64,000 nt of DNA from Echinarachnius parma (taxonomy: Eukaryota; Echinodermata; Echinoidea; Clypeasteroida; Echinarachniidae), in NCBI GenBank assembly GCA_037951105.1, contig JBAMJV010009745.1, forward strand, positions 1 through 64,000, in the 5' to 3' direction. Both the position numbers and the translations under genes were made by a program. The notes under the pieces are model-generated. The model worked only from the letters and a program-made list of their open reading frames with translations, did not search any database and was not told the DNA's origin. Positions 1 to 64,000 of this stretch are shown here, one piece after another. Positions within the stretch are counted from its first letter, which is position 1. Each line of letters opens with the position of its first letter.

Positions 1-37
1 TTTTGCACATCTCAACAAAGTTACTAGATCCCTTTAA
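1..37 (+). mobile_element. Family A MITE, right end only
   Basis: The window opens inside a family A copy: the terminal segment ACAAAGTTACTAGATCCCTTTAA matches the right ends at 24509 and 28169. The rest lies outside the window. Confidence 0.8.
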
Positions 38-260
38 GTCTTTCCAACTGAAGATCTTCAGGAGAAATTTGCAGTTTAATGACAATTATATTTATCTAAA
101 CAAATAGGATAGGAATTGTAGAAAGAAGATTGTTTCAAATTATCTGTACAATTTGTTAATTCACATCTGTTCAAAAGAAATGGGGAATAATATTTAAAAG
201 TTAGAAGTCAAAGTTCGTGTCTGGGTTACCCTCCAGCTAGAGGCTATTTTTACTATTTTG

Positions 261-667
261 TTAAAGGGTACCACCACCCAAAAATAATATTCCTATCCAT
301 GAAAGGTAACATCTTAAGAATTCCATTCCATCAACAAGTTCACAAAAATATGTTTCCAGAAAAAAATATATAATCGGAAAACGCATCACCATTCTAAAGC
401 ACGGTCTGAATGTACGAGACTAATTTGTGCGGAGCGAACGAATCGCCCGGGATTCCATTGTGTTCAAACGTACGCGTGAATAGCATTGGCGCACTCGCAA
501 ACCAGGAAATAGTAGTGGTTCCATAAGTGGTAGAAATTAATTGCTTTGTTTATGAATTACACAAACCTTTGCAAAATGTTGTTTATCTATTTGATATCAC
601 AAAACGGTACAAAAACGGTACAAAAACTATAATTATGTGTTGTTCTTTGCCTGGTGGTCCCCTTTAA
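261..667. mobile_element. Family B MITE (TTAA), copy 1
   Basis: It starts TTAAAGGGTACCACCACCC and ends CCTGGTGGTCCCCTTTAA, imperfect inverted repeats of about 17 bp beginning at a TTAA on each side. There is no coding capacity. Other copies: 5494-5933, 41247-41672 and a left part at 34023. All carry a CGTACGCGTGAA-like internal segment and end in TTTGCCTGGTGGTCC. Confidence 0.85.
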
Positions 668-1013
668 GTCAAGTGGCTTACTCCATAAGAACAGGAAGTC
701 CATACTCAATCCTTTGTTATCCTAAGTACCCTAAGTATTGGGGTTATTGGTGTCAGGTGTATGTGTACATACATGCCCATTCAGCTTACAAGGTGATTAT
801 AGCCACACTTCATATTGTAATACCTTTAATCCCCATTTCAATGCATTTGCTTTGTGTGGAAGTCTGGTTAATCTATGTGATTTTTAAAACTGAATTTCAT
901 GGTTATTAATTTTCCAAAATTCCTAGCCTAAATAATGAGCTCAATTGCCTAAAGTTCAAATACAATTCCTTTTCGTCCACTAATATTCTTTAGCCTAGGC
1001 TTGATTGGCACCA
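668..1013. other. No recognised feature
   Basis: AT-rich sequence between MITE copies. A 90-codon open frame starts at 637 inside family B and has no domain resemblance. Confidence 0.5.
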
Positions 1014-1743
1014 TTAATGGGATCTTCATGTAGTAACATTAGCGTTGTTGATTTCGGGAGTATTTACTACCCGGGACTCGCGATAATTTTTCGGGCGAGT
1101 CCCGGGTACCCGAAATTTACCCATTTTTTATTACATGATCAGCATGTCACGCCAGCTGGGAAAACATGTTCATTCAAGTGACAAAAATTGAGGGCATTTA
1201 TGTCACTTGAATGAACATGATAGATAACTCTTGCGTTCAATGAGGGGACTTGCTTTTTTTCCCCGGGAAATCGAGTATCGATTTTGGCGCCTGGGACTCA
1301 ACATTTTCGGCGGGACCCGGGTACCCGGGACTCATCAACAGCACTAAGTAACATGATCAAAATCGACAAAACTTACATAAAACTCTAGCGGTTCTCCCGT
1401 ACCGTGTTGTATTCGTAGTTCGTACTACCAATAGAAGCATGGAACCGATTTCACTTGTCCAAATTTCTCTTTGGGTATATAAGATATTTATGATTGAAGT
1501 GTTCAGATTTTACATTCACCACTGGAGAAATAAATGCTGTACAAAGTCAGTGCAACGAGTTAGCAAATATATCACTTTGCATTATCGCTCATTACTCAGT
1601 CATAAATGACAATCATTTTCATGGAATGTTCACATATCACACAGTGGACATATCAGATTTAAACAAAATACACATTTTATCTGATTTATCAACACTCTCT
1701 GTCAGTCTTTGCAAATGCCAATACAGTTACCAGATCCCTTTAA
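1014..1743 (+). mobile_element. Family A MITE, copy split by insertion
   Basis: It ends TTACCAGATCCCTTTAA and matches the family A interior from 1347 (CTCTAGCGGTTC, TTGTATTCGTA, GTACAAAGTCAGTGCAA, TTTGCATTATCGCTCATTAC). Its left terminus, diverged, is at 1014-1039. A 307-bp element (1040-1346) separates the parts. Confidence 0.7.
1040..1346. mobile_element. hAT-like non-autonomous element with 8-bp duplication
   Basis: It is flanked by perfect 8-bp direct repeats AGTAACAT (1032-1039 and 1347-1354). Ends are TAGCGTTGTTGAT and ATCAACAGCACTA, a 13-bp inverted repeat with two mismatches. The inside carries repeated GAGTCCCGGGTACCCG-type quasi-palindromes near both ends and a central hairpin (arms CATGTTCATTCAAGTGACA, about 1167-1224). 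An 8-bp duplication and TAGNG ends fit hAT elements. Confidence 0.85.
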
Positions 1744-1904
1744 GTACAAGTTTGCAAACTGTTAGTGTTACCCTGACCTGAGAAATGCCCTAACATGCTT
1801 TAGACATGACAGGAATTTACCCCCAAAGATTTACATAAATAATTCCCAACCTTGGAATTTATGCACTTTTCTGACATTAATTGGGGTGCAAAAGTTCAAC
1901 TAGT

Positions 1905-2471
1905 TATACAGGGTGGCCCCCAAAAAACGGAACGGGCACTTCCCAAAATAAAGTAACAAAATGATTATCATTATTTATGTCCATCGGATAGGGTGTCTTT
2001 TCCAATGAAAAATGATACCAACTACCAAGAACAGTAATTTTGGTAGTGCACTTTCTGTTTTAGGGCGCCATGAGTGACACCATGTCAGGTTCCCTTTTTT
2101 GTCAATTTTTACAGAGTCAGTGCCTGATAAATCAGACTTACTGCCCGTCATAGTATCAAACAACTATGCCCATTCTCTCGGCACACAGCTGAATGCACCC
2201 TAACAATGGCGCGCGTATTGCTCGTTGTTCGATGCTATGACGGGCAGTAAGTGCAATTGATCAGACACTGACTTGGTCAAAATTGACAAAAATGGGAACC
2301 TGACATGGTGTCACTCACAGCGCCCTAAAACAAAAATTACACGACCAAAATGACTGTTCTTGGTATCTATTTTCATTGGAAAAGACACCTAATCCGATGG
2401 ACATAATCGTTTTGTTACTATATTGTGGGAGGTGCCCTGTTCTCTTTTTTTTAGGCCACCCTGACTGTATA
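1905..2471. mobile_element. Family C foldback element, copy 1
   Basis: The whole element is one long inverted repeat. The left arm starts ACAGGGTGGCCCCC and includes GGAACGGGCACTTCCC, ATGTCCATCGGATAGGGTGT and GACACCATGTCAGGTTCCC; the right arm repeats these in reverse and ends GGCCACCCTG. Arms of about 250 bp meet at CTATGACGGGCAGTAAG near 2230. TA flanks and CAGGGTGG ends recall Tc1/mariner-type derivatives. The open frames inside are non-functional by appearance. Confidence 0.85.
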
Positions 2472-3906
2472 GTGCCATTTTCTTCATGCAAAGGCAGTTG
2501 GAACATACAACAGTCTATGGTTGAATGCACTGCATTGTTCTTAGATCTGTGATCTTGTTTTGAAGTTCATTCCCCCTTGAATTCTGAATGTTATTTACAA
2601 AGAAAATGGTACACCATCTCACTTACAAATGAGGAAATGTCTTTTAAAATAAACATAGAAAAATATAATATTTGACATTTAACATTGATTTGACATTCAG
2701 ATCAATAAATTTGGATCTAAGATTGTTAAGGGCTTTGCAAAGTAATTATGAAATGTTAATATAATTTTGATAACATTATCAATGAAAAATAAATGTATGC
2801 TATTTTATAGCTAATTATTAATGACAAAAGGTTGAAGAACTTACTGAATAGTGATTATAACAAAGCCCTTTTTTTATTGCAGGTTAATATTTCTGTTTTT
2901 TTTGAACGAATAGAACTAGAAGTGCAAGTAGGAAATATACGGGGGCTGAGGGCGATTTTGCCTCCCAATTTTCAAAATAGCCCCTTGACATCAGTAGGTA
3001 GCTCCTAAAATTACCATCTAGATGGTGTTATGTGAAATATTTTGTGATATCCCTCAGATTTAAAAAGTAGCTCCCTAAAATAGAAAAATGAATTCCTGCA
3101 TTGTAGAAATGCAAGTACTAGAAGTGCTACTACTATTTTCAATTTTGAACATTTATGATTTTTCTTACCGAATATGATACATGTACATGTAGGCCAGGAA
3201 AAAAAAAAATAGTGTGGAGGCTTGGTAATGGTATGCTTGTAAGTTCTAAGCGTCATGACAGTACACTAACTACCTTGATCAGAGGAGGTATAAAGTTGAG
3301 TTGATGTGACATGGAGGGGTGAAGGGGCTTCTATCTACCTTGCCCCACAGTTTCCTGTCACTGGAGCCTAGTCTCCTTTCAGGGCTTTTACACTTCACAA
3401 ATTCTTGTTTTTACTATTAAAACTTGTGTTTTAAGAAAGAAAGATAAGTAATCAAAACAGATCTGTCTTAACAAGACTTCTAAAGATAAACAAATCAGGA
3501 TGAATAATTGAAAAGCAAGAAAATTGTTCACCTAAATGGTTCTAATTTGTAACTAGCGAGATGTATATTTTGAGGAATAGCATTGCATGTATGTATTGTA
3601 TACATTCATCTACTGAAGGTGTGATTTGCAACACCAAGAGAGAGAGTGAGAGGGAGAGAGTGAATGCAGGTGTAAATGAGAAGTTCCTCTATGAATATGG
3701 TGTGGAGAGATACTTGGTCTTGGCCCCAGTCACACAGTGATAAACCCAATCACAACTATTCATAAAGTACTTGGTTGGGGTTTGTGTCCAGAGAACCCAT
3801 GTTTTAAAAACTGGAATTGTCTTCCACTAGTTGAGAATAACTTCTTTATGATTGATTATTAAAACACCATGAATTGAATTGTGAATCTTTAAAGGTTGTT
3901 AAGCGT
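2472..3906. other. No gene; AT-rich, small repeats
   Basis: Contains a stretch at 2940-3250 loosely like the GC-motif repeats elsewhere (GGGCGATTTTGCC, TAGCTCCCTAAAA, GTGGAGGCTTG), and a short GAGA tract at 3638-3660. Nothing coding was recognised. Confidence 0.5.
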
Positions 3907-5085
3907 GGAGATATAGCGTGCACTAACAAAAACGGATTACGTAACCACTGACCTAGCAGCAGATTCAACAACAGCGGTTACATAACCCGCTTTAATTTGT
4001 TAGTGCACGCTCAAATGCACTCGGATGACGTTTCATATCATGGAACAGTTGAAAAATATGGCAGCCTCCAGTGGTTAGTCAAAACAGATTATGGTGGTTT
4101 TAAAAACATGGATTATTTCCATTATTAGTAATACCCATGAGGAAATATAGGACTATAAGTGACTTATAAAATGCACTTATCCGTTACAGTATTGCAAAAA
4201 TTGCAACGTTTCATTCCCCTGTAAGAACTGATATGAGTAACTCGACTAGAGATGACCATGGCACTTAAGAGTTAAGAAACAAAATAGAGATATACATGTA
4301 TGTATCTTAATTCAAAGAGTGTTGTGACTAGAGTTGACCATAATTATCGGGGGCGGGGGGGGGGGGGGGGGGGGGGGGAGGTTAAGGATCAAATCAGTAG
4401 ATCTAATTCTATGAGTATTGTATACTATTGTGACCAGAATCTAGCACGGCACTCATCGGGGAGTTAAGGAACAAATCAATAGATCTACGCAAATTAGTGA
4501 CTTTATGTGACTAGAGTCGCGACCATGACACTCAGAGGGCTAAGCATTTTATTTGCAATTGGAAAAGCAGAAATAGTCGGGGAGAGTTCAGGCCAAGTGT
4601 TGGAGTCAATTGGGGGCAAGCCTGTGATTAGAGCACATGACAATTGATATGAAATGAACATTTAATGATGACATATGTTCGACTCCTCTCACTCGTCCGC
4701 TCTGTCGTCTGCCCGCCCGCAACTGCCATGCCATATCCACCTTATTACTTGTGATGCCCCATCAACAAACCAGAAGTTGTAGACCAAGTCTGACTGAGAT
4801 TTGGACCAGGTTTAAAACTTGGTTAACTCACCCAGGACTGCTCATGAAAGGGAAGCCAATTGTTGGCATGTTCTCTTATTAACAAATTAATAAAAAGTGC
4901 GTAATTTCACATCTAGTCATATTTCCTTTTGGGTATCAATGAGATATATTGTCATTTGTTTTGACTGACCACTGGAGGCTGCCATTGTGCCATGCATTCC
5001 AACTGTAAATGTGCAGCGTCTTAGTATGCGGTTATGTTACAGCTGTTATTGAGTCTGCTGCTATGTCAGTTGGTAGGAAACCAGT
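3907..5085. repeat. Hairpin repeat and 1-kb inverted duplication
   Basis: 3907-4012 is a hairpin with ends AGCGTGCACTAACAAA and TTTGTTAGTGCACGCT. The segment about 3948-4150 (ACCTAGCAGCAGATTC, ATGGCAGCCTCCAGTGGT) recurs in inverse orientation at about 4915-5085 (ACCACTGGAGGCTGCCAT, GAGTCTGCTGCTATGTC). Between the arms lie irregular tandem units of about 80-105 bp (GTGACTAGAG..GACCATG..GTTAAGGA, 4222-4560) and a G tract at about 4350-4378. Confidence 0.65.
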
Positions 5086-5493
5086 GGCCGAGAGCACGAT
5101 CATGACCCAGGCAGGACCAGCCCTAGTTCCACTGATCTCTAGATTATGCTTGTGTTATCCTTTACGGTTGAATGAGTAAGGGCGGTATGTGTGCTCTGCT
5201 ACGTTCTGCTGATTTGTATGTTATTCTAGCATATTGACATCGATGAGTTAGAGCCAATGATGCTAATTACCATGGTAAATGTCACTGGTCCGTAATCGGG
5301 CCTCTGGGCCTTGGGGCAAAGGGTGAGGGGTTGGGGATGGTCTAGAGGGGTGGGGGCTTGCGGCTAGAGGGGTAGGGCCTAGGGGAGAGGTGGCAGTGCC
5401 TCTGTCTGAAGGGGGGCAAATGCTCTCCCCAAGCCCTCCATCCAGCAATACCACTGAGAATGCGTCCTGCTAGTCTGTGAAGTACTTCCCAAG
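5086..5493. other. No recognised feature
   Basis: Includes a G-rich patch at 5290-5430 that reads as Pro/Ser-rich open frames on the minus strand. No domain or splice context supports coding. Confidence 0.5.
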
Positions 5494-5933
5494 TTAAAGG
5501 GTACCACCAGCCAAAAATAATATTCTTATTATAGAAAGGTACCATCTTTAGTATTCCATTCCTTCAACAAGTTCACAAAAATATGTTTTCAGAAAAAAGA
5601 AAAACAAATTGGAAAACGCATCACCATTCTCAACCATGCGTTCATGCGGTCTGAATTGTGTAGACTATATGCGTGCAGAGCCAGAGTGCACTGTGCAGAG
5701 CGAATGAATCATCCTGGAATCTATTGACGTACGCGTGAAAGCATTGGCGCACTCGCAAATGCTTGGCCCGTATGGAACCAGGAAATAACAGTGGTTCCGT
5801 AAGTGGTGGAAATTAATTGCTTTGTTTATGAATTACACAAACCTTTGCAAAATGTTGGGTATCTATTTGATATCATAAAACGGTACCAAAACATATAATA
5901 ATATGTTGTCCTTTGCCTGGTGGTCCCCTTTAA
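5494..5933. mobile_element. Family B MITE (TTAA), copy 2
   Basis: Same ends and interior as the copy at 261-667 (TTAAAGGGTACCACCAG to CTGGTGGTCCCCTTTAA), slightly longer through small internal insertions. Confidence 0.85.
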
Positions 5934-6029
5934 TAAATATCTTTATTTTCTTAACTTAGAATAATCAGACAAATTCAGTCATTCTAGTACACTTCTATGC
6001 TCAAAACGTGTAGTGTATAATATGAACTT

Positions 6030-6297
6030 GTGTGTGTTTGTGACAGTGTACATGAATTGTCTGGCTTTCCCATCGGTCCCATCCAGCCCCATTCATTCAT
6101 CTTTAACGGGATGATGAGGATTCCATACACCCCTGTCAAGTTCACAAACTCTGTTGTGATGTACAATGCCTGCCGGCAGTCATGTCTAGATAGATCTCAT
6201 TTACTGGGTGAAATGGGTCAAAGATCCAAATTGGACCTGAAAAGGCTGGGCCATCCCACTACATGTATATTAGTAACCAAATTTGGGATAGTCTACC
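6030..6297 (+). repeat. Family F diverged ~340-bp repeat, unit 1
   Basis: Landmarks in order: CCAGCCCCATTCAT, GGATGATGAGGATTCCATA, GTCAAGTTCACAAACTCTG, GGGTCAAAGATCCAAATTGG, ACCTGAAAAGGCTGG, ACCAAATTTGGGATA. The same order recurs at 7240-7981 and 12942-13870; insertions at 6298-6791, 6801-7236 and 7984-12939 interrupt the array. Confidence 0.75.
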
Positions 6298-6791
6298 CCG
6301 GGGGGGGGGGGGGGGCACTCATGTATAATGTAAGACGGGTATGTGCCGCTTAAAAGAACCCCTTTTTCACACCCGATCGCAGCTCTAAAGATACCCGATT
6401 TTCAAAAATTACTGCTCCGTAGACCCCCGGAATGACTTGGCTAGGTAGTTAGTAGCGCCAAGTCCATTATTCTTCTTCTAGTTCGGCTCCATAGACCCCC
6501 GGAATGACTTGGCTATGTATTTGACTAGCGCCAAGTCCATTATTCTCTTCTAGTTTGGCTCCTTGGACCACCATTTGAGCCTTTTTGAGGGTTTCCGTAG
6601 GTCTTTGGTAGCTCCAAGTCTATGTATTTGGTAGTTTTAGTCTGCTCCTTAGACCCCATAACTCTCGTTTCAGGGTTTTTGTAGCTCCAAAGACCCTATA
6701 TTTTGTGCTTGTAGTCAGCTCTTCAGACCCCCATTTCAGAGTTCTGTGAGGCACACCCACCGTCAAAAATAATTCGAGTGCCCCCCCTGGG
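6298..6791. mobile_element. Non-autonomous element with 8-bp duplication
   Basis: Perfect 8-bp direct repeats AGTCTACC lie at 6290-6297 and 6792-6799. The ends are a G run followed by CACTC, and GAGTGCCCCCCCTGGG, forming a G-rich inverted repeat. The inside repeats GCTCCGTAGACCCC-type units about every 45-80 bases (about 6414, 6486, 6560, 6642, 6715), with CCGGAATGACTTGGCTA twice. No coding. Confidence 0.8.
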
Positions 6792-6800
6792 AGTCTACCA

Positions 6801-7236
6801 TATGTGACCTTACACCACAAAACGACCAATAAGTCGGGGAAAATCATTATTCTGATTTTCACATGATAATACAGTAGACTTCATTACCTTTAAAATGGTA
6901 TATAATTTGTCATATTCAGACAAGGCAAACCCTCTGAAAATTAGCGCCAAAGATTTGGAAAATGGCTGAATCAGTTTTAAAACAAAGGAGAAATGAGCCA
7001 CTTCAATGATTGTCGTCCATTCAAGTGCTGTATATCTGATAATTTTATTCAATGAAAAAATATATTTAAACAAAATTTCTGACGATCAAAATTTCACAGA
7101 AGGCAGATTAAGTTACCTTCATTCAGAAAATACAACAATCCTAAATTTCATATTTTAAACCAAATTTGATATTTTAGCTAATAACAGAGAAACTATCTGA
7201 GCGACATAACGGTCATTTTGTGATGTAAGGTCACAT
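6801..7236 (+). mobile_element. Family D MITE (TA), copy 1
   Basis: It starts TATGTGACCTTACACCACAA and ends GTGATGTAAGGTCACATA, an inverted repeat of over 20 bp beginning at TA. Two further copies are at 57258-57698 (inverted) and 58465-58902, with the shared interior GGTATATAATTTGTCATATT and CAAAATTTCACAGAAGG. It lies nine bases after the 6298-6791 element. Confidence 0.85.
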
Positions 7237-7239
7237 ATA

Positions 7240-7981
7240 ATGTTTCAGGTCTATGGCAATCACTGACAGCCCTAGTCATCTATAGATCCCAATTACTGGT
7301 GGGAAATTGGTCAAAGGTCCAAATTAGACCTGAAAAGCATGGACTAGCACACTATCACCTATTTAGGACTAAGATATTTTTGCAATACAATGCATTCTCC
7401 ATTATAGACCCCAGCCACAGTATTCTTCAAATCCAGCCCCATTTATCTTAACAGGATGATGAGAATACCATTTACACCTGTCAAGTTCACAAAGTCTATT
7501 GTGGTGTATAATATGTCTGCTAGCAGTCATAGGTCTTTACTGGGTGAAATGGATCAAAGATACAAATTGGACCTGAAAAGGTAGGACCGCCCCACTATAC
7601 ATGTAAGTAACCAAATTTGGGATCCATGACAGGAGTCATCTATAGATCAATTACTGGTGGGAAATGGGTCAAAGGTCCAAATTAGACCTGAAAAGCATGG
7701 ACCAACTCACTATTACCTATTCAGGACTAACGGATTTTGCAATATAACATGCATTTTCCATGCATGTAGACCCCCAGCGCCTGAATCCAGCCCCATTCAT
7801 TGTAAAATGTAAAGGGGATGCATGATGAGGATACCATTTACACCTGTCAAGTTCACAAACTGCCAGCAGTCGTCTTTAGATCTCATTTACAGGGTGGAAT
7901 GGGTCAAAGATCCAAATTGGACCTGAAAAGGTTGGACCTTCCCACTTTATAACTTCAGTAACCATATTTGGGATAATCTAT
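7240..7981 (+). repeat. Family F diverged ~340-bp repeats, units 2-3
   Basis: Two to three units with CCAGCCCCATT at about 7434 and 7785, GGTCAAAGATCCAAATTGG at about 7905, and GTCATCTATAGATC at 7633. Ends at GGGATAATCTAT, where the nested block 7982-12941 is inserted. Confidence 0.75.
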
Positions 7982-7983
7982 TA

Positions 7984-10900
7984 TAGGGCAGGTGGGCAAT
8001 TCCACCATAACGGAATTACATTCAGAGACGTTTTTTGCTCATTATTTCATTCCCTGCGCAATATTCTCATGACTTAAGTAAATTTTGATACTTATATAAG
8101 TTGCACGGGTAACCAGGCTACAACATGATAGGGAAATGGTTTTATATCTTCCATGTGTTGTTGCACACTAGACCAATATGTGTGACCGTAACGGAATTAC
8201 CGGAGAATGGAGTTTTTTTTTTGCTACAAGTTTGCGTTGAGTTTCTCTGAAATATAAGACACTTTGAAACTGATTTTATGTATTTTTTCTATCTTGATAA
8301 TGTCAACTTCATTTTGGAACAAGTACGTGCATAAACAACACAATGATAAGTTCACAAATTCACTTTTTTGAAAAAAGACCACTGTAACGGAATTACACAA
8401 ATTTGTAACGGAATTACATCTCTGAAAGTTACAAGGAAAACTCAATTATTTTGCACTCAACTTTTCTTACATGCTAATGCAAACATCAAGGCTATCTAGC
8501 ACTTGAATATAAACTATAATTTGACATATCTGTAAAGCAATTTTTGAACTTGTTATGTGTAAAATAAATGAAAATATGGCCAAAATACAAATAAGAGTGA
8601 AATTTGAAAAAAATATTGCTAAAATCCAGCTTTATTTCGGTTTATTTTCAGCTTCATATTAGTAGGCAAGAAATTAAAAAGGATTGCATCAATTTAATGA
8701 AAGAAAAATCCTAGGAACTATGTCCACTAATGTGTGTAACGGAATTACACAACTTAAGCAGTGAAATCAATTTTCCACAAATCGGTACATGAACAACAAA
8801 GAATTCACATTTTAGCTTCAATACTTTTCAAAAATCAATAATTTGACAATAATAACCATATTTGAAGAAAAAAAAAGCAACATTTTAGAATTTTTCCTTT
8901 TCTTCAAGAAAAATGGCTAAATTGTGAAAAAAAAATGTACTACATTATGTGACATGCTAAATAACTGCACATAATCAATATCAAGCAACATTTAAACAAT
9001 TACAAATCACAAACAGGTCAAATCATTCAACTTTCAATGCTATAAAGCCTCGTAAACTTCCTGAATATTGGAAATCTGTGTGAATGGAAATGCATTGTGA
9101 ATGGGTAATTCCACTGTTACAGAATGACAAATAAGTGATTTTTAGCTCTGTTTTCTTAATCATATTTAAAATTCCTTTCACTTTCACAGTTTTTAAAACT
9201 TTAATAACTGGCAGGGGTACTAGACTAGAGGTACAACAGAACCCAAGATTGTTACAAATCTATATAACACTGTAGCGTCCAGAGACCAAAATACAATCAT
9301 AACGGAAAGGGGTCTTTCATTCAACACTAACTATGTAATGATTTTCTGCAAAAGCTACCAAAAAAAATTCTTCATTGGTAATAAAAAATTCTTCATTGGT
9401 AATAAAAACTTATCATTCAAGTTACAAACTTGAATTTGGTACATCTTTTTTTCCAGAAATGATCTATTTTAACCTCTGAAATTACAAACGAATGTCACTG
9501 TAACGGAATTACGCCTGTGAAAACCACCCATGAAAATGCAATTTCTTGGTTACATTATTCTGCTTTTCTGCTTATAGTCATTAGTAAAGAATGTGTATGC
9601 ATTGTTCATCACAAGCTCTTACATAAGGACCAGAACAAATCCTGAAGTTATGTGTGTGCGTAACAGAATTACAAGAAAATCAAGATTTGTTATATAAACT
9701 CTTGTTATATTCTAAAATTATTCTTTTAAAAATGCATCCTAAATTGATCTTAATTTACTCTCAAATCAATTTGGAATGCGTTTTCATCCATTCCATGAAA
9801 TACTTGTATAGATGTATATCGGATATAAACGTGTATGATCCTCAGACAAAAAGTTAGCATATAAAATATAAATATAGAATTGCCAAAAATTAAAGACACC
9901 TTTAGGGATTCCCATTTGAAAATGCAAATACTTTGTACATCATTCTTCTTTGATCTGCATACAGAAGCACACTGAACACTCAATGTATTCTGACTTTATG
10001 ATAATGAATAAAACATGTGTATCTTAGCCTGTATTATGTTTAGTTTTGAATATCTTGAAGCCTATTCTGTATTTATGTTTAATTTTATATGCTTCAGTTT
10101 AATACAAATTTACATAATTAATGATAAGTTATGAGCCTTTAACTGATCAATGATATTCAAATCTACATACAATTACAAAATTATTAATATTAAATCTCCT
10201 TGAAAGTTGAAGGTATGATTTATATCTTAAAATACATGAATGTAAATTAATGTGAGAAAATAAATGTAGCACCAGTGTCATACTAATCACTGGATATTTA
10301 AAAACAAAATGTATTGTTTTTGTTTTTCCCTTCTTAAGTACAAACATGAATCTGCTGCATCTTCATAATTTTAGTCAAGTGGTTCTTGCTGGAAACTAAT
10401 TTAATGATAGAACATTATCATCTCTATTATGTTCATGGAGAGATTAGAGAAATTATCTATCGTGTATCAATTTAGTTAAATCACCATTGATGCAATATGA
10501 AGCATGTGGTACAATGAGTCACATAAAGTAACATTGTACAGTACTTGCATAATGACGTACTGTCTACATGGCTACAGTTCATGATATTTAAAGGGTATTT
10601 CTACATTGAGAACAAGAATTTTTTTAATTTTCAGCAATATCATTCAATACCTTACAAACCATGTGCGTGTAATTCCGTTACGTAACGGAATTACCAATAT
10701 CGTTACGCCAATTTTGGAAAAAGTAGTGACATTATTTCAGAAAATTATGTTGGAAGTTCTTAGGACTGTGGTGAAGGAAGAGAATTCACAATGACATGAC
10801 TAAAGAACAAGTAATAAGATATTGAGAAAAACTTATTATGTTTTATCGTAACGGAATTACGATCAAATATGCATAGATTTCAAAAATTTCTCCAAAAAAA

Positions 10901-12939
10901 AATGCAATGAAGTTACTGCCCATGCTTTACAATTTGTGATTGTTGCTACATTGTATGGAAAATATGAGAAAAAGAGCAGAAACAATCATTGAATTAAAAG
11001 ATTCACTTCATTTTCATGAAATGAAGCTGATTTATGAATAAAAGGTCATACATTTCTGTTCAATTGAAGCAGAAATATTTGCAAAACCAATAGAGCTATA
11101 CACAAATGGTTTTCAGTTTCCTAAAATTCAAGTTTTCCTCTATCGATAACAGTTTGATTTAGGGAAGATTGCTCAACTTTGAGATGTGGTGTTTTTGCCT
11201 TCTCTCATACGGAATTGCCCAGGTCCAAGCTAATGTCCCCCTTGATGGTGAAAATTCATCTTCATTTTAGCTTTACAAATTTGGTATCATTTCAAAGCTA
11301 AAAGTCTGAAGTTTAGATTTTTAGTACAGAAATTTGCATAATATGCATATTTAACGAGTAGTGAGCATCTAATTTGCATATTTCAAATATTAGCGTGACG
11401 TACGGGACATTGTATTTCTATTTTTAATTTTTATTTCATCAAGCTTTAATTTCATATATGGGGACTAGTAAAACTAATCACTAGCAATAGTTGACCAAAT
11501 TTTTAAGTGTCAAAATTAATTAATTATGCTATTTAGGGCGTGTCCAAACTGCAATGTCCCGTACGTCACAAAAATGAACACCTTTTTTAAATATTTCAGT
11601 ATGAAACACTAATTTCTTTCTTTCATATTTTGTGAAGTTCTAATTTATCATACTCTTGACTGGCTAGCTAAGTTTTATGAAAACAGCATTTTTCGTTTTG
11701 ATTTTATTAGCTAATTAAGACATGTGACGTACGGGACAAAAGTGTGACGTACGGGACATTTTCAGTGTTAAAGCAATGGCAAGCCAGGTGAAAATTATTT
11801 GTTTTGTGTTTTACCACTGATTATTATAATAATTCTTGCTTAGATAGTCTTAAAAATTTCAGAATAAATAGGTCTTACCTTTAGGAGTTACATCTAAAAG
11901 TAATTACATAATTACCACATCATACTTCACGTTATAGCTACATACTGATGAAAATGTGTCTGGAGGGGGAAATTTGAAATACCTCATAATTACCTTTAAA
12001 TAATTATCTAAAATACTAGACAGTCAATTTGAGTAGGGAAACTGCATGTCAATGAAGGAAATATAGTATTACATTGGTTCAGTACACCGAGACCTTCCAA
12101 ACAGGTTCAAAAACTGCAAGAAAGTGCTAAAAAGGCAAACAATATTTTTAGTTTTTCTTCTAATGTGTAGGATTTCATGTAAGTTGCCAAATTTATGATG
12201 ATTCTGTTTAATTTTCTCATATTCAAATCTTTTTTGTCAATATTGAAGGTAATTTACATCAGATAGATGTATCCCACATCTTTTGAAGCCAAATACAATA
12301 TTAATTCTTAATTAGTTATTCGAATAATTAATGCAAATTATCGGATTTCAGAGCTTCAATTTGTTAAAGTGTTATTATAATGTATTGCAGAAAGCTGTTT
12401 TTGAGTTTTAAATCATCACAATATTGAATAAATACAATAAGAACAAATATATTGCAAAATGGACCCAAAGATTTTAAAATAAAAGCAGGAAAATGACAAA
12501 TAAAACATGAGGGAAAAATGTCCCGTACGTCACATGTCCCGTACGTCACGCGCATACCTATTTTCTTTCATTAATTATCATGGGATAAAAGGTCATAATT
12601 TTTTTATTTTTTTGCAGTGGGTATATTAATGGTTACTAAATGCATATATCAGGAATAAGTTGTTATCTGCCATGTAGATTCAGAGAGTTTTCATAATACA
12701 CATTTTTTTGTCAAAGTCATAATTTCTCTGGTCCCGTACGTCACGCTGCATATTTATTAGCATAACTAAATTTTAAAGAGCGTTTTGAATATTTTTTTTT
12801 GCATTTTAGGAAGGGACTACAAGTAGCTTTCCAAAGCACCAAAAAGATTCCAGATCATAGCTCCTTCCTTTGAATAATATTCAATTGAAAGCTGTGAATG
12901 TCCCGTACGTCACAAGTCAAATAGCTTGGACCTGCCCTA
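7984..12939. mobile_element. Outer motif-array element (M2), TA-flanked, interrupted by M1
   Basis: The right terminus (12922-12941) is TAGCTTGGACCTGCCCTATA. Its exact reverse complement is split on the left: TATAGGGCAGGT at 7982-7993 and CCAAGCTA at 11225-11232. Joined across the M1 insertion these give a perfect 20-bp inverted repeat including the flanking TA. Without M1 the element is about 1.7 kb, AT-rich and non-coding. It carries eight copies of GTGACGTACGGGACA: forward at 11395, 11724 and 11744; reverse at 11555, 12519, 12535, 12730 (one mismatch) and 12899. TA duplication suggests a Tc1/mariner-like or related mover (inference). The family is not recognised. Confidence 0.85.
7994..11220. 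mobile_element. Inner motif-array element (M1), 3.2 kb, AGGT duplication
   Basis: Ends are GGGCAATTCC (7994-8003) and GGAATTGCCC (11211-11220), a perfect 10-bp inverted repeat, directly flanked by AGGT at 7990-7993 and 11221-11224. Inside, GTAACGGAATTAC recurs at 8007 (one mismatch), 8188, 8384, 8405, 8736, 9500, 9660 (one mismatch), 10682 and 10848, and in reverse at 10669; degenerate copies lie near 9104 and 9116. The sequence is AT-rich, and no open frame exceeds about 77 codons, so it is non-autonomous or not protein-based. A 4-bp duplication with GGGC ends fits several superfamilies; none is claimed. Confidence 0.85.
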
Positions 12940-12941
12940 TA

Positions 12942-13870
12942 ATGTTCCTGTTCCATGGAAATCCCTGACAGGAGTCATCTATAGATCAATTACTGGTGGG
13001 AAATGGGTCAAAGATCCTAATTGGACCCAAAAGGCTTGGACCAGCCCACTTTAACCCATTCAGGACTAAAATATTTTGCAATAACATGCATTCTCCATAG
13101 ACCCCAGCCCCTGAATCCAGCCCCATTCATCGTAAAGGGGATGATGAGGTTACCATTTACATCTAGATCTGTCAAGTTCACAAACTCTACCTGCCAGCAG
13201 TCATCTATAGATCTCATTAACTGGGTGAAATGGGTCAAAGATACAAATTGGACCTGAAAAGGTTGAACCTTCCCACTATAACCAAATTTGGGATAATCCA
13301 TGACAGGAGTCATCGATTTATAGATCTCAATTACTGATGGGATACAAATTGGACCCAAAAGGCTTGGACCAGCCTAATTTAACCTGTTCAGGACTAACAT
13401 ACATTCTCAATGGACTCCAGCCCCGGTATTTGTCGTATCCAGCCCCATTCATCGTAACACAGGATGATGCAGATACCATTTACCCTTGTCAAGTTCACAA
13501 ACCCTGTTGTGAACTCCATACCTGTCAGGAGTCATCTTTAGATCTCAATTAATGGTGGGAAATGGGTCGAAGATACAAATTGGACCTGAAAAGGTTGCAC
13601 CATCCCACTATAATATAAGTGAACGAATTTGTGATAGTTCATGTTCCAGATCGATGGCAATACTATAGATCTTAAATATGGCTGGGGACGTGGAATGGGG
13701 TTTAAAGATCCAAATTGGACCTGAAAAGGTTGAACCAACCATTCCGCCCAAATTTGTGATAGTTCATGTTCCAGGCCCATGAAAAAAATACACACCAGCA
13801 GTCTTCTTTCCAGATCTATATAAATGGGTCAAAGATCCCACATGATTTTTTGTGTGTGTTCCATGTTTTC
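12942..13870 (+). repeat. Family F diverged ~340-bp repeats, units 4-6
   Basis: Landmarks recur: TGACAGGAGTCATC at 12967 and 13302, CCAGCCCCATTCATCGTAA at 13118 and 13439, and AAATTGGACCTGAAAAGGTTG at about 13246, 13577 and 13712. It continues the array broken at 7981. Open frames of 70-117 codons follow from repeat structure and show no domain. Confidence 0.75.
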
Positions 13871-14004
13871 CTCTATTAAAATGTACAAAGTGGTCCTGCA
13901 GCCACCTGCCAAAAAAAAAACGTCTAGAACTTTAAACCATTTACAGGAAGTAAACAAAGGAGAACCAAATAAAATCTGTTGGTCCTGTAACGTTAGGTCT
14001 ACCC

Positions 14005-14279
14005 CAGCGAAAAAATTAATATTTTTATTTCGGGGGCTCCTTTTCGGGGGCTACTTTTCCAACTTTCGGGGGCTACTTTTATCATCTGGTGGGCTACAAA
14101 TTTCAGGGCTCTTTTTCAAATTTCAAGGGCTAGAATTAAGCTCTAATGCTGTAAGTAAGCATCTGATTTACATTTGATCACGATCCAAACAGAAAATCCC
14201 CCCAAAAATCTTTTTTCGGGGGCTCTTTTGGGCATTTCGGGGGCGAATTTGCCCGCCGCCCCCGTGTATTTTTTCGCTG
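14005..14279. mobile_element. hAT-like element with CGGGGGC motif array, 8-bp duplication
   Basis: Perfect 8-bp repeats GTCTACCC lie at 13997-14004 and 14280-14287. Ends CAGCGAAAAAAT and ATTTTTTCGCTG are a perfect 12-bp inverted repeat starting CAGNG as in hAT elements. The inside repeats TTTCGGGGGCTNCTTTT-type units. Relatives: 48613-48946 and 56166-56355. Confidence 0.85.
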
Positions 14280-14287
14280 GTCTACCC

Positions 14288-15223
14288 CCTTTACTAACAA
14301 GTTTTGCATCTAGATCTGTCTGTCTCTTTCTTCTGTCTTATAATATTCCAACACATGATTGCATTCATCGCATTGTAGATCTACCAGACATTCCATTTTT
14401 CAATTCCAAGCTCAAGAACTGAAAGCAGAAAGTGGTCGTGTCACAGGCTACAAGTACAATGTACCTAACCCAATCAATTTGAGGATTGGGAAAGAGAGGG
14501 ATGGATGAGGGACCAAATCAAATTTGGACCTGAATTGGATGGTCCTTCCCACCGTAATGGAGACAAATTGAGCATGTGCCTGTTCCATTATGTCAAGCTC
14601 ATGAATTCCGTCTTATTGCCTGTATGTTGGAGGAAAGAAAGAAAATAGCTCAAGTGAAAGTGTGAAATAGACTTGTATGGACTAGGCATTTGAAATACAT
14701 ATCTTTCCTATTTAATTTAAACTAGAATTCGTTGACAATTTTGTTCTTGTATGAACGTAGTATTTTTACACTCAACAGATTTTCGAGATTCATTTGAGTA
14801 TATTTATCAAAGGTGGGGAATGATGTACAAACTGTCACAAATGAACCTTTAGAATATGCTGTTATCATCATGTGAGGTTGGAAATACTAAGTCATATCAG
14901 ATAAGTCACCCCGATGTCGTCCTGATGTTGTCCTGATGTTACCCTGATTGAAGCGTCTTAACTGGAACGGTGTAGGATCTCATCCGGATAACGTCAGGAT
15001 GTTACCTCGACTATTTCTCCCAGTTAAGACTGGGTTTAAGTCATCCATCACAAAGCCACCAGCCATCCATCATACCCTGCTTTTTTATGTGCACAAGGAA
15101 CAAATGAAAATGAATGCCATCAAATTTACATGTGTATAATATAAATTCATATTTAAGCCGATAAGCCATTTAAGAGGAAAAAGAAATCAATATAATTTAT
15201 ACATGTTCTAATTTTATTTTCAG
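14288..15223. other. Upstream of the first visible exon; no recognised gene
   Basis: Contains a short run of CCTGATGTT repeats (14915-14950). The last bases are a polypyrimidine tract and acceptor for the exon at 15224. No promoter could be recognised. Confidence 0.5.
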
Positions 15224-15315
15224 AGGTCCACATGTATGTAGGTCCTCGCCCACAAGCCGACCATCGTGTTGCCCTGGCTGGTCAATGAGCAGAGGGAGTG
15301 GACAATGTATACAAC
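15224..15315 (+). CDS. Exon: fibrillin-type N-terminal cysteine module
   Basis: The acceptor is TTTTATTTTCAG and the donor is CAAC|GTAAG. The first base completes a codon begun in an unseen upstream exon; 30 full codons follow, and the exon ends with one base (phase 1). The peptide starts GPHVC and contains SCCPGWS and GQCIQ, giving four cysteines. The pattern G-P-x-V-C, then CCPGW, then QC just before the first EGF is that of the fibrillin N-terminal unique region; EMI domains also end with CCPG[YW]. The next exon supplies the proline and valine that precede the first EGF cysteine. The exon is 92 nt, so it is not symmetric: the upstream intron is phase 2. Assignment rests on motif recognition, not on a search. 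Confidence 0.72.
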
Positions 15316-15617
15316 GTAAGTATTTTAACTAATTATAACTCAAGCTCATTATCTATATTGTTCATTATTTTGTTATTTTTGTATCACTAAAATTGAATAT
15401 TTATTAGCAGAGAACATTGAATAATATAACCATTGAAATGATACATGGTGTCAAAATGTTGACAATATTAGTGAATATTCGATTATAAATAAATTCATAT
15501 TTTCCAGGGAATGATCATGCAAGTAAAATTGAATGCTGATGTTTAAAATTGAAAATCTTTTTGGTACGTTTTCATGAAGAACACAAGATCTTTATGAAGG
15601 GAATAACCAGCAAGTAC

Positions 15618-15746
15618 TAGTGCTGAGTTATTATGTTTATTTTACTAAACGTTTAAAACATTCTTATTAAACATTGTTAACCTTTAACGTTTGTTTTAAA
15701 AATGCTAAACTTTTAAATTGTAAGTAAACGTTTTGACTCAGCACTA
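15618..15746. mobile_element. Short hAT-like MITE
   Basis: Ends TAGTGCTGAGT and ACTCAGCACTA; the inside is rich in AAACGTTTA-type palindromes. Flanks GCAAGTAC and CTAAGAAC match at 5 of 8 positions, a possible decayed duplication. The termini resemble those of 50048-50474 (TAGAGCTGAGTCAAA). Confidence 0.65.
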
Positions 15747-16942
15747 CTAAGAACTGTCTACAGCTGGTACATGTGACAAAGTCCCTAGGAATTATGATTC
15801 ACCCATTGTTTATGATCTGGGTAATGCTGTAACGCTCATACCACAGGGGTCAGAAAAGTACTCATGAAGTGGTACGAAGGTGTGAACCATCACAACCTGT
15901 ATGTCACTGCACATTTTTGTTTTTAAAGGTACACAGTCAATCCTGTCTGAAGACCGTCCTAGGGGAGTAATGTTTGCTAACCTTGGGGGTGGGAAGGTTT
16001 GTCCCCCAATAACTTACAATAATAAATAATTACAACAACGTTAGGGAAGCAATTTAAAAACGATGATCAATTTTGCTCATACATGTAATATTTAATCCAA
16101 AACTAATCTTTTCGGTAACAAATTTCAGGGACTATTTGCAGGCACAGCAAACTAAACTGGTATGATCTGATTTGCCAACTAATGTTTTTGCACATGACAC
16201 CAACATTAGTAAATGTCTGCCTTTAAATTACTAGAAATATGGGTTAGTAACATGCCAACAAAATTAGTGACATCCTTTTCTTTTCAGGGGGTAGGGCAGT
16301 ACAACCTTGAAATTATACAATAAATTATAGATCCATGAATATAATTTGTACCTAGGACATGATGCCTTTATGTGAAACACGCAAACTCATTTCAGCTAGT
16401 ACCTCATTTTACTAAACTTCTTTCATAAAAAAAATTATACATGTAGACCTACATGTATATAGACCTTCTTGACGAAATATCAGTTGAGCATTAACACAGA
16501 ATGTAAGCCTGTAGAGTGTATTTGTTTGATTGTGTGCACAGAGATAGATGGGAACTGAATGACTCCTCCCCCCCTCCTCCTTCCAAACCCCCCCTGTAAA
16601 CTATATGACAAATTGTAAATCAAAACATGTATTTCCCATGAATTTAATTGACTTACATTCTGCTTTGGTTACAAGTTTACATGTATTTTTTCAACCGTAT
16701 GTCTTGTGTGTACACGTCTGTCAATGTGAATAGAAGAGGAATTCAGTACAAAGACTCTTCAACTAATAATAATAGCTACCAGTTCCAGATTAAAAATAGA
16801 CACAAGCTTGTCTCTAATTTATCAAGTGGTAGTAATTAAGAACAGGAACTGTGATGTCTAGCGCTGCCTGTTCTTTTTTCTTCTAAGTTTGATAACCTTT
16901 ATTTTTGGCCAGTGCAGTTGAATAAGTCTGGTAAACAACATC
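15747..16942. other. Intron 1, unassigned part
   Basis: AT-rich intron sequence with TACATGTA runs. A 63-codon open frame at 16648 shows no domain. Confidence 0.5.
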
Positions 16943-17103
16943 AAGACCCTGTTTCATCAAACTTGTCCAGATTTTGTGAATACCCAACTATTGTAACTAC
17001 CATGGCAACAGCTGTAAAGGTCAATGCTGATTGGCTGTCGGTAGAGAAGTTACACTAGTGGGACATTTGCAAATAACTGGAACAGCGTTATGAAACAGGG
17101 CCC
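16943..17103. mobile_element. MITE with GGGCCCTGTTTCAT ends
   Basis: Left end ACCCTGTTTCATCAAAC and right end GTTATGAAACAGGGCCC; 161 bp, no coding. Related termini are seen at 18177-18341 and in a fragment at 27176 (GGGCCCATATTCATAAA). Confidence 0.7.
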
Positions 17104-17598
17104 AGATCCTGAACCGAAGACAAAAGTCTACGCCAAACATCCTTCCTCTCTCTAAAGGAAATGGGCATTCATCATTCTAGTTTCAGTAATCAGAATTTGT
17201 CTCTGAGATAAATTTTGTGGTCTGGATTAAGTTTATGCAAGAAATGACCCGTGACATTTCTGTTTGCTAAGTACTATTGAACAAAGAAAGTGCACTGGTA
17301 TCTGAATGATGTACAAAGTGCTTCTTCTCTAAAGCACTTTCGTTTGCATTAACTGCTATATAAATGTGTCATATTATTATTAGTAGTAGAAGTATGATAT
17401 CATACTGTCCATTAGGTGTGATTCTTTGCAAAAACGTGAAAGGGGCTACTACTGTAGATAAAGTTTGAAGTATTTATAGAGAAGGTTGATGTAAATAGAT
17501 ATGTCAGGTAAATGCAATTTACTGTCAATAAAAAATTGAAATAATGATTTGATAAAAACACCTACCCCTACGAGAATGAAAAGTATACCTGTATACCA
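17104..17598. other. Intron 1, unassigned
   Basis: No repeat end or coding signal recognised. Confidence 0.5.
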
Positions 17599-18152
17599 TA
17601 TACAGGGTGGCCCCCCAAAACGGAACGGGGCACTTCCCAAAATATAGTAACAAAATGATTATGTCCATCGGATAGGGTGTCCTTTCCAAGGAAAAATGAT
17701 ACCAAGATCAGTAATTTTGGTGGTGCAGTTTTTGTGTTAGGGTGCTCTCAGTGACACCATGTCAGGTTCCCATTTTTGTCAATTTTTACCAAGTCAGTGC
17801 CTGGCAAATCGCACTTCCTGCCCGTCATAGCATTGAACAACCATGCCCATTCTCTCGCCACACAGCTGAGTGCACACTAACATTAGCGTGCGTATTGCAG
17901 TAAGTGTGATTCATCAGGCCCTGGTTTGGTAAAAATTGACAAAAATGGGAACCTGACATGGTATCACTCTGAGCGCCCTGAAACAAAAACTACATGACCA
18001 AAATTACTGTTCTTGGTATCGTTTTTCATTGGAAAAGGCACCCTAACCGATGGACATAATCATTTTGTTACCATATTTTGGGAAGTGCCCTGTTCCGTTT
18101 TTTATTTTTATTTATTTATTTTTTTTTTGGGGGGGGGAGCCACCCTGTATAT
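17599..18152. mobile_element. Family C foldback element, copy 2
   Basis: Begins TATACAGGGTGGCCCCCC and ends GCCACCCTGTATA; same long inverted arms as at 1905-2471 (ATGTCCATCGGATAGGG, CCATGTCAGGTTCCCATTTT). A T/G-run precedes the right end. Confidence 0.85.
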
Positions 18153-18176
18153 GACAAACCTGTAATTGCTGCGATC

Positions 18177-18341
18177 TGGGCCCCTTTTGTAGAAAGAGAT
18201 ACAATCGATTGTAAGTTACAATTAATTAAGTCAAAAAATGTGTGCGTTTCAACCAATCAGATTTGCGCATTTAGAACACATAATCTGACTTACAATTAAT
18301 TGTAACTTACAATCGATTGTATCTCTTTCTACAACAGGGCC
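18177..18341. mobile_element. Hairpin MITE with ~50-bp arms
   Basis: The left arm runs from TTGTAGAAAGAGATACAATC through GATTGTAAGTTACAATTAAT; the right arm is nearly its exact reverse complement, ending AACAGGGCC. The loop is about 60 bases. Confidence 0.8.
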
Positions 18342-18663
18342 ATGAACACATGTACCTTTGTTGGTGAATCATAATGCGACTCTATTGAGTAAAGATGGAT
18401 TCAACATGTTTAGAAGTACGAACACCCAGGTGTCTATTGTATTTCCCTCTGTTCTTTTATATGTTTTTGTCTTAACTCTTTTCTTGAACATGCCAGAAAG
18501 GAAACGGCCAATTCAAAGTACTTTGTACTGTTCCTTGCTGGCAAATTGGTACACTCTGCTATTTCTGATGGCACTTTGCACTTTCATGTATGTAGTCAAA
18601 AATGTGTATAGTGACAGCTTTTTGTCGAGACCACCATAGGTGGAGGGGAGACTAAGGGATCCA

Positions 18664-18737
18664 AATTGCGTCCGTCTGTCATCCGTCCATCTGTCCGTCT
18701 GTCCGTCCGTCCGTCCGTCCGTCTGTCCGTCCGTGAC
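18664..18737 (+). repeat. GTCC/GTCT tetranucleotide microsatellite
   Basis: Tandem CCGT/CTGT units directly before the 158-bp tandem array. It causes spurious open frames on the minus strand. Confidence 0.9.
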
Positions 18738-18755
18738 GCTTACAAAAATTTGAAT

Positions 18756-19600
18756 AACTTTCCAACCCTGCATCTGTCTGTAACCAAACATGATTGGTAG
18801 ATGCCCTACATTGCCCTCCATGATATGCTGGGGTCAAAGGTAACATAAGTAGGTTTAAGGTCAAATGAGGTCAAATGTGAAAGTTTTGGGGTAAGAGTCG
18901 GATTAGGGTTGATAACTTTCCAACCCTGCATCTGTCTGTAACCAAACTTGATTGGTAGATGCCCTATACCGGCCTCCATGATATGCTGGGGTCAAAGGTC
19001 GCATAACTAAGTAGGTCAATGGTCATGTGAGGTCAAATGTGAAAGTTTTGGGGTAAGTGTCTATTAGGGTTGATAACTTTCCAACCCTGTATCTGTTTGT
19101 AACCAAACATGATTGGTAGATGCCCTACATTGCCCTCCATGATATGCTGGGGTCAAAGGTAACATAAGTAGGTTTAAGGTCAAATGAGGTCAAATGTGAA
19201 AGTTTTGGGGTAAGAGTCGGATTAGGGTTGATAACTTTCCAACCCTGCATCTGTTTGTAACCAAACTTGATTGGTAGATGCCCTATATTGGCCTCCATGA
19301 TATGCTGGGGTCAAATGTCACATAAGTAGGTCAAAGGTCAAATGAGGTCACATGTGAAAGTTTTGGGGTAAGAGTCTATTAGGGTTGATAACTTCCCAAC
19401 CCTCCATCTGTTTGTAACCAAACTCGATTGGTAGATGCCCTATATTGGCCTCCATGATATTCTGGGGTCAAAGGTCACATATGTAGGTCAAAGGTCAAAT
19501 GAGGTCAAATTTGAAAGTTTACCTGCAAGACTCTATAATGGTTGATAACTTTCCAACCCTGCATCTGTTTGTAACCAAACTTGATTGGCATAAATGCGCG
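18756..19600 (+). repeat. Tandem repeat, ~158-bp unit, about 5.3 copies
   Basis: AACTTTCCAACCCTGCATCT recurs at 18756, 18914, 19075, 19233, 19390 and 19547 (steps of 157-161). Each unit ends with a stretch of AGGTCA half-sites, for example AGGTCAAAGGTCAAATGAGG. Copies are about 90 percent alike by eye. Confidence 0.9.
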
Positions 19601-19938
19601 CAATTGGGCGAGACACATTATGGCTATTGCCTTGTCTTAAAGGGAAACAATGTAAGTGCCCACTGTAGAAAGGTGACCTATATACTATATAGCCAGAGGT
19701 TCCATAACATTGGAATGTCAAACCGGTGTTTAGCAATTGCCTTTGAAGGGAAACAAGTAATTGGTCACTGTAGACAGGTTCCATACAATTGTGTTTCTGT
19801 GCTTTCATAGGGTCACCAGATTCAGGATTATTTCATTTACAAATGGAACTAAATCTTGATTACAATTGCCAAACCGGTCCATAGCAACAAGAAAAAACAT
19901 TTTTTTCTTCAAATTTTGATCTAACTTAGGCCAAGCAT
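19601..19938. repeat. Short diverged repeats
   Basis: Two units of about 105 bp share AAAGGGAAACAA, CACTGTAGA and AGGT (about 19639 and 19746). Related wording recurs at 20575-20720 (TATAGACAGGTG). Confidence 0.5.
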
Positions 19939-20203
19939 AAATGTGACCGACTATAGCAAAACCCGGCACTTGTCGATAAAAAATCAAAATGTAGATTTTC
20001 ATACCATTTACAAAGGCCTCATCACAAGCTTTCATTTCATCCTTTGTTTGAACTAATTGGTTAATAATTGGCGAAGATATGATTGTTTTAATTTTTACAA
20101 TCATAGGTCTTTTTACACACATTGTGTGAACTTAAAATGCCCATTTCTTCAAAACATGAATTACAGACAAGTGCCGGGATTTGCTATATAGCCGGTCACA
20201 AAT
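19939..20203. mobile_element. Family E MITE, copy 1
   Basis: Ends TGTGACCGACTATAGCAAAA and its inverted counterpart TTTGCTATATAGCCGGTCACA, with an adjoining CCCGGCACTTGTC/GACAAGTGCCGGG. A second inverted copy lies at 21092-21368 and one end at 62797-62850. Confidence 0.85.
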
Positions 20204-20277
20204 GTTGTACTGTTCAGTTATATTTTGCATACTTCTGGATAAAACAAACTTGAACCAAAACTCGGGGAAACTTCCTA

Positions 20278-21091
20278 CCTCCACCCCCACCCCCACCCCC
20301 ACCCCACCTGACCATCACCACTACCACCACTACCATGGCAACTACAATCACCTTCATTATGTATTACCATGGCAACCACTGTTACCACCTGGGTGCAGTG
20401 GTTGAAAAGTTCAGCCTTTGACCCCCAAAATCTGTTCCAAGTTATTTTCACCTGCATCTGCAGAAAATTGAATTGGGTAGTGGCTTATTTTCCTTGCAAA
20501 ATTAAATTTAGACATTTAGATCTTGTATGAATGACTTACAAATAAATATGGCAAATACATGTAAGTAAAACCTGTGTATAGTGACTACCCAGAGAAAACA
20601 AGAATAGTGGATGCTTTCTATAGACAGGTGACCTCTGTTTTCTCTGACATAGGGGATCACTTTTGGATGCCACTTTGGGAAGGTTGGCTGATAAAAAGTG
20701 CTATAGACAGGTGGCAACTGCTTTAGACAGTTTGCCCATAACAGCTAGTGTTATTTGGGATAAGTAATGGTTAATGCATTATATACTATACAATCATAGT
20801 ATTTGTCTGTATTGATCATGTGTGTATAATAGCATTGGATATATGCCGGGATAATTATTCCAAAATGGAGATGGAACAAAAATGCAATAATCAAACCAGA
20901 ATTACAAGCTAACATAGCAAATAGTTCAAATGATATTCATGACCGTATTTTACTTATTTGTAATTACTGTCACATTATCTATGGCATTACATATTAATTG
21001 ATAACTTTCCATAAGAAAAGGTAGATCCCAAATTGAATTGAATTTGTTGAATTTATAAACCTTTCCCATGGGATAATCAATGATGTAATAT
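20278..21091. other. Intron 1, simple repeats and unassigned sequence
   Basis: A CACCCC run at 20280-20306, then ACCATGGCAAC- and CCACTACCA-type trinucleotide-rich sequence to 20400. The rest is unassigned. Confidence 0.55.
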
Positions 21092-21368
21092 ATATGACTG
21101 GCCAAAGCAAAACCCTGCACTTGTCGGTAATTCATGTTTTGAAGAAATGGTCATTTTAAGTTCAAATAATGTGTGTAAAAGACTTACATGTACATGTATG
21201 ATTGTAAAATTGAAACAATCCTATCTTCGCCAATTATTGACAAATTTGTTAGAGCAAAGCATCAAATGATAGCTTGTGATGACTGATGAGGCCTTTCTAA
21301 TGGTATGAAAATCTACATTTTTATTTTTACAGATAAGTGCAGGGTTTTTGCTTTAGCCAGTCACATAT
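21092..21368. mobile_element. Family E MITE, copy 2 (inverted)
   Basis: Ends ATATGACTGGCCAAAGCAAA and TTTGCTTTAGCCAGTCACATAT. The interior matches copy 1 in reverse (ATTATTGACAAATT, GATGAGGCCTTTCTAATGG). Confidence 0.85.
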
Positions 21369-21622
21369 CTTTAAAAACAAATTACATTGTTTTAAAGTTG
21401 AAACTAATGTATTCAAGCATGTGATGATGGATTACTTTAAAATAGAAAAGAGATATTGGTTTTGAGATGAATCTAGTTGAAGGTAGCTTTCAACCAGACA
21501 AACCAAATTCAATAAATATCAACTGGTTTCCAAATAACTGCACTGCCACATGGTAATTACTAGGCACATAATATTTCAAGTCACCTAAATTGTTCCCCTG
21601 GGAGGGATTATGTACTGTAACA

Positions 21623-22848
21623 CAACCCTCGAAATTAACTTTTTTTGCTGGTGGCCCGGTCGGGCCAGTAAAATTAGTATTTTTCCAATTTTGGTGGCCC
21701 GAAACCAAAATCTACTGGCCCGAAAAAAATAAGGAAAAACAAAAGTAAAATTAAAACAATAACCATATTCATAGTTTCAGGGTACTGGGCAATGTTTAGC
21801 CTCATTTGTTATTCCAATGCTCGAAATTATCTTTTTTCTGGTGGCCCGAAAATAAAATTTACAAACAAAGAAAAACAATGGTCATGACTACTTGGTCATT
21901 AATTGGTAAATTATGGAAGTTATGTGTTAAAATTACCACCATCATTAAAGAAATCCATCACTGAATAAACAAAACAAAACCTAGAATCGAGCAGTTTCAT
22001 CTAAGAGTCATCAACTGATGAAACTAAGCTCTTTTCCATGTACGATTTTGTTATTTTATGGTCCATAAAATCTCCAACACAAAAAAACACACATGGGACT
22101 GAGCATAGCTAAAATAACTTTTCAAATCGGGAAATGAAATCACTTAAATCTTTGTTATTTTACAAGCTAAAATAATTCCAAGTAGTCACAAGTCTCTACC
22201 TTGTAAAAATGATTCCTTCTAATACCTTCAAAAATATGAATAATGATCCGAAAGATGAAATTATTCCCCTTTATTGACGGTATCGCGGACGGTATCGCAA
22301 AGCAATATGAATGAATGTGAAAAGTTAGACATGTGTTTTGATAGGTCTTAGTATGCACACATACTCCCTCTGTGGATTGGTTGTTCTATGTTTATATTCT
22401 ACATGTTGCAAAGGCTTCCAGGGGGTGTGTGGGAAATTAAGAAAACAGCATAAGCATGCTTTTACTTTTAGTCATTACACACCTCTGGAAGTTGTTTAAT
22501 TTTACCATGATTTATCACGCAAGAAGTAGATAATTCAAGGGAGAGTGTTCATATGAGGAAATAGCACATATTTGTAGGCATAAATAAGGATTAATTCAAC
22601 TAGCGCAAGTGCGCTTGCGACTTTTTATGTCCGTCCTTTTCATTTCTTGCAAATATTTAAATCACAATTAAAGTGTTTTTAAGAGGTGTCAAACTTGAGA
22701 TTCATATTCCTTGATGTTGTCTTCTTATGGTTTAAACATTTGGTGGCCCGATCGGGCCACCAAACTTTGGCATTTTCATGTTTTTACTGGCCCGACCGCA
22801 ACTTTTACTGGCCCCGGGCCATCGGGCCTACGCCAATTTCGAGCGTTG
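21623..22848. mobile_element. GCTCGA-type element with GGCCCG motifs, 7-bp duplication
   Basis: Flanked by TGTAACA at 21616-21622 and 22849-22855. Ends CAACCCTCGAAATTAAC and GCCAATTTCGAGCGTTG form a 14-bp inverted repeat. The quasi-palindrome GTGGCCCGATCGGGCCAC and variants recur close to both ends; the central 900 bp lacks it. Internally deleted relatives: 31386-31607, about 49298-49540 and 52587-52915. Confidence 0.8.
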
Positions 22849-22856
22849 TGTAACAC

Positions 22857-23277
22857 TTTCTGCCAAGTTTCAGAGATGTTTAAATCATGGACCCTACTAC
22901 AGGGGTCAGGGGTGATGCACATGTTTATTACCTGTGACATCTTCCTTCAAAAGTTATTTTGAGGGAATTCAATTTTCTTGGTTTTTATCAACACAGTCCT
23001 TAGTGGTTTTAGGTAAAATAATACCTTGTTGCTGATTTGATATATTTATTACTTTTAACACACACAGCCAGACACATTCTAAAGAATAGCTATCCTAAAG
23101 AATATTAATTGGAAATTAAACATATTGAGTGAATTCAAGTTTAAAATAAATGTCTATATGTCATTGTGTAATTATGATTATGATTATGATTATGATCACA
23201 AATCATTTTAACTGAACAATTACTATTTATTAAACAATTAATAATAATTATTAATAAATCATTATTACCCTTTCCAG
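22857..23277. other. Intron 1 end; no recognised feature
   Basis: A short ATTATG run at 23170-23195 precedes the polypyrimidine acceptor of the EGF exon. Confidence 0.5.
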
Positions 23278-23412
23278 CTGTGTGCAAGGGCGGGGCATGT
23301 TCATCAGGGGGCTCCTGTACTGCTCCCAACAGGTGTACAAGATGTCAGAGGTCACAGCAGGGTTACAGTTGCCAGAATGGACTGCCCAGTGTGTCAGGCG
23401 TCAATTACAGAG
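23278..23412 (+). CDS. Exon: first EGF-like module
   Basis: The acceptor is CCCTTTCCAG and the donor AGAG|GTGAGA. It is 135 nt, phase 1 at both ends. The peptide begins PVCKGGAC and holds six cysteines spaced C-4-C-5-C-5-C-2-C-8-C, the last in QQGYSC. This is the six-cysteine EGF pattern, although C4 and C5 are two residues apart rather than one. It lacks the D-x-D/N-E start of calcium-binding EGFs, as does the first EGF of fibrillins. About 13 residues (ending SGVNYR) follow the last cysteine, a linker into the next, Gln-rich exon. Two decayed copies of its 3' end and donor lie in the following intron. Confidence 0.75.
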
Positions 23413-23539
23413 GTGAGAGGTCATTTCAGGTCATTGACATTGTACATTACTGTAATTACAGCAATGTAGAGGGGCTGTGAAATATATAAAATGTTGGTGT
23501 GAAGTACATGTTTAATGTTATTTTGTTCGCTCAAATTGC

Positions 23540-23795
23540 ATCAGTCGTCAAAACAGATTGCCAATGAATAACCCAAGTTGTCAGGGGTCAACTATAGAGG
23601 TACATGTAAGAGGTCATTTGAGGTTATTTAAAATATGGAGTCTGTGAAATAGAACAGTTTGGTGTAAATTATGCTAAATGTACAAAAACATTTTTTTTTT
23701 TAGAAATGAGTCAATTATCACAACAGGATTGTCAGTGTACATGTATGACCCAGTGTGTCTGGGGTCAACTATTGAGGATATTTGAGGTCATACTC
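23540..23795 (+). pseudogene. Two decayed copies of the 3' end of the first EGF exon
   Basis: The parental end and flank (CCAGTGTGTCAGGCGTCAAT, then TACAGAGGTGAGAGGTCATT) recur at about 23573-23625 (AGTTGTCAGGGGTCAACTAT) and 23748-23790 (CCAGTGTGTCTGGGGTCAAC). Each contains an in-frame stop (TAA before Pro; TAT TGA) and has lost the GTGAG donor. The duplication unit is about 180 bases and includes intron sequence. Confidence 0.7.
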
Positions 23796-23995
23796 TATGG
23801 GTTGGTATGCATTCTGATACCGTAAACGTTCACTTTTAAGCTCATATGGGATATAGAGCGCAAGCAAGCGACCACAATTGGATCAAGTATAATAGTAGTG
23901 CATAATTTCAATTTACACATTCAAAATATATGTTCAAGTAAAACATATTGTTATAAAATAATGATTGAAACTTAGCAAAGAAAATGGGGCTTTCC

Positions 23996-24079
23996 TGGGA
24001 TTCGAACCTGACAAAGTCCAGAGACCAGGCTCTGGATTGCTAGACCTGTGCTCTTACCGACTGAGCTAGAAAGCTCCTG
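23996..24079 (-). repeat. tRNA-like sequence (pol III box A and B), probably degenerate
   Basis: On the minus strand, TAGCTCAGTCGGTAAGAGC (box A/D arm) and GGTTCGAATCC (box B/T loop) are well kept, and acceptor halves GAGCTTT and AAAGCCC pair with one mismatch. The anticodon and T stems pair poorly, and there is an extra stem CCAGAG/CTCTGG. A tRNA pseudogene or SINE head is more likely than a working tRNA. Confidence 0.6.
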
Positions 24080-24113
24080 TGGTGGTTTGTTCGTCCCTGA
24101 AACTTACATTGAT

Positions 24114-24509
24114 TTAAAGGGACTTAGTAACATTGTCCAAATCCTCAAAATAAAATTGTAATTCTAGCGGTTCCTTTATACCTTGTTGTATTCGTATTAA
24201 CAATAAAATCATGGGACAGCTTTCGGTTTTTCAAATTTCCCTTTCATTACAAAGATATGTATGATTGAAGTATTGAGATAAGAAAATCTCCGGGCGAGAT
24301 TTTCATCCCTGTACAAAGTGAATGCAGTGAGTTGGTGAATATCACCCAATATCACTTTGCATTTTCGCTCATTACTTGGCCATACATTGTCCATTTGACC
24401 TGAAATTTTCACACAATACCCTGAGGACATATGAGATAACAACAGTATACATTGCATCAACCATTCATCAGTTTTTGCACATCTCAACAAAGTTACTAGA
24501 TCCCTTTAA
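24114..24509 (+). mobile_element. Family A MITE (TTAA), full copy
   Basis: 396 bp from TTAAAGGGACTTAGTAAC to GTTACTAGATCCCTTTAA. It is nearly identical, in inverse orientation, to 61480-61875 (three differences by eye). The minus-strand 93-codon open frame is shared with that copy but has no domain. Confidence 0.9.
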
Positions 24510-26050
24510 GCAATGGAAACAAAATGGTCTAGGACCATAAACATACCTACTTATGCGTAGTTCATGTTGTTTACATTTAGTACATTTTGTATTTTGCCAT
24601 GGCAGAGTTGACCGCTTGCCAGCTAGTATTTACAAGCAACGTCAAGCAAATAAAGTTCTACTTGTATCTGCCGTGTATGCAAACCTTTTGAATTGGGGAA
24701 TTACTTTCTAGCCAAATTTAGCTGTTTCTTGATAGAGTAATATCAATAAATTTCCTCTTTGGCCAAGACATGTTGTTTTTACTAAAGTAATTTGACCCAG
24801 GATGTTTTGCCAACATTGTGATGGTCTGATTTGGTTGATAAAATACTGATGTAATAGCCCTGTCACATCTATTATATCAAGTGGTATTTTGACAAGAAGT
24901 TTTCATGGCAGTCAACATTTTGTCATAAGGCATGTCCACTGTCTTCTGTGGAAAATCAATGTCTCATCAATCACAAACTAGATGTTAACATAAAACTTTG
25001 TTCCCTAGACAGCCTAATTTCTTTGAAAGGCATATTTTTCCTGGAGATATTTCCCAATAAAAAAAAATAAATGTTTTGTGGCAGTTTTGTTTCTTGGAAA
25101 CAATAATACGTGTAGTCCCGAAATTGGCATATTTAGTTTCATTCTACCCACTATACACTATGCACTATGCACATGATCAGCAATTTTTCATATTTCACAG
25201 AATTACCACATCTCCCCAACTCTATAAACCCTCTGACTAACAAATAGATGTAATCACTGTTGTTACCATCCATTGGAATTCATGTCATGGTGCTGAAAGG
25301 TTTAAGTCCATAGTAAATTTGACCTTTCATAGGTTTGCACCTGCCTAATCCAGCCCTGTAACTGAGCAAAAAGATAAGTCTGTGAGAGCTGAACGTCACA
25401 AGCTCAAAATCATGACTTTGCGCTAAAAAGTTAGCTGCAAAGGTGGAATTGTAACTGTCTAGAAATAGATAGATGGTATTTGAATGTTACTTCTTTGAGC
25501 TCTCTTTTCCTCCTTTGGATGTATGCCTTCCTATTGTACAAGCTCTCATTTCCTTTTTGTAGTCCGATTCAATCCGATTTCCCCTCCAAATAGTACACAT
25601 ACGTGTTTATAAAATGGGTAGAAGAATCCCTGCATTCTGATTGGTCAATTAGCGTGTACAAGTTTTTTACTGATGCATAAATAAAAAAATAAAAAAAATA
25701 AAATACAATAAAATAAAATAAAATAAACTACAATTTATGTCATTTAAAAAAAAAAAAAAATATTTTAATTTTGTTTATATTAAACAAAAGAATAAATAAA
25801 TTTGTTTATATCATAAAAAAAAAAATGATATAAAAAAATCATTTAAATAAAAAAAAAAAAAAATTTATATAAAAAAATCATTGACATTTTTTTTTTTAAA
25901 TGTGAAAATCAAATTTGTCCCCAATCATGCGTCGGTAAATTAGCCATGGGTCGGTACTTTTGCAGCCATGGGTCAGTACTTTTGAAGCCATGGGTCAGTA
26001 AATTTAGCCAATTTAACCATTACTGGGAAAAAGTCTGATTTTCACATTTT
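24510..26050. other. Intron 2; AT-rich unassigned sequence
   Basis: Contains A/T homopolymer-rich DNA at 25675-25905 and three short repeats of GCCATGGGTCGGTACTTTTG at 25945-26000. No exon recognised. Confidence 0.5.
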
Positions 26051-26054
26051 TTTG

Positions 26055-26235
26055 CGCCCATTTTATAAAACAAATGCTGCACAGGCATATTTCGTGGATC
26101 GGAAAGAATTGTATGCACTCTTTTAACTTTGGAAATGGTCTAAAACCCACTCGCAAACCATTCCAAAGTTAAACTTGTGCATCCAATTCTTACCGATCCA
26201 CTCATGCCTGTGCACCATTTGTATAATGTTTGTTG
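26055..26235. repeat. Long hairpin repeat
   Basis: Arms of about 70 bases: left TGCACAGGCATATTTCGTGG through TTTAACTTTGGAAATGGT, right ACCATTCCAAAGTTAAA through ATGCCTGTGCACCA. A MITE is likely. Confidence 0.75.
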
Positions 26236-26635
26236 ATTTTTTTTACGTCGCTCAGACTCAGTCATGTGCAGATGAAGACGAGGTATTTTGACAAACAGAT
26301 AACCATGGTATTATGTTTTATGTATTATGTATTATATTATAATTGCCTAAAGGTCACTTTTACTGGGCCAGAACCAGTTGGCAAGTGCTAATTTCTGGCT
26401 GCACCTGTAACAGGACATCGGTGTAATGTTGTCTTTCCTGGCGGGTAAGTTTATAGAGCGCTAATCTGGTAACGTCCTGATAACATCCTGCTAAAACATT
26501 GAGACAGCTTTAATATGGCTACCTCTTATCTCTCTTTATCTGGTCTCAAAAGAAACAATTAAGATAAGAACTTGAGTTCTACACCATCAAATAGATATGG
26601 ACGTCTATTTAATTTTAATTCAACCAGACCTAAAC

Positions 26636-27127
26636 TTAAAGGTAAAGGCCAGTTTTGGAAACGCCCCCCTCTCAAAAAAATGAAATGGAAGCTCTTATTA
26701 CCAATAATGTGAAAGAATATAATTGTACTAATATAGGATTATCCAAATTTGGCCAAGAAACGGCCTACTAATTGATATATTTGGTAAATTATCATATCTA
26801 TCCCACCCGGGATAGATATCGCCAACGCGGAATCGCTCATACGCTACGTGTATTACGACCACGAGGTGTACACGAGGTGTCGCGCTATACGGGCTTGTCC
26901 CTAGCTTGTCGATATCTCCCCCAGCGCTAGCGGCGCTGACAGGTCTGAACGGGCGGTGGATTTATGGATTTCACAGGCGGATATTGGATTTCTTCCGATA
27001 TTTCTGTATTTAACAATGCTTAGGTTCGGATTTTACCACACAAGCCCTATTTCAATACATATTCAACAATATTGATCAATATAGATGTATTCGGCTATAC
27101 TTTCCCGAAACTGGACTTGGGCTTTAA
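26636..27127. mobile_element. Family Z element (TTAA) with CpG-rich core
   Basis: Starts TTAAAGGTAAAGGCCAGTTT and ends AAACTGGACTTGGGCTTTAA, an imperfect inverted repeat of about 26 bp bounded by TTAA. Its centre (26800-26960) is CpG-rich, unlike its surroundings. Confidence 0.7.
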
Positions 27128-27203
27128 GCTAAGCTAAGATTTACTAAGATGTCACAGAGGTTCTGGTTATCAACCAGGGCCCATATTCATAAAAGCCTGA
27201 TAG

Positions 27204-27417
27204 TTAAAGGGATAGTTGAGTATTGCTAAAGACAGTACAGTTTTGGTCAAACAGAATTTCTAATACACCTGAGCCTGAGGCAGTGCAAACCCTGGGGTGC
27301 ACACAGTGATACAAGGGTGAAATATATAGCCATGTTTGGTGTGAATGAAAAATTGAAAATCCATCATTTGTTTCCCCATGTAGCGCCCTCTATACCAAAA
27401 CTCAACTATCCCTTTAA
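27204..27417. mobile_element. Family K MITE (TTAA), short copy
   Basis: TTAAAGGGATAGTTGAGTA to CAAAACTCAACTATCCCTTTAA, with TTTTGGTCAAACAG inside. Longer relatives at 31774-32154 and 36599-37147. Confidence 0.8.
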
Positions 27418-27784
27418 GTACAATGCTTAGTCCATTACAGATCATACAGTTCAATGAGCAACAAATAGTTTTCATGGTTCCCAACTTGCTTCATTGTCTA
27501 TTATACATGATTTCCTTGAAAACCTTTTTTAAAAGTTGATATGAATATTACTGTATCATGTACTGTATGTAGAGTGTATTCTGTAGTAACCCTGAACGGA
27601 ACTGTCAGATTCAATTTCAAGGATAGCAGCTTCAGCCAGTGAGTAATTCTTTCCGAGTTCTGGAATACAGTGTATGGTGCTGGATTACAATACTACAAGG
27701 TGGGTTCACACCCAGGGTATTGTCAGATTTCTGACATATAGGATTCATGGTTCATACCTAAATTAAAAAAAAGTCTTTAACTCT

Positions 27785-28169
27785 TTAAAGGGACTTAGTA
27801 ACATTGTCCAAATCCTCAAAATACAATTGTAATTCTAGCGGTTCCCTCATACCTTGTTGTATTCGTATTACAATAAAATCATGGGACAGGTTTCGTTTTT
27901 TCAAATTTCCCTTTCGTTAAAAAGATATTTACGATTGAAGTGTTCAGATGTTAAATAATCCAACAGATCGCGAAAACCGTGTACAAAGTGAGTGCAATGA
28001 GTTTGTGAATATCACTTTGCATTTTTGCTCATTACTCGGCCGTATAACGCCCATTTGACTTGAAATTTTCACACAATACCCTGTGGACATATCAGATAAC
28101 AACAATATACATTATATCAACCATTCATCACTTTTTGCACATGTTAACAAAGTTACTAGATCCCTTTAA
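27785..28169 (+). mobile_element. Family A MITE (TTAA), full copy
   Basis: TTAAAGGGACTTAGTAAC to GTTACTAGATCCCTTTAA, 385 bp. The inside has TTAAATAATCCAACAGATCG in place of the GGGCGAG hairpin seen in the copies at 24114, 34838 and 61480, so it is another subfamily. Confidence 0.9.
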
Positions 28170-28379
28170 AGGAATAGAGCAGACTCTTTAGGCATCCCCT
28201 GAGACTTGTGCTAGAAACTGACTCTAAATATAAAGTCTGATCCTAGACCTACGATAGGCAGGATTTCATGGCTCACTTGTCATCACTGATGACAAAGATA
28301 CAAAAGACAAAAATAAAGTTTGATTGAAATCTTACCCATTTATATGTGTGAAACCGTTCCATGTGGATGGGTTGAACTG

Positions 28380-29171
28380 TTATTCAGAAGGAAGCCAATT
28401 CTTCTCCAAACTTCTCCTCAGAGGGAAAACTTCATGGAATGATAATTCCAATCTCACTATCTTTGCCATGTGTGAAACCGCCCAGTGAGTGTGAAAGTGT
28501 TCAGCTTTACAGAGGAAAGTCCCTAGGACTTGCGTTGGAGACAGACTGTAAATACAAGACATAGGACAGGGCTCGACACTAAGACTTGCCCGCTTGCCCG
28601 GGGCAAGTAAAAATTGATGTCGGGCAAGTAAAATTTCATAAAAGGTCTTAGTTTGCTTGCCCGATCGGGCAACTTAAATTTGTCTTCAATTGCGATAGTA
28701 GAGTGTAATTCCATACATGTAAATCTCATCTAGAAGTATGTGGGCAGGTACATTTTCTGTTTGGGCAAGTAAAATTTGAACATTTATGATTTTACTTGCC
28801 CTAACGGGCTAGTAGAGAAAAAGGTTAGTGTGGAGGCTTGCATAGGACAAATTTCATGGTTCCAATCTCACTAGCTTTGCAAGTTTTGCCACGTGTGAAA
28901 CCACCCAGTGCGTGAGGGGGAAGTGTTCTGCTTGACGGAGGAAAGTCCATAGGGAATGGTCTTGGAGACAGACTGTAAATAAGCCTGATCCTAGGACAAA
29001 CTTCATGAAGTGATAATTCCAATCTCACCAAGGAGGTACTAGTCTTGTATACCTCCTTGATCTCACTAGCTGTGAAAGTTTTGCCACCGTGTGAAACCAT
29101 CCAGTGCGTGAGGGGGAAGTGTTCTGCTTGACGGAGGAAAGTCCATAGGGAACGGTCCTGGAGACAGACTG
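28380..29171 (+). repeat. Tandem ~196-bp repeat, three copies, one interrupted
   Basis: GTGTGAAACC recurs at 28469, 28894 and 29090; GACAGACTGTAAAT at 28541, 28969 and 29164. The first unit is broken by the element 28567-28840. Confidence 0.8.
28567..28840. mobile_element. GCTCGA-type element with CCCG/CGGG motifs, 7-bp duplication
   Basis: Flanked by CATAGGA at 28560-28566 and 28841-28847, inside a tandem repeat unit. Ends CAGGGCTCGACACTAA and TTAGTGTGGAGGCTTG are an inverted repeat matching at 13 of 16. Inside, GCCCG..CGGGCAAGTAAAA units recur. Relatives at 35604-35700, 55773-56019 and 57745-58010. Confidence 0.8.
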
Positions 29172-30029
29172 TAAATAAGCCTGATCCTAGGACAAATGGG
29201 ATGTATGGCTCATGCGATGGGTCACCAAATGTTTACATTATAAATGGCAAACCAGACCTTCCTGCCCTTGTTTTGATGTGTTTTTGAGGTCTTAGTATTT
29301 CATTCACATATCTATTTCGGAGATATTGATCTACATTTGTCCTACAAGTCATTGATCCTCATGATTTAAGCACCACCCACTCAAGTTCTTGCCAGTTTGC
29401 AATACAGTGAAACCTTGGTGTGAACAAGGACATTTTGATCCATAAACAATAAAATATTGTTTTTGTTCTGCCAAAATGTAAGAATACATTAAAGATGTCT
29501 TTCCTTCCTTTGAAGGTGTCAAAGATCTTTTGGTAAATAGTAGTTTCCTTTGACATTCGCTGTAATTGATACGTGAGGATATTTTTGTTTGCCTCCACAT
29601 GTGGAAATTACTCAGACAAAGGATGTTTGGGTAAGTGTAAATCTAATTCTAAACCAAATTTATATTTATATCAAACCACATCAAACCACATTTTGTTACA
29701 CATGTTTTATATAACTCTTTGGGTATTTACTAAGGGTTATGGTTAGGGTTAGGGTGTTCAGGACGGATTGATTGTGGTAAAACATGTATTCTCCATAGAC
29801 CCAAGCCGGAATATGTTCGGGACCAGTCCTAAACGGGTTAAACCACAAGGCCCTATTTGGTGGTACTCGCCCCCCCCCAAAAAAAACATTTTCAATGAAG
29901 TGCTAGTCAGAAGCTGTAAAAACCTACCACAAACCGAAGGATAAGAAAAACAACTTGTGCCAAAGTGTGAGGAATCAATTAATGCACAACTTAGGTCTTT
30001 CTTATCAGTTAACCTGTTCCTTTCAAGCA
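29172..30029. other. Intron 2; small repeat fragments
   Basis: 29756-29840 is a quasi-palindromic repeat (ATTCTCCATAGACCC, GGACCAGTCCTAAACGGGTT) also seen at 47385-47478. Otherwise nothing recognised. Confidence 0.5.
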
Positions 30030-30039
30030 TGGTGGCTTA

Positions 30040-30345
30040 GCATGGTGGCTTAGCGGTTAGAGTGTCCGCCTCATGCACGGGAGGTCCCGGGCTCGAACCC
30101 AGACCGGGTCATACCATTACCAAAGACTTTAAAAATGGTACCTTCTGCTTTCTAGCCAGGCACTCGGCATTTATAGAATGGAGAAGGGAAAGCTAATCAC
30201 ACGAGTTACCAGAGGACTGGCCCCCTTCTGTAGCTATCGCTACATTTAGTAGACGTGTGGCCTAGGGCTAATGCATTGGAGATAGCTAGGTGCCGCCTTA
30301 TGTGCCAACATTGGCACGGGAAGGACATTAACTTTAACTTTTCAA
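30040..30345 (+). mobile_element. tRNA-derived SINE
   Basis: The head reads TGGCTTAGCGGTTAGAGTG (box A-like) and CGGGCTCGAACCC (box B), with a CAT anticodon-like loop between. A tRNA-unrelated body follows, ending in ATTAACTTTAACTTTT. The layout is that of a tRNA-derived SINE; only one copy is seen here, so the 3' boundary is approximate. Confidence 0.75.
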
Positions 30346-30497
30346 GATTCTAAAGTCTTCATAGACTTTGTACATAGCCCACCTGGTTCCTGAAGGCAAG
30401 GGGTTCCTGTAAGCAAGGGGTGAAGTTCAAACACATAGCATTATACGGGAACTGATTTATTTCTGGTTTAGATTACAGTTTGGTAAAGGCAGTTGCA

Positions 30498-30870
30498 CGG
30501 TCAAACCTGTCCTCAGAATGCAGGTCACCGTCACGTCTCAATTGATTTTTGACTGCACCTGCCCTCCTGCTGGTAAAAGGGGTGCCTTTAATTAGCTAAC
30601 GGTTCTAGGCTTTAAAGGGATAGTGAGGCCATACTTTCACTTATCTTGACTGCGGTATGACTCTCATCTATGTGAAATTTGTATGTATTTTTTTCCTTCA
30701 AAACAAAATTAATGGTAGAAATTAGCAGTTGGTTGGTCAAACCATAGACCAACCAGCTGGTTCTATGGTCAAACCTGTCTTCAGAATGCAGGTCAAAGTC
30801 ACATCTCAATTGATTTTGGACTGCACCTGCTGATGATAAAAAAGGGTACCTTTAATCAGCTAGCAGGTCC
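30498..30870 (+). repeat. Direct duplicate of ~100 bp around a TTAAAGGG segment
   Basis: GGTCAAACCTGTC, CAGAATGCAGGTCA, CTCAATTGATTTT and GACTGCACCTGC occur at 30498-30600 and again at 30770-30870. Between them lies a segment starting TTTAAAGGGATAGTGAGG that may be a truncated TTAA MITE. Confidence 0.65.
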
Positions 30871-31089
30871 AAGATCACAACTGGTGAGTGAGACTCAGTG
30901 CAGGTCCCAGTACTAGCACAGCTGCTGAGTTTGTTCAGGCCTAATCTACGTAGATTGTGGTGCAGCTAACGTGGCTAATGGGGCTCAAAAAATAGCAACA
31001 TGCATGCTGGCTGCATTGTGCTAGTAGCAAGAGTGCATTTCCCCTCCTAAAGCAGTGCGATATGTAGTGGATTTAGGGAAACATGCAGA

Positions 31090-31350
31090 TGCCAAAGTTT
31101 ACGGTAAGGGGTGAGGTATGAAAGCATTGAGAGAAAGAAAGAAGGGGTGGAGGGAGATAGGGAGAGGGAGGGGAGGGTTGGAGGGGCAGATGAGTAAGGG
31201 GTTGGGTATAAAAGCTTGAAGAGAAAGATAAAATGAGGATGAAAGAGAGGGAGGGGGAGGGGTACAGGGCTAAGAAGGGATAGTAGGGAGATGGGGGAAA
31301 TGGAGAGGAGTTGGTAGGAGGAAAATACAATATCCATGAGAAAGGAGGGA
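31090..31350 (+). repeat. Purine-rich (GA) tract
   Basis: About 260 bases of mostly A and G on the plus strand (GGGAGAGGGAGGGGAGG type). It explains the Pro/Ser/Leu-rich minus-strand open frames of 85 and 96 codons. Confidence 0.9.
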
Positions 31351-31385
31351 GAGAAATGAGATGTTTAGGTTGAACTAGAAATTAA

Positions 31386-31607
31386 CATTTTTGCCTTGTG
31401 GCCCAGTTGGGCAAGTAAAAACAAGATTGTTCAACTTTGAGTTGCCCGGAACCTAAATCTGGTGGCCCCATACAAAGAAAAACATTTACAATTTCTGTTA
31501 AATTTGGTTGCCTGAACGGGCCAGTAGAATTTAGGATCAATGAAATTTGGTGGCCCGGAGCTAATTTGTAGTGGCCCCGGGCCATCAGGCCTATGCTAAT
31601 TTCGGAG
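31386..31607. mobile_element. Deleted relative of the 21623 element
   Basis: Ends GAAATTAACATTTTT (left) and GCTAATTTCGG (right), with TGGCCCAGTTGGGC and GTGGCCCCGGGCCATC motifs between. Confidence 0.65.
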
Positions 31608-31773
31608 GGATAGGTAAGAAAGCGAGATGAACCTAGATGGGAGGGGGTTATACTGGTGTCAGATGGGAGGAAGGAAGGTATCCATCAATTCATTGTGAGA
31701 GGGGATGAAGAAGTGAAAGAGGAGATATAATTACGCAAAGAAAGAAGGATTATGTCTATAGATATGATATCTT

Positions 31774-32154
31774 TTAAAGGGATAGTTGAGTTTTGGTTTG
31801 TAGGGTGCTTCGAGAAATATTTTTTTGGTGAGGTAGTGAAAAACTATGTGCAACATTTGTAAGAGCACACAATTTTAAAGACTGAATAAACTTGGTTTGA
31901 TCAAAATCGGTTCAGAAACAGCTGAAATATCCAAAAGTATATATCTGATTGGAATAAATTTTGGGGACCAACTTTTATTCAATATGGTAAGAAATTTGTG
32001 TTTATGGCTGTGTTTTGAATGAAAAATTAACCGCGTTTGCCTTTAATGTGTTTTACTACCATTCTTGCAAACTTGAATCATAACTATTTGTTTTTAATGA
32101 TAAGGAATTTAGTTATTAAAATTCTGTTTGACCCGAACTGTCTGTACCCATTTA
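31774..32154 (+). mobile_element. Family K element, copy 2
   Basis: Starts TTAAAGGGATAGTTGAGTTT; the right end is diverged (TTTGACCCGAACTGT). The same body words (ATCTGATTGGAATAAATT, GGTTCAGAAACAGC) occur at 36599-37147. Confidence 0.7.
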
Positions 32155-32352
32155 GGTTTGGTTCCCAAAACACAATTGGGAAGGCAATAGAAGGAGTATC
32201 CAAGAGTAAAATCAGTTGGGCATATTGCACTCTTTGGGCAAATTTGTACATGTATACAGTGGAATGGAGGATGAGAGGCACGCTGGGACACATTGGAATG
32301 AATTGTGAATGTCAAGAAATGTATGCTCTCAAAATAAAATGCTTCCCTGTCA

Positions 32353-32377
32353 TTTCCCCCCCCCCCCCCCCCCCCCC
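32353..32377 (+). repeat. Poly-C tract
   Basis: About 22 consecutive C. Similar C or G runs lie near 4350, 6301, 18128, 37886, 37940, 38950, 43281, 43555, 43778, 48213 and 62370. Confidence 0.9.
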
Positions 32378-32596
32378 GGAGAAAGGTTAGAAAAAAATTG
32401 ATACCCCCAGACACACTGAATCATCCAGTAAAACTGTTGTCATATTTGTCTGAACACATGTGTCCCTATTGCTGAACTTTGTATGCCGAGGAACATAAAT
32501 GTCACCATACTTAGATGAGTCAAGATAATGCCTCATAAAGAGTGGAACATTTGACCACAATGCTACAAACTGCTGCTAGACTAGAACTAAATAGGC

Positions 32597-32950
32597 TGTT
32601 TTCGCAACCGGCAACGCGGCCATTCTACAACGCTAATCATAGCGGGGGGTCGCACTCAGACCGAAAATTTCCGCCTATCGTCCAAACCTATGACGGTAGT
32701 TGGTCGAAATAGCGTTGTGTGTACAGCGACTACGGAGCGGTGTGGTAAGCCCTTACTTCAATGGGTCAGCCAGAGGTCAGTGGGGTCAGCCAATCAGCGC
32801 GCTTGGTCACTCGAGCAAGGAGACGTTCCGCGTATTCTTCACTGCGAAACTGCAAATAGATCACGACGGTAGCCAGAGTATGGAGACGGTCACAGCTGAT
32901 TTAAACCCCCCGTAGTCAGCACTCCCATCGCCGTGCGAAAAGACGCTATT
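32597..32950. other. CpG-rich islet
   Basis: Clearly richer in CG dinucleotides than the surrounding intron (GGCAACGCGG, CTACGGAGCGG, AATCAGCGCGC). Two overlapping open frames of 60-71 codons have no domain. It could be a young insertion or a regulatory islet. Confidence 0.5.
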
Positions 32951-34022
32951 GTTAAATTTGTAGGGAGGATTTAGAGATAGAAACCCTGACAGCCCAAAAG
33001 TGTCGGTAGAAAATATATAATTTCATTTTTTGTAGTGAGTTAGTCATCAGTAAGAGATCCTTGTCAAAATAAAGAGGAATTATATTCTTGCTAAGAAAAA
33101 GGGTGTATAGATCCAAGAAAAATAAACCATGTGTGGTCTGAACTGTCACAAATCATAAACATTTGAAACAGATAGATTTTTGAGGATTTAAAGAAAAATA
33201 TTATTTTGTATTATTTTCTAGTTTGCAGTGTGGGTATGCGCATATGTGTGTGAGTGTGAGTGTGTGTGTGCCCGTGGGAGACAGAGGGGTATACATGTAC
33301 ATGTATGCAAAGGACTAAATTTGTTATAGAAACAAAAATCAAATATAAACTGTTTTAGAATGGTGAAATAATATAAAATATGTAACTCATTTGTAAGGTA
33401 TTCCAGATAGAGATGATTATCAATCATATTAGGCGCTATATAAATCGAGTATATTATTATTATTATTATTATTAGACAAAGTAGCCTTGTAGTTTCATTC
33501 AACATGTTTGAAGAACTTTGATTATACAAATAAGCAAAATTGTGGAAGTCCCTATGGGTGTTTGTCTTGTTTTGCTACAGAAGTTTCAGTCTATTTCTGA
33601 AGCTTGCCTACAAATTGGAAATACACTTGTGCAGCATTTGCTTCTGAAAGTAGAGGTGTATGGGGAAAGGTAGTAGATTCCTGGAAAGTTATTTACATTC
33701 TGGTTCTGCACAGTGGGTATGCGGGGAAACATTTGTTGGGCCACTGAGGTAATATTTTAACCTGTTCCTAATTTGATGTTCCCTTTAAGTAGGACTGGGT
33801 CCCAACTATAATATCCAGTACACACTTTTGCACTTCAAATTATGAAATGTTCAAAGCTATTAATAATGACATTTTGCTACAGTGATGATATTGATACAGT
33901 ATGTAGCAGTAGTTACACACAGCTGGCATGCTGGGACAAACTTGTTCGGTTAGAACAAATTGTTCAGTTTTCAAGACCTGTGGCTGAGTATGATGTATAC
34001 CTGTTCACAGCAGAGAGTAGGG
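32951..34022. other. Intron 2; unassigned
   Basis: A TGTGTG/TGAGTG run at 33237-33270 and an ATT run at 33450-33472. No gene. Confidence 0.5.
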
Positions 34023-34275
34023 TTAAAGGGTACCAACACCCATGAGTGATATTCTTATAAATGAAAGGTGATAGTTTTAGTATTCCATTCCACCAACAAG
34101 TTCAGAAAAATTGGTTTTCCAAACTAATTCAATTTGAAAAAAACGAATTACAACAGTTATTGTTCTTGGATCTTTCGTTTCCGTGATTAATTGTATTGTT
34201 TATGAATTTACGCAAACCTTTGCAAAGTATTGGACACCTATTTAATATCAAACAACGGTCCTAAAACATAATTCA
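34023..34275 (+). mobile_element. Family B MITE, truncated
   Basis: Starts TTAAAGGGTACCAACACCC and shares CACCAACAAGTTCAGAAAAAT and AACCTTTGCAAA with the full copies. The right terminal repeat is missing. Confidence 0.75.
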
Positions 34276-34363
34276 GGTGTAAAATCTCATGTGATCAGTA
34301 TATATATCATGTGTATTTTCTCAATGCCGTTCATTCATTCTGTTACTGTTTTGATGGGCTACA

Positions 34364-34550
34364 TACCGTATTTGTCGGTGTATTTACCGCACCCCTAAAA
34401 AAAAAAAAAAAAAAAAATAAATAAAAAAAAAAAAAATAAATAAAAAAAAAAAAAATAAATAAAAATACGGTCGTGTATTTATAACCGCACCCCTTTTTTT
34501 TATTTTTTTGGTTGAAAAAAGGTGCGGTTAATACACCAGCAAATACGGTA
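34364..34550. mobile_element. MITE with TACCGTATTTG ends and A-rich core
   Basis: Ends TACCGTATTTGTCGGTGTAT and ATACACCAGCAAATACGGTA form an inverted repeat of about 30 bp. The centre is an AAAT/A-run array. Confidence 0.8.
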
Positions 34551-34837
34551 CTTACAATATTTCTGTAGAATCTGCTGCTGCTGCACAGCACAGCATGAAA
34601 GATGGCTGGATATAAATGTAGTTGTTGGACCAGGGAGAAAATGTATGCTCGTATTTCTAGCAGCTAGCTACTTGTGAATTGGGTTTACTTACTTACGGGA
34701 ACTGGTTGGGCTATGTACAAAGTCTATGGGGATTTCAGAATCTCGAAGTGAACGGGTTAATGTACATGTAAGTGATTTAGAGGGTACTGTTTGAAATGTT
34801 GGCCAATTTAAATCGGGCATGTTTGTGTTCACTACAT

Positions 34838-35223
34838 TTAAAGGGACTTAGTAACATTGTCCAAATCCTCAAAATAAATTTTTCATTCTAGCGGTTCCCT
34901 CATACCTTGTTGTATTCGTATTAACAATAAAAGCATGGGACAGGTTTCGGTTTTTCAAATTTCCCTTTCGTTACAAAGATATGTACGATCGAAGTATTCA
35001 GATAAGAAAAACTCCGGGCGAGTTTTTCTTCTGTGTACAAAGTGAGTGCAGTGAGTTATTGAATATCACTTTGCATTTTCGCTCATTACTTGGCCATGCA
35101 ATGTCCATTTGACTTGAAATTTTCACACAATACCCTGTGGACATATGAGATAACAATAATATACATTGCATCAACCATTCATCACTTTTTGCACATGTCA
35201 ACAAAGTTACTAGATCCCTTTAA
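34838..35223 (+). mobile_element. Family A MITE (TTAA), full copy
   Basis: TTAAAGGGACTTAGTAAC to GTTACTAGATCCCTTTAA. It carries the internal hairpin AAAAACTCCGGGCGAGTTTT, as do the copies at 24114 and 61480. Confidence 0.9.
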
Positions 35224-35603
35224 CACTGAGCCAGTTTGTATATTTCGCACCGTGCGCACGGTGTTCGCAAATTGGTGCTGCAGTGCACTTCTGATTAACA
35301 AATCAGAACCACCTTTAAGAGAAGTTGTTATTATTGGCATCTCAGGGACTAACTCTACACTACACGCTCCCTTTGATTTTTTTAAGAAGAGTAATACATG
35401 TTATTGATACAGTATGTACCCATATTCGCACAGCATGAAAGCTGGGTTAGATTTGTAGGGCACGCTGGGTAGCCTTCGTAAGGTCACGAATTCAGGGGAA
35501 CGGAACCGACTCAGAACGAAAGTTGTCGGGTCCCAATTATGCAACGAATTGCAAAACGTGTGTTTTCTAGGATTCGCCACCCACTCTCTCCGCCACTATA
35601 CAA

Positions 35604-35700
35604 GCCTCCACACTAACCACTAACGCAAGTAAAATCATAACTGTTCTAATTTGACTTGCCTCAACAGAAAGTTCACTTGCCTGCAACACATTGGCTCTGT
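35604..35700 (+). mobile_element. GCTCGA-type element fragment
   Basis: CAAGCCTCCACACTAACC followed by GCAAGTAAAATCATAAC and ACTTGCC motifs: the left end of the family at 28567. Confidence 0.65.
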
Positions 35701-35730
35701 GTTTATGCAGTGCATAGCACAAACTATATT

Positions 35731-36159
35731 CTAGATCAAAATGGTGGTCGGCAGCGTAGTTCTAGATCAAAATGGTGGTCGGCAGCGTAGTTCTAGATCA
35801 AAATGGTGGTCGGCAGCGTAGTTCTAGATCAAAATGGTGGTCGGCAGCGTAGTTCTAGATCAAAATGGTGGTCGGCAGCGAAGTTCTAGATCAAAATGGT
35901 GGTCGGCAGCGAAGTTCTAGATCAAAATGGTGGTCGGCAGCGTAGTTCTAGATCAAATTGGTGGTCGGCAGCGTAGTTCTAGATCAAAATGGTGGTCGGC
36001 AGCGTAGTTCTAGATCAAAATGGTGGTCGGCAGCGTAGTTCTAGATCAAAATGGTGGTCGGCAGCGTAGTTCTAGATCAAAATGGTGGTCGGCAGCGTAG
36101 TTCTAGATCAAAATGGTGGTCGGCAGCGTAGTTCTAGATCAAAATGGTGGTCGGCAGCG
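35731..36159 (+). repeat. 31-bp minisatellite, 14 copies
   Basis: CTAGATCAAAATGGTGGTCG followed by GCAGCGTAGTT repeats every 31 bases with almost no variation (two units with GCGAAG, one with AAATTGG). The last unit lacks its final five bases. 31 is not a multiple of three, so it is not coding. Confidence 0.95.
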
Positions 36160-36598
36160 GCTCATGGCAAACTTTTTTTTACAAGTCTCAATAAATGTTG
36201 AATAAGATGAAGGAAAACGTGAGAAAAAAGAAATCTTGTTTATTAATAGATACCATAAATCTTTCACAGCAAAAAAAGGGTGTCTTATACACAGAGATTT
36301 ACGGTACTGTACGTTGGAAAGAAAATTCAGTGCAAAATGATAGGAAATCCCCAGAGAATGATAAAAAACCTTCAAATCAGGGTCATCTATAGATATAACA
36401 CTGTCTCAATGAAAAGGAACAAATTAAAACAAAAATATCTTGATAAAATAATGTAGCTATTAAAATAATGGCAGGGAGAATCAAAATAAGATTTTTCATG
36501 CTAGAAAAATTCATGATAATTGGACGTGATGAGAACCCAAGGATGGGTAGATAGCCATCAGGAAATAGAATTATTAGTTTGCAAGTACGGACATCGTT
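36160..36598. other. Intron 2; unassigned
   Basis: No recognised feature except TTATACACAGAGATTTACGG at about 36285, which resembles an end of the 34364-type MITE. Confidence 0.45.
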
Positions 36599-37147
36599 TT
36601 AAAGGGATAGTAGAGTTTTGGTATAGAGGGCCCTTCAAGAAATAATTAATTTGTGAGGTAATTGACAAACTAAGTGTAGAATTTGAAAAGCACACAAATT
36701 TAAAGACAGGTTCAACTTTGTCTGATTAAAATCTGTTCAGAAATAGCCAAAACATCCATAAAATATATCTAATTAAAATAAATGTGGGGCCCACATTTAT
36801 TTTATAATTCAATTTAACAAGTTATAAAGCCAACACATTATTGAAAATGTATCAAAATGGCTTTAAAATTATTTTTGATGATCTCTCTATCGAATCATTA
36901 TTTAAATGAAATGTCACATTCATAATTTGTCATAAGAAATGAATGAAACCAAATTTTTTTTAGAGAGCGCCCTCTTGTGTTTTAACGGCTGTTTTTGGAA
37001 TGATAACAGTCTCCTTCCTTAGCCGTTTGTAAGTTTGTCTACGTTTTCGGGCATGGTGGAGTTCTGATTATTTAATAGTTTGTAATGATATGGTGCAAGT
37101 TTTGGTTACTAAAATTCAGTTTGACCAGAACTGTACTTCCCCTTTAA
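36599..37147 (+). mobile_element. Family K element, long copy
   Basis: Starts TTAAAGGGATAGTAGAGTTT and ends GAACTGTACTTCCCCTTTAA; 549 bp, bounded by TTAA. The interior overlaps that of 31774-32154. Confidence 0.75.
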
Positions 37148-39485
37148 GTCCTTGCGTAGTCGGAGGAGGAAGTTGGATAGGGGGAAACTTGGTTAGGAAT
37201 CGCGGAAAATCAATGTTGTGACAAACATGAGTGGAAACATGTGGGGCTACAGCGCGGACCAACACCTAGAGTTTTTAATTTTCTCTGGCAAGTTTGCGTC
37301 ATTCGGTGATTAGAAATTTTCATTTTTGTGATGAGGAGTAGATAATTATTCACAAACATTTATTTGTAGATACTTGTACTTTTCATGAAATGTTGTTCTC
37401 TGGCATGTTTACATCATTCGTTGATCAAAATGTGCACTTCTGTGATGAGGAGAAGATAGTAATCACAAACATTTATTTGTAGATAACGGTAACCTTCATG
37501 GATTCTAAACGTGGACATTTCTTAATTTTGCAGATGTTTCCCAGTTGATCTGAGCTTTAAAAATGAGACATGTTTCCTTAAAATTGCAGGGCTTTGAAAG
37601 TAGTACTGGCCCGAGGTCTTGGGGGACTAGAAGTAACCTTTGGCCACACAAATTTCATTAATCTAATGCATCTTTCCTTCTCAAACGAGCAACCATATAA
37701 AACAGATATTTGAACATGTTTTTCTTTCCATTAGGCCCCAAAATTCAAGTTTTATTCCTATAAAATTGTAGAAATCTTGATTTTTGTTGTCCGACTAACC
37801 AGTAGCAGAAAAGTTAGCTTCTAGCATTGTTGGTGCTGTGTCTACTACTGAAATAATAGCCGCAGACTAGGCCGGATTAGTGGGAGGGGGGGGGGGGGGG
37901 GGGGGGGCATTTGCCCTACAGGAATCCAGCAAAAAAAAACCCCCCCCCCCCCCCCCCAAAGAAAAAAACAGCAACAAAAAACAACCCCAAACCCCACATA
38001 ATCTGAACGAAACAATTTCTTTCACTGCCCCGCTATGTAATGAAACTCCGATAGATCTAGCTGTTGTCTGTTAGTAAGATATTACAGACAGACTAGCCAT
38101 CAGATTTGCCTATTTTAGCCCTCATCTTGATGTCTTAGCGAGTTTCCTATCTAGTCATCCCCATCTTGATGAGCCCTTCCTGATTTCATCGCAGCCAGAT
38201 GAGAAATTTGAATTCAATTTTGAACTTCGCCCTTAGGCCTTACTCCACCATGACTAGCTCGTTATTAATTCCAAGTTGTTTGCCATAATTTGCTACATAC
38301 AAATCATTCTTATGCAAACTTTATCTGTAAAGTTCCTGAGCGAAACACTACATGTACCTCCATTTTTTGTCTATTTGAGATATTTGTGATCAAAATTGTT
38401 GAAATATAAATAAAATTAAACTAAATTGTTATAAAACCCTACCATTAGTCCCTTACTAGCCCATTATTTCATAGATGATGCCATAATTTACTACACATAA
38501 ATAATTCTTATGCAAACTTCATCTGTTTTTTCTGCATACTGGAACCTGGTGGGTCCTGTTTTAACTCTACAGATATTGTGAATTCTAGTAGGGAACCGGT
38601 TAATGATGGCTTTATGTACAGGAAATGTTCTCTATTTCAGTAATTATCTAAAATTCTTAATTTCTGCAAATAATGCATATAACCTGCCCCCGTTTGTGTC
38701 TGTGTTGAACAGGAAGGGGATTTATGGTCCAGTCTACAAGGAAGACATTATTACTTCCTTAATTGCCCACTTAAAATAATCCAATTAGATACTTAATCTT
38801 TTTAAACTATGGAATGCCAGCAAGACAAAAGGTGAAATACAACACCAAGTGGAAACTACAAATGTGAACTTAACACAAAGGCAGTGTACATATAACTAAA
38901 ATATTGTACCAGTCCTTTTTGTGGGGCCCCTTCCCCTCCGGTTAGGTGTGGGGGGGGGGGGGGGGTGCTTTCCCCCTTTATAGGAATCCTTGCCACTTCA
39001 TATCCCCCAAGAAACAAACAAACAAAATAAAACAAACAAACAAACAACAAAAACAACAACATTGACCTTGGCTACATCATTTATTTCTACAGGGATATTC
39101 TGATTTAGATAAATAAAAACAAACTAATTAAAATTCTATCCCACCTTTGAATTCCTTTATTTTTAGTTGTATAAGGTGGCCTGACATACATGTATATAGT
39201 TGTGAGTCTTTTAAATATACATGTACCATGGGCCACAGAGATTTCAAAGATACATTTATATGTTTTTTTGTTTTTGTGGAAGTTAACTTGACAACTTGTT
39301 GATGCATAGCCAAGCTTGTAAAAATGTTTTATGTTGTTATGTCAGGTGTTTCAACAAAATATTAGCACCTAATAAACATCCAACCCTTTCTCCTTCATAG
39401 TTTCATTTGAACTTGGCAAAGAATATCTGTCATAATGTCTGATATGTTTCCACCTTTGATTAGATAGAAGGAAAAGTGTGAACTC
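37148..39485. other. Intron 2; unassigned with G and C runs
   Basis: Direct repeat of about 110 bases: CACAAACATTTATTTGTAGAT at 37350 and 37461, with TTGTGATGAGGAG before each. G run 37886-37908 and C run about 37939-37957. No coding evidence. Confidence 0.5.
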
Positions 39486-39489
39486 GGTT

Positions 39490-40135
39490 TTATTTCTGCA
39501 TTTATGTTTTTATTCCAGAAACTTTCTCATTTTTCAAAGTTATTCGTGGTTTTAATTCTAGGTTAATGTGAGACAAAAACGTCGTGGAAAAAACTTTAGA
39601 TTTCTTTGTGTTGCATACCCTTTATTTGGAATTAGGTTTTTAAGATCTATTTATGTCTATTGTCATAAATATGATTTTTTTTGCTGTATTCATTTTTTTT
39701 ATTCAAGAAACTTTCTCCTCCACGATTTCAAAGTCAGGACATAGGTAGTTTTCGTTCTAAGCTAATGTGAGAGACAAATTATATCTGGAATAAAATCACT
39801 TTCTTTATATTTCAGAACCTTTGTTTAGTGTGTTATATCTATTCATGTCCATTATCCTTAATATGATTTATTGGTGTATTTCATGTTTTTATTTAAGGAA
39901 CTTTCTCCTCTTTCAAAGTCATGGGTAGTTTTAATTCTAGGTTAATGTGAGAGTCAAATAACTAGAAAATTACTTTCTTTATCATTTATACCATTTGTAC
40001 AATGGTTTACAATTTTGTGTGTCTAATATACATATTAAATACAAGTTATTGTGGTATTTATGTTTTTATTCAAGAAACTTTTTCCTTTTTCAAAGTAATG
40101 GGAAGTGAGAGACAAATATCTGGAAAACTTCACTT
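39490..40135 (+). repeat. Tandem ~190-bp repeat, four diverged copies
   Basis: GAAACTTTCTCCT-type words at about 39518, 39707, 39898 and 40075, each preceded by ATGTTTTTATTC and followed by TTCAAAGT, GTTTTAATTCTAGG and TAATGTGAGAGACAAA. Confidence 0.8.
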
Positions 40136-40369
40136 TCTTAATATTTTAGACCCACTGTATTAAATAAGTTTGTCTATCTATTTCTGTCTATCGCAAAGTT
40201 ATCCCTGTAAAGTGTCAGATATTGCACAAAATGACATTTGAGACTTCAATCCTATAATCAATATCATTGTAAAATACAATTGAAAGATTTGTGAAAGTTT
40301 GAAAGAAAACGAACATTGTTTATCTAGTGAAAGAAAATGAATATTGAGCTCATATTTTATCACCGAATA

Positions 40370-40550
40370 CTGATGGCCTGCCGTAGATTTGTCGCAGTAA
40401 TAATCGTCCGTTTGACGATATCCGCACCCATGTATACAGACGGTACAGAATTTGCGCGCGCTCGGCTCAACAGTCGGGTACATCGACTCGTTGCGCCGCC
40501 CTGTCTATCGGCCGGAAGGTCCGTGATCTCGTGGCGCGTTGGGCAATGAT
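40370..40550. other. CpG-rich islet
   Basis: A short CG-rich patch (TTTGCGCGCGCTCGG, GTTGCGCCGCC) in AT-rich DNA, then AT-rich sequence to 41027. The 70-codon open frame has no domain. Confidence 0.45.
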
Positions 40551-41027
40551 TTTGAGATGATGATTTTCAATGATAATTATCTTGATACTAAAGGGACATT
40601 TAACAAAATCTAACCCTATTTTATTCTTCTCTTAGCGTAAGCTAAACAACACGGCAGAAGAGAAACGTGGAAGCTCCAAGTAATTTTCGTGGAGTTAGAC
40701 ACTTTACTTGGATCACTTTAAATAAAAACATCTGAAAAACTCACTTGCGTAAATTCAAACCTATATACAGTATATATGATTATAAATATGTTTTAAATTC
40801 AAGTCATGTGATAATGTCATTACTTTTTCTCGTTTTCATTCATAATTTCCAACTCGTGGGTAGAGAGAGTTCTCTTCTCGGGTTAATCTGGGTGTAACTC
40901 TTTGGAAAACATGTGTATTACTATTATCAGTCATGTTTTTCATTCAACCAGTAGACAGATTTCTGGAACTGATAGAACGAAAGTGTAGGCGTTATCATTT
41001 CACTTTCATTAACCACTTTGTTTTTGT

Positions 41028-41085
41028 TTAAAGGGACCTGGTAACATTGTCCAAACCCACAAAACTCACTTGGAACTCTAGCGGG
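41028..41085 (+). mobile_element. Family A MITE fragment
   Basis: TTTAAAGGGACCTGGTAACATTG followed by AACTCTAGCGG; only the left end remains. Confidence 0.7.
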
Positions 41086-41246
41086 CATAGGCTCACCAAT
41101 TGAATTAAATTTTCCTATGAATTGATGTCAGTAAGAATGGCATACACAGGTGACCAATGTTTTCACCTTTGTTCAGAAAGTTTATTGGTATTTTTATTGG
41201 ATTGATACTAATATGGGCAATATGAAAGTGGTATGTCGTGAACAGG

Positions 41247-41672
41247 TTAAAGGGTACCACCACCCAATAGTAATATTCTTATAAATGAAAGGTAACATCT
41301 TTAGTAGTTCATTCCATCAACAAGTTCAGAAAAATATCTTTCCAGAATAACTAATGTAATTGGAAAACGCATCGCCATTCTAAAGCATGCGTTCATGTGT
41401 CTGCATGTACGAAGACTACCTTTGTCAAGAGCGAACGAATCGTCCGCGGTTCTATTGTCTTCAAACATAGGCGTGAATAGAATGGGCGCACTCGCAAATG
41501 TTTGGCGCGTACGCAACCACGAAATAATAGTGGTTCCGTAAGTGGTGGAAATTAATTGCATTGTTCATGAATTACAAAACCCTTTGCAAAATGTTGGGTA
41601 TCTATTTGATATCACAAAACGGTACCAACACATAAAATTATGTTTTGTTCTTTGCCTGGTGGTCCCCTTTAA
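41247..41672. mobile_element. Family B MITE (TTAA), copy 4
   Basis: TTAAAGGGTACCACCACCC to CCTGGTGGTCCCCTTTAA, 426 bp. Confidence 0.85.
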
Positions 41673-42514
41673 GTAAATGTTATGTTGCTTTACTTGTCTT
41701 ATCATCAGCATTTAAAATAAACTACAAATGGAATTAAACTAGTGGGGTTGTATGAATATGGGCCGAGTTTATTGGGACCTAATTTTTCTGTATCCACTGA
41801 ATGGGCTTCATGAAGACACGTTTGACTGTATAAATCTTTAATTCAACTATTTCCTCGCCTACATGTACTTTGTGGCTTTTTAAGTGATACAATCATGGAA
41901 TGTGTATATTGGCAACATTATAACATGTCACCTAAAAAAAAAAGGATGTTTAATAATTTTCACGGAACAGTTTAATTTGAATTTGATTGATTATTAACTT
42001 TCCCCCACATATTTGGCACGTTGTGAATCTGTCTCACTTTTTAGGCCTACAGTACATGTATATCCTATAGATATATGTTTATGTTCAAATGTTGATTATA
42101 TCTTGATACTGGGTCTGTCGTGAATGATAGTATATAGCCAATTACAATCATCCATGTGTGTATGAGAGAACATTACAGGATTTCACTAATTGAATTATGC
42201 ATATATGCCAACAAACTTTGTATGAAGTATCTAATGATGTAGTAGAAAGTTCAAACAAGTTGCACAGATTTCAGTACATTCATTTGCCATTTTAAAATTG
42301 ATAATTTTCATTGATGTATGGCTCTAGTGGAAATTAGTATGTGCTCAACAAATGGCCTATAATTTGTGAACATTAATATCAGCAATAAAAGTGCATTTTT
42401 CAAATGTGTAACACAGATTTTAAAAGTGATCAATTAGTTCAGTAAAACAATTCTCAATTTGAAATTAACAATTTGCACCTCATCCCCGTGTTCACACACA
42501 AAGTTTTCAGCCCT
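41673..42514. other. Intron 2; unassigned
   Basis: AT-rich, no repeat ends or coding signal recognised. Confidence 0.5.
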
Positions 42515-42960
42515 TAATCATGACTAAAGAATCAGCAGCTGACTATAGAATCAGCTTCTCATTAAAAATTCCTATGGCAAACCCTTTGTGTAAAAACTAG
42601 ATAAACTATGTTTTTCTCAGATACACTCAGTTTTTCTCAGATAAACTCGGTTAATCTCCAGATAAACACAGTTTATCAGAAAACTCAGTTTATCAGTTGA
42701 TAAACTGAGTTTGTCTGATAATGTGTTTATATGGCAAGCCCTTTGCGTAACAACTAGATAAACCCTGTTTTTCTCAGATAAACTCAGTTTATCACCAGAT
42801 AGACAGAGTCTATCAACTGATAAACTGAGTTTTTCTGATAAACTGTGTTTATCTGGAGATAAACTGAGTTTATCTGAGAAAAACTGATTTTATATGAGAA
42901 AACAGAGTGTATCTAGTTTTTACACAAAGGGCTTGCCATTAGTCATGATTCTTTAGTCAC
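42515..42960. repeat. Palindrome-cluster element with TGACTAAAGAATCA ends
   Basis: Ends TGACTAAAGAATCA and TGATTCTTTAGTCA are exact inverse copies. A second inner pair, GGCAAACCCTTTGTGTAAAA and TTTTACACAAAGGGCTTGCC, lies inside, and a direct copy sits at 42733. Between them GATAAACTGAGTTTATC and variants recur more than ten times in both orientations. Confidence 0.8.
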
Positions 42961-43850
42961 TAGCTGTACCCGCGGAAATCCGCGGGTTTTTGTAAGAGAA
43001 AGACGATGATGACATAACGACACTTTAAAACTTTACTAAATATCCCACAGTCATCATTTAAATAATAAGACAAAATAGACTCGGGCGATTCAATCCCACC
43101 CAACAACCCGTCGGGGCCCCGTCCAACAATACATCCGGCCAATGTATAACAAAATCATGATCCACGCAAAGTTATTCAGTTATCCCCCATATTTCATATG
43201 ATCCATAATTTGTTCCGCTTGTATTAAAATAGATACAATAATATATGTTCGTGTTCTTGCTAATAAAGTAGCTTCGCCGCTCCCCCCCCCCCCCCCCCCC
43301 CCCCGCGGCTCCAATTGCCTGAATGACAAATAAGCCGTCGTGTCCCCTACACGTTTCATATCATAAACGTTCTCCCGCGTATACTTTTGTTCATTTTCTT
43401 GAAAGGAATAGTAGCTGTCTATATGTATGCATTTGCATGCTACATGAGCAGATACTTCCCCCATCCATTCTACCCCCACCCCCGATAATTTGTTCCGCTT
43501 GTATCAAATTAGATACAGTACACTATGTTCGTGTTCTTGCTAGCTTCGCCGCTGCCCCCCCCCCCCCCCCCCCTGTGTCTCCAATTGCCTGCATGACACA
43601 TAACCCGTCGTGTCCCATAAACAATTCATATCCAAACTAAGTTCTCCCGCGTATACATTTTTTTCATATTCTTGTGAAACCCGATGATATATTCCTTTGA
43701 AGGGAATAGGAGCCGTCTACACATGCATTGCATAATAAATGAGCAGATACCTCCCCCGTCCATTCTACCCCCACCCCCAACCCCCCCCCCCCCCCCTCGG
43801 CGTCTCCTCTGGTACTGCATGGTAGCTTCGTGGCTGACTTAATACATCTT
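42961..43850 (+). repeat. CpG-rich tandem duplication with C runs
   Basis: Starts with the hairpin CCCGCGGAAATCCGCGGG. Then units of about 285 bp repeat at about 43203 and 43487: TTGTTCCGCTTGTAT, TATGTTCGTGTTCTTGCT, TAGCTTCGCCGCT, a C run, CTCCAATTGCCTG and TTCTCCCGCGTATAC; a partial third C-run unit lies near 43760. Confidence 0.75.
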
Positions 43851-45793
43851 ACCACAAGCTGGCGCAATTATAGTATCGTGTACGGTAGGGCGAATGAGAT
43901 AGTGACCAGAGACGATGGTCAGCAGGTCAGTGAGCTATGCAAATAAACAACGGTTCAGTGGGGTAATTAGATGACTGCGCGACCTGTATACACGGCTATA
44001 CAGCCATTGCGCGTTGTATAACCGCAGCTAAATTGAAGTTGTCGCATTTTGTCGTCGATGCACTTACAAATACGATGCCAATCGGCAATAGCGATCATTA
44101 CCATACCATACGCGTAATATAAATATTGATATTTATTAAAACCTGGGTAGTTTCGCAACGTGTTATATCTAAAATGGTTTCTCAATATATTATTTGTTTT
44201 ATCTACTCCAATTTATATTCTTACAAATACTTTTACGGCGATAAATCGTTAGTCAGTGCTCGGCTTCTTAAACGGGCAATTGACATTGCTGACTTTCCCT
44301 TTTCTTCGATCTGGAGGACGACCACGGGGCGGGAGCGACGCGGGAATGCCTTATTGTCCTCCGCAAAACGTATATCCTTCGATCGCGACGGTCGGGGAGT
44401 CGCCGAATCCTCGGGGTGAGGATATCTCGAGTGGGTGGGGTTGAAGCTTACCGTATTAATATAATAGATGATTAAAGGGATGAAAATTTGTTGTTTGTGA
44501 ACACGCTGGATTGTAAAAGAATTTACCAGAACACGAGCAGGTTGGAATTTACAATGTAGAACAAGATGGAATGTACAATGTACAAGGACAGGATGAAGGT
44601 GGTGAAATGTACATAGTTGTTTACCATCTTCTGTAGATTCCGATCTTTGTTTTAAAAGTTTGTTGACATGCCTAGATTCAGTCAGTTGCCTGATGTGCAA
44701 GTACATGTACCTCTATGGCTGCTACATGTATATGACTGTAAGCTCACAGGGGAGTTGAAATTGCACACTATAATGTGTATATTTGCATATATTGTACCCA
44801 GTTACTAAGGGTAACAATGTCTCGTTTCTACAGTGCTTAACTGGTGTGTTATGCACTATATAAATGTTAATTATTGTCATAAAGTATTATCAATGTGTTC
44901 AACCTTTTTAACCCCCTTGCTTACACGAACCAAGCGGGCCATTTAGGTTTCAGAAGCTCATAGGGAACTGGTAAATGCTTTGAAATTGATAATGTGCTCC
45001 CGAACCGGTTTAATTGTAACAGTAAGGTACTAATGTAATGTAACTGTGCTTACTAATTTGTTGACAGGGGTGAAATGACAAGGGCATCTCCCTCTGTAAT
45101 GCTTTTACAAGCCATTAAAGTCTACTTCAACTTATTACAGTCTGTGTTGGTACACATCTATTAGGTTCACGAAGGGGTCAAGAAGTCGGAAAGTGTATTG
45201 AGGAATAATTGCATGATGATGAATGTTCAAGATTTACATATCATTAGATCTTTGCAATGTATTTATGTACATGTACTGTATGTATAAACTGGTCCGTGGG
45301 CTGCAGACAAACGATAACAACTCTTACATCATACTTATCATTGAAATATGCAGGGGCTATCATTATCATCACATCACCTTTAAAACCCATTCAGTAGATT
45401 AGTGGGAAATCCAAGCTCCGTTATAACGAGCTCCGTTATAATAACAAGCTCTGTTACAACGAGGTGTATGTTTAGAGCAGTACATTTCACAGGTACAGGT
45501 CAATGTATTTTATTATTTTCACACCCTGAACAAAAACAAGGTGAATTCAATGGGCCAACCCCTACAGAAATCCAAGTGTTTCAAAGACCAACTCGAGACA
45601 AAACATGTATATTCTTGTCCCAAAACTTCTATTCGTATACCAAATCAACATCACCCTGAACAACCCAGACTGTGTCGGTTCGGTGTTAGTTGGTCTCTGT
45701 CTTTCTGATGTGACTAGGGTCAAATAATATTTCAAACTAGTTTTATCTAAAGTTATTTTCCTTAAAATTCTCTATTCAAAATGATCTTTCCAG
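43851..45793. other. Intron 2 end; CpG-rich patch, no gene
   Basis: 44230-44450 is CpG-rich (GGGCGGGAGCGACGCGGG, TCGATCGCGACGG) with overlapping open frames of up to 157 codons that resemble no domain. 45405-45465 repeats GCTCCGTTATAACGAG-like words. Confidence 0.5.
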
Positions 45794-46891
45794 GTTCGAC
45801 GTACACAGGTAACTGGCAGCTGATCAGCTGCACCACCCTCAGTGCTCCCCAGTACGTATCGGGCCACCAGACAACCAGACAGACAGCTGGACAGAACCCT
45901 GGCCAGAACCCAGGACAGAACACACAACAGACGGTCATCAGCCAAACGACCAGGCAACAAACCATTCGACGATACAATAACACAATTTGTAATGTTATTT
46001 TTACAGGTTCAACGTACACAGGTAACTGGCAGCTGATCAGCCGCACCACCCTCAGCGCTCCCCAGTACGTGTCGGGCCACCAGACAACCAGACAGACAGC
46101 TGGACAGAACCCTGGCCAGAACCCAGGACAGAACACACAACAGACGGTCATCAGCGAAACGACCAGGCAACAAACCATTCAACAATACAATAACACAATT
46201 TTTAATGTTATTTTTACAGGTTCAACTTACACAGGTAACTGGCAGTTGATCAGCCGCACCACCCTCAGTGCTCCCCAGTACGTGTCAGGCCACCAGACAA
46301 CCAGACAGACTGCTGGACAGAACCCAGGACAAAACACGAGACAGACTCTCATCAACCAACAAACTGTTTTACGCAACACTAGAGTCGGGGGACAGCCAAC
46401 GGCAAGGCAAAATGGCGGGCAGACCTTGTTAAATCCTTCGCAAACGGGACGTCAGAGCTCCGTGAATACGGCGGCGCTTACGGGTCCGCGAACGGGGATT
46501 TATACACCACCAGATCAGCCGCGGCAGTATGTGCCAAGACAAACGGGATCGCAGTACGTGCCACGCCAAACGGGGTCGCAGTTTGTCCCGCGACAAACCG
46601 GATCGCAGCAGTTTGTTCCACCTCAAACCGGATCGCAGTATGTACCACGCCAAACGGGATCACAGTTCGTGCCACGCCAAACGGGATCACAGTTCGTGCC
46701 AAGACAAACCGGATCTCAGTTTGTGCCACAACAAACCGGACAGCAGTTAGTACCGAGACAGACGACTTCATCCATCTATAGTTGCTACTCGCAGGGTTGT
46801 CACTACAGGTGTCGCACGGAGAGCAACGGTCAAGTGCAATGCACATGTCCACCTGGCTACATGCTAGGCTCTGACCAGAAGAGCTGTGTTG
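45794..46891 (+). CDS. Exon: Gln-rich 71-residue repeats, nonapeptide repeat and EGF-like module
   Basis: This exon is 1,098 nt, phase 1 at both ends, open throughout; the donor is GTTG|GTAAG. In order: (1) a unit starting GSTYTGNWQLIS, present three times at an exact 213-base (71-codon) step from 45794, 46007 and 46220, the third diverging after QNPGQNT; (2) a Gln/Thr/Gly-rich stretch; (3) eight tandem RQTGSQFVP-like nonapeptides at about 46537-46755; (4) an EGF-like module from SCYSQGCHYRC to KSCVG with CTCPPGYML, six cysteines. The repeats have no acidic calcium site and look like a disordered or elastic, possibly cross-linkable linker (inference). Copies 2 and 3 each carry their own TTTTTACAG acceptor in frame, so an exon start at 46007 or 46220 is also possible. 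Confidence 0.8.
46537..46755 (+). repeat. In-frame 27-bp coding minisatellite (RQTGSQFVP, 8 units)
   Basis: Eight tandem units of nine codons, one with an extra Gln codon and the last degenerate (QQTGQQLVP). Variation is mostly synonymous or Tyr/Phe and Arg/Gln exchanges. Other frames stay open through the array because the unit is a multiple of three, giving spurious 73- and 140-residue open frames on both strands. Copy number is likely to vary between individuals (inference). Confidence 0.85.
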
Positions 46892-46960
46892 GTAAGACAA
46901 ATTATTATCTATTTTAAAAGTTCATATATTGCTTTCACCTCGTATATTCAAATGACCATC

Positions 46961-47175
46961 CCATCTGGAACCTACAATGGTTGTCTATGTTCTTGGCATT
47001 CCTACCTACTGTATGTGACATTGACAGCAATGGTCAAGAGCAGTAACCGTGTCCATCGGGATACATGCTGGGCCCTGACCAGAAGAACTGCCTTTGTGGA
47101 ACCTGCAATGGTTTTCAATTTTGTTGGCATTGCTACACAAGATGTGTCGCGATGAAAGCAGTGGCCAAGCATCAA
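46961..47175 (+). pseudogene. Decayed duplicates of the preceding EGF exon end
   Basis: About 70-280 bases after the donor of the large exon, the segment GACAGCAATGGTCAAGAGCA to AAGAACTGC repeats the end of the EGF module (SNGQVQC to SCVG). A conserved Cys codon has become TAA, and the GTAAG donor is lost. A further half-copy, from about 47097, resembles the SCYSQGCHYRC segment, so the parent was duplicated in at least two steps. There is no intact splice pair, so these are not counted as coding. Confidence 0.7.
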
Positions 47176-47845
47176 GCTCATAACAGGTCCCTTATAAAAA
47201 TGTTTATAATAAAGGCCTATCCAGTCTTGTCACAACATTATAATCCCAACCCTTCTCTGAGATTGCCCTTTATCATTCACGAGTAAGAACTAAATTATCT
47301 CTTTAAAATGGGCAATAATTTCTATAAAGCAATTGAGGCCTGGTCTCCAAAACCCTTGGGGTAGGGCTTATGGAGAATGTATAGTAACCAGTTCAGGACT
47401 GGTCCCAAACAAATTTGGGCTTTGGGTCTATGGAGAATACATGTTGTAACAAAATCAGTCTGTCCTGAACGGGTTAATACAACTAACAGTTTGATCTTGA
47501 AATGATCAAAAGAGAGGTCAATAGTAAACCTTTTAACATGTATTTCATCTTAATCTCTAGACACTCACTTTGATTAGAGAATATAATATACTGAGTCACT
47601 ATAAGAACTGGCTCTTATTTTTGAAAACAAGATAAAAGTCGTCACATTAGGTATTAGCAGCAAAGTTACTATTATTACCACCCTCTTTCCATCCCCGCAG
47701 GGTTGTATAAAAGTCATGAATGTTTATAATGTCCCCCTTTTAGTGAAACTGCAAAATCATGCGAATCATTCATGCTGTCATCATTAATGGGGACATTAAT
47801 TCGCTGATTTCCTAGCACCCATTATAATTTGGTATTAAAAAGCCT
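47176..47845. other. Intron 3; unassigned
   Basis: Includes a CAGGACTGGTCC / GTCCTGAACGGGTTAA quasi-palindromic repeat at 47385-47478. Confidence 0.5.
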
Positions 47846-47849
47846 TTCT

Positions 47850-48560
47850 CATGCACCCAGTGAAAAGTGACTAATATAATGTAATATGTGGTATCAGACA
47901 GGGATCAGTAACATAATTAAGAGGGGGATGGATTTAACCCCCTCCTAGACTGTTTGCACTTTGCTGCTTCCCCAGTATGCCCCCTCTTGTCCACTTTTGC
48001 TACACCCACCCCACAAGTTGCTTCTAGCCCCCTCGTGTCCTCTCCAGCAACACCCCTTCCCCTTTCTCATGCATCCCTTGAAAAGTCAATAATGTAATAT
48101 TTTGTACAGGGATCAATAACATAATTAAGAGGGGGATGGATTTGCCCCCCTCCCTGGAATATTTGCCCCTTGTTTCTCACAATTATGCTCCCTCTTGTCC
48201 CCTTCAGCAACCCCCCACCCCCCCCCCCCCTCCCCCTGTTTTCACTTTCTCCAGTGAAAAGAGAATAATGCAAAATGTGGTACAGGGATCATATACATAA
48301 TTTAGAGGGGGATGGATGTGGCACCCCTTCCTAGAATGTTTGCACCTTGCTGTTCCCCCCAGTTTGCCCCTCGAGTCCCCTCTAGTCCCCTCCAGCAACC
48401 CCCCTTTCTCATTCATCCAGTGAAAAGCAACTAAAGTAATAGGTGGTATCAGATAGGGATCAGTAACAAAATTAAGTTGATTGGGATGGATTTGCCCCCC
48501 TCCCCAGAATCATTGCCCCTTGCTGCTACCCTCTCTGTAACCAAACATCCCTTTCTGACA
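47850..48560 (+). repeat. Tandem ~170-215-bp repeat, four copies
   Basis: CCAGTGAAAAGTGACTAAT-type starts at 47861, 48078, 48254 and 48421, each followed by CAGGGATCA, ATAATTAAGAGGGGGATGGA and C-rich CCCCCTC stretches. Confidence 0.8.
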
Positions 48561-48612
48561 ACCTTTCCCCTCAATCGTGTTGGAGGTTTTGCCCCTACCT
48601 AGGCCCACAAAG

Positions 48613-48946
48613 CAACCTAAAAAATACCTTTTTTTTCACGAGGGCGATTTTGAAAATTTTGAGAGAGAAAAACGCCCTCGTGAAATTATTCACGAGGGCT
48701 ATTTTGGGGCTCATGGGGGCTCTTCTTTTTTTTTACATCGTTTTCACTGCTCAAGGGTCTAATAAATGATTATCATGATGTGATCTATCCGATTATGCCA
48801 TGTTTGGTACGTTTCTGGCGCTCTCCGATCATGCAGAAATGTTTTTTGTTTTTGTTTTTTTTTCGCCCCCGTGCTGTGGCTCACGGGGGCGATTCCAAAG
48901 GTATCGGGGGCGAATTGCCCTTTGCCCCCGTGTATTTTTTTGGTTG
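48613..48946. mobile_element. Element with CGGGGGC/ACGAGGGC motifs, 8-bp duplication
   Basis: Perfect 8-bp repeats CCACAAAG lie at 48605-48612 and 48947-48954. Ends CAACCTAAAAAATAC and GTATTTTTTTGGTTG are an inverted repeat. Inside, CACGAGGGCGATTTT and CACGGGGGCGATT units recur in both orientations. Relative of 14005-14279. Confidence 0.85.
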
Positions 48947-49297
48947 CCACAAAGCCCCTTACCCCTTTTTGCTACATTGGCGCGCCAAGCCCCATCTTGC
49001 CCCTTTCTCCTATCCCCCCCAAACAAGTTCCTCTTCTCCCAGCTACACTAATGAGGGAGACCCTGACATTTCACCAGCCTTATATACTGTACAGCTTGGT
49101 TGTCAATAACTTTGCAGACATTGATTAAACATTAAAAGTAAAAGTGCAAGTGGGGATTGATATCTAACAACATTTTTTGATCCGTAACTAGCGCAAAGTT
49201 AAAAATAAAAATGTAACTTCTCATTATGCAATCACTAAGCAATGATTGATTTCAACTCAAAGTTGTATTTTGTAGAATGTGTTTCCTTTAAGCAAGG

Positions 49298-49540
49298 CTC
49301 GACATGAGCAGTGGCCCGGTGGTCCGGGTCCACCACATATTGATGTCAGGCTACCCCAAAATGAAAAAAGAAGAAGATTTTGGTGGCCCAATGCGTATCA
49401 ACACGTATACTGTGCACTCAAACAAGTTCAAAATGAGACTGACACACATTTTTGGGGTTTTGGGTTTTAATACTGAAAGACTTTTCTTTTTTTTTCGGGC
49501 CACCAAAAATGGAAAGATTCATTGTGGAGCACTAGTTTAA
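49298..49540 (+). mobile_element. GCTCGA-type element fragment
   Basis: AAGGCTCGACATGAGC start, GTGGCCCGGTGGTCCGGG and CGGGCCACCAAAAA motifs. Confidence 0.6.
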
Positions 49541-49601
49541 GATAAATTGTAAAGCACTTTCACTTTGATCAATTAAAATCGGTTCTTTTCCCTGTGCACA
49601 G

Positions 49602-49721
49602 ATGTTGATGAATGCCAACGATACCCAGGCCTGTGTCAGCAGGGTTGTCAGAACACTGTCGGAGGATATAGGTGCACCTGTGGCAGTGGACTACTTACTG
49701 CCAACAGAAGAACATGCTCTG
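49602..49721 (+). CDS. Exon: calcium-binding EGF module
   Basis: The acceptor is CCTGTGCACAG and the donor CTCTG|GTAAGT. It is 120 nt, phase 1 at both ends, encoding one whole domain. The peptide starts DVDEC, continues [10 protein letters not shown] and [11 protein letters not shown] and ends RRTCSG: six cysteines, the acidic DVDE calcium-binding start, and C-x-N-x4-Y-x-C-x-C, the Asp/Asn beta-hydroxylation consensus of cbEGF domains. This is the most canonical domain of the gene and fits fibrillin, fibulin, LTBP and related proteins. It follows directly on the EGF of the previous exon. Confidence 0.9.
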
Positions 49722-49802
49722 GTAAGTAAAACAAATCATTAAATGGTCGGCACTGGCATTTCGATCAAGGAGTCAGCAAATATTGTTCAGTAATGCTTAA
49801 TG

Positions 49803-50157
49803 TCAATGGTGATGATGCTGCTGGTAGTTGGAATGATGACGACAATGACGACGACGTCAATGATGACAATGATGATGATGATGATGCTAATAATGGTAAT
49901 GATGGTGATGATGATGATGCTGCTGCTGGTTGAGATGGTGATGGCAATGACTATGATGATGATGATGATGTTGATGATGATGATGATGATGATGATGGTG
50001 ATGATGGTGATGATGATGATGATGATGATGATGGTGATGGTGATGGTTAGAGCTGAGTCAAATCGAATGGCTATTCGATATCCGACCGTGAAGGTCGGAT
50101 ACCGAATACAAATTTTCGGATACGAATATCCGAAAAAAAAAAAAAAAAATTTAAATG

Positions 50158-50188
<31 letters not shown>

Positions 50189-50316
50189 ATTTTTTAAATT
50201 TATTTATTTATTTTTTTATTTTTTTTTCCCCCCGTTTAATTTTGTAATCCCCATTCGATATATTCGATCAGAAAATGGCACACTAACATCACACTGTACT
50301 GACGGACAGAATATTT

Positions 50317-50356
<40 letters not shown>

Positions 50357-50357
50357 G

Positions 50358-50393
<36 letters not shown>

Positions 50394-50508
50394 TTTTTTT
50401 CGAATATTCGATATCCGACCGTTTTTACACGACTCATATTCGAAATGCAAAATATCCGGTTTGACTCAGCTCTAGTGATGGTGATGGTGGTGGTGGTGGT
50501 GGTGGTGG

Positions 50509-50552
<44 letters not shown>

Positions 50553-50700
50553 GTGATGGTGATGTTGATGTTGATGTTGATGTTGATGTTGATGTTGATG
50601 ATGATGAAAATGATGGTGATAGTAATGATGACGATGATGGTGCTGACTGTAATGGTGACAGTGACAATGATGAAGATTAACATGAAAAAGACGTGAATGA
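49803..50700 (+). repeat. GAT/GGT trinucleotide microsatellite, split by an element
   Basis: (GAT)n with GGT, GTT and GAC variants on both sides of the 50048-50474 insertion, including a GATGTT run at 50560-50600. It yields the 298-codon Met-rich open frame, which is not a gene. Confidence 0.95.
50048..50474. mobile_element. hAT-like element in microsatellite, 8-bp duplication
   Basis: Ends TAGAGCTGAGTCAAA and TTTGACTCAGCTCTA are a perfect 15-bp inverted repeat. Flanks GTGATGGT (50040-50047 and 50475-50482) match, though they lie in a repeat. Inside, ATTCGATATCCGACCG-type quasi-palindromes occur near both ends, with A and TTTA runs between. Confidence 0.85.
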
Positions 50701-50910
50701 TAATGATGAAGTAGGTTGTTATGGGTGGCAGTGTTTTTGCTATTTTGAAGATTTGTTTAGATGGTCACTTTACTGATGAATGCAATCGAGATGATCATCT
50801 GTTTTGAACGTAAAATGATGATGATCATGGTCATCAAGGATTGTATTGGTAATAACGATTCATCGCTAGTTGGAAGCTCCAATCTTATCTTCTTTTCTTT
50901 TTGCTTGCAG

Positions 50911-51105
50911 GTGGATGTTCCTCCTGTAATTCCAACTCGAGGCCGTACCCAAACCCAAGACCAAATCCTAGGCCCTACCCCAACCCCAACCCCAACCCCA
51001 ACCCAAACCCAAACCAAAATCCAAATCCAAATCCAACCCAAGTTGGTGGCAACTGTCCCCCGGGATTCCAGGCACAAAGGACCCCGCAGGGAGTGCAATG
51101 CATCG
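50911..51105 (+). CDS. Exon: Cys-rich module with Pro-Asn repeat
   Basis: The acceptor is TTTTTGCTTGCAG and the donor ATCG|GTAAG. It is 195 nt, phase 1 at both ends. The peptide begins GGCSSCNSNSRPYPNPRPNP, followed by about eight PN dipeptides (with one NQN), then GGNCPPGFQAQ and GVQCIG. Four cysteines: it reads as a short EGF-like or half-EGF module split by a Pro-Asn insert, rather than a complete EGF. The coding repeat is CCCCAA/CCCAAA-rich, so the other strand is G-rich. Fibrillin-1 has a proline-rich hinge near its N-terminus; equivalence is only a suggestion. The next exon must start in phase 1 and was not found. Confidence 0.8.
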
Positions 51106-52580
51106 GTAAGTTATCATAAAAGATTTGTATCTCTTTTCATCCACTTAACTTTATCATTTTGATTGAAATATGTTTCTTATGCTACTGTGAATACATGTAC
51201 ATGTAAGTGTAGGTGTAGTTGCAATGATTGTTTTGTTGTGGGGTGTCCTAGGTTATAAAAAAAAGTCAAATGTACTAGGGGCCAAGCGCCACTTTGCGAC
51301 GCCATAGTAATCTCACTTTAGATCAGTCAAACTGAAGTTAGCAAAAACTTAGTGATCAGTTTTGGTGAGAGAGTATATCTGCGCCTCGCTAAGTATCGGT
51401 TATGTCTGTAGATGTACAGTGACTCTAAAAGCTTCCATTCATTTCAATCTTATGCAATGCATTGCATATAGGATCCTGTATATAGTAATCGTTTGCGCTT
51501 TGAATTTTCTCGATAAGCGTATTATGGCATAAATAAACATCGCTCACAGTGCATACAAACATATATATGCGTGATTGACTAATCAAACAGGTAGTTGTTC
51601 TGTGATCTGGATTTAGAGGACACAGAGATTAGGAGATATTATATAAAAATCATGTATATTAGATTCAAATTCTTTTATATATCTTCATATTAAACCAATT
51701 ATCACAACCCCTTCCCTTCCACCATCAATGAATAAAGAGACAGACCATGACAAGCATGAATAGTCAGTTTTTAAAAGGAAGTAGCGCTCATCGTGCTTTG
51801 AATTTTCCAAAATAGAGCATAATTTCATCGCGCACCAGACAGTATACAAGCCTGTATCTCATTTGCTCTTTTCCTTTGAGATGGTAAATGTCTAGTAACA
51901 AAGTTAGAAATGCTGGCGTGGTTGGCAAACATTACAGATTTCCCTACCATCAATCACCGAAATAAACCATATTTTGTTGATCATGGAGATTTTGTACAGT
52001 ATTGAGATTTTCCTTTTATACAACTTTCTATTAAAAAAAAAGAAGAAGGTATTTCAAAATTCCAAAATAAGAGTTGCATAGAGCATAGCTTAGCCTAGCT
52101 AGGCTTATGTACGACTGTTTTTTTTTTCACATTGGAGATTTTTTAGTAGATTTGCAGCAGTTTGCAGCAGTATTTTCTTCAAAACTCCAAAATATAAGGA
52201 TTGACCTTCTAAAATTATACCCTCCTCCTGAAGATGGTCCGAGTTTAATCCGGTGTGTCATTTCTATCAGGATATAGAAGCCCACCACAAATAAATTCCA
52301 AATCTGTCTAATTTGGACCACTATAGAGTCGAGATAGGTTCCATGTCCTGAGATGACATTTTGGCCAGAAAAGAGGAAATGGGAAACATCTGAGTTGCTA
52401 TGGTAATCTGAGATTTTTGTTTTCTTCATATATAGGGAAAGAATTTCATCTATAGGAAGTCTCTTTCTGTCTGTCATCGGTGTCGGTGTCCAGATCGCGT
52501 AGGAAGTTGCGATGTGTGGGATGTGTTAATCGCAGACACACTGGGATGCTGTGCTGATTGATGTACACACTTTATGTACT
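51106..52580. other. Downstream of the last visible exon; unassigned
   Basis: No further EGF exon was recognised. A 116-codon minus-strand open frame (52127-52477) has no domain. Confidence 0.5.
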
Positions 52581-53236
52581 GTATGTAGGGCTCGATACTT
52601 GCACTGTCCCGGGCCAGTGAAATTGCACTTCAGGCCCGCAGAAATTTATAAGAAGTCATATTTTGGTGGCCCGATCGGGCAAGCAGATTTTCAACCCGAC
52701 ATTGACAAAATTCGAAATATCTTGTTTTCTTCCATGTCATGCTTCATCTATTTTCACAGGTTTGATCAGGAAAGAGTGATAATTTGAATAGTAAAATGTT
52801 TACTCATGAAATAACATCTTTGGGCCAGTACATTGTTTTTTTCGGGCCACCGGAAAAGGGGAAGAAATTATTTCACTTGGCCGACCGGGCCACTGAAAAA
52901 AAAATTAAGTGTGTGAGGTATATATCATGAAAGATAGATAAAAAAAGGCATAGATAACAATGCAGGAGAGTCTAGAAAACGTGATCTGAATGTTGGGGCA
53001 TTGGATTATGGACAACGGTAATCATATTTGGAGAGAATTCCGTAGGAAAACTTCTTCGTCATCAGTGACCAGAGCTAGAGTGTAGGAAGTTGTGATGTGT
53101 GGGATGTGTTAATTTCAGATGCACTGTGAGGTAAACATCACGAAAGAAAGATTAAAACAAGGGATAGATAACAATGCAGAAAAGTATAGAAAACAAGATT
53201 TGATGTTGAGGCAATTGAAATATGAAATGATTATGG
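52500..53236 (+). repeat. Tandem duplication with GCTCGA-type element inserted
   Basis: AGGAAGTTGCGATGTGTGGG (52500) recurs at 53086, and ATAGATAACAATGCAG at 52950 and 53163. A GGGCTCGATACTTGC to GGGCCACTGAAAA element lies at 52587-52915. Confidence 0.65.
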
Positions 53237-54805
53237 ACAATGATAATGATATCAAATATGACCAGCTCTTGTAAATCTCTGTTTATATTACGCTCAGCGG
53301 AACCTTGAAATCAAATCAAATCAAAGCTTCAAGTTACGACAGGAATGAAGAGAAGATAATACATATTTCATTCAACTTTCTATTAAACAAATTTTCTATA
53401 CCACTGTTTTCCCTGAAAGTGGATGTAAATGACCAGATATGATGAGCAGCTGGATATAATTTTCCCCTGTAATAAATATAATAAATAGCCAGACCTAGCA
53501 TAAATAATGAATGACCTTGTAACCATCTGTATGACATCATGCACCACAGTCAAGGAGGGTTCAATACCGAATTTACTCGCGCTATAGTGTCACTTTCAAT
53601 TTTTCATCCTTTAATTTCCATTTTTTTAGTCAGAGTCAAAAATTGTCAGTCATATTTCATATGTTTTATCCACACTTCCTATTTTGTAGCCATACTTCCT
53701 ATGTTAAGCTGTAGTTTTCTACTTGCAAGTTTATTTAGTAGCGGAAGATATTGGGAACCACACACCCTTTCTTCCCTGTGACAGCCATTCATAAAAAATG
53801 CTTTTGAAGAAGTGACATAGTTGGACTGATTGGGAGAGGGGAGCATATAATTATTGGAGGTGCAATATTTGTATGTATTTGTTTAAGGAATTCCCCTAAT
53901 GTTTGTTATTTGCATCCAATTACTTGGGGAAGGGGGGGGGGGGGGAAGGGCATGTCCCCCCCTGACCCCCTCTTTCTCCTCATACTCATAGCTGTGTCAA
54001 CATCTTGAAGAGTGCATTAATAGTGTATATATTGTAAACTGTAGGGTTGAACAAAATGCTGTTGACTGTAACAACATTTTAAAAATGCTGTTGACTGTAA
54101 CAACATTTTAAAAATGCATTTGACATAAAAATAAAAAACATAAAAATACAGGAGCAGTATAGGATTCTATCAGTTAAGTTCTTATATAACCACAAGTACA
54201 TTCTCTGAACCCATTCCCTTCGAGATTCTGAAATCCCCATAGACCTTGTACATGGCCTACCCGGTTCCTGTAAGCAACGGTTTAATTTGAAACCCTGGAA
54301 CTTGTGTCTCTATGAGTTCTTTGTATGTCCATATCCAGATTTGACAGGTTCTTTTCCACATGTATTTAAAAGTCTGTTCTAGGATTATTCATCCCCAATT
54401 TATTGGTTAGGATTTTGTCCAGCCCCTTGCAATGAGGTCACCAGGATATTGAATTGATGATAGAAATATGATTTGATTGTTGGTCTAGACACAGAAGAAG
54501 CTGAAACTGACTGTTTAGTCCACAGTGACTTGGTTCAAGACTAGGTCAGGTTAGCGCAGGGTCGTCCTAAATATCGCTTGCTCATTTTGAGCAGGTCCCT
54601 TATTAAAGGGAGCTACTATAACTGTCCTAAGAAACAATGTTGAATTTGAATCCAGAACTGTGTTGGAATAAAAGTGACTGTAGAACCCTTTCAGTTGATT
54701 TTTGAAAAAGACACATCAGTAATATGTTTATGATAAAGTCACAAAGAGAGGTTAAGTTTAGAACAAGGTCATCCTAATATTGCTTGCTCATTTTGAGCAG
54801 GTCGC
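53237..54805. other. Unassigned with small direct repeats
   Basis: ATGCTGTTGACTGTAACAAC in two adjacent 33-base units (54057-54117). CTTGCTCATTTTGAGCAGGT occurs at 54578 and 54781. G run at about 53934. Confidence 0.5.
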
Positions 54806-54807
54806 TT

Positions 54808-55357
54808 TTTAAAGGGAACTAGTAACATTGTCGAAATCAACCAAACTTACCTACATTGTAGAACTCTAGTGGTTCTCACAAATCTCATTGTTATCATATA
54901 TTCCCAGTAGAAACACGGAGAAGGTTTCGGTTTTTCAGAATTTCTCAGAATGTTCTCGCAAGCTTGCCCTTAAAGGGATCTAGTAACTTTGTTGACATGT
55001 GCAAAAAGTGATGAATGGTTGATACAATATTTATTGTTGTTATCTGATATGTCCACTGGGTGTTGTGTGGAAATTTCAAAATAAATGGACGTTATGTGGA
55101 AGAGTAATGAGCAAAAATGCAGTGATATTCACTAACTCATTGCACTCACTTTGCACACGGTTTCGACGATCCAGTGGATAATTTAACATCTGAACACTTC
55201 ACTCGTAAATATCTTTTGAACGAAAGGGAAGTTTGAAAAACCGAAACCTGTCTGTCCCATACTTTTATTGTTAATACGAATACAACAAGGTATTAGGGAA
55301 CCGCTAGAATTCCAATTGGATTTTGAGGATTTGGACAATGTTACTAAGTCCCTTTAA
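54808..55357. mobile_element. Two family A copies head to tail in opposite orientation
   Basis: 54808-54968 is a forward left half (TTAAAGGGAACTAGTAAC to GGTTTCGGTTTTTCAGA). 54970-55357 is a full inverted copy (TTAAAGGGATCTAGTAAC to GTTACTAAGTCCCTTTAA). Confidence 0.85.
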
Positions 55358-55772
55358 GCTTGCGACACACTTAGATTTCTGTAGGGGGTAAGAATGTCCT
55401 TGACATTGAAATTGGCCTGAAAAATGTCAGTAGCTGCAGCCCCTGGGTCCCTAGTCATGACCAGTTTCCTGCCCGACCAAAATTTCAAATTTTTTCCAAT
55501 TACCAAAGGGAGTAGAATGAATATTGGTCCTAATTAAATTCTGCAACCAAGTCTCCCTGGAGATAAGCATTTGAAGTTTAAACCCATGCATTCAAGGCCA
55601 ATTTATTTTGATATTTTCATGGATTCCTCTTCCATTGCCTGGTGCTAGCAGATGTATTGCCAGGAATATTGGCCCATTTCCATGATCAGGACCTCGAGCC
55701 TCTTAAGTAGCATAAAGATTTAGGATTGATTATAAAATTAATAAGTATATTGATTAATCATATACGTGTATA
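55358..55772. other. Unassigned
   Basis: No repeat ends or coding signal recognised. Confidence 0.45.
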
Positions 55773-56019
55773 CAAACCTCCATACTAACTTGTTTCTCTA
55801 CTGGCCAATTCGGGCAAGTAACATCGTAACTTTTCAAAATTTTACTTGCCCGCTTTCTTCTAGATGAGATTAAGGAATAATATTATTCTCTCATAGTTGA
55901 CCAATAATTTAGCTGCCCGATCGGGCAACCAAACTAGGCCATTTATTAAATTTTACTTGCCCAATGTGTATTTTGACTTGCCCCGGGCAATAGGGCAATA
56001 AGGCAAGTGTCGAGCCCTG
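55773..56019 (+). mobile_element. GCTCGA-type element, full-length copy
   Basis: CAAACCTCCATACTAAC to GTGTCGAGCCCTG with GCCCGATCGGGC and GGGCAAGTAA motifs. Flanking duplication not recognisable. Confidence 0.75.
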
Positions 56020-56165
56020 ATTATATATGATTAATCCCAAATTATTATAGTGCTCTGAACCAAACATGTTAACCTGTTGCCATGACAATATACTTATAAT
56101 TATGTACATGTAGTTTCCTTCATGCAGTAATTTGGCATGAGCAGATCAGTAGAAGTCATCATGCA

Positions 56166-56355
56166 ACAGTGAAAAAAAATGCACTGGGGCTCAGGGTGAA
56201 TTCGCCCTTGAAGTTGAAATGCCAAAAAGAGCCCCCGAAAATCATAAAAGAGCCCCAATAAATTTGCATAGGGTTCAATGCAAAACGGAGTGTTATTTTC
56301 ATGCAGGCAAGCTTGACAAGTACCCCCCGAAAAAGAAATATTAATTTTGTCCCTG
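56166..56355 (-). mobile_element. hAT-like CGGGGGC element, diverged copy
   Basis: Minus-strand left end CAGGGACAAAATTAATATTT matches CAGCGAAAAAATTAATATTT at 14005. Contains GAGCCCCCGAAAA and AGAGCCCC units; right end CAGTGAAAAAAAATGCAC. No clear duplication. Confidence 0.65.
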
Positions 56356-56639
56356 TACGTGATATGCACGTTGATACACTGTATGTATGTATGAAAGTGT
56401 GCAACACTTTAGTTCTAAAAATAGCGATACAATTTTCATCAGTGGTCACCTTCAAATTGACATTTACTGCATTTAATCGGGTTAGGGTTGGGTTGCAGGC
56501 ATGTAATGGGTATGGTTGGGGGCTGGGTGGGGTTTAAGGGAATTAGTAACTTTGTCCTAATCGACCAAAATCAGTCGGACATTTATTGGATCCCTTGTGC
56601 CACGCTGCTTTACTCTTGATAATGGCAGCATGAAACTAC

Positions 56640-57170
56640 TCACTACTTCAAGTTGAGGTACTTATGATTGAATTTGAAACTATCCTTGGGATAATTGAGA
56701 CTGTGTTCAAATGTATGGTAAGCAAATGGCAGATTTAATTTTTGCTCATTTATGTGCCATATGACACAACAGATCCTGTAATTGAAGCGCTGCCTACAAT
56801 ATGTCAGTCTGCACAGTACACAAGTGGCAACACATTTGGCAATTTTCTTTTAGAGAGTAATTTTTTTACCCCTTATTAGTGCTGATTTTCTACACTGTTC
56901 TGAATGTGTTCGAAATAGGCAATTCAAATTGAGGTACTTTTGATTGAGTTTGAAACTATCCTTGGGATACTTTCAACTGTGTACAAACCTATGGTAATGA
57001 GTATAAGCAAATGGCAGATTGCATTATTGCTCATTGATGTGCCATATGACATAACTGATTGCTGTAATTGAAGCGTTGCCTACAATATGTCAGTCTGCAC
57101 AGTACACAAGTGGCAACACATTTGGCCCTTTTTCTTTTCAGGGAGTCATTATTTACCGCTTAGTGCTGAT
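56640..57170 (+). repeat. Direct duplication, ~280-bp unit, two copies
   Basis: TTGAGGTACTTATGATTGA, AACTATCCTTGGGATA, GAAGCGCTGCCTACAATATG and AGTACACAAGTGGCAACACA occur at 56652-56840 and again at 56930-57122. Confidence 0.85.
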
Positions 57171-57257
57171 GTGAGATTTTATTTGCCTGACATCAATTTT
57201 GTCGAGTCCTGTATCAGGTCTTAAGGTCTTAAGGAATTATAACTTAGCATACATGTA

Positions 57258-57698
57258 TATGTGACCTTACACCACAAAACGACCGTTATGTCGCTGTGGT
57301 AGTTTATCTTTTATTAGCTAAAATAGTCAAATTTTGTTCAAAATTTGAGATTTAGGATTTTGGTATTTCCTGAATAAGCATATCTTAATCTAGCTTCTGT
57401 AACATTTTGAGCGTCGGAAATCATGTTTAAATATAATTTTTTTCATCCAAAAAAATGTGATCTTAATACAGCGCTTTAATGGAAACTGATCTTTTAAATG
57501 GACCGTTTCTCCCTTATTTTAAAAATGCTTCAGCCATATTCCAAATCTTTGGTGTTCATTTTGAGAGGGTTTGCCTAGTCCAAATATGACGAATGATATA
57601 CCATTTTAAAGGTAATGACTTTTATTTTAATGTTTTATGAAAAGCAGCAAAATCATTTTTCCTGACTTTTTGGTCGTTTTGTGGTATAAGGTCACATA
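57258..57698 (-). mobile_element. Family D MITE (TA), copy 2
   Basis: TATGTGACCTTACACCACAA to GTGGTATAAGGTCACATA; interior inverse to the copies at 6801 and 58465. Confidence 0.85.
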
Positions 57699-57744
57699 TG
57701 AGAAAACGGAATAAGTGAGAGTCTGCAGGGCTTTCGGCAGAGCT

Positions 57745-58010
57745 ATAGACACTGGCACTTACTTGCCCACTTGCCTTGGGCAAGTCAAAATCCCTGTTGG
57801 GCAAGTACAATTTCATAATTTGTCTAGTTGCTTGTCTGATCAGGCAACTAAATGATTGTTCAACTACAAGAGAACGATGTAATTTCATGTTATAATCTCA
57901 TCTAGAAATAGAGGGCAAGTCAATTTTATATTGGGGCAAGTAAACTGTCAAAATGTATGATTGTACCTGCCCGAATGGCCAGTACAGGAAAAAGTTAGTA
58001 TGTTGTAGGT
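57745..58010 (-). mobile_element. GCTCGA-type element, diverged
   Basis: ACTTGCCTTGGGCAAGT, GTTGGGCAAGTACAATTTC and GAGGGCAAGTCAATTTT follow the internal order of 28567-28840. The ends are decayed. Confidence 0.65.
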
Positions 58011-58464
58011 CTATGCATTAGGCAACCTCTGGACTGTCCAGAACATACGTCATGATACAAGACCAAGGCCAAGTACTGTGATAAGATCATACTGCCTAGC
58101 CAAGATACTCAATGCTAATCACATCACTAAAATTGGCCACACATTTCCATCGCGCTCCAAAATAGTCCTGGCAAATACCTTCTTTGGTACTCTCAGGTTC
58201 AACTAGTATAATCACATTGACCATGAGAACCTGGGGGTGTTTCACTAAACACTAAAATCAATTTAATTTGTTAGTATCCATTCAGTAGGACATTTATCAC
58301 TTCAAATCAATGTTAAAATCGATTTTAGGTGGAACACCTTACTGGTGTACCATGTATTAACTCTTATCTCATAGGCATGGGATTTTAGAAAAAACTTATT
58401 CGAATTAATAAATGAAGCATGAAACAGGTCTTGATGTTCTGAATTTCCTGTTTGTTCAATAGAA

Positions 58465-58902
58465 TATGTGACCCTACACCACAAAACGACCAATAAGTCG
58501 GGAAAAATGATTGTGCTGATTTTCAAACAACATTAAAATAGAAGTCATTACCTTTAAAATGATATATAATTTGTCATATTTGGACTAAGCAAACCCTCTC
58601 AAAATGAAAGCCAAAGATTTGAAATATGGCTGAAGCATTTTTTAAATAAAGGAGAAACGGGCCGCTTAAAAGATCAGTGTCCATTCAAGTGCTGTAAAAA
58701 GAGAATATTTATTAGATTGGAAATCATATTTAAACATGGTTTCCGATGCTCAAAATTTCACAGAAGGTAGATTAAGATATGTTTATTCAGGAAATACCAA
58801 AATCCTAAATTTCATATTTTGAACAAAATTTGACTATTTTAGCTTTTAAAAGAGAAACTACCACAGCGACATAACGGTCGTTTTGTGGTGTAAGGTCACA
58901 TA
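58465..58902 (+). mobile_element. Family D MITE (TA), copy 3
   Basis: TATGTGACCCTACACCACAA to GTGGTGTAAGGTCACATATA; same orientation as 6801-7236. Confidence 0.85.
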
Positions 58903-58908
58903 TATTAC

Positions 58909-59514
58909 GATTGAAATGTTCAGATTTTTAATTATCTACTGGAAAGTTTTAACTGTGTAGAAAGTCAGTGCAATGAGTGAGCGAATATCACTTTGTATTT
59001 TTGCTCATTACTCGACCATATAACATCTATTTAATGTGACATTTTCATGTATCATTCATTGGACATATCATGTCGTCGCTGGGCTGTTAAAACCTCGTAT
59101 CTCAAATTTTGGTGAAAATTACTTTTTTTGATGAATGTGAAGTTTAAGGTGTAATTCATCTTCTAATAACATATCTTAAAACATAATGTCAAAATTCATC
59201 TTTTTGAAAACCTCGTATCTCATTTTAGGATCTAGTTTGAAAACCTCGTAACTCAATTTCCCGCCTTCCAAATTATTTTTCGTGCATTTCAACCATTTCA
59301 TATCAAATTGATTATCAAACATAGTCTTAAGTTCAAATAACATAGCCTACGCACATAATTTGTTAAAATAAGAATGTTTTTTCGCTCTCCTGAAAATTTT
59401 GTTTTTTTGAGATACGAGGTTTTAACAGCCCAGCGACGATATCACAAAAATACACATTTTACCAACCATTCATCATTTTTTACACGTTACAACAAAGTTA
59501 CTGGATCCCTTTAA
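58909..59514 (+). mobile_element. Family A MITE, truncated and interrupted
   Basis: The right half of family A (from TTACGATTGAAATGTTCAG to GTTACTGGATCCCTTTAA), directly after a family D copy. Interrupted by 59074-59438. Confidence 0.8.
59074..59438. mobile_element. Motif-array element with perfect 33-bp terminal repeat
   Basis: Left end CGTCGCTGGGCTGTTAAAAC then CTCGTATCTCAAA; the right end is its exact reverse complement. ATATCA occurs on both sides (59065-59070, 59439-59444), with three extra bases on the left. Inside, AAAACCTCGTATCTCA recurs near 59209 and (one change) 59240, so the terminal motif is also an internal repeat. No coding. Confidence 0.85.
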
Positions 59515-60170
59515 ATACTTCTTGGCCAACCCTGGTTATGGTACTGAAACACCCTTATGACTTTCCTGCAGTGCATTAAGACAAGAAATACATTTTCCTA
59601 TGAAATAATGTAAAGCTGTAGTTTGAAATAGATAATTATGTATATATGCACATGGAAATTGAATTTTTCTTTCCAAATGTATCCATGGCAATTGATTTGA
59701 TGAAATACATTTAATAATGGTGTAAGTCAACTGACAGTAAGATGAACTTTGACCCCGGAAATTTGTTAATGAAATTACATTGAGGAAATGGATGAAAATA
59801 CTCAAAATTAATCTTTGCTGTAATATCAATTTTTACATTATTTGTAATAGATTTGAGGGTTCCATTATTGGAAATACATAGATTGATGTAATTAATGTTT
59901 GCAATCATTAATTTGTCCATGAACTTGTGATATCATTTTTGATAAATATAATGTTTCCGCTTTTGGAAGTAATATCTCTAGCTAATCTCATTAGACCAAT
60001 TTGCAAATCAAATCTTAGCTCCCAGTCGCTAAATGTTTGTGGAGATAATCTGTATGGTTAATCTTACAGAGCCAATTTGCAAATTATCAAATCTCCTCAA
60101 CAACATTTATAAATGTTTAAATGTTTTTTTTGGAGAAAATCTGTATGCCTAACCCATGGGGGCCAATTTG
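59515..60170. other. Unassigned AT-rich sequence
   Basis: No recognised feature. Confidence 0.5.
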
Positions 60171-60535
60171 AAAATCAAATCTCGGCTCCCACATTCATAA
60201 GTGTTAACCCGTTCCCTACTGGATATTTTGAAATCCCCATAGAATGTAATACAGGAGCCCACCAGGTTTAGCTCATAGGCAATGGTTTCAAATGTTGTTT
60301 TGAGGTAATCTGTATGCCTAACCTTACGGAGCAAATGTTTAATCAAATCTCGGCTCCCACATTCACAAGTGTTAACCTGTTCCCTACTGGATATTTTGAA
60401 ATCCCCGTAGAGTTTAATACAGGAGCCCACCAGGTTTAGCCCATAGGCAATAGTTTTAAATGTTGTTTTGAGGTAATCTGTCTGCCTAACCTTACGGAGC
60501 AAATGTTTAATCAAATCTCGGCTCCCACATTTGTG
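60170..60535 (+). repeat. Tandem ~170-bp repeat, 2.2 copies
   Basis: AAATCTCGGCTCCCACATT at about 60176, 60345 and 60515, each followed by GTGTTAACC and a GTTCCCTACTGGATATTTTG segment. It explains the 121-codon minus-strand frame. Confidence 0.85.
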
Positions 60536-60980
60536 TCTCCTGTAATAACATGATTAAAATACTAATCATGATCTTGGTCGACCATTTTCAATTACCAAGT
60601 GCATTCCTGTACTAATGTAGCCAACCGGTAAGATACAAATAAATAAATACAATTTTATAGTTAAAGATCTTTAAAAATATACATTTGCATTTGCTTTAAA
60701 GCCAATTAACGTTATTGGGAAACGCCCGACACACAACAAAATATGCCTTTATCACAGGTCTACCATGTGCAGAATATATCATAAGTGATCTGTTGATGTG
60801 AAGATTTGGACAAAAACTGCTTTCAAATTGAATATTTGAGCGATAAAAAAGTTAAAAACAGTTTAATCCAACTTAGCATAAAGTTCGACTTGGAATCTTT
60901 GTGAAACTGGCTTGGAATGACTTGCGTCTGGGCTCCCAGAGACTACTTCCTAACGAGCTAATAGGATGGAATTTCTATAG
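60536..60980. other. Unassigned
   Basis: No recognised feature. Confidence 0.45.
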
Positions 60981-60984
60981 CCTC

Positions 60985-62060
60985 TGGGATGTTGTTATGA
61001 AGATTACTATGATTGCTCCCCAGTGCCTATGCCCTAAGACTTCAGTGACTGACTCAGCAGGTGGTATCCCATTGGAGTAACCTTAAACTTGGTCGTGTTC
61101 ACACTCCACACTTTTCTCTTTTATATACCTCCTTTTCTATTGAGATGCACATGGATAATTGTAAGCAAGGAATGAGGACGAAACATGGGATCTTATGAAA
61201 ATATGTTCTGCTTTCAAGATGACCCAGCAGGTTTTGGAGTATGTAGTATGGGGAATGGAGTCACGTTAAACTTAGCCATGTTCAGACATAATTTGTTGTG
61301 CCTATGGTAGACCTCCTTTCCATAAAGATATGTGGCTATGTAGTAATTGTGAGCAAGGGATTTGGACAGAAGACGGGATGTAGTTATGAAGATTACTATG
61401 ATTGCTCCCCAGTGCCTATGCCCTAAGACTTCAGACTCAGTGACTGACTCAGCAGGCGGTATATCCCATTGGAGTAACCTTAAAGGGATCAAGTAACTTT
61501 GTTGAGATGTGCAAAAACTGATGAATGGTTGATGCAATGTATACTGTTGTTATCTCATATGTCCTCAGGGTATTGTGTGAAAATATCAGGTCAAATGGAC
61601 AATGTATGGCCAAGTAATGAGCGAAAATGCAAAGTGATATTGGGTGATATTCACCAACTCACTGCATTCACTTTGTACAGGGATGAAAATCTCGCCCGGA
61701 GATTTTCTTATCTAAATACTTCAATCATACATATCTTTGTAATGAAAGGGAAATTTGAAAAACCGAAAGCTGTCCCATGATTTTATTGTTAATACGAATA
61801 CAACAAGGTATAAAGGAACCGCTAGAATTACAATTTTATTTTGAGGATTTGGACAATGTTACTAAGTCCCTTTAAGCTTAGTCGTGTTCGCACTCCACAC
61901 TTTTCCATTCTGAAACCGTTGACTATACAGGAACCGGGTGGGTCCTGTACACAGTCTATGGGGATTTCAGAAACTCAAAGGGAATGGGTTAATTACATCC
62001 TTTTTCATCGAGACAGATGGATAATTGTAATTGTAAGCAACAATTTAAGACAAAATGTGG
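60985..62060 (+). repeat. Tandem duplication containing an empty and a filled MITE site
   Basis: GATTACTATGATTGCTCCCC through CATTGGAGTAACCTTAA occurs at about 61000-61086 and 61390-61483; a shorter third relative lies at 61210-61300. After TTAA the first copy continues ACTTGGTCGTGTTCACACTC; in the second a family A element intervenes before GCTTAGTCGTGTTCGCACTC. Confidence 0.85.
61480..61875 (-). mobile_element. Family A MITE (TTAA), full copy with empty-site control
   Basis: 396 bp, inverse orientation, nearly identical to 24114-24509. TTAA on both sides; the neighbouring paralogous segment has a single TTAA, so the target duplication is TTAA. Confidence 0.92.
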
Positions 62061-62160
62061 CTCTGATGCCACTTTTGGCTCAGCCATAATAATACTTTCA
62101 TAATTTGCTGGCTTAAAACCTCAAAATGTGAGTTTTGGATTTTTAGATTTTTAATTGTAA
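61876..62160. repeat. Short quasi-palindromic repeat CCCATAGAC...GGAACCGGG
   Basis: ACAGGAACCGGGTGGGTCCT then GTCTATGGGGATTTCAGAA at 61928-61990. The same motif recurs (either strand) at about 30355-30410, 34690-34755, 54212-54285, 60210-60265 and 60380-60435. Confidence 0.6.
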
Positions 62161-62164
62161 TTAT

Positions 62165-62398
62165 TTGTATTATTATTATTTAATTATTTATTTATTTATA
62201 TTTTTTTATTTATATTTATTTATTAATTATTATTATTTGTATTATTCTTATTCTTATTCTTATTCTTATTCTTATTCTTATTCTTATTCTTATTCTTATT
62301 CTTATTCTTATTCTTATTCTTCTTATTATTATTACTATTATTATTATTATTATTTATTTGTATTTATTGATTTTTTTTGGGGGGGGGGGGGGGGGGGC
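62165..62398 (+). repeat. ATT and TTATTC microsatellites, then G run
   Basis: ATTATT/TTTATTTA, then about 15 TTATTC units (62246-62320), ATT units and a G run (about 62370-62397). Confidence 0.95.
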
Positions 62399-63351
62399 AC
62401 GCAACAAATTTAATATTTAACCTGTTATAGTTACCCAGTCGGGTTGGTTAACTTTTAATTCTTGAATCTTGATAGCCCTAAATCTACATGTATACCTCAA
62501 CCCATGCACTAGTGTGTGTCTTTGCATCATTTATTTTCCATACTTCTTATTTTCAATGTGGTTCAAGCTATTTTTGGAAGTGGCATATGTCAGCAATTTG
62601 TAGACCCTATATGTCGGTGGGCATAGGAAAAAGAAAAATCAAAACATTTTTGTAATAAAAATAACCCTCGTGCCCTTAACCTCTGATGCAAACCACACAA
62701 CAAATTATGATATCGGCATCTTGATTTTCCAGTCACGTTCACTCTGTGAAGTCAAGCCGCCACACTCCTTAACTTAGTTGCTACTTCCCTAGATATTTGT
62801 GACCGGCTGTGTAGCAAAACCCTGCACTTGTTGGTAAAAATTAAATGCTAGATACTTTGTCCTCTGCATATCTCAGTATCTCAGCATTCTGTAAAATCTA
62901 ACTTGCAGTCAGAATCTCAAATTGTGCACAATTTGAGAAAATTAGACTTTCCAGAAAACCTGGTTATTGCTCAACTTGTCAAAAAGTAGAAAGGTTGCAG
63001 TGTAAAGTTTATTTGTTTAGTTCATATGATGCAAATATGACACAATACTGACAGTTAATATTGTTGTGTCCCAATATTCCAATGAGTACGACGATTTGAT
63101 TGGTCAACAATTTTGCCATGCCCTGAAGATATAGAGCAACAAAAATATAATAAATTATATTTTTGTCTGAGAATCTTTTTTCTTTAAAACCCATTCATGT
63201 CTGGTTCCCCAAATACTCAGAATGGGATCTAACTGTAAAGAGAATACATGTTTTTACTAAAATCAAATTGACTTGTTAGCCTGTTCGCTTCAACATTTTG
63301 CAATCCCCATAGAGTCAATACAGGGATCACCTGATGCCTGCAGGTTATGCG
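62399..63351. other. Unassigned, with one family E end
   Basis: TGTGACCGGCTGTGTAGCAA then AACCCTGCACTTGTTGG at 62799-62842 is a single family E terminus. Nothing else recognised. Confidence 0.55.
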
Positions 63352-63752
63352 TTAAAGGGATCTGGCAACTTTGTTGACACGAGCAAAAAAGTGATGAATG
63401 GTTGATAGATTAAACAAATTTTTTCCTCTGATATGTCCACTGAGCAATGTGTGGCAATTTCATGTTAAATGGATGTCATATGGCTAAGTAATGAGCACAA
63501 ATGAAAAGTGATATTCCCTTACTCATTGCACCGACTTTGTACACAGTTATAACTTTCCAGTGGATAATTATACATCCCAAGACTCCAATCTAAATATCTT
63601 TTTAAGTAATGGGAGATTCAAAGAAAAAAAAACAAAACCTGTTCCATGCTTCTATTGGTAATACGAATACAACAAGGTATGAGAGAATCACAATATAGTT
63701 CTACATGTAAGTAAGTTTTGTGGATTCGGACAAAGTTAATAGAGTCCTTTAA
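63352..63752 (-). mobile_element. Family A MITE, diverged full copy
   Basis: TTAAAGGGATCTGGCAAC to AATAGAGTCCTTTAA in inverse orientation; the interior has TTCCAGTGGATAATTATACA, the subfamily type also seen at 58909. Confidence 0.85.
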
Positions 63753-64000
63753 ATGTCTTGGGGAACTCTATTGGGATGAGACTGACAACTTGGACTAGAC
63801 AGGTCCCACTGGGTTTGGCCTAGACCTGTTACCAGTCCCAGCAGAGAGTCCCTACTACTACCTAACCTCTCTGGTCCCTGTCAGGGGGTACTGTACTACA
63901 AAGTGTGTTCCTTTTGCCCTTATCAGCAATTATTCACTCAAAATATATTATAAACTGTTCATTTATTAAAATAAATTGAAGTACATGTAGGCCATATCTC

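Follow-up and report, generated by a model that had tools for sequence, protein, structure and literature searches.

Within a 64,000-nucleotide stretch of the Echinarachnius parma genome (contig JBAMJV010009745.1, positions 1 to 64,000; "the window"), one non-coding mobile element lies inside another, and each carries its own recurring quasi-palindromic motif. The locus raises the question of what kind of elements these are, and of what might read the motifs that they retain.

Ends, duplications and nesting

The inner element is bounded by GGGCAATTCC...GGAATTGCCC and interrupts the outer element, which totals 1721 bp minus the insert (Table 1). A 4-bp AGGT duplication flanks the insert, and its excision in silico together with one AGGT gives GGGCAGGTCCAAGCTAATGTCC, the start of intact outer copies. 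The preliminary description, made from the window alone, was thus correct as to the two nested elements with their own motifs, their coordinates, the AGGT duplication made on insertion and the restoration of the outer start, and also in denying both elements coding capacity, the longest stop-free stretch being 81 aa in the inner and 67 aa in the outer element.

Table 1. Positions in the window of the nested elements, their duplications and their motif sites
Feature	Positions	Strand	Remarks
Outer left target-site duplication	7982..7985		TATA (window sequence); outside the terminus, as judged from genome copies
Outer element, initial 8 bp	7986..7993	+	GGGCAGGT; severed by inner insert
Inner left target-site duplication	7990..7993		AGGT; doubles as part of outer terminus
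Inner non-coding element	7994..11220	+	3227 bp; TIR GGGCAATTCC
Inner motif site 1	8007..8019	+	ATAACGGAATTAC, one mismatch
Inner motif site 2	8188..8200	+
Inner motif site 3	8384..8396	+
Inner motif site 4	8405..8417	+
Inner motif site 5	8736..8748	+	internal; F074 counterpart at about 750
Inner motif site 6	9500..9512	+	internal
Inner motif site 7	9660..9672	+	internal; GTAACAGAATTAC, one mismatch
Inner motif site 8	10669..10681	-	head to head with site 9
Inner motif site 9	10682..10694	+
Inner motif site 10	10848..10860	+
Inner right target-site duplication	11221..11224		AGGT
Outer element, remainder	11225..12937	+	non-coding; right terminus TAGCTTGGACCTGCCC
Outer motif site 1	11395..11408	+
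Outer motif site 2	11556..11569	-
Outer motif site 3	11724..11737	+
Outer motif site 4	11744..11757	+
Outer motif site 5	12520..12533	-
Outer motif site 6	12536..12549	-
Outer motif site 7	12731..12744	-
Outer motif site 8	12900..12913	-
Outer right target-site duplication	12938..12941		TATA

The outer terminus had been read as a 20-bp terminal inverted repeat (TIR) including a TA duplication. The genome copies correct this to a 16-bp TIR, with the terminus GGGCAGGTCCAAGCTA, adjoining a 4-bp duplication that in the window is by chance TATA. Among the 100 exact outer ends listed from the genome, TATA is the flank in 6 and other flanks occur in 94; intact copies with other flanks have the 4-bp duplications TACA, ACTA, ATAT, TGTA, AAAT, TACA and AAGT. 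A TA-duplicating, Tc1/mariner-like outer element unrelated to the inner one, which the TATA on both flanks of the window copy would suit, therefore retains hardly any probability, being ruled out by the flanks of the genome copies, with TACA, ACTA and TGTA among their duplications.

The proposed search for many genome copies with the same ends gave a high copy number for both elements, namely hundreds of near-identical copies that end in GGGCA termini and are flanked by AT-rich duplications of 4 bp. Since the outer duplications are of 4 bp and the ends GGGCA, the inner and outer elements are members of one group of gene-less elements and not of unrelated kinds. Nested insertions with a known empty site have an exact 4-bp duplication in the window and at L063, L018 and L065, and the nested insertion in L062 has the same 4 bp; for a nested F062 copy in L066 the duplication is absent and the ends are damaged. 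The 19 listed duplications, which were selected as exact matches (exceptions: L026, L027, L060, L064, L066 and L067), are 86% A/T, and none is TTAA, the target of piggyBac and Kolobok.

Motif arrays at fixed positions

The inner motif GTAACGGAATTAC is present in eight exact copies and two with one mismatch, and the outer motif GTGACGTACGGGAC in eight exact copies, followed by A in seven of the eight, in agreement with the roughly ten and eight copies counted earlier. In 100 first-order resamplings per element no exact motif copy arose, and neither motif occurs in the remainder of the window. The earlier remark that motifs also lie far from the ends applies to the inner element, where three of ten sites are separated from either end by over 600 bp, but not to the outer, where none of the eight is further than about 550 bp from the nearer end and the middle is free of motifs.

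Besides these two, the same genome contains seven more complete families and one partial one, giving at least nine array-bearing families, each with its own quasi-palindromic, CpG-containing motif. In all of them the placement is similar: measured from the left end, motifs occur at about 20, 200, 395 and 411 bp, and families that retain the right arm have further ones at about 367, 533 and 550 bp, measured from the right end. When five families were compared pairwise for motif positions, all 10 tests showed agreement (p from 1e-5 to 5.6e-4); sites were called at up to two mismatches in F062 and up to one in the others, and the outer element was reversed because it fitted better that way round, which is one extra choice. 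The sites of F074 (about 3.9 kb) likewise agree in position, as do those of F044 (779 bp; 4/4 on shared positions, p about 1.5e-4) and F068 (780 bp; 4/4, p about 1.3e-4). The latter two lack the right-hand sites and have intact duplications; they moved without those sites, so that movement does not strictly depend on the right array. No dispersed short motif was found in F018 and F065, related-looking families with GGGTCA ends.

Conservation and concerted change of the motifs

The motif positions are under strong constraint. Outer subfamilies A and B were separated by a cut at 90% identity to the copy in the window, in an alignment of 18 copies (the window and 17 fetched loci). Differences between them affect 0 of 112 motif columns vs 280 of 1632 other columns, a conservation matched by 2 of 200000 random placements; the alignment omits L011, L018 and L020 (insertions or damage) and L001-L008 (same or overlapping places). 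The inner motif recurs in F074 at matching positions, and when the two left arms are compared, all 39 motif columns are identical, as against 237 of 373 others (maximum on shuffling 0.66), the rest of the F074 arm being near background; in the right arm, alignment holds for only 34 of the 39 motif columns. The inner left arms (30 loci cut from 40 scored of 706 candidates) are a sample biased to identical copies, so their split is no independent test of conservation. Between the sister families F028 and F062 all seven sites are altered alike, with 12 of 14 motif differences falling in the same two motif positions (P 2e-6). The preliminary description of the surrounding DNA as otherwise unconstrained thus holds broadly for the bulk of the elements, but not for the motif positions.

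Every family motif contains at least one CpG. Motifs make up 3.5-6.5% of the sequence of the inner element, F024, F028, F062, F059 and the outer element, and contain 10/37, 18/28, 7/25, 12/36, 8/23 and 16/28 of their CpGs, respectively. CpG is depleted outside the motifs (o/e 0.24-0.41, compared with 0.53 for the window).

Possible readers of the motifs and relation to known transposons

Among the fetched long copies and candidate loci, no autonomous relative, transposase or other coding partner was found. The long outer and inner copies (L018, L059-L068) proved not to be autonomous forms, being lengthened by other insertions and devoid of a transposase: L060 contains a reverse transcriptase reading frame of LINE-like type, L018, L059, L062, L063, L064, L065 and L066 have received additional GGGCA or GGGTCA elements, and the remaining insertions are other repeats. 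DUF7869 (PF25273; 66 genome matches), considered as a candidate transposase, showed no link to these ends: over 5-9 kb the four loci fetched (L069-L072) have neither motif arrays nor GGGCA ends. In copies related to L069 the common sequence runs as far as its GCCTCCG-ended repeats, so this family seems to have other ends. Between its arrays F074 retains an open stretch of 105 aa that looks protein-like. Searched up to E 10, this stretch has no Pfam match, and it resembles two predicted public proteins at 99% and 69% identity, the second of which seems to be frame-shifted; its 94-aa neighbour gave no matches. No description of these ends or arrays was found in the literature searched, and the matches listed for the string GGGCAATTCC include no transposon paper, judged by title.

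The ends, duplications, copy number, nesting, fixed-position arrays and resistance of the motifs to change are observed directly. We think it probable that the inner and outer elements are non-autonomous cut-and-paste DNA transposons, whose arrays would be binding sites of a DNA-binding protein from an autonomous relative. This putative protein could be the transposase itself or an accessory protein, acting with the TIR that the families share. That TIR and the 4-bp duplication would correspond to a conserved catalytic part, and the family-specific motif to a recognition part of shifting specificity, which would pull all sites along. A gene-less copy would be mobile only if it retained sites read by the current protein, and elements of 1.7-3.9 kb would for that reason keep 7-10 dispersed sites of 13-14 bp while most else drifts.

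An alternative that we regard as rather unlikely, though the strongest of the rivals, is that the arrays serve a transposon-encoded anti-silencing or regulatory protein, which would bind the motifs, strip methylation or repressive marks and keep the family mobile. The spread of motifs over much of the inner element, the concentration of CpGs in the motifs and the mobility of F044 and F068 despite the loss of their right sites are consistent with such a protein, and VANC provides a precedent in the available text of PMC5735166; however, the arrays described there are tandem-repeat based and copy-variable, end-fixed positions and a site touching the left TIR suit a transposition complex better than a dense array, and the candidate protein was not found among the loci searched. 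Exploitation by each family of a host factor (a transcription factor, Myb-like TAACNG reader, nucleosome-positioning or replication protein) is improbable. The GTAAC half-site common to several family motifs would fit it, as would the spacing between successive sites on the left and right sides (about 166-197 bp), since intervals of about 165-200 bp resemble those of nucleosomes, but one factor should give one motif and families within one genome differ, and the joint change of seven sites between F028 and F062 is better suited by a changing, element-specific reader. Functionless by-products of tandem duplication or gene conversion are suggested by paired sites as close as 14-21 bp, including a 16-bp tandem pair in the outer element; this origin is very improbable, as only the 13-14 bp cores and not the flanks are common between sites, which are spaced hundreds of bp from one another, at positions independent of the family, and are retained where flanks diverge to near background.

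Returning to binding sites of a protein from an autonomous relative, the best reading by comparison with plant CACTA and VANDAL elements would be a reader whose specificity shifts between families. A further, tentative proposal is that families split by a motif switch, in which 7-10 CpG-containing sites would be rewritten jointly with positions, TIR and 4-bp duplication fixed, and that reading would be methylation-sensitive, the array acting as both mobility signal and anti-silencing switch.

MuDR-type elements such as VANDAL have an 8-9 bp duplication and a MuDR-type transposase, whereas the duplication here is of 4 bp. In Arabidopsis VANDAL elements, the accessible text of PMC5735166 describes family-specific motifs in non-coding parts, associated with VANC and diverging between relatives, as is also seen here; by contrast, the VANDAL motifs are dense, variable, tandem-repeat based and of the same orientation, and those here are sparse, fixed and on both strands. 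In plant CACTA (En/Spm) elements, as described in the available part of PMC2613891, a conserved TIR is combined with short subterminal repeat motifs that vary from family to family even in a single species, that gene-less copies keep and that are considered to be read by a TNPA-like accessory protein. Subterminal family-specific arrays are found here too, but the CACTA termini and 2-3 bp duplication (3 bp in the soybean element of PMC2613891) are replaced by GGGCA and 4 bp, and the sites are few, extend up to 550 bp inward and occupy the same positions in otherwise unalike families. The elements thus appear to work like CACTA/EnSpm without being members. The duplication length agrees with AcademX (3 or 4 bp, according to the available text of PMC10045372) and, together with its AT-richness and the short TIR, with Sola2 (PMC3627910, likewise in part), for which no report of position-fixed motif arrays was found in the accessible literature. 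Sola2 is a possible superfamily assignment; Sola2 is defined by its transposase (Sola-type DDD) and AcademX by transposase and nuclease (XPG-type), whereas the elements here are known from gene-less copies.

Gene-less transposons are mostly read through their ends alone. The families described here, at least nine in number, carry in addition an internal code that the eye can pick out, that persists while the surrounding sequence drifts and that changes in step. The natural series F028/F062, inner/F074 and outer A/B provides material for studying how a transposon changes the DNA that its protein reads, how copies escape mobilisation by sister families, and whether the CpG of the sites ties mobility to methylation. 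There are plant precedents for the concept; an arrangement at fixed positions in families of one animal that have strongly diverged would, if borne out, be new to our knowledge.

Nested elements, termini and related families

The preliminary description had read a 3.2-kb element (inner) as interrupting the left terminus of a second element (outer), with AGGT on both sides, and this arrangement was borne out, as were the motif arrays, with GTAACGGAATTAC occurring in inner in eight exact copies and two with one mismatch, and GTGACGTACGGGAC occurring eight times in outer (chance expectation for both arrays, 0 copies). The nested pair is not an artefact; rather than two unrelated curiosities, it represents one clan of young non-autonomous transposons with a positional, family-specific internal code. 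The window is C9726:1-64000 of a 1.2 Gb assembly (14790 contigs) from a host taken to be an animal on the strength of a reading frame that matches EGF-type domains. In this assembly, 706 candidate places were found for the left end of inner, the 40 scored being 100% identical over 207 bp, and a pattern written to include left ends of the inner kind matched 411 + 428 places (control, 0). Allowing ≤1 mismatch, the outer terminus GGGCAGGTCCAAGCTA was located 502 + 493 times (1 + 1 for the backwards control), and outer copies comprise subfamilies A (n=10, 97-99% identity to the window copy) and B (n=8, 83-85%). Inner and outer are both young and present in abundance.

The TA duplication and TA-containing end originally assigned to outer had to be abandoned. 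Exact GGGCAGGTCCAAGCTA is preceded by TATA at 40 places in the genome, and 6 among the 100 exact matches listed are TATA-flanked; copies found by other routes have identical flanks on both sides (TACA, ACTA, ATAT, TGTA, AAAT, TACA and AAGT), while those at four loci (L026, L027, L060 and L067) had no clean flank match. Outer thus starts with GGGCA and has a 4-bp duplication, like inner.

Fetched loci were screened for GGGCA...TGCCC between equal 4-bp flanks, and by tests of a similar kind, which besides outer and inner yielded the further GGGCA families in the table (F, family; L, fetched locus). F018 and F065 end in GGGTCA, and they too generate duplications of 4 bp. Additional ends are present, e.g. 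at L017:3686 and L035:2746. Mutual nesting is frequent, with outer receiving F024 (L063, L064), F062 (L066), F018 (L018), F065 (L065) and, in the window, inner; in L062, F062 lies within a copy of inner. The empty site could be judged, by alignment and inspection, at seven nested insertions: four of them (window, L063, L018, L065) show a duplication of exactly 4 bp; in L062 an identical 4 bp stands on either side, the alignment being blurred by an adjoining length difference; the flanks in L064 are ATAG/ATAT; and in L066 the ends are damaged and a duplication is missing. In this last copy, target sequence replaces the first bases of the left end, as if trimmed.

Elements, motif positions (site centres, bp from element ends) and other features; C, contig of the same assembly
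Feature	Location	Length (bp)	Motif	From left end	From right end
inner	window 7994-11220	3227	GTAACGGAATTAC	20, 201, 397, 418	367, 533, 546
outer (turned round)			GTGACGTACGGGAC	32, 201, 396, 412	346, 514, 534; extra 185
F024		1585	GTCGGACGTAC	21, 190, 378, 392, 414	370, 526, 546, 560
F028		1812	GTAACAGCGTGAC	20, 200, 397, 411	367, 533, 553
F062		2013	GTAACGCCGTGAC	20, 200, 397, 411	
F062 copy in outer	L066:1692-3704				
F059		2618	GTTAGTAACGTTAC	21, 200, 386, 401	370, 535, 552, 584
F044		779	GTAACTCGCGTTAC	21, 201, 395, 410	none
F068		780	GTAATGTCCGTGAC	21, 204, 386, 409	none
F074		3857	GTAACGGAATTAC	20, 198, 388, 408	366, 522, 538, 555
GGGCA right arm only	L027		GTAACACCCGTAAC		389, 540, 560, others
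F018	L018:2727-6188	3462			
F065	L065: about 1541-3902	2362			
TGACCTTTGACC repeats in F028 (705-1135)	L028:4762-5190				
Text similar to TGACCTTTGACC, in 157-bp tandem array	window 18754-19588				
Tandem array of a 31-bp unit, 13.9 copies, 99% alike	window 35729-36159				
Array of palindromes resembling AGATAAACTGAGTTTATC	window 42599-42914				
Frame matching EGF-type domains	window 45781-46917				
213-bp tandem repeat, 2.5 copies, in open frame with EGF-like end	window 45787-46325				
DUF7869-type protein element (L069)	C2652:3300-12300				

Family-specific motifs at common positions

Each GGGCA family whose element was recovered has its own dispersed motif, mostly a variant of GT-N(7-10)-AC and frequently GTAAC-N3/4-GTNAC, which in outer, inner, F024, F028, F062 and F059 is the commonest 10-mer. 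F018 and F065 showed no dispersed motif of such kind and have long internal repeats instead, in F018 as units of about 400 bp in direct and mirrored order, and in F065 also as long inverted repeats. Every family motif in the table contains CpG, and outside the motifs CpG is depleted, as in methylated DNA (observed/expected ratios of 0.24-0.41 for six families, against 0.53 for the window); the motifs hold 10/37 of the CpGs in inner, 18/28 in F024, 7/25 in F028, 12/36 in F062, 8/23 in F059 and 16/28 in outer.

Motif positions are common to families. Agreement exceeded random placement in all 10 pairs among inner, F024, F028, F059 and outer (p 1e-5 to 5.6e-4), and in F044 and F068, examined after the template was fixed, 4/4 sites match in each (p about 1.5e-4 and 1.3e-4). 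A further site, at about 750, is common to inner and F074.

Among other repeats, TGACCTTTGACC, which we take to be nuclear-receptor DR1-like, recurs mid-element in F028 and F062. On either side of the L069 element stands a repeat that ends in TTATGCCTCCG and contains GGTCAAGGTCA five times in steps of about 150 bp; related copies lie on C1438, C14010, C628 and C8777.

Motif conservation and a putative reader

The motifs resist change. Outer consensuses A and B differ in 0/112 motif columns and 280/1632 others, and equally clean eight-window sets arose in 2 of 200000 random placements. Inner and F074 are identical at 39/39 motif columns in the left arm, against 237/373 others (64%; shuffled sequences, mean 59%, maximum 66%), and at 34/39 against 309/498 in the right arm. 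Their kinship is nearly unrecognisable, yet they carry the same signal at the same places, from which we plainly infer a reader protein that would be common to both.

Most likely, a conserved catalytic part would handle the TIR and 4-bp target, and a family-variable recognition part the dispersed sites; soybean CACTA elements are described in PMC2613891 in just these terms. Room should be left for a site reader on the VANDAL model, in which, according to PMC5735166, the reader is an anti-silencing protein: such a role would suit the CpG content of the motifs, the internal sites of inner, and the movement of F044 and F068 without right-hand sites, but the sites keep a fixed distance from the ends, and a catalytic and a recognition part are therefore favoured. 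A 105-aa protein-like stretch in F074, without a match in a Pfam search, is perhaps the remains of an autonomous gene. The AT-rich 4-bp duplications (19 listed, 86% A/T) fit Sola2 as described in PMC3627910, and their length fits AcademX, both being candidate groups for these elements. CACTA, mariner, piggyBac and Kolobok are excluded by termini and duplication, to the extent that such features are what defines those groups.

F028 and F062 differ at 227/1810 aligned positions. Fourteen differences lie in seven sites, and 12 of these 14 affect positions 6 and 7 of the motif (concentration P 2e-6), which read AG in 7/7 F028 sites, and GC in five and AC in two F062 sites; the L066 copy of F062 has GC at one of the two AC sites. 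Seven scattered sites that are replaced in parallel and step by step form the trace that would be expected from a shifting DNA-binding specificity.
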